A stretch of DNA of 38,491 nt from an uncultured Bacilli bacterium (lineage in GTDB: Bacteria; Bacillota_I; Bacilli_A; RF39; UBA660), in NCBI GenBank assembly GCA_944329445.1, contig CALVIH010000007.1, positions 1-38,491 on the forward strand, given 5' to 3'. A program made the translations under genes and the position numbers. This document shows, in pieces, positions 1 through 38,491 of the stretch. How positions within the stretch are numbered: the first letter of the stretch is position 1; each line of letters starts with the position of its first letter. The notes under the pieces are model-generated. The model ran no database searches. It saw only the letters and a program-made list of their open reading frames with translations, and was not told where the DNA came from.

Positions 1-170
1 ATGTCTTCTTCTACTCTGAACGTTGCTTCTCCACTTATTTTTAAATCTTGGTTTATCGCTGCATATCCTACGGTTAATGATAATATAAATATACATACTA
101 ACAAGTAAAGCATCATGTTTATTTTATTTTTTGACGTTCTCTTTAGGTTCACCCTTCTTAATTTTTTCAC
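1..170 (-). CDS. Exported TasA/SipW-type surface protein, C-terminus cut by window edge
   Basis: Only the N-terminus is inside the window; the gene runs off base 1. From a GTG at 168-170 it reads a Lys/Arg-rich segment, a hydrophobic helix (LLVCIFILSLTVGYAA) and then INQDLKISGEATF. The helix ending in a small-residue site, followed by a Gly-Thr/Glu-Ala beta strand, is the layout of signal peptides of SipW-dependent TasA-like proteins, three more of which lie in this window. The start is uncertain: GTG 168 has AAAGG 11 bp upstream, while ATG 116 would give a shorter signal peptide but has no clear ribosome site. It has its own promoter with a poly-G spacer at 209-238. Function is unknown; surface or matrix protein is inferred. 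Confidence 0.55.
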   Translation of the reverse strand, partial: MKKLRRVNLKRTSKNKINMMLYLLVCIFILSLTVGYAAINQDLKISGEATFRVEED

Positions 171-208
171 AATATCATCAACCTTTAATACTTCTATTTT
201 CTATGTTG

Positions 209-238
209 ATAATACCATATCCCCCCTCCCCCGGTCAA
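209..238 (-). promoter_or_regulatory. SigA-type promoter with interrupted poly-G spacer
   Basis: On the minus strand TTGACC (238-233) and TATTAT (214-209) are separated by 18 bp that begin with GGGGGAGGGGGG. The initially transcribed bases (ATCAACATAGAAAA) are nearly identical to those of the TasA-like promoter at 25.8 kb. The tract sits where length changes would alter -35/-10 spacing. Confidence 0.75.
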
Positions 239-254
239 GATTTAAAAGACTGTT

Positions 255-297
255 GAAAAATAAAAAACGATAAAACCAATTATGATTATATCGTTCA
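255..297 (-). terminator. Intrinsic terminator of the GT2 gene
   Basis: Minus strand: AACGATA stem arm (295-289) pairs with TATCGTT (272-266) and is followed by a T-rich run (265-256). It lies just downstream of the glycosyltransferase stop codon. Confidence 0.6.
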
Positions 298-318
298 AAG
301 TAACTTAATTATGCATAT

Positions 319-1545
319 TTATTTTCCATGTTCCACCCTGGTCCACTTAACTTCTTTCGTGGTCAATGCTTTAACTGCACATGGAACATAACTTATCATA
401 AAAATAGGATTTATAAACATTGCTTTTATTCTAGATTTAATGGTTAAATCAAGTTTCTTTCCCTCAAGAAAAAGAATAACAATGGTCATAACCATCATGG
501 TTATATATATAATTATCATGAAAATGGTCAATTCCAAAAGATGAAGTTGCCATACTTTATTACCTAAAAACAAATTATATGCAATAAAGAACACCAAAGC
601 TAAGAACCAGATAACCAATCCCAAAACCATAAAAATGAACGGCACAATACCAATTGATTCATCAATTTTCGAACCATTATTAGGATCTTTTTTATCTAAC
701 GCTTTAAAGATTTTTGACTTGTACATTTTTCTAACGTCAAAATATCCTCTTATCCATCTTACCCTTTGGTTTATCGTATCTTTAAACCTAAGCGATTGTT
801 CATCATAAAAAACTGATTTCGTATTATAATAAGTAGTTAAATTATTTAAGGTCGCATATGAACTTAACTCGTAATCTTCAGTTAGAGAATGAAAAGGATA
901 ACCTCCCCATTTTTTTATTAACTCACCTCTTATATAAAAACCTGTGCCAGAAAAAGTTATGTTCTTTGTTTCTCTGTTTTTCTTCTCGTTAAAGACGGTG
1001 TTAACCAGTGAGAAAGTAAGGGCAGAACAAGCTGCTATCGAGCTTTTATTTCCGTTTTTACAGTTTCTATATCCGGAAGCCAAATCATAACCTTTATCAA
1101 ATATTGGAATCATATTTTTTAGATAATCCTTATCTAAAACATTATCAGCATCAAATATGAAATAAGCATCATAGTCTTTATTTTTACTTAAAATAAATTT
1201 AACCGCCTCGTCTAAAGCATATCCTTTCCTTTGTAATTCAAGATGTTTTCTTATAACAACGGTTGCTTTGTATTTTTTACAAATACCAACCGTTTCATCA
1301 TTTTTAGATTCAACGATTACATAAACATCTTCCATATTTACCTTAATCGTTTGTTTTTTAATGCTTATAAGTAAATCTTCAATAACGTTTGATTCATACC
1401 TAGCCGGAACAAGAAAACAAAAGTTATGATTATCCTTTCTTTTCCTTGGCTTATTGTTATTTTTTTTACTCATGATACTTGTTATTAACATAATAACAAG
1501 ACCAACAAATATAAATGCTAAACTAACCACTCTAAATACCATCAT
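319..1545 (-). CDS. Family 2 glycosyltransferase, membrane-bound
   Basis: A 408-aa inverting GT-A glycosyltransferase of the cellulose/hyaluronan-synthase-like GT2 group. It has one N-terminal membrane helix (about 5-25), a cytoplasmic catalytic domain with a DAD metal-binding motif at 132-134, an acceptor-side TED at 222-224 and QRVRW at 260-264 (the Q/RxxRW motif of processive enzymes), then three hydrophobic segments near 298-328, 337-363 and 379-396. It would transfer a nucleotide-sugar residue to a polysaccharide or lipid acceptor at the cytoplasmic membrane; donor and product cannot be read from sequence. It starts 13 bp after the rhomboid gene, with AAAGGA upstream of ATG, so the two are probably co-transcribed. 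Confidence 0.85.
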   Translation of the reverse strand: MMVFRVVSLAFIFVGLVIMLITSIMSKKNNNKPRKRKDNHNFCFLVPARYESNVIEDLLISIKKQTIKVNMEDVYVIVESKNDETVGICKKYKATVVIRKHLELQRKGYALDEAVKFILSKNKDYDAYFIFDADNVLDKDYLKNMIPIFDKGYDLASGYRNCKNGNKSSIAACSALTFSLVNTVFNEKKNRETKNITFSGTGFYIRGELIKKWGGYPFHSLTEDYELSSYATLNNLTTYYNTKSVFYDEQSLRFKDTINQRVRWIRGYFDVRKMYKSKIFKALDKKDPNNGSKIDESIGIVPFIFMVLGLVIWFLALVFFIAYNLFLGNKVWQLHLLELTIFMIIIYITMMVMTIVILFLEGKKLDLTIKSRIKAMFINPIFMISYVPCAVKALTTKEVKWTRVEHGK

Positions 1546-1558
1546 AATTATTATTCCT

Positions 1559-2701
1559 TTACCTAAAATATGCTAAATAAGCAAGTACTATTACCAATAT
1601 TGTTGACGCAATAAAACCATTTACTTTTTCAAACTTAGAGGTTTTATACTTTATTCCTAAAAACGTTGAAATTATAATACCCCCAACAAGACCGCCTATA
1701 TGAGCATAGATGTTTATTCCTGGAACCATAAAACCAACAAGTAAGTTAACTATTATTACTGGTAATATCTGATTTTTTAACGCTTCGCCCATATAAGTTC
1801 TTTGGTTTAATGAAAAATATAAAAGTGCTCCCATAAAACCAAATATAGCACCAGATGCACCTGCTGAAATAGTATTATTATCCATAAGAATTAAGGAAAG
1901 TAAGTTTCCTACTATTCCACTATACAAAAATATTATAAAGGTTTTTACGTGTCCAAAAAAGTTTTCTACTTGCTTTCCTAATATGTTTAGTGACCAAACG
2001 TTCATTAAAAAGTGAATAAAACCAATGTGTAAAAATATACTACTTATAAGTCTTATCCATGAACCATTTTTTATCAACCCACCAAAATCATACAAAGTCC
2101 TTACTGACATAGAGTCAATACCACCACTACCATAAGTGTACATAAGTATTAAAACAACTGACATAATAGCGATTAAAAGATAAGTTACGATTGACTTTTT
2201 AGGGCTAAACAAATCGTTTATTTTTTCGGAACTGTCAATGTTCTTTCGTAATATATCACTATTTATCTTTTCATATAATTTAGCGCCTTCCTCAGTAAAC
2301 TTTAATTTGTCTTTCATATCAGGAAAATACTTTTTAATAACTTCGTTTTTAACTACCATTTTTTCGTTTAACGCGTTAACGTGATAAAATGATTTACTAT
2401 CATTTAACTCAACGTCCTCGTTTATATCCAAGTATAATGTTAAAACCTTCATTTTAAACGTGAACGTTTTCATCTTTATCTGCCTAGTTAACCTACCCAC
2501 CTTAAAGTTATCAAAATCTAATTGTTCTTTATTATGTATGTATCCCAAAACTAATCTTACGATTCTAAACTCACTATCCATGTTTTCAAGCCATATTTCG
2601 TTTTGAATACCATGAACTATAACAGGATTATAATTTTTTTCGGTTATAAAGTAATGAAGAAACTTCATTACTAATAAATCTCTTTGTTCAGAAGTTGCCA
2701 T
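1559..2701 (-). CDS. Rhomboid intramembrane serine protease (GluP/YqgP-like)
   Basis: 380 aa. A soluble N-terminal domain of about 165 residues precedes six to seven hydrophobic helices, the arrangement of Bacillus YqgP/GluP rather than of minimal rhomboids. The catalytic pair is visible: Ser283 in GASGAIFG and His334 in YAHIGG. H225, H230 and N234 form the HxxxxHxxxN oxyanion region of helix 2. It cleaves transmembrane substrates within the membrane. The ribosome site is AGGAGA before ATG. It follows rluD by 10 bp in one minus-strand operon with lspA and a CPBP protease, so membrane proteolysis genes cluster here. Confidence 0.92.
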   Translation of the reverse strand: MATSEQRDLLVMKFLHYFITEKNYNPVIVHGIQNEIWLENMDSEFRIVRLVLGYIHNKEQLDFDNFKVGRLTRQIKMKTFTFKMKVLTLYLDINEDVELNDSKSFYHVNALNEKMVVKNEVIKKYFPDMKDKLKFTEEGAKLYEKINSDILRKNIDSSEKINDLFSPKKSIVTYLLIAIMSVVLILMYTYGSGGIDSMSVRTLYDFGGLIKNGSWIRLISSIFLHIGFIHFLMNVWSLNILGKQVENFFGHVKTFIIFLYSGIVGNLLSLILMDNNTISAGASGAIFGFMGALLYFSLNQRTYMGEALKNQILPVIIVNLLVGFMVPGINIYAHIGGLVGGIIISTFLGIKYKTSKFEKVNGFIASTILVIVLAYLAYFR

Positions 2702-2711
2702 GTAATCTCTC

Positions 2712-3611
2712 CTATTCTTCTTTATATTTTTCTACGATTTTATTGAATTCTTCTGGTACATCGCATTTAAAATTCATATATTCTTTTGTTACCGGGTGAA
2801 TAAAACCAATCTCTTTGGCATGAAGCATTTGCCCAAAAGGAGTTGTTTTACCCTTTGGTCCGTATACTGGATCGTTTATTATTGGATGATTTATATAATT
2901 CATGTGAACCCTTATTTGATGAGTTCTTCCGGTTTCTAATTTACACTCTATCAAACTAGCATTCTTGTACCTTTCAAGTACTTTAAAGTGCGTTATTGCT
3001 TCCTTACTATTCTCATCCGTTACGCACATTTTTTTACGGTCATAAGGATCCCTTCCAATCGGAGCATCTATTGTTCCGGTATCATGGTTAATACGTCCTT
3101 TAACCAGTGCAACATAAATTCTTGATAGTGTTTTATCCTTAAGCTGCCTTGATAACGCCTCGTGCGTTTTATCATCTTTTGCAACAACTAAAAGTCCAGA
3201 CGTATCTTTATCAATACGGTGTACGATACCAGGCCTTACCTCACCATTATTAGAACTTAAGTTCTTTGCGTGAGCTAAAAGACCGTTTACAAGGGTACCA
3301 CTAAAGTGCCCTGCTGCAGGATGAACAACCAATCCGCTTGGCTTGTTAATTACCATTAAGTAATCATCTTCGTAAACAACGTCTAAGTCCATTTTTTCTG
3401 GTAATACGTCGGTTTCTATTTTTAGTTCCCCAACTACTTCTACCTCGTCATTAATTCTTAAGATATAACTGTTTTTTACCTTTTTATTGTTTACAAAAAC
3501 AAGATCTTGTTTGATCATCTCTTGAACTTTACTTCTTGATAAGTCAAGTTTATCAATTAAAAACTTATCTATTCTAATTAAATCATTTTCATTTTCTAAT
3601 TTATACTTCAT
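2712..3611 (-). CDS. rluD: RluD-family 23S rRNA pseudouridine synthase
   Basis: 299 aa. Residues 1-60 form an S4-type RNA-binding domain (IRIDKFLIDKLDLSRSKVQ). The catalytic domain carries HRIDKDTSGLL at 131-141 with the nucleophilic Asp134, and RTHQIRVH further on. The family isomerises uridine to pseudouridine in large-subunit rRNA, RluD itself in helix 69. Bacillota usually carry two or three paralogues, and the gene next to lspA corresponds to Bacillus ylyB, so the exact target positions are not certain. AGAGGAA precedes the start. Length is normal for the family. Confidence 0.9.
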   Translation of the reverse strand: MKYKLENENDLIRIDKFLIDKLDLSRSKVQEMIKQDLVFVNNKKVKNSYILRINDEVEVVGELKIETDVLPEKMDLDVVYEDDYLMVINKPSGLVVHPAAGHFSGTLVNGLLAHAKNLSSNNGEVRPGIVHRIDKDTSGLLVVAKDDKTHEALSRQLKDKTLSRIYVALVKGRINHDTGTIDAPIGRDPYDRKKMCVTDENSKEAITHFKVLERYKNASLIECKLETGRTHQIRVHMNYINHPIINDPVYGPKGKTTPFGQMLHAKEIGFIHPVTKEYMNFKCDVPEEFNKIVEKYKEE

Positions 3612-3662
3612 AATAATTCCTCTTTACCAAGATATTATACCATAAAGCAGAAAAAAAACATA

Positions 3663-4121
3663 TTAACTATGCTTTTTATCATCCTTTATGGTTTTTATAA
3701 CGATCAATATTACTCCGGTCGTAATAAATAAATCAGCAAGGTTAAATATTGGAAAAGGATAACCAAATATATTAAGCGAAACATAATCTATTACTACCCC
3801 TCTTATTATTCTGTCAATTAAGTTACCAAGAATACCACCGATTAAAAGCCCGTAGCTTAAAATGGTAACTTTTTCATTTTTTTCTACTTTTTCTTTTGAT
3901 AGCATGTAAATAAGTATACCTAAAAGGATTATTGAGATTAATATTATAAATATTCTACTACCAGATAGCATACTAAAGGCAACCCCTTCATTTTCAGCGT
4001 ACACGAGTGACAAAAAGTTTGGAATCAAAGTAACATTCGTTAAGTAGTTATAAACAACGAACTTAATTATTTGGTCAATTAACACGGCAAAGGACGCTAT
4101 TAAGGTTATTTTCTTGTACAT
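3663..4121 (-). CDS. lspA: Lipoprotein signal peptidase II
   Basis: 152 aa with four membrane helices. It removes signal peptides from diacylglyceryl-modified prolipoproteins at the outer face of the cytoplasmic membrane. Diagnostic motifs are all present: DQ at 16-17, NEGVAF at 44-49, GGILGNLIDR at 95-104, the catalytic Asp112 in VIDYV and the catalytic Asp130 in FNLADLFI. The start has CGGAGG upstream. The lspA-rluD adjacency is the usual Bacillota order. No lpp-type target is obvious in this window. Confidence 0.96.
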   Translation of the reverse strand: MYKKITLIASFAVLIDQIIKFVVYNYLTNVTLIPNFLSLVYAENEGVAFSMLSGSRIFIILISIILLGILIYMLSKEKVEKNEKVTILSYGLLIGGILGNLIDRIIRGVVIDYVSLNIFGYPFPIFNLADLFITTGVILIVIKTIKDDKKHS

Positions 4122-4133
4122 GTAAAACCTCCG

Positions 4134-5108
4134 TTAGTAAAGTATTAAAACAAGTATTGCAGCTATAAAATTTTGGATAAAGTGCATTGATATTGGAACC
4201 ATTATGTTTTTTGAATCAACGTATGCTTTAGCTAAACAAATACCTAAAGCAGCGTATTGAAAGATATATAATAAATCATAAAACGACGTAAATTTATCAA
4301 TCATGTGAAGCGTACCAAACAAAAGTCCACTTATGATGATAAATATGGTTTTATTTTTAAAAAGTTTTGATAAAGATAACCTAAATATATTTTCCTCCGC
4401 AAAAGGAGCGTATAGGGTTGACAGTATAAGAGTAAATAATGGAACTTTTTCAAACATAGCGTTTAAAGCTGCTTGGTTAGATGACGTATTACCATTATTT
4501 AATAATACAACCGGAATTCCAACCAGTAACATAACACCAAGCATTATAAAATATCTTCTAATTATAAAAGGCACATAAGTTTTAAGGTTTTTAACAAACA
4601 CCTTAAAATGAACGTTTAAACTCTTATAATTAATTATTAAAATCACTAAAAATATAACTAAATAAATTACGTAAACTGATATCTTATTAAAAAAGTTGAA
4701 ATTAGGAAAAACGAACATGATAAGTATAAAAAACAATATTAATAAAACTGCTTTAATCTTACTTTTTACACTATTTTCTTCATCTTTTACATCGGGTAAT
4801 TTTTCTCTTTTTTTATCACTTATTAATCCTAAAAATATAAAACCTAAAATACCTGGTATTATCGGTTCTAAAAATAACCATATCGAACACAAAATTATTT
4901 TTGATTTATTTTGCTTTAAAAAATCTATGTCTTTTTTAGATTCATTGTATAAAACAATGGCAAAGACAAGTCCGATTAAAAGCATAAAAGTACTTGCAAT
5001 TACCACTTCCTTAGATTTTACGTAAAACAAATAATATACCATCATTACTACTACGTAAACCACTTCTAATAAACACGCTATTTTTAAAATATTTCTTTTA
5101 TCCTTCAT
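4134..5108 (-). CDS. CPBP-family intramembrane metalloprotease
   Basis: 324 aa, about eight hydrophobic helices. The C-terminal ABI/CPBP domain has the three family motifs: EENIFR (E238, E239, R243), the H268 of LLFGTLHM, and HFIQN (H309, N313). Members are Rce1-like glutamic/metallo-proteases in the membrane, linked to prenyl-protein maturation, bacteriocin self-immunity or unknown processing. Nothing nearby suggests a bacteriocin, so a housekeeping role is as likely. GGAGGA precedes the ATG by 4 bp. An intrinsic terminator of the preceding gene lies only about 25 bp upstream, so transcription depends on read-through or on a promoter I could not identify. Confidence 0.85.
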   Translation of the reverse strand: MKDKRNILKIACLLEVVYVVVMMVYYLFYVKSKEVVIASTFMLLIGLVFAIVLYNESKKDIDFLKQNKSKIILCSIWLFLEPIIPGILGFIFLGLISDKKREKLPDVKDEENSVKSKIKAVLLILFFILIMFVFPNFNFFNKISVYVIYLVIFLVILIINYKSLNVHFKVFVKNLKTYVPFIIRRYFIMLGVMLLVGIPVVLLNNGNTSSNQAALNAMFEKVPLFTLILSTLYAPFAEENIFRLSLSKLFKNKTIFIIISGLLFGTLHMIDKFTSFYDLLYIFQYAALGICLAKAYVDSKNIMVPISMHFIQNFIAAILVLILY

Positions 5109-5132
5109 AAGTTCCTCCGTATGCTAACTTTT

Positions 5133-5159
5133 AAAAAAGCCTTTTAAAGGCTTTTTTTT
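5133..5159 (-). terminator. Intrinsic terminator after the DUF5684 gene
   Basis: AAGCCTTT/AAAGGCTT arms flanked by A and T runs on both sides; it reads as a terminator on the minus strand and is nearly symmetrical. It begins at the stop codon of the 5158-5583 gene. Confidence 0.8.
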
Positions 5160-5583
5160 AGAACAAATCATTGAAATCAATATCTCCGTTTACTGCTGGT
5201 CCAACGTAGTTGATATTGTTATTGAAAGCTATTATAGCAACAAAAACTGGGTTAACTAGCCATAAACCAATTCCAAAGCCAACACCTTGACCAAACGACT
5301 TAGCAAGTTTAATACTATAAGATATTACGAATAGTAATAATGCTATTTGACCAACAAACGGAATAACACCTAAGAATAACAAAAATATGTAATACCATTT
5401 ATAACCAATTATTTCAAATAAAACAATTACGTTATAAATTGGGATAATTGCTGCCCATCCTGGTTTCCCTGCCTTTTGAAACATTTTCCAATTGACGATG
5501 ATCATAAACACGATTATCGCTAACCATATTATAAAAAAAGTTCCAAAAAATCCAAGCAACACTGCTCCTGCACTATCATTCAT
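5158..5583 (-). CDS. DUF5684-type small membrane protein
   Basis: About 141 aa. The N-terminal helix is followed by the family signature WKMFQKAGKPGWAAIIPIYN, then two or three helices with GxxPFVGQ and SFGQGVGFGIGLWL, the pattern of DUF5684 membrane proteins. Function is unknown. I place the start at ATG 5583, which has AAGGAGGAGT directly upstream; the longer open frame to 5622 would overlap the ylmC stop and has no such site. It is separated from the downstream CPBP gene by a terminator and lies 35 bp after ylmC on the same strand. Confidence 0.75.
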   Translation of the reverse strand: MNDSAGAVLLGFFGTFFIIWLAIIVFMIIVNWKMFQKAGKPGWAAIIPIYNVIVLFEIIGYKWYYIFLLFLGVIPFVGQIALLLFVISYSIKLAKSFGQGVGFGIGLWLVNPVFVAIIAFNNNINYVGPAVNGDIDFNDLF

Positions 5584-5618
5584 CTTAACTCCTCCTTCAA
5601 TTATAGTATAACATACTT

Positions 5619-5846
5619 TCATAAATTTCTGCTAACCAAAATAACGTCAGAGCCAATTTTTCTTATTTGGGCCCAAGGAATTGACACTTCATCGGATCTT
5701 ATCATGTTAAAAAAACCTTTTTTATCATTAATTATTATCCTCATTATGGTACCTTGATTTGATATTTCAGCATCAATTACGTTTCCTATTCTATCACCTG
5801 AGGCTATATCCACAACGTCTTTGTTTTGTAAATCTGATAAACGCAT
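5619..5846 (-). CDS. ylmC: YlmC/YmxH-family sporulation protein (PRC-barrel)
   Basis: 75 aa forming one PRC-barrel: MRLSDLQNKDVVDIASGDRIG followed by a DAEI strand and a C-terminal SIPWAQIRKIGSDVILV. This is the length and sequence of the YlmC/YmxH family found in endospore formers. In Bacillus ylmC lies close downstream of sigG; here it is divergent from sigG, sharing a 76-bp intergenic region, which supports the assignment. Its molecular role is not established. GGTGAT lies before the ATG. Confidence 0.85.
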   Translation of the reverse strand: MRLSDLQNKDVVDIASGDRIGNVIDAEISNQGTIMRIIINDKKGFFNMIRSDEVSIPWAQIRKIGSDVILVSRNL

Positions 5847-5890
5847 AACGTATCACCAATTAATTATATGTTAATCAATTGTATAAAAAA

Positions 5891-5924
5891 ACACCTTTTA
5901 GAACATCACAACAAAGAAAGGTGT
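5891..5924 (+). promoter_or_regulatory. Leader hairpin that would sequester the sigG ribosome site and start
   Basis: ACACCTTT (5891-5898) is perfectly complementary to AAAGGTGT (5917-5924), with an 18-nt loop. The right arm contains the only SD-like AAAGG and the first bases of the GTG start of sigG. On the minus strand the same hairpin is followed by a run of T, so it may also stop antisense transcription towards ylmC. Confidence 0.6.
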
Positions 5925-6708
5925 GATTATTATAGCAAAACACAAAGTAGAAATAACAGGAATAAACACGAGTGAAATAAAAGTTTTAACGGATAAAGAA
6001 AAAGAAGAACTTTTTATAAAGTTAAAAAAAGGAGATCAAAAAGCAAGAGACCTACTTGCTGAAGGAAATTTAAAATTAGTACTTTCAATTCTAAAAAAAT
6101 ACCAAAATAGAACCGATAACATGGATGATTTGTTTCAGATTGGTTGTGTTGGCTTAATGAAGGCAATAGATAACTTTGACTTAAACCACGGGGTTAAATT
6201 TTCAACCTACGCAGTACCATTAATATTAGGTGAAATAAGAAGATACTTAAGAGATAATAGTAACCTTAGAATATCAAGAAGCATAAAAGATTTGGCTTAT
6301 AAGATTCTAAAGGAAAAAGAAAATCACTTTATGGACACCGGAAAAGAACTTACTAACGAAGCCGTCGCAAAAAAACTAGGAGTAGATGAAATAGACGTAA
6401 TTGTTGCCCTTGATGCCATGAGGGATCCAATAAGCATGTTTGAACCAATTTATAATAATGGTGGAGATACAATCTACTTAGAAGACCAAATTGAAAACAT
6501 TAAAGAAAAAACATCTAATTGGGATTTAACGATATCCATTAGCGACGCAATAGATACGTTAAAAGAAAAAGAAAGAAAGATAATTACAGAAAGATTCTTA
6601 ATCGGCAAAACCCAAATGGAAATAGCAGAAGAAATAGGTATTAGTCAAGCTCAAGTATCAAGGCTTGAAAAAGGAGGAATTGATAACATAAGAAAAAAAA
6701 TTTTATAG
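5923..6708 (+). CDS. sigG: RNA polymerase sporulation sigma factor SigG
   Basis: 261 aa, sigma-70 family, late forespore regulator. The N-terminus (KHKVEITGINTSEIKVL) matches the SigG-specific box (NKVEICGVDTSKLPVL in Bacillus). Region 2 has DDLFQIGCVGLMKAIDNFD and FSTYAVPLILGEIRRYLRDN; region 4 ends with GKTQMEIAEEIGISQAQVSR, nearly identical to Bacillus SigG. The annotated GTG start (5923) is only one base from AAAGG, so initiation may be inefficient or use a neighbouring non-AUG codon (ATT 5929 or ATA 5932). The start lies in the right arm of a hairpin. The sigE/spoIIGA genes that normally precede sigG are not here. Confidence 0.95.
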   Translation: MIIIAKHKVEITGINTSEIKVLTDKEKEELFIKLKKGDQKARDLLAEGNLKLVLSILKKYQNRTDNMDDLFQIGCVGLMKAIDNFDLNHGVKFSTYAVPLILGEIRRYLRDNSNLRISRSIKDLAYKILKEKENHFMDTGKELTNEAVAKKLGVDEIDVIVALDAMRDPISMFEPIYNNGGDTIYLEDQIENIKEKTSNWDLTISISDAIDTLKEKERKIITERFLIGKTQMEIAEEIGISQAQVSRLEKGGIDNIRKKIL

Positions 6709-6709
6709 T

Positions 6710-6737
6710 TTGACAGTTTTTTAACATCTGCTATAAT
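6710..6737 (+). promoter_or_regulatory. SigA-type promoter for the 101-aa gene
   Basis: TTGACA (6710-6715), 16-bp spacer, TATAAT (6732-6737); it starts 2 bases after the sigG stop. Both boxes are consensus, so this gene is probably expressed vegetatively and independently of sigG. Confidence 0.85.
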
Positions 6738-6754
6738 ATCCTTGAGGTGGCATT

Positions 6755-7060
6755 ATGTATAAAGACGATCAAATAAGTTTAGCTTTTTTAAATCAATACG
6801 ATAAGTTAGTATCATTATTAAAAGAAAAAGTAGCAGCATCTTCAAAGCTATCCAATTTACAAACTATTTTAGAATACTTTGATGATAATTATGAAATGTT
6901 TAACAAAGAAGAAAAAAAGCTCGTAAAAAACATAGTTATAATGGCTGATGGTATTACCAATAAAACAAATACTTATTATAACTTTATTAAAAATCAAAAA
7001 GAACTCTGTTTAACTTTAATTGAAAATTTAAGTAACAAACAAAAAGAGCCTACAAAGTAA
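6755..7060 (+). CDS. Small helical hypothetical protein
   Basis: 101 aa, charged, predicted mostly alpha-helical with no signal peptide or membrane segment; the middle (LEYFDDNYEMFNKEEKKLVKN) is strongly amphipathic. I do not recognise a family. It has its own consensus promoter, a good GAGGTGG ribosome site 6 bp before ATG, and a terminator overlapping its last codons, so it is a complete single-gene unit. Cytoplasmic location is inferred from composition only. Confidence 0.75.
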   Translation: MYKDDQISLAFLNQYDKLVSLLKEKVAASSKLSNLQTILEYFDDNYEMFNKEEKKLVKNIVIMADGITNKTNTYYNFIKNQKELCLTLIENLSNKQKEPTK

Positions 7061-7070
7061 GCTCTTTTTT
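7041..7070. terminator. Intrinsic terminator, bidirectional
   Basis: AAAAAGAGC (7041-7049) pairs with GCTCTTTTT (7061-7069); T runs follow on both strands. It ends the 101-aa gene and may also end transcripts reading out of the histidine-kinase operon. Confidence 0.85.
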
Positions 7071-7142
7071 AGTGGTATAAAGGAGTAAGTAGTGTTTTTG
7101 AGTGTATAAGTAGTAGTTAGAAGTACCACTATTTCTAACTAC
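7070..7142. ncRNA. Candidate pseudoknot RNA element between two convergent genes
   Basis: GTAGTTAGAA (7113-7122) and TTCTAACTAC (7133-7142) form a perfect 10-bp hairpin. Its loop contains TACCACTA (7124-7131), perfectly complementary to TAGTGGTA at 7070-7077. This is hairpin-plus-loop pairing, a pseudoknot layout. On the minus strand it sits between the kinase stop and the shared terminator, so a 3' UTR element or released RNA is most likely; a weak TATAAT lies upstream on that strand. No family recognised. Confidence 0.4.
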
Positions 7143-7203
7143 AATTTAATTATATCTTTTAAATATTAAATTTTAATGACAAAATTATTAAAATTTATTA
7201 AGA

Positions 7204-8490
7204 CTATAACTTAGGTATCACAAACACGATTGACAATCCTCCGATGTCATTGTTTCTGGCATAAATTCTTCCGTCAAATGAACTTATTATTTGCTTACAA
7301 ATAGAAAGACCTAATCCTGAAATTTTTCTTGAAGGATCACTAGTATAAAGTGGTTCAAATATTCTTTTTAAATCCTTTTCATCTTTTATTCCACCACCAT
7401 TATCAGCAATTTCAAACCTTATTAAGTTACCTCTTCCACTTATATTTATGTTTATAATTCCCTTAGTGCCTTTAAAATGAGTAACGCTGTTAGTTATGAT
7501 GTTACCAAATACTCTTTTTAATTTAATTAGATCAACCCTGATTTTTTTAGAATCGCAATTACTGGTTATGTTAAGGTTTATGTTTTTATCTTTTAGCTCA
7601 TCTTCGTAATCAGATTTAACAAATTCAGTAACACTCTTAATGGTTATATCTTCAAGTTTTAAAGTATCCTTAATGTTACAACTCTGGTAATCATCAAACT
7701 CTTCTAAAATTCCTTTCATGTTTAAAGCTTTATCATATATCTTTTCTATGTACGCAGACTTTTTTTCATCACTTAAATCCTTGTTTTTAAGCCTATCGGC
7801 ATATCCAATTACCGAGGTAAGAGGCGTTTTTATATCATGGGATATTGATGCGATAATTTGGTTTTGGTTTTCTTTTTCAAGTTCTAAACTATCAACCATG
7901 TCAACGAAAGCATTTTGAATACGCTGCATGTTTTTAGGCATTCTCCTCTTGTATGGCCTTTTACCAAATTTATAGGCATTTATATCCTTTGTAATTGTTT
8001 CAATCGGATCGATTATTTTTTTAGAACTTATGAAGAACACGACGATAACTACGGTTGACACGATAATGATTTCATAAAACATAAAGTTTCTCAAAAGTTT
8101 TATTCCCGGAGTACTAGAAATTTTTGAATAAGTTAATTCATATGTATCATTTTCTATTAACACCATGGTTGTTGAAGAAAAAAGTTTAGAAATATCTTTT
8201 GAGTTAGTAAAAATTGTTTTACCAACCTCATCTTTTAAAGTAACATACCCACCATTATTATCCACGTATAACTCGATTAGTTCAATTGATTCATCTAAGC
8301 TCTTACCCTCTATACTTTTTGTTATTACATACAAGCTTTCATGATTCTTATCTTTTGCCTCGGTTAAATCATTAACCATTTGATCTGATAAATAAAATTT
8401 ATAATAAGAAAGTAAAAGCCCAGAATTAACCGCTAAAAGAATTATTACAAAAAGAAGGGTTATGGTTTTATTCGAAAACTTTTTCATCAT
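7204..8490 (-). CDS. Membrane sensor histidine kinase
   Basis: 428 aa. Membrane helices near 9-30 and 136-155 enclose an extracytoplasmic sensor domain of about 100 residues; a linker/HAMP-like region follows, then the dimerisation domain with phospho-acceptor His218 in SISHDIKTPL, the N-box around NIITNS (330-335), DNGGG at 363-367, and GLGLSICKQI from 392. It autophosphorylates and passes phosphate to the regulator encoded just upstream; the genes overlap as AATGATG, so they are translationally coupled. The signal is unknown. The order regulator then kinase and the domain layout resemble OmpR/PhoR-type systems for envelope stress. Confidence 0.92.
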   Translation of the reverse strand: MMKKFSNKTITLLFVIILLAVNSGLLLSYYKFYLSDQMVNDLTEAKDKNHESLYVITKSIEGKSLDESIELIELYVDNNGGYVTLKDEVGKTIFTNSKDISKLFSSTTMVLIENDTYELTYSKISSTPGIKLLRNFMFYEIIIVSTVVIVVFFISSKKIIDPIETITKDINAYKFGKRPYKRRMPKNMQRIQNAFVDMVDSLELEKENQNQIIASISHDIKTPLTSVIGYADRLKNKDLSDEKKSAYIEKIYDKALNMKGILEEFDDYQSCNIKDTLKLEDITIKSVTEFVKSDYEDELKDKNINLNITSNCDSKKIRVDLIKLKRVFGNIITNSVTHFKGTKGIININISGRGNLIRFEIADNGGGIKDEKDLKRIFEPLYTSDPSRKISGLGLSICKQIISSFDGRIYARNNDIGGLSIVFVIPKL

Positions 8491-9167
8491 TCCACCGCTT
8501 TCACAAACTTATAACCCATTCCCCAGATGGTCTTAATGTACTTTTCCTCTTTATCAAGCTTATTTCTTAAGCTTTTTATGTTAACCGCAACCGTACCAAT
8601 ATCGCCATAATTATTTTTCCATACGCTTTGATAAATTTGATCTTTCGATAACACGATTCCAGCATTTTCCATTAAGTATCTCAACAACTCAAATTCTTTG
8701 GTTGATAAAGTTATTAGTTCATCGTTCTTATAAACTTCAAAACTTTCTTTATTTAGTTTTATTTCACCTATCGTTATTACGTTTTTTTTCTTAGTGCTAG
8801 AAGTTCTCTCTTCCCTTCTTAAATGAGCTTTTACCCTTGCTACAAGCTCTTCATTTATAAAAGGTTTGGTAATGTAATCATCCGCTCCAACCTCAAAACC
8901 AACAAGTTTTGAAGTAAGGTTAGTTTTAGCCGTCACAAATATTATAGGGCAACTAGCAAGATCCCTTACCTTAGCACAAACCTCCGTACCAGAAATATCC
9001 GGCATCATAACGTCAAGTAAGATAAGATCAAAGTCCTCATCAGTAATTAGGTTTATCGCCGATGTACCATCATTTGCAATAATGGTTTCATACCCTTCAT
9101 CCTCTAAAATATCAGATATTAATTCAGCGATGTCTTTTTCATCATCCACGATAAGTATTCTTTCCAT
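8487..9167 (-). CDS. OmpR/PhoB-family response regulator
   Basis: 226 aa. The receiver domain (1-120) has the acidic pair at D8/D9, phospho-acceptor Asp52 in LLDVMMPD, Thr79 and Lys101. The C-terminal winged helix (about 128-224) includes LSTKEFELLRYL and VNIKSLRNKL and ends in GYKFVKAV. DNA binding is expected; targets cannot be read here. TATAAT-like bases lie near 9190 with AGAAGGTGG before the ATG. The TGA stop overlaps the kinase start, which also shows that UGA is a stop codon in this genome. Confidence 0.94.
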   Translation of the reverse strand: MERILIVDDEKDIAELISDILEDEGYETIIANDGTSAINLITDEDFDLILLDVMMPDISGTEVCAKVRDLASCPIIFVTAKTNLTSKLVGFEVGADDYITKPFINEELVARVKAHLRREERTSSTKKKNVITIGEIKLNKESFEVYKNDELITLSTKEFELLRYLMENAGIVLSKDQIYQSVWKNNYGDIGTVAVNIKSLRNKLDKEEKYIKTIWGMGYKFVKAVE

Positions 9168-9227
9168 AAAACCACCTTCTATAGTTAATTATAACATTTT
9201 ATTTATAATCATATAATTAAAAATTAT

Positions 9228-9256
9228 TAAAAAAGAAACCATTTTGGCTTCTTTTT
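9228..9256 (-). terminator. Terminator of the broken TasA-like gene
   Basis: Minus-strand arms AGAAGCC (9252-9246) and GGTTTCT (9240-9234), one G-U pair, followed by T6. It lies directly after the stop codon of the C-terminal half. Confidence 0.75.
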
Positions 9257-9532
9257 CTATTTTTGAACATATATATTTTGTACGTTCATTTTTATCGATA
9301 TTTTACCTTTAGGAAGTTCATCACCCGAGAAATCTATCGAGGTACAATGATTTTGTACATCACCAACGTTTATTTTTTCCGCAACATCTATCCCAATTCT
9401 AATATTACCAATAGACTTATCGAGTTCTTCATCACTAATTTCACCATCACCATCCCAATCGGATTCAACGTAAACGGATCTCCATACATCTTTAAAATCT
9501 TCTACCATCAAGGTATCAATTCCATTTACCAT
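9257..9532 (-). pseudogene. C-terminal half of interrupted TasA-like protein
   Basis: 91 codons in the same frame as the N-terminal half, which ends with TAA at 9533-9535 directly before this ATG. It corresponds to the second half of the intact paralogues at 16261 and 25116. Residues 25-36 form a canonical EF-hand/dockerin-type calcium loop (DWDGDGEISDEE, acidic at 1, 3, 5 and 12, Gly at 6). It has no signal peptide and no ribosome site of its own, so unless the stop is read through or translation re-initiates, it is not made. A point change from CAA or AAA to TAA would explain it. Confidence 0.75.
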
Positions 9533-9859
9533 TTAGGTACTGATTACTGCGTCTATGGTGCCATCATTTACGGTATCATAACAAAATTCAACTGAGTCAC
9601 CGGGCTTTGTTAAGGTAACTTCAAAATCACCTATATAAGTATTATTATTACTTAACGTTGGCATTTTTGTAATCTTAGCATCACCCGCTACATTTGACGT
9701 TAAGTTCTCAAAATGAACGTCCCAACTTGCCGCATCTACGTTTGCCGTTCCGTTTATTGTTAACGTTTGAGAAAGCGCTGCAAACGCTACCGTAAGCCCT
9801 AGTACTGCTACTACTAGTGCTACTAAACTTAATACTTTTATTTTTCTTTCCTTCTCCAT
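9533..9859 (-). CDS. TasA/SipW-type exported protein, N-terminal half (stop-interrupted)
   Basis: 108 aa before an in-frame TAA. The N-terminus has a short basic segment (MEKERKIK), a hydrophobic stretch ending LTVAFAALS, then TLTINGTANV: a SipW-dependent-type signal peptide as in TasA and camelysin relatives. The first 60 residues are almost identical to the paralogues at 16.9 and 25.7 kb, showing recent duplication or gene conversion of this part. The natural product would be about 200 aa; this fragment keeps the beta-rich first domain only. ATG is preceded by AGGATGTGAG. It has its own promoter and a large palindrome in the leader. A pilus-like or matrix fibre role is inferred from TasA. 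Confidence 0.7.
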   Translation of the reverse strand: MEKERKIKVLSLVALVVAVLGLTVAFAALSQTLTINGTANVDAASWDVHFENLTSNVAGDAKITKMPTLSNNNTYIGDFEVTLTKPGDSVEFCYDTVNDGTIDAVIST

Positions 9860-9873
9860 TCTTTCTCACATCC

Positions 9874-9904
9874 TGATAATATTATTTCTATTTTAATATT
9901 ATCA
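9874..9904. repeat. 10-bp palindrome over the promoter/leader of the broken TasA-like gene
   Basis: TGATAATATT (9874-9883) and AATATTATCA (9895-9904) are perfect inverted repeats 11 bp apart; one arm covers the -10 box. It resembles a repressor operator. The 25.8-kb TasA-like promoter has a related palindrome TTGATATTATCAA on its -10. Confidence 0.55.
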
Positions 9905-9925
9905 TATACTTAATTTCTTAGTCAA
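9896..9925 (-). promoter_or_regulatory. Promoter of the broken TasA-like gene
   Basis: TTGACT (9925-9920), 18-bp AT-rich spacer, TAATAT (9901-9896). Unlike two paralogous promoters it has no G tract. Confidence 0.65.
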
Positions 9926-9948
9926 TTTTATAATTAAAGTATGTAAGC

Positions 9949-10049
9949 AAAAAAACAACCCTAAACCTCAGGGTTGCGGTACTACTTCCAGCTAAATACT
10001 ACATAAGCTGGATACTGCTATACTGCATCAGCTAAAACCTCTAACTGAC
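9949..10049 (-). ncRNA. Candidate structured small RNA, about 101 nt
   Basis: An intergenic minus-strand unit with its own promoter and intrinsic terminator and no ORF. From the predicted 5' end: an 8-bp hairpin (arms GTCAGTTA and TAGCTGAT, loop GAGGTTT), a 5-bp hairpin (GATGC/GTATC), a 6-bp hairpin (CCAGCT/AGCTGG), then the terminator CAACCCT-GAGGTTT-AGGGTTG followed by T7. The first and last hairpins carry the same seven-base loop. It is between gmk and a TasA-like gene. I do not recognise an Rfam family. Confidence 0.6.
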
Positions 10050-10055
10050 AAATTA

Positions 10056-10084
10056 ATAATACCATACTCGACATATTATTGCAA
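10056..10084 (-). promoter_or_regulatory. Promoter of the small RNA candidate
   Basis: TTGCAA (10084-10079), 17-bp spacer, TATTAT (10061-10056); the predicted start lies 7 bases downstream at the first base of the first hairpin. It overlaps only the non-coding 3' flank of gmk. Confidence 0.65.
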
Positions 10085-10091
10085 TATATTT

Positions 10092-10775
10092 TTAAAATTT
10101 TACATTAATATTTTTAAAGTATTTATCATCCATTAGCAATTCGTGAATTTCTTCTTCTGGATTATTTAAATAAACTTCCTCTATTCTTTCTACCATGCAT
10201 TTTTGTGACTCTATAATTGCATTAACTTTTCTTGAGGCTTCATCCAAATCATCATTTATAACAACGTAATTATATTTGGTTACTTCGTTTATTTCCTTGT
10301 ATGCTTCTTTAAACCTATTAATTATCTTCTCGTCTGATTCGGTTCCTCTGTTTTTTAATCTGTAGATCAAATCCTTCATCGTTGGTGGCATTAAAAAGAT
10401 GAATACCGCCTCAGGTACCTTATGTTTTATCTTCAAAGCGCCTTGTACTTCTATTACCAATATTACGTCTATACCATTGTTTAAATATTCATTTATTTTA
10501 TCTTTAGGAGTACCATAATAATTATTATTATAAACCGCATATTCTAAAAGTTCTTGATTTTTAACTTTTTCTTTAAATTCATCCTTGGTTATAAAAAAAT
10601 AATCTATTCCGTTTTCTTCACCTTCTCTTGGCTCTCTAGTTGTACAAGATATTGATACCCAAAAATTATTGTTATATTCCTTTAATCTTTCGCAAACAGA
10701 GTCCTTGCCACTTCCCGAAGGACCCGAAAGAACTATTAAACTACCCTTGTTATTTGATTTTATTATTTTAGACAT
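10092..10775 (-). CDS. gmk: Guanylate kinase
   Basis: 227 aa. It phosphorylates GMP to GDP with ATP in the cytoplasm. The P-loop is LSGPSGSGKDSV near residues 16-27; SCTTREPREGE with the GMP-binding Arg residues and NGIDYFF follow, and EVQGALKIK marks the catalytic core. I choose ATG 10775, which has GGGGAGGAAT directly upstream; the open frame reaches 10796. The C-terminal tail of about 25 residues is longer than in many Gmk proteins. A terminator of the upstream pilin gene lies in its 5' flank. The usual rpoZ/priA neighbours are absent. Confidence 0.93.
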   Translation of the reverse strand: MSKIIKSNNKGSLIVLSGPSGSGKDSVCERLKEYNNNFWVSISCTTREPREGEENGIDYFFITKDEFKEKVKNQELLEYAVYNNNYYGTPKDKINEYLNNGIDVILVIEVQGALKIKHKVPEAVFIFLMPPTMKDLIYRLKNRGTESDEKIINRFKEAYKEINEVTKYNYVVINDDLDEASRKVNAIIESQKCMVERIEEVYLNNPEEEIHELLMDDKYFKNINVKF

Positions 10776-10794
10776 AAATTCCTCCCCTTTGAAC

Positions 10795-10815
10795 AAAAAA
10801 AGACCAAAACGGTCT
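10795..10815 (-). terminator. Terminator of the Flp pilin gene
   Basis: Minus strand AGACC-GTTTT-GGTCT followed by T7, overlapping the pilin stop codon and the gmk leader. Confidence 0.85.
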
Positions 10816-11005
10816 ATTTACAAGTTCCTTCTCCAGCTTTCGCACCTTTTACGTATGTTTCACCAACTAGTTCACAAGATGTCTTTGTTATTGAATCCTT
10901 TAAATAACCTCCAAAGACCTTAATTAAACTAACCGCAATAACAGTTACGAGCGCTATAATTAAAACATATTCTACTAATGCTTGACCTTTTTCATTTAAT
11001 TTCAT
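10814..11005 (-). CDS. Flp/Tad-type class IVb pilin subunit
   Basis: 63 aa. The pattern MKLNEKG-QALVEYVLIIALVTVIAV is a type IVb prepilin: a short leader ending in Gly7, Glu5 of the mature protein (here in QALVE), then a hydrophobic helix that is both membrane anchor and pilus core. Two cysteines near the C-terminus could form a disulfide. A prepilin peptidase would cut after Gly7 and Tad ATPase/platform proteins would assemble the fibre, but none are encoded in this window, so the gene is isolated. Own promoter, RBS GAGGTG and own terminator. Confidence 0.8.
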   Translation of the reverse strand: MKLNEKGQALVEYVLIIALVTVIAVSLIKVFGGYLKDSITKTSCELVGETYVKGAKAGEGTCK

Positions 11006-11035
11006 CTTTTCAACACCTCATATTATACTAACAAT

Positions 11036-11065
11036 AGTTTATCATTTTACGCGTAGATTTGTCAA
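11036..11065 (-). promoter_or_regulatory. Promoter of the Flp pilin gene
   Basis: TTGACA (11065-11060), 18-bp spacer, TAAACT (11041-11036). A second TATAAT-like box lies nearer the gene. Confidence 0.55.
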
Positions 11066-11090
11066 TGGATAATAGCTTCCATTTTTATAA

Positions 11091-11119
11091 TTTACACAAA
11101 GTTAATTTAATGTTATTAT
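11091..11119 (+). promoter_or_regulatory. Promoter of the DUF192 gene
   Basis: TTTACA (11091-11096), exact 17-bp spacer, TATTAT (11114-11119), 15 bp before the start codon region with GGTGAT as ribosome site. Confidence 0.7.
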
Positions 11120-11134
11120 TTTTATGGTGATATT

Positions 11135-11410
11135 ATGATTAAGTATAAAAACGTCAAGATTATAGAAGCCAAAGGTTTTAAACGTAGACTAATCGGATTA
11201 ATGTTTCAAAAAAACATCAATCATGGTCTTTTATTTAAAAAATGCAGAAGTATCCATACGTTTTTTATGCTAGAAGAAATAGATGTTGTTGCAACCGATA
11301 AAAACGACAACATATTAAAAACATATAAAAGTGTTAAACCATGGAGAGTATTAATCGCTCCTAAAGGAACTAAAAATATATATGAATTACCAAAAGGCAC
11401 TTCAAAATAG
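11135..11410 (+). CDS. DUF192-family protein
   Basis: 91 aa. Matches the DUF192 pattern: FKRRLIGLMFQ near the start, GLLFKKCRSIHTFFM in the middle, the buried strand IDVVATDKNDNIL, and a closing IYELPKGT. These small beta-barrel proteins have no established biochemical role. It lacks the signal peptide seen in many Gram-negative members, so it is probably cytoplasmic. It is divergent from the Flp pilin across 129 bp; DUF192 genes are often seen near Tad pilus genes, which may explain the pairing. The ATG has GGTGAT 4 bp upstream. Confidence 0.8.
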   Translation: MIKYKNVKIIEAKGFKRRLIGLMFQKNINHGLLFKKCRSIHTFFMLEEIDVVATDKNDNILKTYKSVKPWRVLIAPKGTKNIYELPKGTSK

Positions 11411-11421
11411 TGCTTTTTTTA
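11392..11421 (+). terminator. Terminator of the DUF192 gene
   Basis: GCACT-TCAAAAT-AGTGC with flanking AAAAG/TTTT pairing and T8, overlapping the last codons. Confidence 0.8.
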
Positions 11422-11440
11422 TTATTTATAATATTACTAC

Positions 11441-12001
11441 TTAGTGCAAAGATATGGTTTTACTTTCTATACTATTTTCATTTGATACATAAGTAATTTC
11501 AATAATATCATCATTAATAAACTTTATATTTTTCAAAGGATAAAACTCGTCACTAGAGAAGTTTACGCCATACTCTTTATAAAACTTTGATTTATCAAAA
11601 ATATCTTGAACTACTATTCCCGTAGGCTTAGTTAGCTTATCAAAACTAATAACAAGCGTATTATTTACTAATAAAGGAGTTTCAAACCAATCTGATTTTA
11701 TTTTGTTTTCTGTATCATAATACTTACAATTTCTTAATCCCGTACCAGCACTCACGCACAATTCTAAAATACCATTTATATTAGTTATATCAGGTTCCAT
11801 TCCATATGTAATACCAGCATCTAATTCGTTATGATCATTATCATAAATGATGTATTTATACCGAGTGTTAGACGCTTGTTTAACCTCTTTTATATCATAG
11901 TTTTTATCTTTCTCTTTAAAGCTAGATGATATTTTATTTTTAGTGTTAATGGAAATTGGTACTAGCAATAAAACAAAGGATAAAAGTAAAACTTTTCTCA
12001 T
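11441..12001 (-). CDS. Hypothetical exported protein
   Basis: 186 aa. An N-terminal signal or anchor (MRKVLLLSFVLLLVPIS) precedes a polar, beta-rich domain with Cys residues near 83 and 93. There is no lipobox cysteine right after the hydrophobic stretch, so it is secreted or membrane-tethered rather than a lipoprotein. I recognise no family. It lies 20 bp downstream of the 12021-12575 membrane protein gene on the same strand and may be co-transcribed with it. Confidence 0.7.
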   Translation of the reverse strand: MRKVLLLSFVLLLVPISINTKNKISSSFKEKDKNYDIKEVKQASNTRYKYIIYDNDHNELDAGITYGMEPDITNINGILELCVSAGTGLRNCKYYDTENKIKSDWFETPLLVNNTLVISFDKLTKPTGIVVQDIFDKSKFYKEYGVNFSSDEFYPLKNIKFINDDIIEITYVSNENSIESKTISLH

Positions 12002-12020
12002 GTTTCAAATACTCCTTACG

Positions 12021-12575
12021 TTATAAATTAATCTGATCAATTAATAATATATCTTTATTCTTTTTTTTGATTGCACTAAGTAATCTTTTAGGATTTTTTA
12101 ATGTCATGTACATAATGATAAACTTATCCTTTGGAATAATTATAACTAAATCTTTCAGAAAAAAGACAAAGTCAATTTTATTCCAATCATATTTTAAAGT
12201 CATCCCATCACTAGAATCTAATAAGCCATCATCTTCAACCACTAAAGTACCCTTTTTAAAACGCTTATTTTCGGTCCAGTATCCAATCATAAATATTAAC
12301 AGAAGCAGTAATGGTACGCAAAATAAATAACCAAATATTTTCGTTGTTATTTGAATGTTTTTCTCATGGTTTATTTCTGATGAATTTAAACCTATAAATA
12401 CACAAATAATAAGAAAACATAAAAACATACTTAACAAAAGTAATAACAGGTAAAATACGTATCCTTTTACTTTCTTATTAGGATACTTTTTTAATGTCTT
12501 TTTCATCATGTAAACTCCGTTAATGATGTTATAAACCTTAAAGAAGTTATTCTTTATATCATAATTAAACTTCAT
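12021..12575 (-). CDS. Two-helix membrane protein with cytoplasmic domain (STM3941-like)
   Basis: 184 aa from ATG 12575, which has GTAGGTGTG upstream; the frame is open to 12632 but the extra codons have no ribosome site. Two hydrophobic helices (about 40-65 and 80-105) precede a cytoplasmic domain that reads VVEDDGLLDSSDGMTLKYDW, then hydrophobic strands and LKNPKRLLSAIKKKNKDILL. That order (a strand ending DGLxDxS, a W, then a KNPKxLL helix) resembles the STM3941-type/PH-like membrane family. The match is by eye and moderate; function unknown. Confidence 0.6.
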   Translation of the reverse strand: MKFNYDIKNNFFKVYNIINGVYMMKKTLKKYPNKKVKGYVFYLLLLLLSMFLCFLIICVFIGLNSSEINHEKNIQITTKIFGYLFCVPLLLLLIFMIGYWTENKRFKKGTLVVEDDGLLDSSDGMTLKYDWNKIDFVFFLKDLVIIIPKDKFIIMYMTLKNPKRLLSAIKKKNKDILLIDQINL

Positions 12576-12743
12576 AAATAACACACCTACTTTATCAACC
12601 TTATATAAAAAGTATAACATGATAATGATCATTTTAAATAAAAAACAAGATAACTTTTTTATTTAATTTACTTTTTCTTAAAACAATAATACAGTTTAAG
12701 TTTTTTTTACTTCATAAAATAAAACGAACTGGAGGTGAAAAAA

Positions 12744-13415
12744 ATGGACGAAAATAGCAAAAAAGATAACTCATGCCTATGTCGTGTAATAAACTGTATT
12801 TCTGATAAATCAAAATGCCCTACCGGACCTACTGGACCAACGGGTGCAACTGGCCCTACCGGTGCTACCGGACCTCAAGGTGTGACAGGCCCTACTGGAC
12901 CAGCAGGAACAACTAATCCTGCATCATGTTCATGCGTTGCTCAAATGAGAAATGTAATAGAACAAATAATTGAATTATACCCAAACGATAACTTAATCGT
13001 TGCAATGGAAAGTGGTGACAACGCTAGTGGAAGACCTGGTTCATTATTACCCGGACCAGATAGTAATCCTGATGCTGGATTATTTCAATTAGTAAATAAT
13101 CAAGGGACACCAGAAGAAGCTTTATCAATTTGCAGAATAGTTTCAATAACGATTACAAGCAGTACGTATAACGATGCAATTACCTACTTACCAGCACCGG
13201 TTCCTAGTCCTACTGGCTGTGATGCAAATTGTGAGGCTGCAATAAGAAGTTATGTACCCGTTAACACAACTAGTGTAAGCATTAAAGCGGGTGGGCAAAC
13301 CGTTGCTCAAGGAACCGTTTTAAAAAACGAATATGGAATTTTAGTTATCACCGGAAACAATAACAGTAATCCTGCCTTTGTTTCAACTTGTAAAGCCGAA
13401 ATAATAAATAAATAA
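12744..13415 (+). CDS. Collagen-like repeat protein, probable spore-surface protein
   Basis: 223 aa. A Cys-rich N-terminus (CLCRVINC...KCP) leads into about ten G-x-y triplets rich in GPT and GAT, then a Cys-containing C-terminal domain of about 160 residues with many Asn, Ser and Thr. This is the plan of exosporium proteins such as BclA and of clostridial exosporium filaments, so a trimeric collagen-like stalk with a globular head on the spore is inferred. The start is ATG 12744 with GGAGGTGA upstream; GTG 12735 lies inside that site. CATAAAATA at 12713-12721 resembles a SigK -10 element but no convincing -35 is placed before it. No classical signal peptide, as expected for a mother-cell product. 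Confidence 0.8.
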
Positions 13416-13418
13416 GAA

Positions 13419-13454
13419 AAAACATTTAGCTTTTTTAATTAAGCTAAATGTTTT
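13419..13454. terminator. Strong bidirectional terminator
   Basis: A perfect 14-bp stem, arms 13419-13432 and 13441-13454, core ACATTTAGCTT. It ends both the collagen-like gene (plus) and the sortase operon (minus). Confidence 0.92.
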
Positions 13455-14079
13455 ATTTTGCTCTTGCTTTAACATAATACCTTTCTTTACCGCCTTTGGT
13501 ACAAGTAACAAGCGTTACTATTCGTTCGTTTTCGTTATCTGGTTGTGCTAAGTACGAAGCATCATCCTTACTGGTTACACCATATTCATATACGTAATAT
13601 TTAACTGTCCTTCCGGTTAAATCAGTTATTTCTACCACGTCATTATTAACCAATCTATTTATTTTTATAAAATAATTACCCCTCATGAAATTATGTCCAC
13701 CAATTGCCACGTTACCATTTTCGTTTAGGTTTGGACCAGACATCTTAACCAACGCCGTATTATACGCTCCAGCGGTATTTTCCTTTAGAATTGGTTGGTA
13801 TATGTTTATTTTCCTAATCCTTAGTTTACCAAGTACGGTATATTTATATCCTCCGTATGATACAGTAGCTTCCGTTACTGGGTTATCCTCGTCATTTTTA
13901 CTTATCTCATCATCAATTTTATCAATTATTCCGTTAGCAAGTTCTTGCCTTTTTCTTTCTCTAAAATTACTGTATAAAAACATGGCAACAGCAACATAAA
14001 GCGCAATAATAACTAAGACTATTATGGTATTTACAACCTTTTCTTTATTAATTTTACTAAGTATGTTCTTTATCTTCAT
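13453..14079 (-). CDS. Sortase family transpeptidase
   Basis: 208 aa. One N-terminal membrane helix (about 17-36), then the sortase beta-barrel. Catalytic residues are all present: His129 in GGHNF, Cys193 in TLVTCT, Arg200 in KERYYVKA. It cleaves sorting signals of surface proteins and joins them to peptidoglycan or to pilin subunits. It is the last gene of an operon with a WG-repeat protein and a 56-aa membrane protein; its ATG is one base after the previous stop and uses GAGGTG within that gene. No protein in the window ends in a clear LPxTG-type signal, so substrates are elsewhere or unconventional. Class assignment is not secure. Confidence 0.9.
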   Translation of the reverse strand: MKIKNILSKINKEKVVNTIIVLVIIALYVAVAMFLYSNFRERKRQELANGIIDKIDDEISKNDEDNPVTEATVSYGGYKYTVLGKLRIRKINIYQPILKENTAGAYNTALVKMSGPNLNENGNVAIGGHNFMRGNYFIKINRLVNNDVVEITDLTGRTVKYYVYEYGVTSKDDASYLAQPDNENERIVTLVTCTKGGKERYYVKARAK

Positions 14080-14080
14080 A

Positions 14081-14251
14081 CTACACCTCTATAAATGGTT
14101 TTAATAACTCATAACCAAAGAAATAAGTAAGTAACCCTAACACTACTAAAACAATAAGAGATATATAAACACCACTCATAAATTTATCTTTCTTCTTTGG
14201 TGGTTTTACGTTTTCGTTTTCAGAAACATCCACCATGTCCATATCGTTCAT
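14081..14251 (-). CDS. 56-aa single-helix membrane protein
   Basis: Reads MNDMDMVDVSENENVKPPKK, a basic segment and one transmembrane helix (GVYISLIVLVVLGLLTYFFG), ending ELLKPFIEV: acidic cytoplasmic tail, helix, short outer tail. Its ATG shares a base with the TAA of the WG-repeat gene (TAATG), and its TAG is one base before the sortase ATG, so all three are translationally coupled. No family recognised. The position suggests an accessory of the sortase or the WG-repeat protein. Confidence 0.7.
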   Translation of the reverse strand: MNDMDMVDVSENENVKPPKKKDKFMSGVYISLIVLVVLGLLTYFFGYELLKPFIEV

Positions 14252-16134
14252 TAGCTATCCCCACTTTCCGTTTTGCTATTATCAACGTATATTAATTTAC
14301 CACTATAATTATAATACTCGTTTTTTACAATTATATAATTTTCATGTGCCTCATACTCCATGTTAAACGATGTTAAATTTATCTCATTTTCATCTTCGGT
14401 CGTTAAAAGTGCATCTTTTTCATCGGTTGCAATCTTAATAATCGGATAATCTTCATCAAAAATAACGTTATTATACCTGGTTTTATTTATTCTTTTTCCA
14501 TTCTTATCGTGTAAGGTAAACTTGCTTTCTTTCTTAACGGCATAAAAGACGTTATTGTTATTTACACCAGAAAGTGTTTTTACCTTTGAAGACGCATCCT
14601 TAACCTCTTCATTTTCAAATTCAATTATTACTTTACCATCAGAGTTTATAACACCATATCCACCATCAGTTTTAGCGATTGCTTCACCATACGAATCAAA
14701 CTCTTCTGCTTCTAGGTAATGTGTATCATTTATAAGCTCACCATCACTATTAAGGTATCCGTAAGTACCATCAGAGTAACGTACTATCGCGACCCCGTTT
14801 TTATACGCTTTATATATATCAAAGTCAGCCTCTATGGTCTTAAAGATTTCTCCGTTCTTAACCAAGATGATTGACCTTGTATTTCTCCTGTAATTATGTT
14901 CGTAATAAATAAATATGTCATCACCATAGAAAACCTCGTCTTCCGTAAGACCTTTTTTTACTTGTTCAAGCGTTTTAGTACTTATGTATTCATATTCATA
15001 AGAAGTATTTATCGCTCTTAAAATACCAGTTTCTATCGATGGTATGGTTAAACTATTATAACTTTCTGATTCTACTAGTACCTTGTTATCTTGAACGTAT
15101 AAATACCTTTTCGTACCATTTGACGTAACTTCGTAAAACACGTTATTTTCCTCTGGTGTTATTTCATTTAAAGTCGGTGAAGAAACTACGGTACCATCAT
15201 TTAGATTAACTATTTGTGATGAAGAATTAATTGTTACAACACCATACCTTTGATAATCATCGTTAGTAACTTTACAAGGATTAACCTCTATTTGCTTATC
15301 ATCCTCATCAGTTAATTTATATTCAAAAATATCCTTACCAGATGAGTTTATTAACCCAACCATGTTTCCGTTCACGTATGAATATACTCCGTTTTTATAT
15401 GCTATAGAATCATACTCAAATGGCGTTTTTTCTTTTAAATCCGAATCAAGTATTCCATACTTAAGTCCTTTTTTTGTAGACTTCGAAGCAATTATATCAG
15501 TGCCTGCCCGAAACAAAGAAAAGTATTCACCAGTTGGAACAACTTCTTTTCCACCTTTATCAATGATTAAAGGTAGGTTAGAAGAATTTTTAACAATTGC
15601 ATAACCCTTTATAAACTCCTCTCCATATGAATACTTAGGATTTACTATTTTATCACCGGTAAAATCAATGTATCCGTACTTTTCGTTTTGAACGATTCTA
15701 ATTGGTTGATTATCACTTGCATATACCCTTAAACTATTTAAGGCATCACCAGTTTTATTTATAAAAAGCTCAAACCCTATAAGCATTACGATTATAACGT
15801 ATAACATGGATTTTTTAACTATTTTTCTTGTCTTAGCACTCTTTATATTAAAGTCTTTTATTGATGGTTTATATTCATCTAGTTTTTCTTTTGAACCATC
15901 TATTTCGATTTTATTTTTCTCGTTATCATTTTCTTCTAATAACTTTTCTAAAGCTTGGTTTTCTTTAGAATCCTTTGTTTCTTTTACATCGATAAAATCA
16001 AGCATCTCATCTATTTCATCCGATACTTTTTTATCCGCTTCAAAATCGAGCATTTCGACGGTATCATCCAAGGAAGGCTTAGGATTTTCAAAATCAAGCG
16101 TTTCAATCTCTTCTTTTTCTTCTTTATTTTTCAT
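14251..16134 (-). CDS. Membrane-anchored WG-repeat protein
   Basis: 627 aa. The acidic N-terminal 105 residues are cytoplasmic, with three copies of an E-[TM]-L-D-F motif spaced exactly 16 residues (11-15, 27-31, 43-47). A basic patch and one helix (110-125) follow, then an extracellular beta domain built of WG/KWG repeats, visible as YGYIDFTGDKIV, YGILDSDLKEK, VGLINSSGKDI, YGYLNSDGELI and YGVINSDGKVI. WG repeats occur in many Bacillota surface proteins; their ligand is unknown. It is the first gene of the sortase operon, with AAAGGAGGGC before ATG and a promoter at 16162-16190. The N-terminal motifs could bind a cytoplasmic partner. Confidence 0.82.
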   Translation of the reverse strand: MKNKEEKEEIETLDFENPKPSLDDTVEMLDFEADKKVSDEIDEMLDFIDVKETKDSKENQALEKLLEENDNEKNKIEIDGSKEKLDEYKPSIKDFNIKSAKTRKIVKKSMLYVIIVMLIGFELFINKTGDALNSLRVYASDNQPIRIVQNEKYGYIDFTGDKIVNPKYSYGEEFIKGYAIVKNSSNLPLIIDKGGKEVVPTGEYFSLFRAGTDIIASKSTKKGLKYGILDSDLKEKTPFEYDSIAYKNGVYSYVNGNMVGLINSSGKDIFEYKLTDEDDKQIEVNPCKVTNDDYQRYGVVTINSSSQIVNLNDGTVVSSPTLNEITPEENNVFYEVTSNGTKRYLYVQDNKVLVESESYNSLTIPSIETGILRAINTSYEYEYISTKTLEQVKKGLTEDEVFYGDDIFIYYEHNYRRNTRSIILVKNGEIFKTIEADFDIYKAYKNGVAIVRYSDGTYGYLNSDGELINDTHYLEAEEFDSYGEAIAKTDGGYGVINSDGKVIIEFENEEVKDASSKVKTLSGVNNNNVFYAVKKESKFTLHDKNGKRINKTRYNNVIFDEDYPIIKIATDEKDALLTTEDENEINLTSFNMEYEAHENYIIVKNEYYNYSGKLIYVDNSKTESGDS

Positions 16135-16161
16135 GCAAGCCCTCCTTTCCTATCTAACATA

Positions 16162-16190
16162 ATTTTATAATAAATAAAAGCAAAGTGCAA
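16162..16190 (-). promoter_or_regulatory. Promoter of the WG-repeat/sortase operon
   Basis: TTGCAC (16190-16185), 17-bp spacer, TAAAAT (16167-16162), 28 bp before the ATG. Confidence 0.65.
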
Positions 16191-16235
16191 GGTGATTTAC
16201 CATCAATGTAAACAAAAATTAATTAAAATTATTAT

Positions 16236-16262
16236 TAAAAAAAAGAGCCTTGAACTCCTTTT
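16236..16262 (-). terminator. Terminator of TasA-like gene 2
   Basis: Minus-strand AAAAGGAGTT-CAA-GGCTCTTTTT (with G-U pairs) followed by further T; overlaps the stop codon. Confidence 0.75.
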
Positions 16263-16902
16263 ACGCTTGTACGTAATTTATCGTTACGCTTAAATTATTA
16301 AATTGTAAGTCACGTTCTGGAAGTTCGGTTGATTCTTCTCCAGTAACGTAACCATTTTCTCCTTCAATTAATTTCATGTATCCACCCGAAATACCAAGCT
16401 TTTTTCTTTCACTTGCGTTTAATGGATCATTAACCTTAACAAGTTTGTTGGTATCAAGATACATAACTACAAAACTAATATTATCATTTACTTTTTGAAT
16501 ATCCTCTTCAGTTACTTCACCATCATTATCCCAGTCACATGATTCTACAGGCGATGATAAAGTACAAAGAGGGCTTATTTCAATTGATTCTATCTTTGCA
16601 TCAATTGTTCCATCGTTTACGATGTCAAAAGCAAATGCCACACCATCATTTGGTTTTGTTAGAGTAAAGTTTATTCCAGTTATTGTTGTTGCGTTTAGAG
16701 TTGGGTCTTCTTTAAGTGTTGCATCTCCTACAACATTTGTAGCTAAATTTTCAAAATGAATATCCCATGTAGCGGTATTAACGTTTGCCGTTCCGTTAAT
16801 TGTTAACATCTGTGATAATGATGCAAACGCAACCGTTAATCCTAATACCGCCACTATTAATGCTACCAAACTTAGTACTTTTATTTTTCTTTCTTTTTCC
16901 AC
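16261..16902 (-). CDS. TasA/SipW-type exported protein with EF-hand-like loop
   Basis: 213 aa. The signal region MEKERKIKVLS...LTVAFASLSQ is the SipW-dependent type. After TLTINGTANV-like sequence come TWDIHFENL and DIVNDGTIDA, conserved with the paralogues at 9.9 and 25.8 kb. Residues 123-134 (DWDNDGEVTEED) form a complete 12-residue calcium loop, flanked by Cys113 and Cys122. The C-terminus ends in a beta strand, LSVTINYVQA. TasA-like proteins form matrix fibres after SipW cleavage; no sipW is in this window. The start codon is GTG with AAGAAGGTG upstream. Single-gene unit with its own promoter and terminator. Confidence 0.8.
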   Translation of the reverse strand: MEKERKIKVLSLVALIVAVLGLTVAFASLSQMLTINGTANVNTATWDIHFENLATNVVGDATLKEDPTLNATTITGINFTLTKPNDGVAFAFDIVNDGTIDAKIESIEISPLCTLSSPVESCDWDNDGEVTEEDIQKVNDNISFVVMYLDTNKLVKVNDPLNASERKKLGISGGYMKLIEGENGYVTGEESTELPERDLQFNNLSVTINYVQA

Positions 16903-16937
16903 TTTTACACCTTCTTATTTTACTATTTTCTGTGCTT

Positions 16938-16966
16938 ATAATATCAAACATCATCATCCTCGTCAA
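16938..16966 (-). promoter_or_regulatory. Promoter of TasA-like gene 2, trinucleotide repeat in spacer
   Basis: TTGACG (16966-16961), 17-bp spacer AGGATGATGATGTTTGA, TATTAT (16943-16938). The spacer holds three GAT units where the homologous promoters have G tracts. Confidence 0.75.
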
Positions 16967-16971
16967 GGTAA

Positions 16972-16998
16972 AAAAAAGAATAGCTTGACTATTCTTTA
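16972..16998 (-). terminator. Terminator of obg
   Basis: Minus strand AAAGAATAG-TCAAG-CTATTCTTT followed by T run; 6 bases from the next promoter. Confidence 0.85.
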
Positions 16999-18257
16999 AA
17001 CTCAAATATTAAATCCATTATTTGAACTTTATCACCATACTTTGCCCCCATTTCCAAAAGCTTATCATCAATTCCCATCGCCCTTAGTTTTCTTGCGAAG
17101 CGAACGGCACCTTCATCCGTAAACTTGGTCATCTTAAAGAGTTTTTCTACCTCTTTACCCTTAACAACGTATATATCATTATCACGTGTAATGGTAAATG
17201 GTTGTTCTTTTTTAAACTTATATAATACGTGTGATTCAAAAGCATCATCTTCAAATAATGGTTCTTCCTTTATCTTATCAAGTTCGTTGGCGATTGCAAC
17301 TAAAACTTCGTCCAAACCAGAACTAGTGATTGCACTTACCTCATAAATTGGTAGGTTATATTTTTCCTTAAACCTTTTTAAATTATCTTTAGCTCCGTCT
17401 AAATCCATTTTATTGGCTATTACGATTTGTGGTTTCTTAATTAGTTTCTCATTAAAATCCTTTAACTCTTTATTTATTACTTCATAATCATCCAAAGGAT
17501 CCCTTCCTTCAGAACCAGACATATCAAGGACGTGTGCAATAACGCGAGTTCTTTCTATATGTTTTAAGAATTTATCTCCAAGTCCTTCACCTAAGGAAGC
17601 ACCTTTTATTAAACCGGGAAGGTCAGCTGCTACAAACGTTCTTCCATCAATCGTCCTTACAACTCCTAAGTTTGGGTTTAACGTGGTAAAATGATACGCT
17701 GCAATCTTCGGCTTTGACTTAGAAATTTTAGATAGAATGGTTGATTTTCCAACCGAAGGCATTCCAACAAAACCAACGTCTGCAAGCAATCGCAACTCTA
17801 TTTTAAGGTTCTTTTCCTCACCAGGTTCGCCATGTTCAGAAAAGTTAGGAGCAGGATTAGAAGCCGTTGCAAAAGCAGTGTTTCCCCGGCCTCCACGGCC
17901 TCCTTTAGCAACTATTACCTCATCATCTTTTTTTGTTAAATCAGCGATTATAAGACCGGTATCCAAGTCCTTTATCGTGGTACCAACTGGTACTTTTATA
18001 ACGACGTCTTCGGCACCCTTACCATTTTTGTTCTTACCGGATCCATTTGCACCCTTAGGTCCTTTTATAAGTTTATTATACCTTAAATCAAGTAACGTCC
18101 TAAGCCCTAGATCAGTTTTAAATATAATGTTAGCTCCCCGGCCTCCATTACCTCCAAAAGGACCTCCGTCTGGTATGTATTTTTCCCTTCTAAACGCGGT
18201 ACATCCATCACCACCATTACCAGCTTTAACTTTTATTATGACCTCATCTACGAACAT
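16989..18257 (-). CDS. obg: GTPase Obg
   Basis: 422 aa, three domains. The glycine-rich Obg fold (1-158; [18 protein letters not shown]) is followed by the G domain with P-loop GMPSVGKS at 165-172, DLPG at 212-215, NKMD and SAI, and then the C-terminal OCT domain from about 345. It binds the large ribosomal subunit and has roles in ribosome maturation, stress response and, in Bacillus, sporulation initiation. In Bacillus spo0B and obg follow rpmA; here a hypothetical gene and trmB stand in the place of spo0B. Own terminator at the stop codon. Confidence 0.97.
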
Positions 18258-18291
18258 ACTTTCAACCTCTTTTCATATATAGTATATCACA

Positions 18292-18885
18292 TTATTTATT
18301 TTTTCTTTTTTCTTTTAACACCAAAACCGACACTTGCTCTTTAGCTTTTTGAGGTATATATTTATCAAGTTCTAACGCACGTTCTAGCCTTAGCAACAAC
18401 TTTTTCTTTTGTTCATCATCTAACTCATCATGTTTTCCAACTATGTTTTCTTTCGTTATTCTTTTCATTCCAGTAAACATATCATCAGAATCCATATGGC
18501 ACGTATAAATAAACCTACCTCTTTTACATATATAAATTAGCTTTTCTTTAGTGCCATATAGAGATAAAACATCTCCGAATTTATGTTTAGAAATATTTTT
18601 CGATTTATCTAGATTCTTTTTAGAAGTATTATTTCTATGTTTACCTATTTCTTGTTTTCTTTCATGAATATCACCATCAGAAAAAGTAATTTTTCTATCA
18701 TACTTAGGAATAACTTTTCCAGGTATATAATTCAACCAATAACTATGATCTAACTCTATGTAACGCTCTTTTGGGTTTGATAGAACAATTCCTCTGTGCC
18801 TATTTGTTTTTTTAATTTCTACCAGCTCTTCTCTTTTTAAAAAATACGTGTTTATATAATACAAGAAACAATTAAAAAAGTCCAT
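18292..18885 (-). CDS. Hypothetical basic protein; start inside a terminator
   Basis: 197 aa, strongly basic (KHRNNTSKKNLDKSKNISKHK), no signal peptide, no family recognised. Residues about 28-70 (RHRGIVLSNPKERYIEL...IPGKVIPKYDR) and the closing VSVLVLKEKRKNK recall MazF/PemK-like beta strands only weakly, so I do not assign them. The only ATG (18883-18885) lies in the loop of the trmB terminator hairpin, and TGGACT/TATTAT just after it could be a promoter starting transcription downstream of that ATG. The true start may therefore be an internal non-AUG codon, or the 5' end may be decayed. Confidence 0.55.
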   Translation of the reverse strand: MDFFNCFLYYINTYFLKREELVEIKKTNRHRGIVLSNPKERYIELDHSYWLNYIPGKVIPKYDRKITFSDGDIHERKQEIGKHRNNTSKKNLDKSKNISKHKFGDVLSLYGTKEKLIYICKRGRFIYTCHMDSDDMFTGMKRITKENIVGKHDELDDEQKKKLLLRLERALELDKYIPQKAKEQVSVLVLKEKRKNK

Positions 18886-18897
18886 AGCCAGGACTTT
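18874..18897 (-). terminator. Terminator of trmB
   Basis: Minus strand AAAGTCC-TGGCTAT-GGACTTT followed by T; starts 3 bases after the trmB stop. Its loop contains the ATG of the next annotated frame. Confidence 0.85.
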
Positions 18898-18899
18898 AA

Positions 18900-19538
18900 T
18901 TATTGTTTGAAACTCGCATCTAGATAATATATTTGTCTACGTTCTTTAAAATATTGCTTTTCAAAATCAGTCATTACGTTTTCTATTTTTCTTTCGTCGT
19001 TGTGTAAGTCCAAACTAACCTTATCAAAAGAATACCAATACTGACTTAAACTTTCTAAAGCGGACGCAAACAATATCTTATTATCAGTTTTCAAAATAAT
19101 ATGCTTATTCTTTTTAAAAATTCTATCATATAACTTAAGATAACTTTCATGAGTAAACCTTTTTTTCTCATCCTGTCTCTTAGGCCATGGTTCTGAAAAA
19201 GTTAGATAAATCGTATCTATTTCCTTTCCGAAAAAATTGATTATGTCCCTTGCATCAGAGCATATTATTTTAAGATTACTAATATTACTACCTTTTATGT
19301 TATTTATTGCCGTTGCGGTTTGTGATTTATCTCTTTCTAATCCAACATAGTTGACGTTTGGATGCTTTTTTGCCATTTCTATAATAAAACTGCCTCTTCC
19401 CATCCCAAGCTCTAAACATATTGGGTTATTATTATTAAAAACAGTGTTCCACTTACCTTTATACTTTTCTGGATCCTTTACAAGATAAACACTGTTATTC
19501 ATAATTTCATCCGCGTTTTTTATAACGTTATAGCGCAT
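18900..19538 (-). CDS. trmB: tRNA (guanine-N7-)-methyltransferase
   Basis: 212 aa. Methylates G46 in the variable loop of tRNAs with S-adenosylmethionine. The SAM pocket is LELGMGRGSF; ERD and CSDAR continue the Rossmann fold; LTFSEPWPK is the family's LxFxDPWPK catalytic segment with Asp replaced by Glu. The C-terminal substrate residues are in LKTDN. ATG 19538 fits the family's N-terminus (MRYNV) and has GAGGTGATAC upstream; the frame is open to 19547. Not part of the Bacillus rpmA-obg block, so this is a lineage-specific insertion. Confidence 0.93.
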   Translation of the reverse strand: MRYNVIKNADEIMNNSVYLVKDPEKYKGKWNTVFNNNNPICLELGMGRGSFIIEMAKKHPNVNYVGLERDKSQTATAINNIKGSNISNLKIICSDARDIINFFGKEIDTIYLTFSEPWPKRQDEKKRFTHESYLKLYDRIFKKNKHIILKTDNKILFASALESLSQYWYSFDKVSLDLHNDERKIENVMTDFEKQYFKERRQIYYLDASFKQ

Positions 19539-19586
19539 ACGTATCACCTCAAAAAAATTTTATCATATTTTAGTTAATATTAAAAG

Positions 19587-19618
19587 AAAAACACATGTTT
19601 TTAAAAAACATGTGTTTA
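19587..19618 (-). terminator. Terminator between the 163-aa gene and trmB
   Basis: Arms AAACACATGTTTTT and AAAAACATGTGTTT form a long AT-rich stem with T-rich flanks; orientation minus, possibly bidirectional. Confidence 0.75.
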
Positions 19619-19628
19619 TTTATTACTT

Positions 19629-20120
19629 TTACTTTAACGTTTTTGAATAACCCTGCATATTAATACTACAATCTGGAACGAAAGCATCTAGACTACTAGG
19701 AGACTTTTCGTCTATTACGTAGATGTTATCATACTCATCTATTTTACCTTCCAAATCATCATAACTTACCGTTCTATATGATATAGTATCATTATCATTT
19801 TCTACTACGTAACAAATGACTTCCGCCGAACTTTTTGAAGAATATATACCTAAACACTCATACCCTTCAACCCTTTCCTGCTGTGATAGTATGGTTCTGT
19901 TATCATTACGATGCACGTAGTAAACTTTATCATGAAAACTATTATCGAATTTATCACTAGCTATGTCTGGGTTACTTTTACTAGGAGAATTATCCTCATC
20001 AACGTATGATATCTCATTGTTTAAATAAGTCACCGAAAATAAAGTAAGACCAGTTGTTAATAAAATGGTTGATAAACCCAAAGCAATTATCTTCTTATTT
20101 TTTGTATTCATTTGAATCAT
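19629..20120 (-). CDS. Hypothetical membrane-anchored extracellular protein
   Basis: 163 aa. A basic N-terminus and one hydrophobic helix (about 10-33) precede an acidic extracytoplasmic domain with a DKVYYVHRND segment, two Cys close together (EGYECLG and EVICYVV), a YDNIYVIDE strand and a third Cys near the end. No family recognised. It sits between rpmA and trmB in the place where other Bacillota have spo0B, but it does not look like Spo0B, which is a cytoplasmic four-helix phosphotransferase. Initiation at ATG 20120 or 20111 cannot be decided. Confidence 0.65.
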   Translation of the reverse strand: MIQMNTKNKKIIALGLSTILLTTGLTLFSVTYLNNEISYVDEDNSPSKSNPDIASDKFDNSFHDKVYYVHRNDNRTILSQQERVEGYECLGIYSSKSSAEVICYVVENDNDTISYRTVSYDDLEGKIDEYDNIYVIDEKSPSSLDAFVPDCSINMQGYSKTLK

Positions 20121-20160
20121 CTCTTTCTTCTTAAGTGAGTATATTATACACTTAAACTTA

Positions 20161-20182
20161 AAAAAAGTCTATTACTAGACTT
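20161..20182 (-). terminator. Terminator of the rplU-prp-rpmA operon
   Basis: Minus strand AAGTCTA-GTAA-TAGACTT followed by T6. Confidence 0.88.
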
Positions 20183-20462
20183 ATTTTTCAATATAAACAC
20201 TTACTTGTTTTTTATCTCTACCCTTGCGTTCAAATTTAACATAACCGGTAATTAACGCATACAAAGTATGATCTTTTCCCATACCAACGTTGTTACCTGG
20301 ATAAATCTTAGTTCCTCTTTGACGATAAATTATTGAGCCTGCTGGAATTAATTCTCCATCAGCTGCTTTAGCACCTAATCTACGTCCTGCAGAATCACGT
20401 CCGTTGTGGGTAGAACCCTGAGCTTTTACGTGTGCAAATAATTGGATTTGTAACTTAATCAT
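20181..20462 (-). CDS. rpmA: 50S ribosomal protein L27
   Basis: 93 aa. The N-terminus [15 protein letters not shown] carries the Firmicutes extension that Prp removes between Phe9 and Ala10, exposing the segment that reaches the peptidyl-transferase centre. [14 protein letters not shown] and the [26 protein letters not shown] core are standard. Forms one operon with rplU and prp in the conserved order. Confidence 0.98.
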
Positions 20463-20478
20463 AAGTTTTGCCTCCCAT

Positions 20479-20781
20479 CTATAAAATTTTGATATTTTTA
20501 CTATAATCTTTTTCTAACTCTTTTAACATGTCTACCATGTTAACAAAAACCTTGTTAATAACGTCATCTTGTTTTAAAATACTAGTTTCAATCAAACCAG
20601 GTTTATCCGTTGCTACAACTGATTCTTTATCTAACTTAAGCGCCAAGTTGATACTTGTTATAACAATGGAGCTTACCGATGCACACACGATGTCTTTCCC
20701 ATACTCATCATGGTTAGCATGACCAGAAACCTTAAAACTTTTAATGACGTTTCCATCATAATTTATCTTAACCTTAATCAT
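20479..20781 (-). CDS. prp: Ribosomal-processing cysteine protease Prp
   Basis: 100 aa. It removes the N-terminal extension of L27, an essential step in Firmicutes. The catalytic pair is His21 in SGHAN and Cys33 in DIVCASVSS. The start is ATG 20781 (MIKVKINYD) with GGTGG five bases upstream; the frame is open to 20790. Located between rplU and rpmA as in Bacillus ysxB. Confidence 0.94.
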
Positions 20782-20797
20782 TACGCCCACCGATTAA

Positions 20798-21097
20798 TTA
20801 CACATTAATTTTAGTAATAGTAAGTTTGGTATATGGTTGACGATGACCTTGTTTTTTATGCGAACTTTTCTTTGGTAAATACTTAAAGATTACGATCTTT
20901 TTTTGTTTACCATGCTTTTCTACTTTAGCTTCAACGCTAGCACCCTTTACGTATGGAGTACCAACCTTGTTATCAGCCATGATTACTTTGTCGAAAGTAT
21001 AAGTTTTTCCAGCTTCTACGTCTAACTTTTCAACATAGATTACTGAACCTTCTTCAACACGGTATTGTTTACCACCAGTTTCAATAACTGCCTTCAT
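20798..21097 (-). CDS. rplU: 50S ribosomal protein L21
   Basis: 99 aa starting [17 protein letters not shown] with AAGAAGGAGGA upstream; the open frame to 21145 runs into the leader and is not used. Contains the family's [15 protein letters not shown] segment that contacts 23S rRNA. First gene of the operon, preceded by a structured leader and a promoter placed in the end of spoIVFB. Confidence 0.97.
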
Positions 21098-21200
21098 AAA
21101 TAATTCCTCCTTCTTTTTAAACTTAGACTCACCATTAAGGTACATAATTGTTTACTAAAACCTTTTCTGTGTGGTTGAAGAACAAGAAGTTCATTCAAAC
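21098..21200 (-). promoter_or_regulatory. Candidate L21 leader RNA
   Basis: The roughly 100-nt untranslated stretch between the promoter and rplU contains AATGGTGAGTC shortly before the ribosome site and the GAACTTCTTGTTC inverted repeat. Autoregulatory L21 leaders are known upstream of rplU in low-GC Gram-positives; I assign it by position and these pieces, not by a covariance match. Confidence 0.5.
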
Positions 21201-21206
21201 GAATTA

Positions 21207-21235
21207 ATTTTATCATATAATGATGCGTTAGTCAA
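21207..21235 (-). promoter_or_regulatory. Promoter of the rplU operon
   Basis: TTGACT (21235-21230), 17-bp spacer, TAAAAT (21212-21207); overlaps the last codons of spoIVFB. Confidence 0.75.
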
Positions 21236-22004
21236 ACCTTTTTGATAAAACAAATTTCTCGTCATAATAATGTTTTCCAATTAGAAAATAATGTTTTTTT
21301 CTTCTTCTAAAAGAATCAATCTTACCATCTTTTACATACACGTAATTTCTGGCGCTGGTCCCGTATAAAAAACGTTCAAAAAGTAACCTGTTAAATAAAT
21401 ATGGAACATCCTTTATATGATGGATTATCTTTGATATAACAAAACTTATTGTTATTATGTAACCATACTCTATTTTTTCGTTAAATAGTAAAAAATAAAT
21501 AATAACAACTAACAACATAAGAGCGGATACAACGTTTATTAACTTAAGTGACTTCTTATATGGTAAAAACATACTAAAAAAAGTTAATAATAGCTTGGAG
21601 CCATCAAGTGGAACAATGGGTAAAACGTTAAATAAGAATATAGAAATATTATATTTATTTATCATAAAAAACAATTTATTATTAATAATTTCAAAGTGGT
21701 TTAATAATGCGCATATAATAAACAATAAACCTTGAAATAAAAAACCTGCTATGGCAATTAATATTTCTTCTTTAAATGGTTTGTCTATTTCTTCATCATA
21801 AGTAATAAATCCTCCCGCAATGGTAATATCTATTCTCTTTATGTCCCAACCAAACAAAGTCGAAACCAAAACATGACCGGCTTCATGCACCATGATTATA
21901 AAAAACAAAGCAATTACGTCCTTAAATAAGCCTGATATCAAAGATATGAATATTATTAATAAAAAAAACGGTGAAAAAAATATTTTTTTATAAATATTCT
22001 TCAT
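21228..22004 (-). CDS. spoIVFB: SpoIVFB-like M50 intramembrane metalloprotease
   Basis: About 258 aa, six helices. Site-2-protease family with zinc ligands H40 and H44 in HEAGH and the aspartate in NVLPIVPLDGSKLL. In Bacillus SpoIVFB cuts the prosequence from pro-SigK in the outer forespore membrane. The N-terminus (MKNIYKKIFFSPFF) aligns with Bacillus SpoIVFB (MNKWLDLILKIHVHPF) from ATG 22004, which overlaps the spoIVFA end by 17 bp; the frame is open to a TTG at 22031. Neighbours spoIVFA and rplU match Bacillus. The substrate SigK is encoded at 28970. Confidence 0.92.
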   Translation of the reverse strand: MKNIYKKIFFSPFFLLIIFISLISGLFKDVIALFFIIMVHEAGHVLVSTLFGWDIKRIDITIAGGFITYDEEIDKPFKEEILIAIAGFLFQGLLFIICALLNHFEIINNKLFFMINKYNISIFLFNVLPIVPLDGSKLLLTFFSMFLPYKKSLKLINVVSALMLLVVIIYFLLFNEKIEYGYIITISFVISKIIHHIKDVPYLFNRLLFERFLYGTSARNYVYVKDGKIDSFRRRKKHYFLIGKHYYDEKFVLSKRFD

Positions 22005-22599
22005 ACGATAAATACGTTCCATCTTTTTCAAATATTAAGTATAATTTCCCACTTGTTCTTCCGAGTAATTCTCCTTTTTCTACATAATCATAAAGACTAA
22101 CTTCCAAATCATCAATACACCCATACGTTATTTCAAGTCCTTCTTTATCTTGAATCTTAATAAGGTTACCATATTTTTCATTGCTTTTTTTCTCAACCAC
22201 TATTCCGCTTTTTAAGGCTGATAAGGTAAAATCCTTCGAAACCGTTAACATGTATCCATTATTCTCTTTTTTTATGTCAGAGTAAGTTATTTTTTCCGTG
22301 CTAACTACCTTTGTATCATCCTTAATACTGTTTTTAAATGGTAATGCATCCCCTAAATACTTACTGTAAAGATTATAAATTTTAGCAAAAGACAAAGAGT
22401 TATTGTACACTACTTTTTTAAAGTTAGCTTTGTTGTCATCTCCTTGCCTTATATATATTAACGCTCCTAAAAACAAAATAACAACTAATAGTGACTTTAT
22501 AAAAACCCTAAACAAAAATCTTGACAAAGTATTTCCATCAACGTTTTCCTTTTTATCTTTTTTTATCTTTTTTTCATATAAATCAAAACGGCTATTCAT
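21988..22599 (-). CDS. spoIVFA: SpoIVFA-like regulator with degenerate M23 domain
   Basis: 203 aa. A basic cytoplasmic N-terminus, one helix (about 30-47) and a C-terminal LytM/M23-like fold (GNLIKIQDKEGLEITYGCIDD ... DYVEKGELLGRTSG...LYLIFEKDG). Peptidase histidines are replaced (YGC for YGH, LYL for HVH), so it is a non-enzymatic scaffold, as in Bacillus SpoIVFA, which holds SpoIVFB inactive until the forespore signal. ATG 22599 has AGGTGAT upstream. Directly before and overlapping spoIVFB. Confidence 0.88.
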   Translation of the reverse strand: MNSRFDLYEKKIKKDKKENVDGNTLSRFLFRVFIKSLLVVILFLGALIYIRQGDDNKANFKKVVYNNSLSFAKIYNLYSKYLGDALPFKNSIKDDTKVVSTEKITYSDIKKENNGYMLTVSKDFTLSALKSGIVVEKKSNEKYGNLIKIQDKEGLEITYGCIDDLEVSLYDYVEKGELLGRTSGKLYLIFEKDGTYLSYEEYL

Positions 22600-22616
22600 G
22601 TTAATCACCTAATTTA

Positions 22617-23099
22617 TTAATATGTACGTCTTTTCTTTCTATTACAAAAAAGACATCTTATCCCAATAAATAACAAATATAAAATAACAAAGAAAATAGA
22701 ATTTATAAAAGTACTTTTTACCCCCATATTAATAATGTAATTTACGTTTACGTTAGTACATAAAACCGCAAATACAAACATCGTTATGTTATAAATTACA
22801 ACCATTAAGTAATAAGTAAAAACATATAGGAAAAAATTATTGTTCTTAAGAATCATTTTACATAAAAATAAGATAAAAACATATAAAAAGCCATGAAAAA
22901 TTACTAGGTTAGTGTACATAAGATCATAAATTACCCCGAATAAAAAACAAGTAACATAAATATTTTTCTCTTCTACTTTAAAACTGCTTACTATAACGAT
23001 TACCGCAATCATAAAAAAAGGAATAAACTCCCTTAAAATGTTTGGCATTATAGAAGATAAAAAAAGTGATATTAAAAAAAGTATTATTATAGCAATCAT
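22617..23099 (-). CDS. mreD: Rod-shape protein MreD
   Basis: 160 aa with five to six membrane helices and little soluble sequence, the typical MreD size and profile. Overlaps the mreC stop by four bases. It belongs to the lateral wall elongation complex with MreC, RodA and PBPs. No minCD follows, unlike Bacillus. Confidence 0.85.
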   Translation of the reverse strand: MIAIIILFLISLFLSSIMPNILREFIPFFMIAVIVIVSSFKVEEKNIYVTCFLFGVIYDLMYTNLVIFHGFLYVFILFLCKMILKNNNFFLYVFTYYLMVVIYNITMFVFAVLCTNVNVNYIINMGVKSTFINSIFFVILYLLFIGIRCLFCNRKKRRTY

Positions 23100-23884
23100 T
23101 TTCCCTCCTTTACTACCGGTACCAAAACATACATCAAATCATCAAAGTTAACACTTGACTCTACCCATATGGTTCTTGATAGCCCATAATTATCAGATTC
23201 CTCCTTTACCACCTTACCAACGTATATTCCTTTGTAGGATTCGTTATCATACCCCGACAAAACAACACTATCACCTGCTAATACACTAGCTTTACTAGTA
23301 ACATCTGTAATTTTAAACAAACCATTTTTTACTGAATAATCACTTAACATACCAGCTACTACCCCATCATTTGTCTCTATCAAAACGGATCTTAAGTTAT
23401 TTTCGTTAATACTAGTTAAAAGTTTAACTTCACTTACATTTTTACTTGTTTTAGATATAAAGCCAATTAATCCTTCGGCGTTAATAACCGGTAAATCCTT
23501 AGAGATCCCGTCATCATAACCAACACCTATATCAACTATATCAAACCATGTTTTGGAAGTATGATTGACTATTTTAGCGGCTACATAACTACTTTTTTCT
23601 TGCTTTAAACCAAGCATTTTTTTTAAATTATTATTTTCGTTTTCCAAATACTTTATTTTAGAATTAATTATGTTTTTGGACACGTTAGAGGTAGAGTAAG
23701 CATTATCAATAAAAAAACTATTTATACCGCCAGAAATATTTTTAAAGAAACTCTCTAAAAACAAATATCTTCTTTCGGATACCAACAGCGATAAACACAC
23801 ATAAAACAAAAAAATTAAAATAACTATAAAACTTATTACGTTTCTTTTTTTCTTATTTATCTTTCCGTTTATTCTTTTTTTCAT
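23096..23884 (-). CDS. mreC: Rod-shape protein MreC
   Basis: 262 aa. One N-terminal helix (about 16-36), a coiled coil (KIKYLENENNNLKKML, near 75-92) and the two-barrel MreC periplasmic-type domain (VAAKIVNHTSKTWFDIVDIG ... GLIGFISKTSKNVSEVKLLT ... GDSVVLSGYD). Partner of MreD in cell-wall elongation. The upstream mreB expected between radC and mreC is absent; radC ends 2 bp before this gene. Confidence 0.93.
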   Translation of the reverse strand: MKKRINGKINKKKRNVISFIVILIFLFYVCLSLLVSERRYLFLESFFKNISGGINSFFIDNAYSTSNVSKNIINSKIKYLENENNNLKKMLGLKQEKSSYVAAKIVNHTSKTWFDIVDIGVGYDDGISKDLPVINAEGLIGFISKTSKNVSEVKLLTSINENNLRSVLIETNDGVVAGMLSDYSVKNGLFKITDVTSKASVLAGDSVVLSGYDNESYKGIYVGKVVKEESDNYGLSRTIWVESSVNFDDLMYVLVPVVKEGK

Positions 23885-23886
23885 AT

Positions 23887-24582
23887 TTACCTTCCTATTA
23901 ATTCATTTTCATAAAAACTATAATAATTATTCTCTCCTATTATTACGTGATCAATAACGGGTACTCCTTGTAAGTTACCTATCTTAACTAACGCATTAGT
24001 TACGTTTATGTCCTCACTTGATGGGATTACATTTCCAGAAGGGTGATTATGGACACATATTATATAAGCAGCCGAGGCCAAATACGCTTCTTTAAATATC
24101 TCTCTTGGGTGAATTAAACTCTTATTTAACGTCCCTTTAAACAATAACTTTTTATCAATTAACCTTTTTTGTTGGTTTAAGTATAAACAGTAAAAGCATT
24201 CCTGTGTTTCACCAGCAAGTTCCGAACTAAAATGCTTATATATTTTTTCCGCACTATTACACCTTAAGTTATTATCAAGCGGTCTTTGTTCGTAAACCCT
24301 TCTTCCAAGTTCTAAAGCAGCTAAAAACTCTATCGCTTTTACCGCCCCAATACCATTTATGTTAATAAGTTTACCAAGTGAAAGCCTTTTTAAATCAGAT
24401 ACGTTCTTTACCAACTTTAACACCTCGTTTGCCAAGTACTTAGAAGAATAATCCCTGGTCCCCGTTTTTAAAATGATGGCAATAAGTTCGTTAGTAGATA
24501 AATTTTTAGCACCATATTTAACTAACCTTTCCCTTGGGCGTTCCTCTTGTGGAACGTCTTTTATAAGCACGTTATTCACCAT
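23887..24582 (-). CDS. radC: RadC/YsxA-family JAMM-domain protein
   Basis: 231 aa. N-terminal helix-hairpin-helix (INGIGAVKAIEFLAALELG) and a C-terminal MPN+/JAMM domain with HNHPSG and the SSED aspartate. The historic link to DNA repair is not supported by later work; function is uncertain. It starts 11 bases inside the preceding SPOR-domain gene. Equivalent to Bacillus ysxA in the same block. Confidence 0.93.
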   Translation of the reverse strand: MVNNVLIKDVPQEERPRERLVKYGAKNLSTNELIAIILKTGTRDYSSKYLANEVLKLVKNVSDLKRLSLGKLININGIGAVKAIEFLAALELGRRVYEQRPLDNNLRCNSAEKIYKHFSSELAGETQECFYCLYLNQQKRLIDKKLLFKGTLNKSLIHPREIFKEAYLASAAYIICVHNHPSGNVIPSSEDINVTNALVKIGNLQGVPVIDHVIIGENNYYSFYENELIGR

Positions 24583-25030
24583 TTACAACCACACTTTCAT
24601 AACAAGATAAAATCTGTTTTTCTATGATAAGTAATGAGTCTTCATCTTCCGTTGCGTCCAGTAATTTTTCATACTCGTTTAAATTCTGAATAAACTCATC
24701 ATTATCAATTCGTTCTTTTACAACCGATAACTTAATACCTTTATTATCATATATTTTTTTTACCTTATTAGCAGTTTCTTCTTTCTTGGTTATTCCCACG
24801 TAAGCATAAACCTTATTTTCTTTTTCTATGTATATATACCTATCAACGTTTGTTACATTATCCGACATTTCATCTTGCGAATCATAAGTTCCATACTTTA
24901 ATAAATAAACATAATTATCGTAGCTAATTACGTTTTGTGTATCTATTTTTTCATACCTATCAAACGTAAGCTTTCCTAAAAAAGCCCCAGATACCAATGC
25001 TATTAAGACCCATATAATAGTTTTTTTCAT
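24572..25030 (-). CDS. SPOR-like membrane protein, possible SpoIIB equivalent
   Basis: 152 aa from ATG 25030 with GGGTGAT upstream; the frame is open to 25135 without a ribosome site. One helix (about 2-21), then a repeat-like domain: YVYLLKYGTYDSQDEMS ... YIYIEKENKVYAYVGIT ... KKIYDNKGIKLSVVKE. This alternation (YxLxxG, VYVGIT, KxxYDxxGI) is that of SPOR peptidoglycan-binding domains. In Bacillus, spoIIB, whose product has a SPOR-related region, lies just upstream of maf and radC, so a SpoIIB-type role in septal peptidoglycan remodelling is a reasonable inference. Overlaps radC by 11 bp. Confidence 0.65.
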   Translation of the reverse strand: MKKTIIWVLIALVSGAFLGKLTFDRYEKIDTQNVISYDNYVYLLKYGTYDSQDEMSDNVTNVDRYIYIEKENKVYAYVGITKKEETANKVKKIYDNKGIKLSVVKERIDNDEFIQNLNEYEKLLDATEDEDSLLIIEKQILSCYESVVVNGE

Positions 25031-25077
25031 ATCCATCACCCAAATACATATTAAGCTAAAAAACTTAAAATTACTGT

Positions 25078-25105
25078 CGAAAAAAAGAACCAAAAAGGTT
25101 CTTTT
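25078..25105 (-). terminator. Terminator of TasA-like gene 3
   Basis: Minus strand AAAAGAACC-TTTTT-GGTTCTTTT followed by T. Confidence 0.88.
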
Positions 25106-25115
25106 AAAATATATC

Positions 25116-25760
25116 TTATTCTTGCACAAATTCAAGTGTTATTTCATCTTCAAAAGTTCTTTGTTCTTTTGATAAGTATTCAGATTCTGGTTTTATAGCA
25201 AACACTAACTTGCAATGTTTTGTCGTTCCTTTTTCAATAATATCATTTTTGGTTAGTTTCTCGTTCGTATCTACATCATATATCATGTAATCAAAATTTA
25301 AAATTAATGAATAATCATTAGCATTAATAGCACTATTTCCATCGAAATCATATTTTTTACATTCTTCCCAATTTGATGAAGACCCAATCGTGCCTGTACA
25401 GTTTCCATAACCATTCATAAATAAATTAGTTTTTAAATCAGTATTCAAAACAGCATCAATCGTCCCAGCATTTACTATATCAAAATAGTAAGTAACAGAA
25501 TCACCTGGTTTTGTAACCGACATATTAAGTCCACTTATCGTTGTTGCGTTTAACGTAGGTGATCCTTGAGCTTCGGCTCCTCCTTCTATATCCGGTCCGG
25601 TTAAATTTGCAAAGTGAATATCCCAACTTGCAGAATCAACTGATGCCGTTCCATTTATTGTTAAAGTTTGTGATAGCGCCGCAAACGCAACCGTAAGCCC
25701 TAATACTGCTACAACTAATGCTACAACAGTTAGTTTTCTTATTTTTCTTTCTTTTTCCAC
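25116..25760 (-). CDS. TasA/SipW-type exported protein with dockerin-like loop
   Basis: 214 aa, GTG start with AGAGGTG upstream. Signal region MEKERKIRKLTV...LTVAFAALSQ is SipW-type. SASWDIHFANL and DIVNAGTIDA match the two paralogues. Residues 138-149 (DFDGNSAINAND) are a dockerin-type calcium loop (acidic or Asn at 1, 3, 5, 12; Ile at 8), with Cys121 and Cys134 before it. The C-terminal strand is DEITLEFVQE. Most divergent of the three in the second half, nearly identical in the first 50 residues, suggesting diversifying selection on the exposed part. Its promoter contains G8. Confidence 0.8.
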   Translation of the reverse strand: MEKERKIRKLTVVALVVAVLGLTVAFAALSQTLTINGTASVDSASWDIHFANLTGPDIEGGAEAQGSPTLNATTISGLNMSVTKPGDSVTYYFDIVNAGTIDAVLNTDLKTNLFMNGYGNCTGTIGSSSNWEECKKYDFDGNSAINANDYSLILNFDYMIYDVDTNEKLTKNDIIEKGTTKHCKLVFAIKPESEYLSKEQRTFEDEITLEFVQE

Positions 25761-25794
25761 TTTTACACCTCTACTTTTTACTTTTTCTATGTTG

Positions 25795-25822
25795 ATAATA
25801 TCAAATATCCCCCCCCGGTCAA
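25795..25822 (-). promoter_or_regulatory. Promoter of TasA-like gene 3 with G8 spacer tract
   Basis: TTGACC (25822-25817), 16-bp spacer beginning G8, TATTAT (25800-25795). The -10 lies in the palindrome TTGATATTATCAA. Back-to-back with the plus-strand promoter at 25838. Confidence 0.8.
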
Positions 25823-25837
25823 TGTTTTAAAAAAAAG

Positions 25838-25866
25838 TTGATAATTATTTACGTTTTTTATATAAT
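25838..25866 (+). promoter_or_regulatory. Promoter of the second small RNA candidate
   Basis: TTGATA (25838-25843), 17-bp spacer, TATAAT (25861-25866); close to consensus. Its -35 is 15 bp from the -35 of the divergent TasA-like promoter. Confidence 0.8.
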
Positions 25867-25872
25867 ATATAT

Positions 25873-25951
25873 GAAGGAAGTAGCTTAACTAGTTGCTTTC
25901 CGTGTTTTTGAAACTGAAAAACAAGGCTAGCTTAAACTAACCTTGTTTTTC
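25873..25951 (+). ncRNA. Candidate structured small RNA, about 79 nt
   Basis: Plus-strand unit with a strong promoter and terminator and no ORF with a ribosome site. Hairpin 1 spans 25876-25901 (GGAAG...CTTTCC, G-U pairs, one bulge). The terminator has a perfect 10-bp stem (AAAAACAAGG 25917-25926, CCTTGTTTTT 25941-25950). TAGCTTAACTA (25881-25891, in hairpin 1) recurs as TAGCTTAAACTA (25928-25939, in the terminator loop). No family recognised. Confidence 0.65.
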
Positions 25952-25953
25952 TT

Positions 25954-26043
25954 TTAATAATTTATAATAACAATCACTGCTATTACAAGCATTAAAACGA
26001 TAATTAATTTGATGTTAAACTTTATTTCAAATCTAAATCTCAT
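25954..26043 (-). CDS. 29-aa hydrophobic microprotein
   Basis: A basic start (MRFRFEIKFNIK) and one membrane helix (LIIVLMLVIAVIVIINY). AAGGGATGTGATAG upstream resembles an extended ribosome site. It is convergent with the second sRNA, whose terminator lies at its stop codon. Too short for homology by eye; coding is supported only by the ribosome site and the clean amphipathic/hydrophobic split. Confidence 0.45.
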   Translation of the reverse strand: MRFRFEIKFNIKLIIVLMLVIAVIVIINY

Positions 26044-26064
26044 AACTATCACATCCCTTCTTAT

Positions 26065-26130
26065 TCAAAAAGAAATGGAAAACTTTCGATTAGTTCTTTT
26101 TACTACCTCCTCATGCTTATAGTTAGACAT
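26065..26130 (-). CDS. Possible 21-aa leader peptide
   Basis: ATG at 26128-26130, reading SNYKHEEVVKRTNRKFSISF to TGA, 21 bp upstream of the 29-aa frame. GGGGG lies about 11 bases before the ATG. Weak; listed because it would couple with the microprotein. Otherwise 25761-26183 holds only the promoters, sRNA and terminator described. Confidence 0.2.
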   Translation of the reverse strand: MSNYKHEEVVKRTNRKFSISF

Positions 26131-26157
26131 ATCTTTTTAAATTCCCCCTAAAAAAAG

Positions 26158-26185
26158 AAAAAAAATTAGGAAAAAACCTAATTTT
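26158..26185 (-). terminator. Terminator of the prsW-yqeG-yqeH operon
   Basis: Minus strand AAAATTAGG-TTTTTT-CCTAATTTT followed by T run at the yqeH stop. Confidence 0.85.
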
Positions 26186-27194
26186 ATATCAAATTATTTC
26201 GCTTGAAAACATCAACGTTTTTCTTGGTATACACGTTAACTTTACAACTTTTAGTTATCTTACAAAAACACAAACCATTTATAACAAAATCATTTTTATC
26301 ATCCAAATCAAAACTTGTTTTATTTAAATCTCTTAAGTAATCATTAGTGTTCAAGTTAATTCTTTTTACCTTTATTTCGTTGGATAAGTATAGCGTAAAA
26401 CTATTTTTCTTGTCAGATAAATAATCTATCCTAGCGTAATTTCCTATTATAATTGATTGATAAGGTTTCATTTGGTAAGTCCTTGGTTTTATTTCAACCT
26501 TTGGCATTATAATTTTAACTTCCGATGGTTTAACACCGGTTAAATAGTTATTATTACTTACTAGACCAGGAGTATCAATTAAAGTTAAATCATCGGATAA
26601 GTTAACCTCAATAACATCTAGCGTTGTTGCTGGTAAGCTACTTGTTGTTATAAAGCCTTCTTTTTTTGCGTATGACTTGATTATTTGGTTAATAAGGGTA
26701 GATTTACCAGCGTTAGTATTACCTACTAAATACACGTTTTTACTACTTTTATTTTTCATTATAATCCGCATCAAAGCATCGATGTTATAATTTTTGTTAC
26801 TACTTACAAATATTATATCACTAACATTTATATCATAATTTTCTTTTATGTAATTTAACAACTTTGCTTCTTTAACAGATTTAGGAAGTAAATCCTTTTT
26901 TGTTATAACAAGAACAACTTTACCTTTAAAGTTATTTATGTAATTTAAGCTCTCATCAAGGGTAAATATATCACATAAGAAAAGTATTAAATCATTTTTA
27001 TTTTTTATTCCATCAAAAATTTCTTGATAATTGTTTATGTCTTTTTTTATAACTTGATAATCACCATAGTTTTTTATTCTAAAACACCTTTTACAAACAA
27101 GTGCTTTCTCTTTAACTTTTTCATCGACAAAGCCAGGTTCTAAAGGATTAGTAGTTTGAAATACGGCTCCACATCCTAAACATTTTTTATTCAT
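26184..27194 (-). CDS. yqeH: Circularly permuted ribosome-assembly GTPase YqeH
   Basis: 336 aa. The N-terminal zinc finger uses C5, C8, C34 and C37. Permuted GTPase order: G4 TKKD at 98-101, G5 VSSNKN, G1 GNTNAGKS at 158-165, G3 DTPG at 207-210. The C-terminal domain binds RNA. It acts in 30S subunit assembly. Overlaps the yqeG end by 8 bp, the standard Bacillota order; the aroE-yhbY-nadD genes that usually follow are not here. Confidence 0.96.
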   Translation of the reverse strand: MNKKCLGCGAVFQTTNPLEPGFVDEKVKEKALVCKRCFRIKNYGDYQVIKKDINNYQEIFDGIKNKNDLILFLCDIFTLDESLNYINNFKGKVVLVITKKDLLPKSVKEAKLLNYIKENYDINVSDIIFVSSNKNYNIDALMRIIMKNKSSKNVYLVGNTNAGKSTLINQIIKSYAKKEGFITTSSLPATTLDVIEVNLSDDLTLIDTPGLVSNNNYLTGVKPSEVKIIMPKVEIKPRTYQMKPYQSIIIGNYARIDYLSDKKNSFTLYLSNEIKVKRINLNTNDYLRDLNKTSFDLDDKNDFVINGLCFCKITKSCKVNVYTKKNVDVFKRNNLI

Positions 27195-27708
27195 AATACT
27201 TACCCTTTTTTAATATGTTTTTTTCTTCAAAGGTTTTAAAAATTCGTTTTTCAATTTGTCTGTTAAGCCATGTTTCCTTTTCGTCTATCTCGCTCATTGG
27301 ATTTACCAAAATGGTCGTTAGTCCCATTTTATTTCCACCTTGAATGTCCGTTAAAAGCTGGTCTCCAATTGCGGCTACTTCTTCTTTTTTTAACTTATAC
27401 TTTCTTAATATATACCTATACTTATAAGAAAAAGGTTTTAATGAAATGCAAGCTATATCAACATCATAATAGGAACCAAACTTACCTACTCTTTTGGGAA
27501 AATTATTTGAAAATAAAATTATCTTAAAATCCTTTTTTAACTTATCAAACAACTTTTTTGTTTCTTCGTATAAAACCACTTCTTTAGCAGGAGAAATAGT
27601 ATTATCAAGATCAAACAAAAGACATTTAATACCACTTTTTTTAAGTTTTTTATAATTAATAGTAAAAATACTTTCTTGATAAACATCTGGTATAAATCTT
27701 TCAAACAT
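27187..27708 (-). CDS. yqeG: HAD-family phosphatase YqeG
   Basis: 173 aa. HAD motif I LLFDLDNTI (D33, D35, T37), motif II near ILFSNN, motif III/IV AIGDQLLTDI. Belongs to HAD IIIA, YqeG subgroup; substrate unknown. The position directly before yqeH is conserved. One-base stop/start overlap with the upstream PrsW-like gene. Confidence 0.93.
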   Translation of the reverse strand: MFERFIPDVYQESIFTINYKKLKKSGIKCLLFDLDNTISPAKEVVLYEETKKLFDKLKKDFKIILFSNNFPKRVGKFGSYYDVDIACISLKPFSYKYRYILRKYKLKKEEVAAIGDQLLTDIQGGNKMGLTTILVNPMSEIDEKETWLNRQIEKRIFKTFEEKNILKKGKYYE

Positions 27709-28634
27709 TACTTATCCTCCTTATCTTCTATTTCGTAAAACGTTAGGTCATCCTTCTTTTTCCCTAAACTAATTTTATCATAAAGTTTAATTCTTTTCCT
27801 TCTATCATTACTATCTAAGTATTCATTATAGGTCATTAAGTAGTTATGTTTTTCATCATAAGTTCCATTTTGGGCATAAACTTTATCAAGCTTAACCGCA
27901 CGACGAGCATACCAAATAGCAATGACGAATAAAAGTGCCATTATGATAATTAGCGGCAACGCTTGAAAAAGTAAAAGTTGAACACTACTGTTATAATTTA
28001 TATTTAAACTTCCAAGCAAAGCCATTAAATTATTATAAGTACCATGAATTAACGTTGGTATTATTATGGCAAATGCAAAGTTAGTATACTTTTTTGTCTT
28101 ATCCTTAGAAAAAGTTCCAAGACTTGCAAAATAACCAATAACGATTCCACATATTACGTGAAGCGGAATAGTCGTAAAATCCCTCATGAGAGCAAGGCTG
28201 ATGCTGTTTGACACCGTACTTTCTGAAAAAGCATACATTACGTTTTCTAACCCAGCGAAAGAAAGGGCAATAAGCATCATATAAACAACACCATCATATA
28301 TATCATCATAATGCTTATTATCAAAAATGAACAAGAAGAAGATTGCGAACTTAGACACTTCTTCAATAAGCGCCCACACGTAAGTTAAAATAACGCTATT
28401 TGAAAAATATGGCATAACGAGTTCTTCTAAATATCCAGCAAGCGCTACCGTTAATATTCCTGATAATAAACATATTATAACGTTTTTTGATGGCTCTTTA
28501 CTTTTTCTATCGGTGTATAAAACAAAAATAACCAATAGTAAAGTCGGTACCAAAGACGCTAACAAAACAACTAGTCTTTCGTAAAAGTAATAGTAATTAT
28601 TGAACAAGTCAAAATTAAAACTTACGTCTATCAT
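27708..28634 (-). CDS. PrsW-family intramembrane metalloprotease
   Basis: 308 aa, about eight helices. The key motif EEVSK (within WALIEEVSKFAIFF) and later histidine-containing helices (PLHVICGIVIGYF, IPTLIHGTYNNL) fit PrsW/M82, related to CPBP proteases. In Bacillus PrsW cleaves anti-sigma factor RsiW; no ECF sigma/anti-sigma pair is visible here. The cytoplasmic C-terminus is charged. Its short first helices precede a kinked basic loop. Overlaps yqeG, so co-transcribed. Confidence 0.85.
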   Translation of the reverse strand: MIDVSFNFDLFNNYYYFYERLVVLLASLVPTLLLVIFVLYTDRKSKEPSKNVIICLLSGILTVALAGYLEELVMPYFSNSVILTYVWALIEEVSKFAIFFLFIFDNKHYDDIYDGVVYMMLIALSFAGLENVMYAFSESTVSNSISLALMRDFTTIPLHVICGIVIGYFASLGTFSKDKTKKYTNFAFAIIIPTLIHGTYNNLMALLGSLNINYNSSVQLLLFQALPLIIIMALLFVIAIWYARRAVKLDKVYAQNGTYDEKHNYLMTYNEYLDSNDRRKRIKLYDKISLGKKKDDLTFYEIEDKEDK

Positions 28635-28650
28635 ACTACTTTCCTTTCCG

Positions 28651-28890
28651 TTATTTTAAGAAAAATAATTTTAAGCTAACCTCTCTTATAGAATCATCTT
28701 CCCTAACAACAACTTTGTATAAACCTTCGTTATAAGTTATGGTATTTTCTTCTTTCTTCACACCGAAACTTATTTTAGGTTCTTTTTCATCACTTACGGT
28801 TTTATATGACAAATAAGCGATTAAAGTATTTATTAAAAATAAAACTACTATACTCCATAAAATAATATCACCAATTTTATTTTTTTTCAT
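28651..28890 (-). CDS. Small membrane-anchored hypothetical protein
   Basis: 79 aa from ATG 28890 (MKKNKIGD), with AAAGGA upstream; the open frame to 28983 is antisense to the sigK start and not used. One helix (about 9-26), then a small extracytoplasmic beta domain (KISFGVKKEENTITYNEGLYKVVVRED) ending SLKLFFLK. Divergent from sigK and 16 bp before the PrsW-like gene. No family recognised. Confidence 0.65.
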   Translation of the reverse strand: MKKNKIGDIILWSIVVLFLINTLIAYLSYKTVSDEKEPKISFGVKKEENTITYNEGLYKVVVREDDSIREVSLKLFFLK

Positions 28891-28922
28891 ATTTATATGT
28901 TCCTTTATCTTTTTTATTATAA

Positions 28923-28951
28923 CATAAATGATTATTATTTTTTCATATAAT
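28923..28951 (+). promoter_or_regulatory. Probable SigE-type promoter of sigK
   Basis: CATAAAT (28923-28929), 14-bp spacer, CATATAAT (28944-28951) resemble the SigE elements (ATA core at -35; CATACAnT at -10). The contained TATAAT could also serve SigA. Confidence 0.5.
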
Positions 28952-28969
28952 TTGTTAGGAGTGATAAAT

Positions 28970-29668
28970 TTGTTTTTTAGCATTATAACTGAGATTATAA
29001 AAGGATTAATAATAGGAACTGGTAGTTATGGAAGCAAAACTTTTCCCGACCCACTACCCAAGAATGAAGAAGAAGAACTAATAAAAAAGATGTTATCCGG
29101 TGATAAAAAAGCAAGAAACAAACTTGTTGAGCATAATTTAAGATTAGTCGCGCACATAGTAAAAAAATATGACAATGGTAAAAACGACGTTGATGATTTA
29201 ATAAGCATTGGAACGATTGGTTTGATAAAAGGAATTGATACATTTTCTAATAAAAATGGTACAAGACTTACAACGTATGCCGCAAGATGCGTAGAAAACG
29301 AAATACTGATGTATTTTAGAAGTGATAAAAAAAACCAACGAAACATAAGTATAAACGAATCAGTTGGATTTGATAAAGACGGTAACGAAATATCATTTTT
29401 AGATATTTTAAAAACACCAAACCCAGATTACGTAAGTGATATAGCGCTTCAAGATAACATAAAATTACTATATAAATACATTGATGTTTTAACAAACAGA
29501 GAACGAGAAATCATAATAAAAAGATATGGTCTTTTTAATACGAAAGAACAAACCCAAAAAGAAATTGCAAAAGAATTTAACATATCAAGAAGCTATGTAT
29601 CAAGGATTGAAAAAAGAGCCCTAACCAAAATATTAAGAGAGTTCATCAGAAATAAAAAAAGTAATTAA
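28970..29668 (+). CDS. sigK: Pro-SigK, mother-cell RNA polymerase sigma factor
   Basis: 232 aa. The TTG start at 28970 has TTAGGAGTGAT upstream; the frame is open to 28928 but the earlier part contains the promoter. The first about 19 residues (MFFSIITEIIKGLIIGTGS) are a hydrophobic prosequence, the part SpoIVFB removes; mature sequence follows at TFPDPLPKNEEE, the equivalent of Bacillus AFPQPLSSSEE. Region 2: HNLRLVAHIVKKY, DDLISIGTIGLIKGID, TYAARCVENEILMYFR. Region 4: TQKEIAKEFNISRSYVSRIEKRAL, as in Bacillus SigK. The gene is continuous: no skin element or recombination site interrupts it. Confidence 0.95.
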   Translation: MFFSIITEIIKGLIIGTGSYGSKTFPDPLPKNEEEELIKKMLSGDKKARNKLVEHNLRLVAHIVKKYDNGKNDVDDLISIGTIGLIKGIDTFSNKNGTRLTTYAARCVENEILMYFRSDKKNQRNISINESVGFDKDGNEISFLDILKTPNPDYVSDIALQDNIKLLYKYIDVLTNREREIIIKRYGLFNTKEQTQKEIAKEFNISRSYVSRIEKRALTKILREFIRNKKSN

Positions 29669-29695
29669 AAATGCACTTCATAAGAAATGCATTTT
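29667..29695. terminator. Bidirectional terminator after sigK
   Basis: AAAATGCA and TGCATTTT arms with flanking A/T runs between the convergent sigK and cadherin-like genes. Confidence 0.8.
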
Positions 29696-30769
29696 CTATT
29701 TTTTGATTACGTAAATAATACCACCAATAAGTCCGAAAGCAATTATTGATAATCCCATTATAATAAGTGGATTTTTCTCAACCGATATGCTAGAAGTATC
29801 AGTTTTTGTATCCTCGTCTTCAACCGATATATTCAAAGTATAGACCTTTTTGGTTCCATCTTCCGCCGTTACGGTTATTTTAACTTTAGAGCCATCTTTA
29901 AGATTCTCATTACCATCTATTTCCACACCGGCATTTTCATCTGATAAAGCATAATCGATCGTTAATTCTTTAACGCCTTTCTTGATTTTAATATTATACG
30001 TAAACTTATCATCTTCTAGTTTAAAAGATTTTACTTCTTTTATCGTTAGTTCCTTTAATGTTGCATCAGCGGTCAAAGCTTCTCTTGCAATGTTTATTGT
30101 ATATGCTCTTTTAGAACCATCTTCTGCTGTTACAGTTATTGTTATACGATTATTTTCTCCCGCTACCAACTCCTCATCAGCATTATTACTAATGACCATG
30201 TTAGCCTTACTATCTTCCAAAGTAGCATCTATACTAACAGTTCTAACCGTACTTGCAACCGTTGCTTCATAAGTATAAACACTTGAACTAAAACTTGGTG
30301 ATAAAACTACCTCATCACCATCATCACCAGTTATGTTAAGGCTACTTAAGTTGTTATTATTAGACTTAGGTGTCTGCGTTGTTACAGGTGCTGTTGTTTG
30401 TTGTTGTGTTGAATTAGTAGTTGTGCTATTATTCATACCAATATCTATACTTTTGGAAATCAAAACCTCATTCCCATAATCATTTTTTACTATTGAAAAA
30501 GTTATTGTTCCACTATTAACTGTTGTCTGAAAAGTAACCGACCCACTAGACGCTCTCAGTTTACCCGAAGATTCAACATCTTCAGCGCTAGTAAGTTTCG
30601 CATTACTATATTTTAGTATATAATCCGAATAATTACTTACGTCCTGCCAAGAAAAAGTATAAGTATTATTACTTCCTTTTTTTATTTCAGCATTTAAAGC
30701 GTTAACACTTACCATACCAACAAACATAAATATAATTGACACTATTAAACTACTTAAGAACCTTCTCAT
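29696..30769 (-). CDS. Cell-surface protein with two cadherin-like beta-sandwich domains
   Basis: 357 aa. Signal peptide (about 1-25), an Fn3-like first domain (TYTFSWQDVSNYSDYILKYS), a Ser/Thr/Gln linker, two cadherin-like (PF12733-type) domains (LSSLNITGDD ... ITVTAEDGSKRAYTINI and LKELTIKEVK ... ITVTAEDGTKKVYTLNI) and a C-terminal helix ending IYVIKK. The paired VTAEDG(S/T)K motifs are the family hallmark. It has a membrane helix and basic tail like sortase substrates but no canonical LPxTG before it (VEKNPLI instead), so it is probably held by the helix. Single gene with promoter and terminator. Confidence 0.85.
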   Translation of the reverse strand: MRRFLSSLIVSIIFMFVGMVSVNALNAEIKKGSNNTYTFSWQDVSNYSDYILKYSNAKLTSAEDVESSGKLRASSGSVTFQTTVNSGTITFSIVKNDYGNEVLISKSIDIGMNNSTTTNSTQQQTTAPVTTQTPKSNNNNLSSLNITGDDGDEVVLSPSFSSSVYTYEATVASTVRTVSIDATLEDSKANMVISNNADEELVAGENNRITITVTAEDGSKRAYTINIAREALTADATLKELTIKEVKSFKLEDDKFTYNIKIKKGVKELTIDYALSDENAGVEIDGNENLKDGSKVKITVTAEDGTKKVYTLNISVEDEDTKTDTSSISVEKNPLIIMGLSIIAFGLIGGIIYVIKK

Positions 30770-30795
30770 AAAAACACCTCGTTATTCTAAATATA

Positions 30796-30824
30796 ATTTT
30801 AATATAAATGCTTTCATAAGTCAA
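30796..30824 (-). promoter_or_regulatory. Promoter of the cadherin-like protein gene
   Basis: TTGACT (30824-30819), 17-bp spacer, TAAAAT (30801-30796); RBS GAGGTG follows. Confidence 0.7.
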
Positions 30825-30844
30825 TTTTAAATATTGCATATGTA

Positions 30845-30873
30845 AAAAGGATAAGTTAAAATCTTATTCTTCT
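30845..30873 (-). terminator. Terminator of tmk
   Basis: Minus strand AAGAATAAG-ATTTTAA-CTTATCCTT with one mismatch, then T run. Confidence 0.65.
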
Positions 30874-31537
30874 ATATTTTACCTATTATTTTTCTTATTT
30901 CCTCTTGAATATCATCAATATATCTTAATTTACCATCATTATCACATTTTACAATGTCAAACTTTAAATAATCTGCAACAAAACTAGAGTTATCATAAAT
31001 TTTCTTCATCAAACCATTATCTCTTTCATAAACATCGTTCTTAACACCATCATTATCGGTTCTTTTATTTCTCATGTTTGACACAACATCAAAATCAGCG
31101 GTTAAAAAAATTACTTTATCAGGTTCTTTTATACCCAACTTATTGTACTCATAATCGGATACATAATTAATAAATTCTTTTTTTTCATTAATGTCAGACA
31201 TTAATGAAGTTTGATATATCAAACTTGAGGTTGTATACCTATCAAGTAATATTATATTTCCTTTTTCATATTCCTTTTTTAATTCATCTTTCCAAGTAAG
31301 CGCTCTATCAACCGCATACATAGTATTAATAAGATATGGTGATAGTTCTTCTGGTAAACCAAACTCTCCTTTTAAATAATTTTCTGCTAAAAAGCCTTGC
31401 TTTGAATTATAGGTAGGAAAATGATGACTACATACATTATATCCTTTGTCTTCAAAATATTGTTTTAGTAAGTTATATTGCGTTGTTTTGCCAATACCAT
31501 CACAGGCACCTTCGATTACTATTAATTTTCCTTTCAT
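30872..31537 (-). CDS. tmk: Thymidylate kinase with unusual P-loop
   Basis: 221 aa. Phosphorylates dTMP to dTDP. LIVIEG at the start, DRYTTSSLIYQ (the DR(Y/W) thymidine-binding motif), ADFDVVSNMRNKRTD (LID Arg residues) and a C-terminal helix fit Tmk. The P-loop reads EGACDGIGKTTQ instead of the usual EGxDGxGKTTQ: one extra residue, or Ala in place of the first Gly. TTGGAGG lies before the ATG. Stands alone rather than with holB/yaaQ, so it may be a second or divergent copy. Confidence 0.85.
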   Translation of the reverse strand: MKGKLIVIEGACDGIGKTTQYNLLKQYFEDKGYNVCSHHFPTYNSKQGFLAENYLKGEFGLPEELSPYLINTMYAVDRALTWKDELKKEYEKGNIILLDRYTTSSLIYQTSLMSDINEKKEFINYVSDYEYNKLGIKEPDKVIFLTADFDVVSNMRNKRTDNDGVKNDVYERDNGLMKKIYDNSSFVADYLKFDIVKCDNDGKLRYIDDIQEEIRKIIGKI

Positions 31538-31579
31538 TACCTCTAACCTCCAATAACATTATATCACGTATTAAATCAA

Positions 31580-32437
31580 TTAAAAACGCTTTGTGTATTG
31601 TTTTAAAAAACTTATTTTATTTTCGATATCATCAAACGTAAAGTCACATAATTCTGTTGCTAAATCAATGTTTTCCTTTAGGTAGTCTTCATCATAAAAA
31701 CGTTTTAAAATATATTTTTCCTTCCTGTAATCGAACAACTCTTCATCAATTTCTTTTTCTTTTACTGCAAGTAGAAAATTCGCGAAAAAATTAATGTTAT
31801 TTTGCCAAATAACAGGGTTTAAACTACCATTTGGGCATCTTATTTCAATGGTGTTTTTACTTTTGTTATTATCAACGTTTTTTAAACATAAACCATAACA
31901 CTTAACACAAACGTTATTTAATCTACTAATTAGTTCTTGAGTATCACAAGTACAATAAAAATTATCTAAGTTATTTAATAATAAATTCCTTAAATAATAT
32001 GCATACTGAGCATAAAAACTCCTTAAGTATTCATTCTCGCCACTTGCAAATTTATAAATAACTGGTTCATACATAATCCACGCTTTAATAAGTTTAATCC
32101 AAGTATTAAATTCACGATCGAGGATGTAAGAATCAAAGTGAATGTGTCCTGAGGCGGCATCATAAATTTTTGCATCCTCTTCTTTTAATTTATCTAAAAC
32201 ATATTTTAAATTATTCCATGTATCAATCGAATCAATCATTGGTTTAGAATTAATTTCACCACCATCAGGAATGGTATCCTCCTTTTTATTAATCCACGAT
32301 TCAGGTAATTCAAAATCTATTTTTTTTAAACCTTCATATTCTATTTCAAGACCAAACAAAACATTTTTAGGTAAATCTAACTTATCTTTATAACCAAACT
32401 CATAATCATCTACAAACTTTATTAAATTTTTAAACAT
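31580..32437 (-). CDS. Amidoligase-family protein
   Basis: 285 aa resembling PF12224 amidoligases of the carboxylate-amine ligase (glutamine-synthetase-like) superfamily. LFGLEIEYEG is the first acidic metal/ATP strand; PDGGEINSKPM, the GHIHFD strand, and EIRCPNGSLNPVIWQNNI are the later conserved blocks. Members are thought to form peptide-like amide bonds, sometimes in cell-wall or natural-product pathways; the substrate is unknown. TATACT lies upstream and GGTGG precedes the ATG. No obvious biosynthetic partners adjoin it. Tmk is 42 bp downstream. Confidence 0.72.
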   Translation of the reverse strand: MFKNLIKFVDDYEFGYKDKLDLPKNVLFGLEIEYEGLKKIDFELPESWINKKEDTIPDGGEINSKPMIDSIDTWNNLKYVLDKLKEEDAKIYDAASGHIHFDSYILDREFNTWIKLIKAWIMYEPVIYKFASGENEYLRSFYAQYAYYLRNLLLNNLDNFYCTCDTQELISRLNNVCVKCYGLCLKNVDNNKSKNTIEIRCPNGSLNPVIWQNNINFFANFLLAVKEKEIDEELFDYRKEKYILKRFYDEDYLKENIDLATELCDFTFDDIENKISFLKQYTKRF

Positions 32438-32469
32438 AATACCACCATACTTATAAAGTATAACACAAA

Positions 32470-32522
32470 AAGTGTAAAATAAAGTGAGTGATTAAAAAAT
32501 CTATACACTTTATTCTACACTT
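32470..32522 (-). terminator. Long inverted repeat acting as terminator
   Basis: Two 17-base arms (32470-32486 and 32506-32522) match at 16 of 17 positions, core GTGTA...AATAAAGTG, 19-bp loop; followed on the minus strand by TTT. It ends the frameshifted gene at 32540. Confidence 0.65.
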
Positions 32523-32539
32523 CTATTTTTTGTAATCAT

Positions 32540-33081
32540 TTATTGAGCCGCTTTAGAAAGCTTTAAACTCATCTTTTTAGCAGGTTCCTGAACCGATAAT
32601 TCATAGTCTTTGCTTCCGACGTTATGCTCTTGTAATAAGGTTTCTTTATAACCATTACTTAGTGGTACCTCGATATATTTTTCTTGTTTTAAAACTGGTG
32701 TTTTATCACTATCTTTAAACTTAATTTTATAATTGGTTGAAATTACTTCTGCTTCCTTTAATAACTTGGTAGTTGTTCTTACTTCTAACTTAGATAATGC
32801 ATTTGTAAGTTGCAAAAGATCAAAAGTGCCACTTAATTCTTTTAAGTTTTTTATTTTCTTTTCAAATAAATAGTCTAATCCTCCAAAAAAAACGTTCCAA
32901 AAAACTAAACTAGAAATACCAAGCATAGTTTCTTCTACAGAAAAATTAACATATAGTGGTGATAAAATATCTAAAGAAACCCCAAAAGAAATAACTCTTG
33001 TTTTAACTATTTTATTTAATTTTATTCCGTTTTAGATTCTTTTATTTTTTCAATTAAATCATAGTTTATTTTTAATTTCAT
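32540..33081 (-). pseudogene. Frameshifted hypothetical membrane protein gene
   Basis: An ATG at 33079-33081 with AAGGGGATT upstream reads MKLKINYDLIEKIKESKTE and stops at 33022. One base missing in the AAAA run (33030-33033) would join it to the frame that continues NGIKLNKIVKTRVISFG and on to 32540, giving about 180 aa. The downstream part alone is open from ATG 32926 (128 aa). The restored protein has a hydrophobic segment (ISSLVFWNVFFGG) and a charged C-terminal domain; no family recognised. Its promoter (33113-33136) has a 12-bp spacer with a G tract, so it may be silent as well as broken. A sequencing error in the A run is possible. Confidence 0.6.
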
Positions 33082-33112
33082 AATAATCCCCTTCTTCTTT
33101 TAAATGTCGATT

Positions 33113-33136
33113 ATTATAGCATACCCCCATTGTCAA
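33113..33136 (-). promoter_or_regulatory. Promoter with perfect boxes but 12-bp spacer containing G5
   Basis: TTGACA (33136-33131) and TATAAT (33118-33113) are both consensus, separated by ATGGGGGTATGC. This spacing should be inactive; five more G would give 17 bp. Confidence 0.65.
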
Positions 33137-33150
33137 CTCTCCTTTGTGGA

Positions 33151-33180
33151 AAATAAAAAGAGCTTGTAATTAAGCTCTTT
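33151..33180 (-). terminator. Terminator of ileS
   Basis: Minus strand AAAGAGCTT-AATTAC-AAGCTCTTT followed by T-rich sequence; overlaps the last codons. Confidence 0.88.
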
Positions 33181-36100
33181 CAACATCTAAACTAACTTTT
33201 ATTCCGTTAAGATCAAACTCTTCTTTAAGACCATCTTTTTTTATTATATCAATACTTAATGTTTCTTTTTTAATCATTTCACCAAAGCTTTCTAAAACAG
33301 CTTTGAAGTTATCATCTGCTTCATAGTATAATTTAATTCTGTCTGAAACATCAAAATCCCTTTGCTTTCTTAAATTTTGTACTTTAGATATAAGTTCTCT
33401 TGCAATACCTTCATTAATTAAATCTTGCGTTAACGTAGTATTTAAAATTATGAAGTTATTTTCATCTTTAGCAACGTCATAACCTTCCTTTGCAGATACT
33501 CTTATATCTACCATTTCATCAGTTACGTCAAACAATTCACCATCTATTTTAATGGTTACGGCTTCTTTATTTTGAATAAACTTAACATCCTCATCGGTTA
33601 GTTTTTTAAGTTCTTCTTGATACATTTTTATTTTAGGGCCGAATATCTTACCTACAATTTTAAAGTTAGGTTTAACTTCGAAGTTCATGTACTTAGATAA
33701 ATCATTTATGTAAGTTACTTTTTTAACGTTTAGCTCCTCTTTTATAAGCTCTTCTAAATCACCGATTAACGATTCATTTTTTCCATCAATTAAAACTTCA
33801 CTAATTGGTTGTCTTACCTTTATTTTAACCTCTTCACGAGCGTTTCTTCCAAGTGAAATTAAATCTCTTACCAAATCCATTTTATTTTCTATTTGGTCAT
33901 TAACAAGTGATAGATCTGCTTTCGGAAAATCACTTAAATGAACTGATTCTTTACCCGTTAAAGCAGTGTAAACTTCCTCAGAAACAAAAGGTGCAACTGG
34001 CGCAATCATCTTACATAAACCTACTAGTACATCGTAAGTGGTCTTGTAAACCGCCTTTTTACTATCATCTAAATCATGTGCCCAAAATCTTTTTCTTGTA
34101 CGTCTTATGTACCAGTTAGATAAATCCTCAGAAACAAAGTTAGTTATACTTCTAACCACCCTAGTTAAGTCATATTCATCATAAGCCTTGGTAACATAGT
34201 CTAAAAGCTTATTATATTTTGATAACAACCATTTATCTATTTCCTCTAATCTATCATAAGGAACATCAAACTCTCTTGGATCAACACCATCAGTATTTGC
34301 GTATAAAGCAAAGAATGAGTACGTATTTTTAAAGGTTGAGAAGAATTTGGAATACACTTCTTTTAATCCATCTTCATCAAATTTAATTGGGGTCCAAACA
34401 GGAGATACATAAGGTAAATACCAACGAATAGTGTCAGCGCCATTCTTTTCCATTAAACTAAATGGTTCAATTGCATTTCCCCTTGACTTATGCATCTTTT
34501 GTCCGTTTTTATCAAGTAATAAGTCATTAACCAAAACGTTCTTATAAGGGCTCTTACCGGTTACAAAAACGCTTATTACAAGTAGTGAATAGAACCACCC
34601 TCTTGTTTGATCTATTCCCTCTGCGATAAAGTCCGCTGGAAATTGTTCTTCCCATAATTTTTTGTTTTCAAATGGATAATGTACCTGCGCAAAAGGCATA
34701 GATCCAGAATCAAACCAACAGTCAATAACGTCAGAGACACGGCTCATTTCTTTACCACACTCTGGGCATTTAATATGAACATCATCCACGTAAGGACGGT
34801 GTAGTTCTATCGTTTCGTCTATGTTTTCGATTGCTTTTTCTACTAACTCTTTTCTTGAGCCAATCATTTCTTCATGACCACAAGAACACGTCCATAAAGG
34901 AAGTGGTGTTCCCCAATACCTTTGACGTGAAATAGCCCAATCTTTTAACTCAAGAAGCCAGTTTCCAAAACGTTTTTCACCAACGTATTCAGGATACCAA
35001 TTAACCTTGTTATTTTCTTCTATTATCTTATCTTTTATTTTAGTTACTTCTAAATAGTAAGAAGGTTTTGAGTAATACAAAAGTGGTGATTTACATCTCC
35101 AGCAGTGTGGATAGTTATGAACCATTTTCTGTTTTTTAAATAATTTATCATTTTCTTTTAACCACTTAATTACTTCTATATCAGCATCAAAAACACGCAT
35201 TCCCTTCCATGGCCCTTCAAGGTAACAACCATCTTCTCCAACGGGATTTAAGTATGGTAAATTATATTTTTTACCAACGTTTGCATCATCCTCACCAAAA
35301 GCTGGTGCAATATGAACGATACCTGTTCCATCTTCCATGGTAACGTAACTATCGCAAGTTACGAAAAACGCTTTTTTATCAACGCTTAAAAACGGAAGTA
35401 ATTGTTCATATTCTTGATATTCCAAGTCTTTCCCCTTGTATTCTTCAATAACCTTTACATCATCACCTAATACTTTGTTCATTAAGGCTTTAGCTAGTAT
35501 AAACTTATATCCCATGGATTCTACTTTTACATAAGTCTCATCAGGGTTAACACAAAGTGCAACGTTTGATAACAAAGTCCAAGGAGTTGTTGTCCAAACA
35601 AGGAAATAACAATCTTCATCCTTTTTCTTCATTGGAACAATAACCGTATCAACACTAACTTCTTTATAACCTTGAGCAACTTCATGCGACGCAAGTGATG
35701 TTCCACACCTTGGACAATATGGGGTTATTTTGACACCTTCATAAAACATTCCTTCATCGAAAAACTTCTTTAGAATCCACCACTCAGTTTCAATATAATC
35801 ATTGTCATAAGTGATATATCTATTTTTAGTGTCAATGAATTGGCCCATATCATCAGTAAGCTTTGTAAAAGCCTCTTCGTTTTTCCATACGGCCTCACGA
35901 CATTTCTTATTAAAAGCTTCTATTCCATATTTTTCTATATCTTTTTTTCCATTAAATCCAAGTTCTTTTTCAACTTGTACTTCAACTGGTAAACCATGGG
36001 TATCCCATCCTATTTTTCTAAGTACCCTTTTACCTTTCATTGTTTGATACTTACAAAAAGCGTCCTTTAAGAACTTAGCAACCATGTGATGTACACCAGG

Positions 36101-36265
36101 ATTACCATTTGCCGTTGCCGGACCATCATAGAAAACCCAATTCTCATGTCCTTCTCTATTATCAATTGTTTTCTTTAAAATATCTTCTTTTTTCCACTTC
36201 TTTAGAATATCTTGTTCGGTTTTGAAAACACCTTTCTTTGATAATTCTTTAAATATCTTACTCAT
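33170..36265 (-). CDS. ileS: Isoleucyl-tRNA synthetase, type 2, with GVHH motif
   Basis: 1031 aa, class I synthetase. Domains in order: Rossmann catalytic core split by the CP1 editing domain (WTTTPWTLLSN near 225, GTGIVHIAPAFGEDD near 313), KMSKS-type KMHKS at 590-594, anticodon-binding helices (NWYIRRTRKRFW) and a C-terminal domain. The ATP-binding HIGH signature is replaced by GVHH at residues 57-60 (NPGVHHM): positions 1 and 3 of HxGH are exchanged. No C-terminal Cys4 zinc site is visible, in line with type 2 enzymes. AAAGGAGGAT precedes the ATG. Controlled by a T-box leader. Confidence 0.97.
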   Translation of the reverse strand: MSKIFKELSKKGVFKTEQDILKKWKKEDILKKTIDNREGHENWVFYDGPATANGNPGVHHMVAKFLKDAFCKYQTMKGKRVLRKIGWDTHGLPVEVQVEKELGFNGKKDIEKYGIEAFNKKCREAVWKNEEAFTKLTDDMGQFIDTKNRYITYDNDYIETEWWILKKFFDEGMFYEGVKITPYCPRCGTSLASHEVAQGYKEVSVDTVIVPMKKKDEDCYFLVWTTTPWTLLSNVALCVNPDETYVKVESMGYKFILAKALMNKVLGDDVKVIEEYKGKDLEYQEYEQLLPFLSVDKKAFFVTCDSYVTMEDGTGIVHIAPAFGEDDANVGKKYNLPYLNPVGEDGCYLEGPWKGMRVFDADIEVIKWLKENDKLFKKQKMVHNYPHCWRCKSPLLYYSKPSYYLEVTKIKDKIIEENNKVNWYPEYVGEKRFGNWLLELKDWAISRQRYWGTPLPLWTCSCGHEEMIGSRKELVEKAIENIDETIELHRPYVDDVHIKCPECGKEMSRVSDVIDCWFDSGSMPFAQVHYPFENKKLWEEQFPADFIAEGIDQTRGWFYSLLVISVFVTGKSPYKNVLVNDLLLDKNGQKMHKSRGNAIEPFSLMEKNGADTIRWYLPYVSPVWTPIKFDEDGLKEVYSKFFSTFKNTYSFFALYANTDGVDPREFDVPYDRLEEIDKWLLSKYNKLLDYVTKAYDEYDLTRVVRSITNFVSEDLSNWYIRRTRKRFWAHDLDDSKKAVYKTTYDVLVGLCKMIAPVAPFVSEEVYTALTGKESVHLSDFPKADLSLVNDQIENKMDLVRDLISLGRNAREEVKIKVRQPISEVLIDGKNESLIGDLEELIKEELNVKKVTYINDLSKYMNFEVKPNFKIVGKIFGPKIKMYQEELKKLTDEDVKFIQNKEAVTIKIDGELFDVTDEMVDIRVSAKEGYDVAKDENNFIILNTTLTQDLINEGIARELISKVQNLRKQRDFDVSDRIKLYYEADDNFKAVLESFGEMIKKETLSIDIIKKDGLKEEFDLNGIKVSLDVERA

Positions 36266-36285
36266 TTTTTATCCTCCTTTATATT

Positions 36286-36513
36286 AAAAAAACTCATCCT
36301 TAATAAAGGATGAGATTATTCCCACGGTACCACCTTAATTCATATCATTTGATATGCATCTTACTTGTTTTAACGCTTCAAGCGATATATCTTACTTTTT
36401 TCAGATAAATACATCAGAAGTGATCTACATAATTTAAACTTAGCCTATCTTTCACCAAAATGATAAGTTCTCTATTAAGTTACCATTATGCCGTCTTCGT
36501 CATTTGTTTTTAC
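36286..36513 (-). promoter_or_regulatory. T-box riboswitch (isoleucine) upstream of ileS
   Basis: The T-box sequence AAGGTGGTACCGTGGG lies at 36336-36321, followed by the terminator CTCATCCTT-TATT-AAGGATGAG and T7 (36314-36286). Stem I upstream contains AGATCACT, giving an AUC (Ile) specifier at 36424-36422 followed by the usual purine. Uncharged tRNA-Ile would stabilise the antiterminator and switch on ileS. Confidence 0.9.
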
Positions 36514-36520
36514 AAAATAT

Positions 36521-36549
36521 ATTTTATCAAACAAAAAAAGATTTTTCAA
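36521..36549 (-). promoter_or_regulatory. Promoter of the T-box/ileS unit
   Basis: TTGAAA (36549-36544), 17-bp spacer, TAAAAT (36526-36521); its -35 lies inside the terminator of the preceding gene. Confidence 0.65.
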
Positions 36550-36565
36550 GCCTAATAAAAAATCT
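36532..36565 (-). terminator. Terminator of the LD-carboxypeptidase gene
   Basis: Minus strand AAAGATTTTT and AAAAATCTTT arms, 11-nt loop, followed by T4. Confidence 0.75.
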
Positions 36566-37472
36566 TTTCTAATAAATTAATCTTATTATCTTTTATTTTA
36601 TATTTAGCACCTATTGGAATAATAACATTTGCTATTTCATGTCCAAATGTCTCACATTTAAAAATTGGAAAATCATAACCTTCTGAAACTTCTTTTGCAA
36701 TATCCTCCATTTGAATATCAGTTACACATCCATATTTTTCTGATTGAAAAGAATAATTATAACCTATTAATAATCCTGTTATTTTATCAAAAACTCCCAT
36801 TTGTTTTAATTGGTAAAAATGATTATATGTTTCACTAACACTTGTTATATATCTTTCTATTACAAAAATATTATTTTTCAAATTAGGAAAATATTTAGTA
36901 TTCATTATATAAAGTGAACTTTCTAAGTTTGTACCTATTATCTTTCCTTTACAGTTACCTTTTCTTATACATTTCAACTTACTATCTAAGAATTTAGAAA
37001 AATCCTTTTTCATAAAAACTGATTTAAATTCATCCATACATTTTTGACCATAACTTCGCCCAAAGCATAAAAAAGCCGGTCCATGAAATGTTATAATGCC
37101 CGTTTTCTTATATATTGCCTCTAGCAAAACCGTTATATCACTATACCCCATAATTGGCTTAGGATGCTTTTTTATTACCTTATAATCAAGATAATCAATT
37201 AGTGTATTGCAAGAATCCCCACCATCAAGACAAATTATCATCTTAACAGAATTATCCATAAACATCTTCATTAACTCTTTTGCTTTTTCTTTAGGAGTTC
37301 CTGCCATACCATAGTATTCTTTTAAACAATTACTAGCAAATTTTAATTTAAAACCTTTTTCTAAAAAAAGTTTCTTAGCTCTTTCAAAATCACCACTTCT
37401 ATTTTCTCTATAAACACTATTTGCAACACCAACTACGCCAATTGTGTCTCCTTGTTTTAAACTCTTATACAT
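36552..37472 (-). CDS. S66-family LD-carboxypeptidase (LdcA/MccF-like)
   Basis: 306 aa from ATG 37472 with AAGGAG upstream. Serine peptidase S66: N-terminal GDTIGVVGVANS strand, nucleophile Ser87 in LDGGDSCNTL, PIMGYSDIT, a mid-protein glutamate in GTNLES and a C-terminal CETFGHE that supplies the histidine. The family includes cytoplasmic muramoyltetrapeptide carboxypeptidases of peptidoglycan recycling and MccF, which gives microcin C immunity; the GGDS loop and 306-aa length look closer to MccF-like members. CG dinucleotides are rarer here than in most of the window. It follows the 37490-38314 gene by 17 bp. Confidence 0.85.
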   Translation of the reverse strand: MYKSLKQGDTIGVVGVANSVYRENRSGDFERAKKLFLEKGFKLKFASNCLKEYYGMAGTPKEKAKELMKMFMDNSVKMIICLDGGDSCNTLIDYLDYKVIKKHPKPIMGYSDITVLLEAIYKKTGIITFHGPAFLCFGRSYGQKCMDEFKSVFMKKDFSKFLDSKLKCIRKGNCKGKIIGTNLESSLYIMNTKYFPNLKNNIFVIERYITSVSETYNHFYQLKQMGVFDKITGLLIGYNYSFQSEKYGCVTDIQMEDIAKEVSEGYDFPIFKCETFGHEIANVIIPIGAKYKIKDNKINLLEKIFY

Positions 37473-37489
37473 TATATACAACTCCTTAC

Positions 37490-38314
37490 TTACTTAATCT
37501 TTTCTTTTGATTCTTCATCACTAAATTTTATTTCATTGTAATCTACAATTCTAATAGGATATTGTTTTACCGCTTCTTTTATCTTCTTTTCAATGTTATT
37601 AAATGTTTCCATTAAAGGTACAGAAAATTGGATTATTTCTTTTTTTAATTTTTCTTCATCTTTATTATAATAAAAACTGCTTTTATCCACTTTTTGTAAA
37701 GCCTTCATTCTTTCTAATTTTCCATTATCACAATTTGTTATCCCGCCAAATTCTGATGTACAATAATAATGATCATCAATAAATATATTTGTCATAATAC
37801 TCAATAGTGTATTAGGATTTATTTTATCTACAGAATAATCCATATAAGACCTTTTTATATCAAAACATAATTCTTGATACATTTTTCCATCTGAATAAGC
37901 ATATGATATAGTTTTATCTTGGTTATCATTAGTAGGTTTAATTCCTTTTACAATATAATCTCCATTTTTGTTAGCAGACATTATTATTTTTTCTTTATCA
38001 TAATTATCTTTTTTGATGCATATTAAATTATTACTATCAAAGAAATTTAAAAAATTTTTAGCATCAAATCGAATGTCAAATTCTCCAAACAAATACACTC
38101 CTTTTAACAAATTATTTTCAAAATAAATAGCATGCTCTATATCATAAATATTTTCAATACCTAATTCCTCTTCAATTATATTTTTTAAATATTCATATAA
38201 ACTAGTATCACTACTATTTTCAACAAGCTTTTTGTGTATATCAATTTTATTACTACCTAATTCTCCTAAAGCTTGTTCTATTTGCTTTGCAACTTTATTA
38301 TTGCTATTATTCAT
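37490..38314 (-). CDS. Hypothetical cytoplasmic protein
   Basis: 274 aa from ATG 38314 with AGGAGGAG upstream; the frame is open to 38338. No signal peptide or membrane helix. The acidic N-terminal third (LYEYLKNIIEEELGIENIYDIE) is helical; the middle is beta-rich with FDIRFDAKNFLNFFD; the C-terminal 60 residues are helical and charged. No family recognised. Probably co-transcribed with the LD-carboxypeptidase gene. TATAAT near 38340 is the likely -10 of their shared promoter. Like its neighbour it has few CG dinucleotides, which could reflect separate acquisition. Confidence 0.65.
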   Translation of the reverse strand: MNNSNNKVAKQIEQALGELGSNKIDIHKKLVENSSDTSLYEYLKNIIEEELGIENIYDIEHAIYFENNLLKGVYLFGEFDIRFDAKNFLNFFDSNNLICIKKDNYDKEKIIMSANKNGDYIVKGIKPTNDNQDKTISYAYSDGKMYQELCFDIKRSYMDYSVDKINPNTLLSIMTNIFIDDHYYCTSEFGGITNCDNGKLERMKALQKVDKSSFYYNKDEEKLKKEIIQFSVPLMETFNNIEKKIKEAVKQYPIRIVDYNEIKFSDEESKEKIK

Positions 38315-38463
38315 AATAAGTACTCCTCCTAATAACAATTATAGCAAAAAAAATATTATAATTACCAAAAACCAAATAAAATTGTAAATGTTAGTGTTAA
38401 ATAAATTTTACATTTGTTAGTTAAATAGTAAAATGCAACTTTGAAGAAAATGATGTGATTAAA

Positions 38464-38491
38464 AGGGTTAATGCAAATTAATCCTTGTTTT
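38464..38491. terminator. Hairpin at the right window edge
   Basis: AAGGGTTAA and TTAATCCTT arms (one G-U pair) around TGCAAA, with T runs on both sides; probably ends a gene outside the window. Confidence 0.55.

Follow-up and report, generated by a model that had tools for sequence, protein, structure and literature searches.

The promoter analysed here lies on the minus strand of the window (the whole stretch of 38,491 nucleotides), with yqeH upstream and radC, mreC and mreD downstream. Read from position 25822 to 25795, its layout is TTGACC-GGGGGGGG-ATATTTGA-TATTAT. The -35 element TTGACC (25817-25822) is followed by a homopolymer of eight G (GGGGGGGG, 25809-25816), which we propose to be a slippery switch, by the remainder of the spacer, ATATTTGA (25801-25808), and by an extended -10 element, TGATATTAT (25795-25803), whose hexamer TATTAT occupies 25795-25800 and whose TG is found at 25802-25803. 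The -35 and -10 elements are separated by 16 bp. This arrangement is as the initial annotation described it, and it places the G tract between the -35 and -10 elements, as in Neisseria meningitidis porA and Treponema pallidum tp0126. Moreover, a box, TTATCAACT (25836-25844, minus strand), starts 22 nt 5' of the -35 element and is the divergent form, in the window, of a box that reads TTTTCCACA in the genus. Transcription probably starts near position 25788. The ORF, which is real, begins 35 bases from the promoter with a GTG start codon and the ribosome-binding site AGAGGTG; it extends over 25116-25760 on the minus strand and encodes a surface protein of 214 aa, whose N-terminal segment is of the SipW type. 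Directly 3' of it is an intrinsic terminator, a hairpin with a T-run (25083-25105, minus strand; -10 kcal/mol, z -2.6). With this hairpin in place, the gene probably forms a monocistronic unit that is separate from radC and mreCD.

The protein had previously been called TasA-like. Its predicted structure consists of an N-terminal helix and a beta-rich domain (pLDDT 79.5), for which a fold search gave no significant match (TasA fibre at E=0.3). The protein scores 14.7 bits (E=0.028) against PF12389, the camelysin/TasA profile, which is below the curated cut-off of 22.5, and a search of the NCBIfam profiles yielded no match. By these profile cut-offs it is not a member of the TasA/camelysin family. 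What survives of the label is a weak match at the superfamily level, and the profile of the protein's own family weakly matches the archaeal bundling-pilus protein AbpX (E=0.0016). The protein may thus be, at most, a TasA-superfamily-like surface protein, a remote relative within a TasA/camelysin/AbpX superfamily.

A second copy of the promoter scaffold is found at 209-238 of the window, also on the minus strand. It comprises TTGACC, the interrupted tract GGGGGAGGGGGG, ATATGG and TATTAT, with a spacer of 18 bp. Behind it, at 1-170 (minus strand), is the start of a similar surface protein that runs off the window and whose N-terminus (LSLTVGYAAINQDLKISGEATF) is like those of other proteins driven by such promoters. 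The tract at 25809-25816 is the sole G8 of the whole window. The earlier statement that it is extremely unlikely by chance does not hold for the tract alone, since a G8 also turns up in 16 of 100 sequences obtained by dinucleotide shuffling of the window; its placement, however, is beyond chance. The genome under study (G000; 1.17 Mb, 59 contigs) has 12 distinct tracts of G8 or longer, 11 of which sit in TTGAC-Gn-TAT[AT]TGATATTAT-like promoters, one of these being cut by a contig end, and the control patterns described below yielded no match in the family. Two more scaffold copies in this genome, including the one at 209-238, have broken or short tracts. The window promoter is one of about a dozen in its genome; others are at C1:70773, C4:16737, C5:5628, C6:20451, C9:3659, C12:23015, C15:18985 and C50:3025. 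The sole G8 tract of the genome outside the scaffold (G000:C12:7935, locus L105) lies just 5' of a gene whose 693-aa product is built from repeats of a SANT/Myb-like or helix-turn-helix type.

We searched for this promoter type in related genomes. In the genus, where TTGAC is kept throughout the scaffold and the -10 region TGATATTATNAACA is conserved, the pattern TTGACN{8,30}TGATATTATNAACA has 101 matches, spread over 15 of 18 genomes, and the reversed pattern has one. In the family, TTGACN{0,6}G7N{0,16}TATWAT is found 156 times in 23 of 117 genomes, corresponding to 22 of 116 genera or about a fifth of those sampled, with a maximum of 46 copies per genome; neither the reversed pattern nor a poly-C version has a single match in the 117 family genomes. 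The flanks vary by genus, for example TTGACAACT-Gn-TTGAGATATAAT and TTGACGT-G9-TAGTTTTATAAT, and across genera the tract is invariably located between the -35 and -10 elements and is invariably G on the sense strand. In a sample of 295 genomes of the phylum, matches besides our own are confined to three other genomes, of which two belong to one other family (f7) and one is weak. Within family f7, 5 of 116 genomes carry the promoter, each as a single copy. Finally, a scan of IMG/VR for phage carriers gave 20 scattered matches that resemble background, and no host strain variants.

The genes behind these promoters are mainly those of surface proteins. An N-terminal hydrophobic signal or anchor segment is present in 110 of the 127 driven ORFs, compared to 22 of 43 ORFs of the window. 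They largely belong to dispersed paralogous families with SipW-type N-termini, and their Pfam and NCBIfam matches include camelysin, BsaA/TasA-type, PARCEL repeat, LRR and Ig-like surface proteins as well as WXG100 proteins; as with porA and tp0126, the promoters thus precede genes for surface-exposed or host-interaction proteins. In the genome under study, a G11 promoter (G000:C6, locus L101) precedes an operon with four WXG100 proteins, a DUF4176 protein and a very long coiled protein, a type VII secretion operon that may be phase-variable. The first gene of the WXG100 operon has a poly-G promoter in genome G012 (G9) and an interrupted one in genome G014. The L101 operon also encodes a small protein without a Pfam match, for which the N-terminal sequence hints at a ubiquitin-like fold. 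Further units of this genome, each driven by a G10 promoter, are an operon of a GNAT protein plus an ABC transporter, membrane proteins with a 'GRPS' N-terminus and zinc-ribbon membrane proteins. PARCEL-repeat (TIGR02167) proteins are otherwise known from mycoplasmas and Listeria; at loci L228-L232 of genome G005 poly-G promoters precede surface proteins of this type.

Tract length varies. The tracts of the 126 sites that were fetched comprise G7 (2 sites), G8 (24), G9 (71), G10 (21), G11 (7) and G12 (1). In 8 of 22 within-genome site pairs with identical flanks (16 nt upstream and 20 nt downstream) the G length differs, and three copies of one promoter in the genome, which share 31 identical upstream nucleotides, have tracts of G10, G11 and G10. 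Moreover, the syntenic promoter after yqeH in the relative G016, whose YqeH is 84% identical, has G9 where the window has G8; from its position it is probably the orthologue of the window promoter. As in porA and tp0126, the differences between copies and between relatives carry the spacer through 17 bp. The spread is narrow in genome G012, where 25 of 28 fetched sites have G9. Such narrow lengths in some genomes could reflect constraint, and within a species the tract length may be fixed. MutS is present in the genome and in 109 of 117 relatives. Mismatch repair is thus retained, which counts against a switch, and hypermutation through its loss can be dismissed as the driver of tract change.

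To compare spacers we used D, the distance between TTGACN and the -10 element. At the same loci, the spacers of generic promoters cluster sharply at D=17, with 16 sites compared to 2-5 at other lengths. Genus scaffold copies with pure runs of at least seven G have D=16 in 46 of 77 cases, 17-18 in 18 and 14-15 or 19-20 in 13, whereas 20 of the 24 copies with interrupted or G-poor spacers fall at D=17-18. The contrast at D=17-18 (18/77 versus 20/24) is significant by Fisher's test (p=2e-7), for unique strings (p=7e-5), by within-genome permutation (p=5e-5) and also after removal of the three richest genomes (p=0.004). A caveat to these statistics is that paralogues of one genome are not independent. 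Among 58 unique poly-G spacers from 20 other genera, for which the -10 element was assigned by the best hexamer, D peaks at 16 and 19 and equals 17 in only 4; their difference from generic promoters (Fisher p=4e-5) is conservative because the generic background was not subtracted. This is the pattern expected of a slipping tract, which leaves slippery copies scattered and mostly off the optimum and copies without a repeat frozen where they still work. Alternatively, a G-rich spacer might be functional at D=16, which would account for this being the most frequent length, and the extended -10 element may lower the promoter's sensitivity to spacing.

We consider it highly likely, from these comparisons of sequences, that the tracts mediate slipped-strand phase variation of sigma-A promoters. 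The initial annotation had proposed this for the window protein, and the proposal gains comparative support from the unequal lengths in pairs with identical flanks, from the G8 of the window against the G9 of G016, from the much higher frequency of spacers away from the 17-bp optimum among pure than among interrupted tracts, and from the predominance of surface proteins. The G8 tract would then be the length-variable spacer of a phase-variable promoter, in which replication slippage would add or remove single Gs, so that the -35/-10 distance passes through its optimum (17, perhaps 18 bp) and the surface protein would toggle between high and low expression. With a spacer of 16 bp, one G short of 17, the assembled window allele is predicted to be low or OFF and a single +1 slip from ON. 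The copy at 209-238, with its 18-bp spacer and broken tract, is therefore predicted to be locked ON. Jointly, such promoters would let cells express random subsets of a repertoire that comprises surface proteins, a sigma factor and the operon for type VII secretion, and the comparative data strongly suggest that cells reshuffle their coats at random by gain or loss of single Gs. We infer that slippage acts within one strain and alters transcription, and that the benefit may be evasion of immunity or of phages.

Alternatively, the G tract might not be a switch: in a promoter that is either constitutive or regulated, it could serve as a fixed element, recognised as sequence or as DNA shape by a repressor, an activator or a sigma factor, and its length differences would reflect slow drift. 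We regard this as unlikely, although several observations speak for it. Slippage alone does not explain why the sense strand always carries G and in none of the 117 genomes C, and some genomes have narrow length modes. Moreover, a TTTTCCACA-like box lies within 45 nt of the -35 element in 57 of 76 genus scaffold sites, compared to 1.4% of random 45-mers, and at most genus sites it has a fixed position 22-24 nt before the -35 element. The box resembles the DnaA box TTATCCACA, and in genome G093 a DnaA-box-like box directly adjoins the -35 element. However, with tract lengths of 7 to 12 the spacers span 14-22 bp, a range that would not be expected of a fixed element, and scaffold copies without G runs or with broken ones exist, at 17-18 bp. 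A fixed spacer element does not predict the split in D between pure and interrupted tracts either. The conserved box at its fixed distance makes it probable that, on top of the poly-G switch, an additional trans-acting regulator is at work.

We consider it very improbable that a dedicated sigma factor governs these promoters as its regulon. A candidate would be a 742-aa sigma-70 protein (regions 1.2, 2, 3 and 4 matched), which is itself encoded behind a G8 promoter in the genome under study and has poly-G promoters in three species (G000 with G8, G011 and G008 with G10). But genera that lack poly-G promoters have extended sigma factors just as often, the matches listed include none from poly-G-rich genomes such as G097, and the -35 and -10 boxes fit ordinary sigma-A. 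We reject the regulon because, among the matches listed, the sigma factor and the promoters do not co-occur across genera. Sigma-70 factors in frames of about 650 to 1422 aa are widespread in the family (G122:C21, G125:C12, G024:C6, G029:C1 and others), mostly with long C-terminal extensions, and occur independently of poly-G promoters. In the window, 5923-6708 (plus strand) weakly matches sigma-70 region 3, which suggests another small sigma factor. Finally, an assembly or sequencing artefact (poly-G dark-cycle calls) has a negligible probability: the genomes are short-read metagenome assemblies in which several contigs end at or near tracts, but the tracts are internal, have conserved promoter boxes on both sides, recur in dozens of independent genomes, are always on the sense strand and have zero reversed controls, which refutes an artefact as the source of their existence, exact lengths apart.

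The proposed slipped-strand phase variation of the poly-G promoters can be compared with known systems. In Bordetella fim, the length of a promoter homopolymer sets expression, and in Mycoplasma the vlp and vlhA lipoprotein families are switched by promoter repeats, poly-A or GAA. The promoters described here resemble vlp and vlhA in that promoter repeats in related small-genome bacteria would produce random combinations of many surface proteins; they differ from them in having poly-G and SipW-type proteins. Unlike in Neisseria opc and Bordetella fim, where poly-C lies near or overlaps the -35 element, no poly-C version was found here in the 117 family genomes. In opc, promoter homopolymer length likewise sets expression (PMC3960869), and a constitutive FetA promoter with an engineered, fixed 17-bp spacer follows the same principle (PMC4577077). 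N. meningitidis porA shares with our promoters the poly-G between -35 and -10, the outer-surface protein and a spacing of about 17 bp that decides expression, and a spacer below 17 abolishes its transcription (PMC7864442). In contrast to porA, a single locus of a Gram-negative bacterium, the scaffold described here occupies many loci, which share an upstream box, and belongs to a low-GC lineage of Gram-positive type. T. pallidum tp0126 and tprE/G/J/L are similar in that several surface-protein genes per genome have promoter poly-G tracts of 7-11, mostly 9; 17 nt is the optimal spacer for tp0126, and the tprL tracts have 7-11 G, most of them 9 (PMC7864442). Unlike in the tpr genes, where the tract lies by the start site, all sites here are in the spacer, with up to 46 per genome. 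The mechanism is thus already known from porA and tp0126; the lineage and the scale appear to be new to us, and searches of open-access literature found no report of such promoters in RF39-like bacteria. The order RF39 (Bacilli) is a tentative placement of the genome, suggested by small, AT-rich genomes and by a very large family made up of uncultured genera.

A more far-reaching reading is that a combinatorial switch operates across the lineage. A single scaffold, composed of the TTTTCCACA box, TTGAC, poly-G and TGATATTAT, would have spread in reduced gut-type bacteria to dozens of genes that are unrelated to each other and serve the surface, secretion or regulation; nearly all copies would be maintained one slip from ON, so that a clone would keep sampling random states of its coat, type VII secretion and sigma factor, and an additional regulator would bind the box. 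We hold this tentatively, the conjunction of all its parts having slightly less than an even chance.

Slippery promoters at 16 bp and broken, locked ones at 17-18 bp together amount to a natural experiment on promoter spacing. Metagenome assemblies would hide such switching because each locus appears in them with a single tract length. If phase variation by these tracts is real, it would account for variable expression of surface proteins and of the type VII system, and a large group of uncultured, host-associated-type bacteria would use homopolymer slippage to diversify its surface, with up to 46 promoters in 1.2 Mb, an extent otherwise seen mainly in pathogens.
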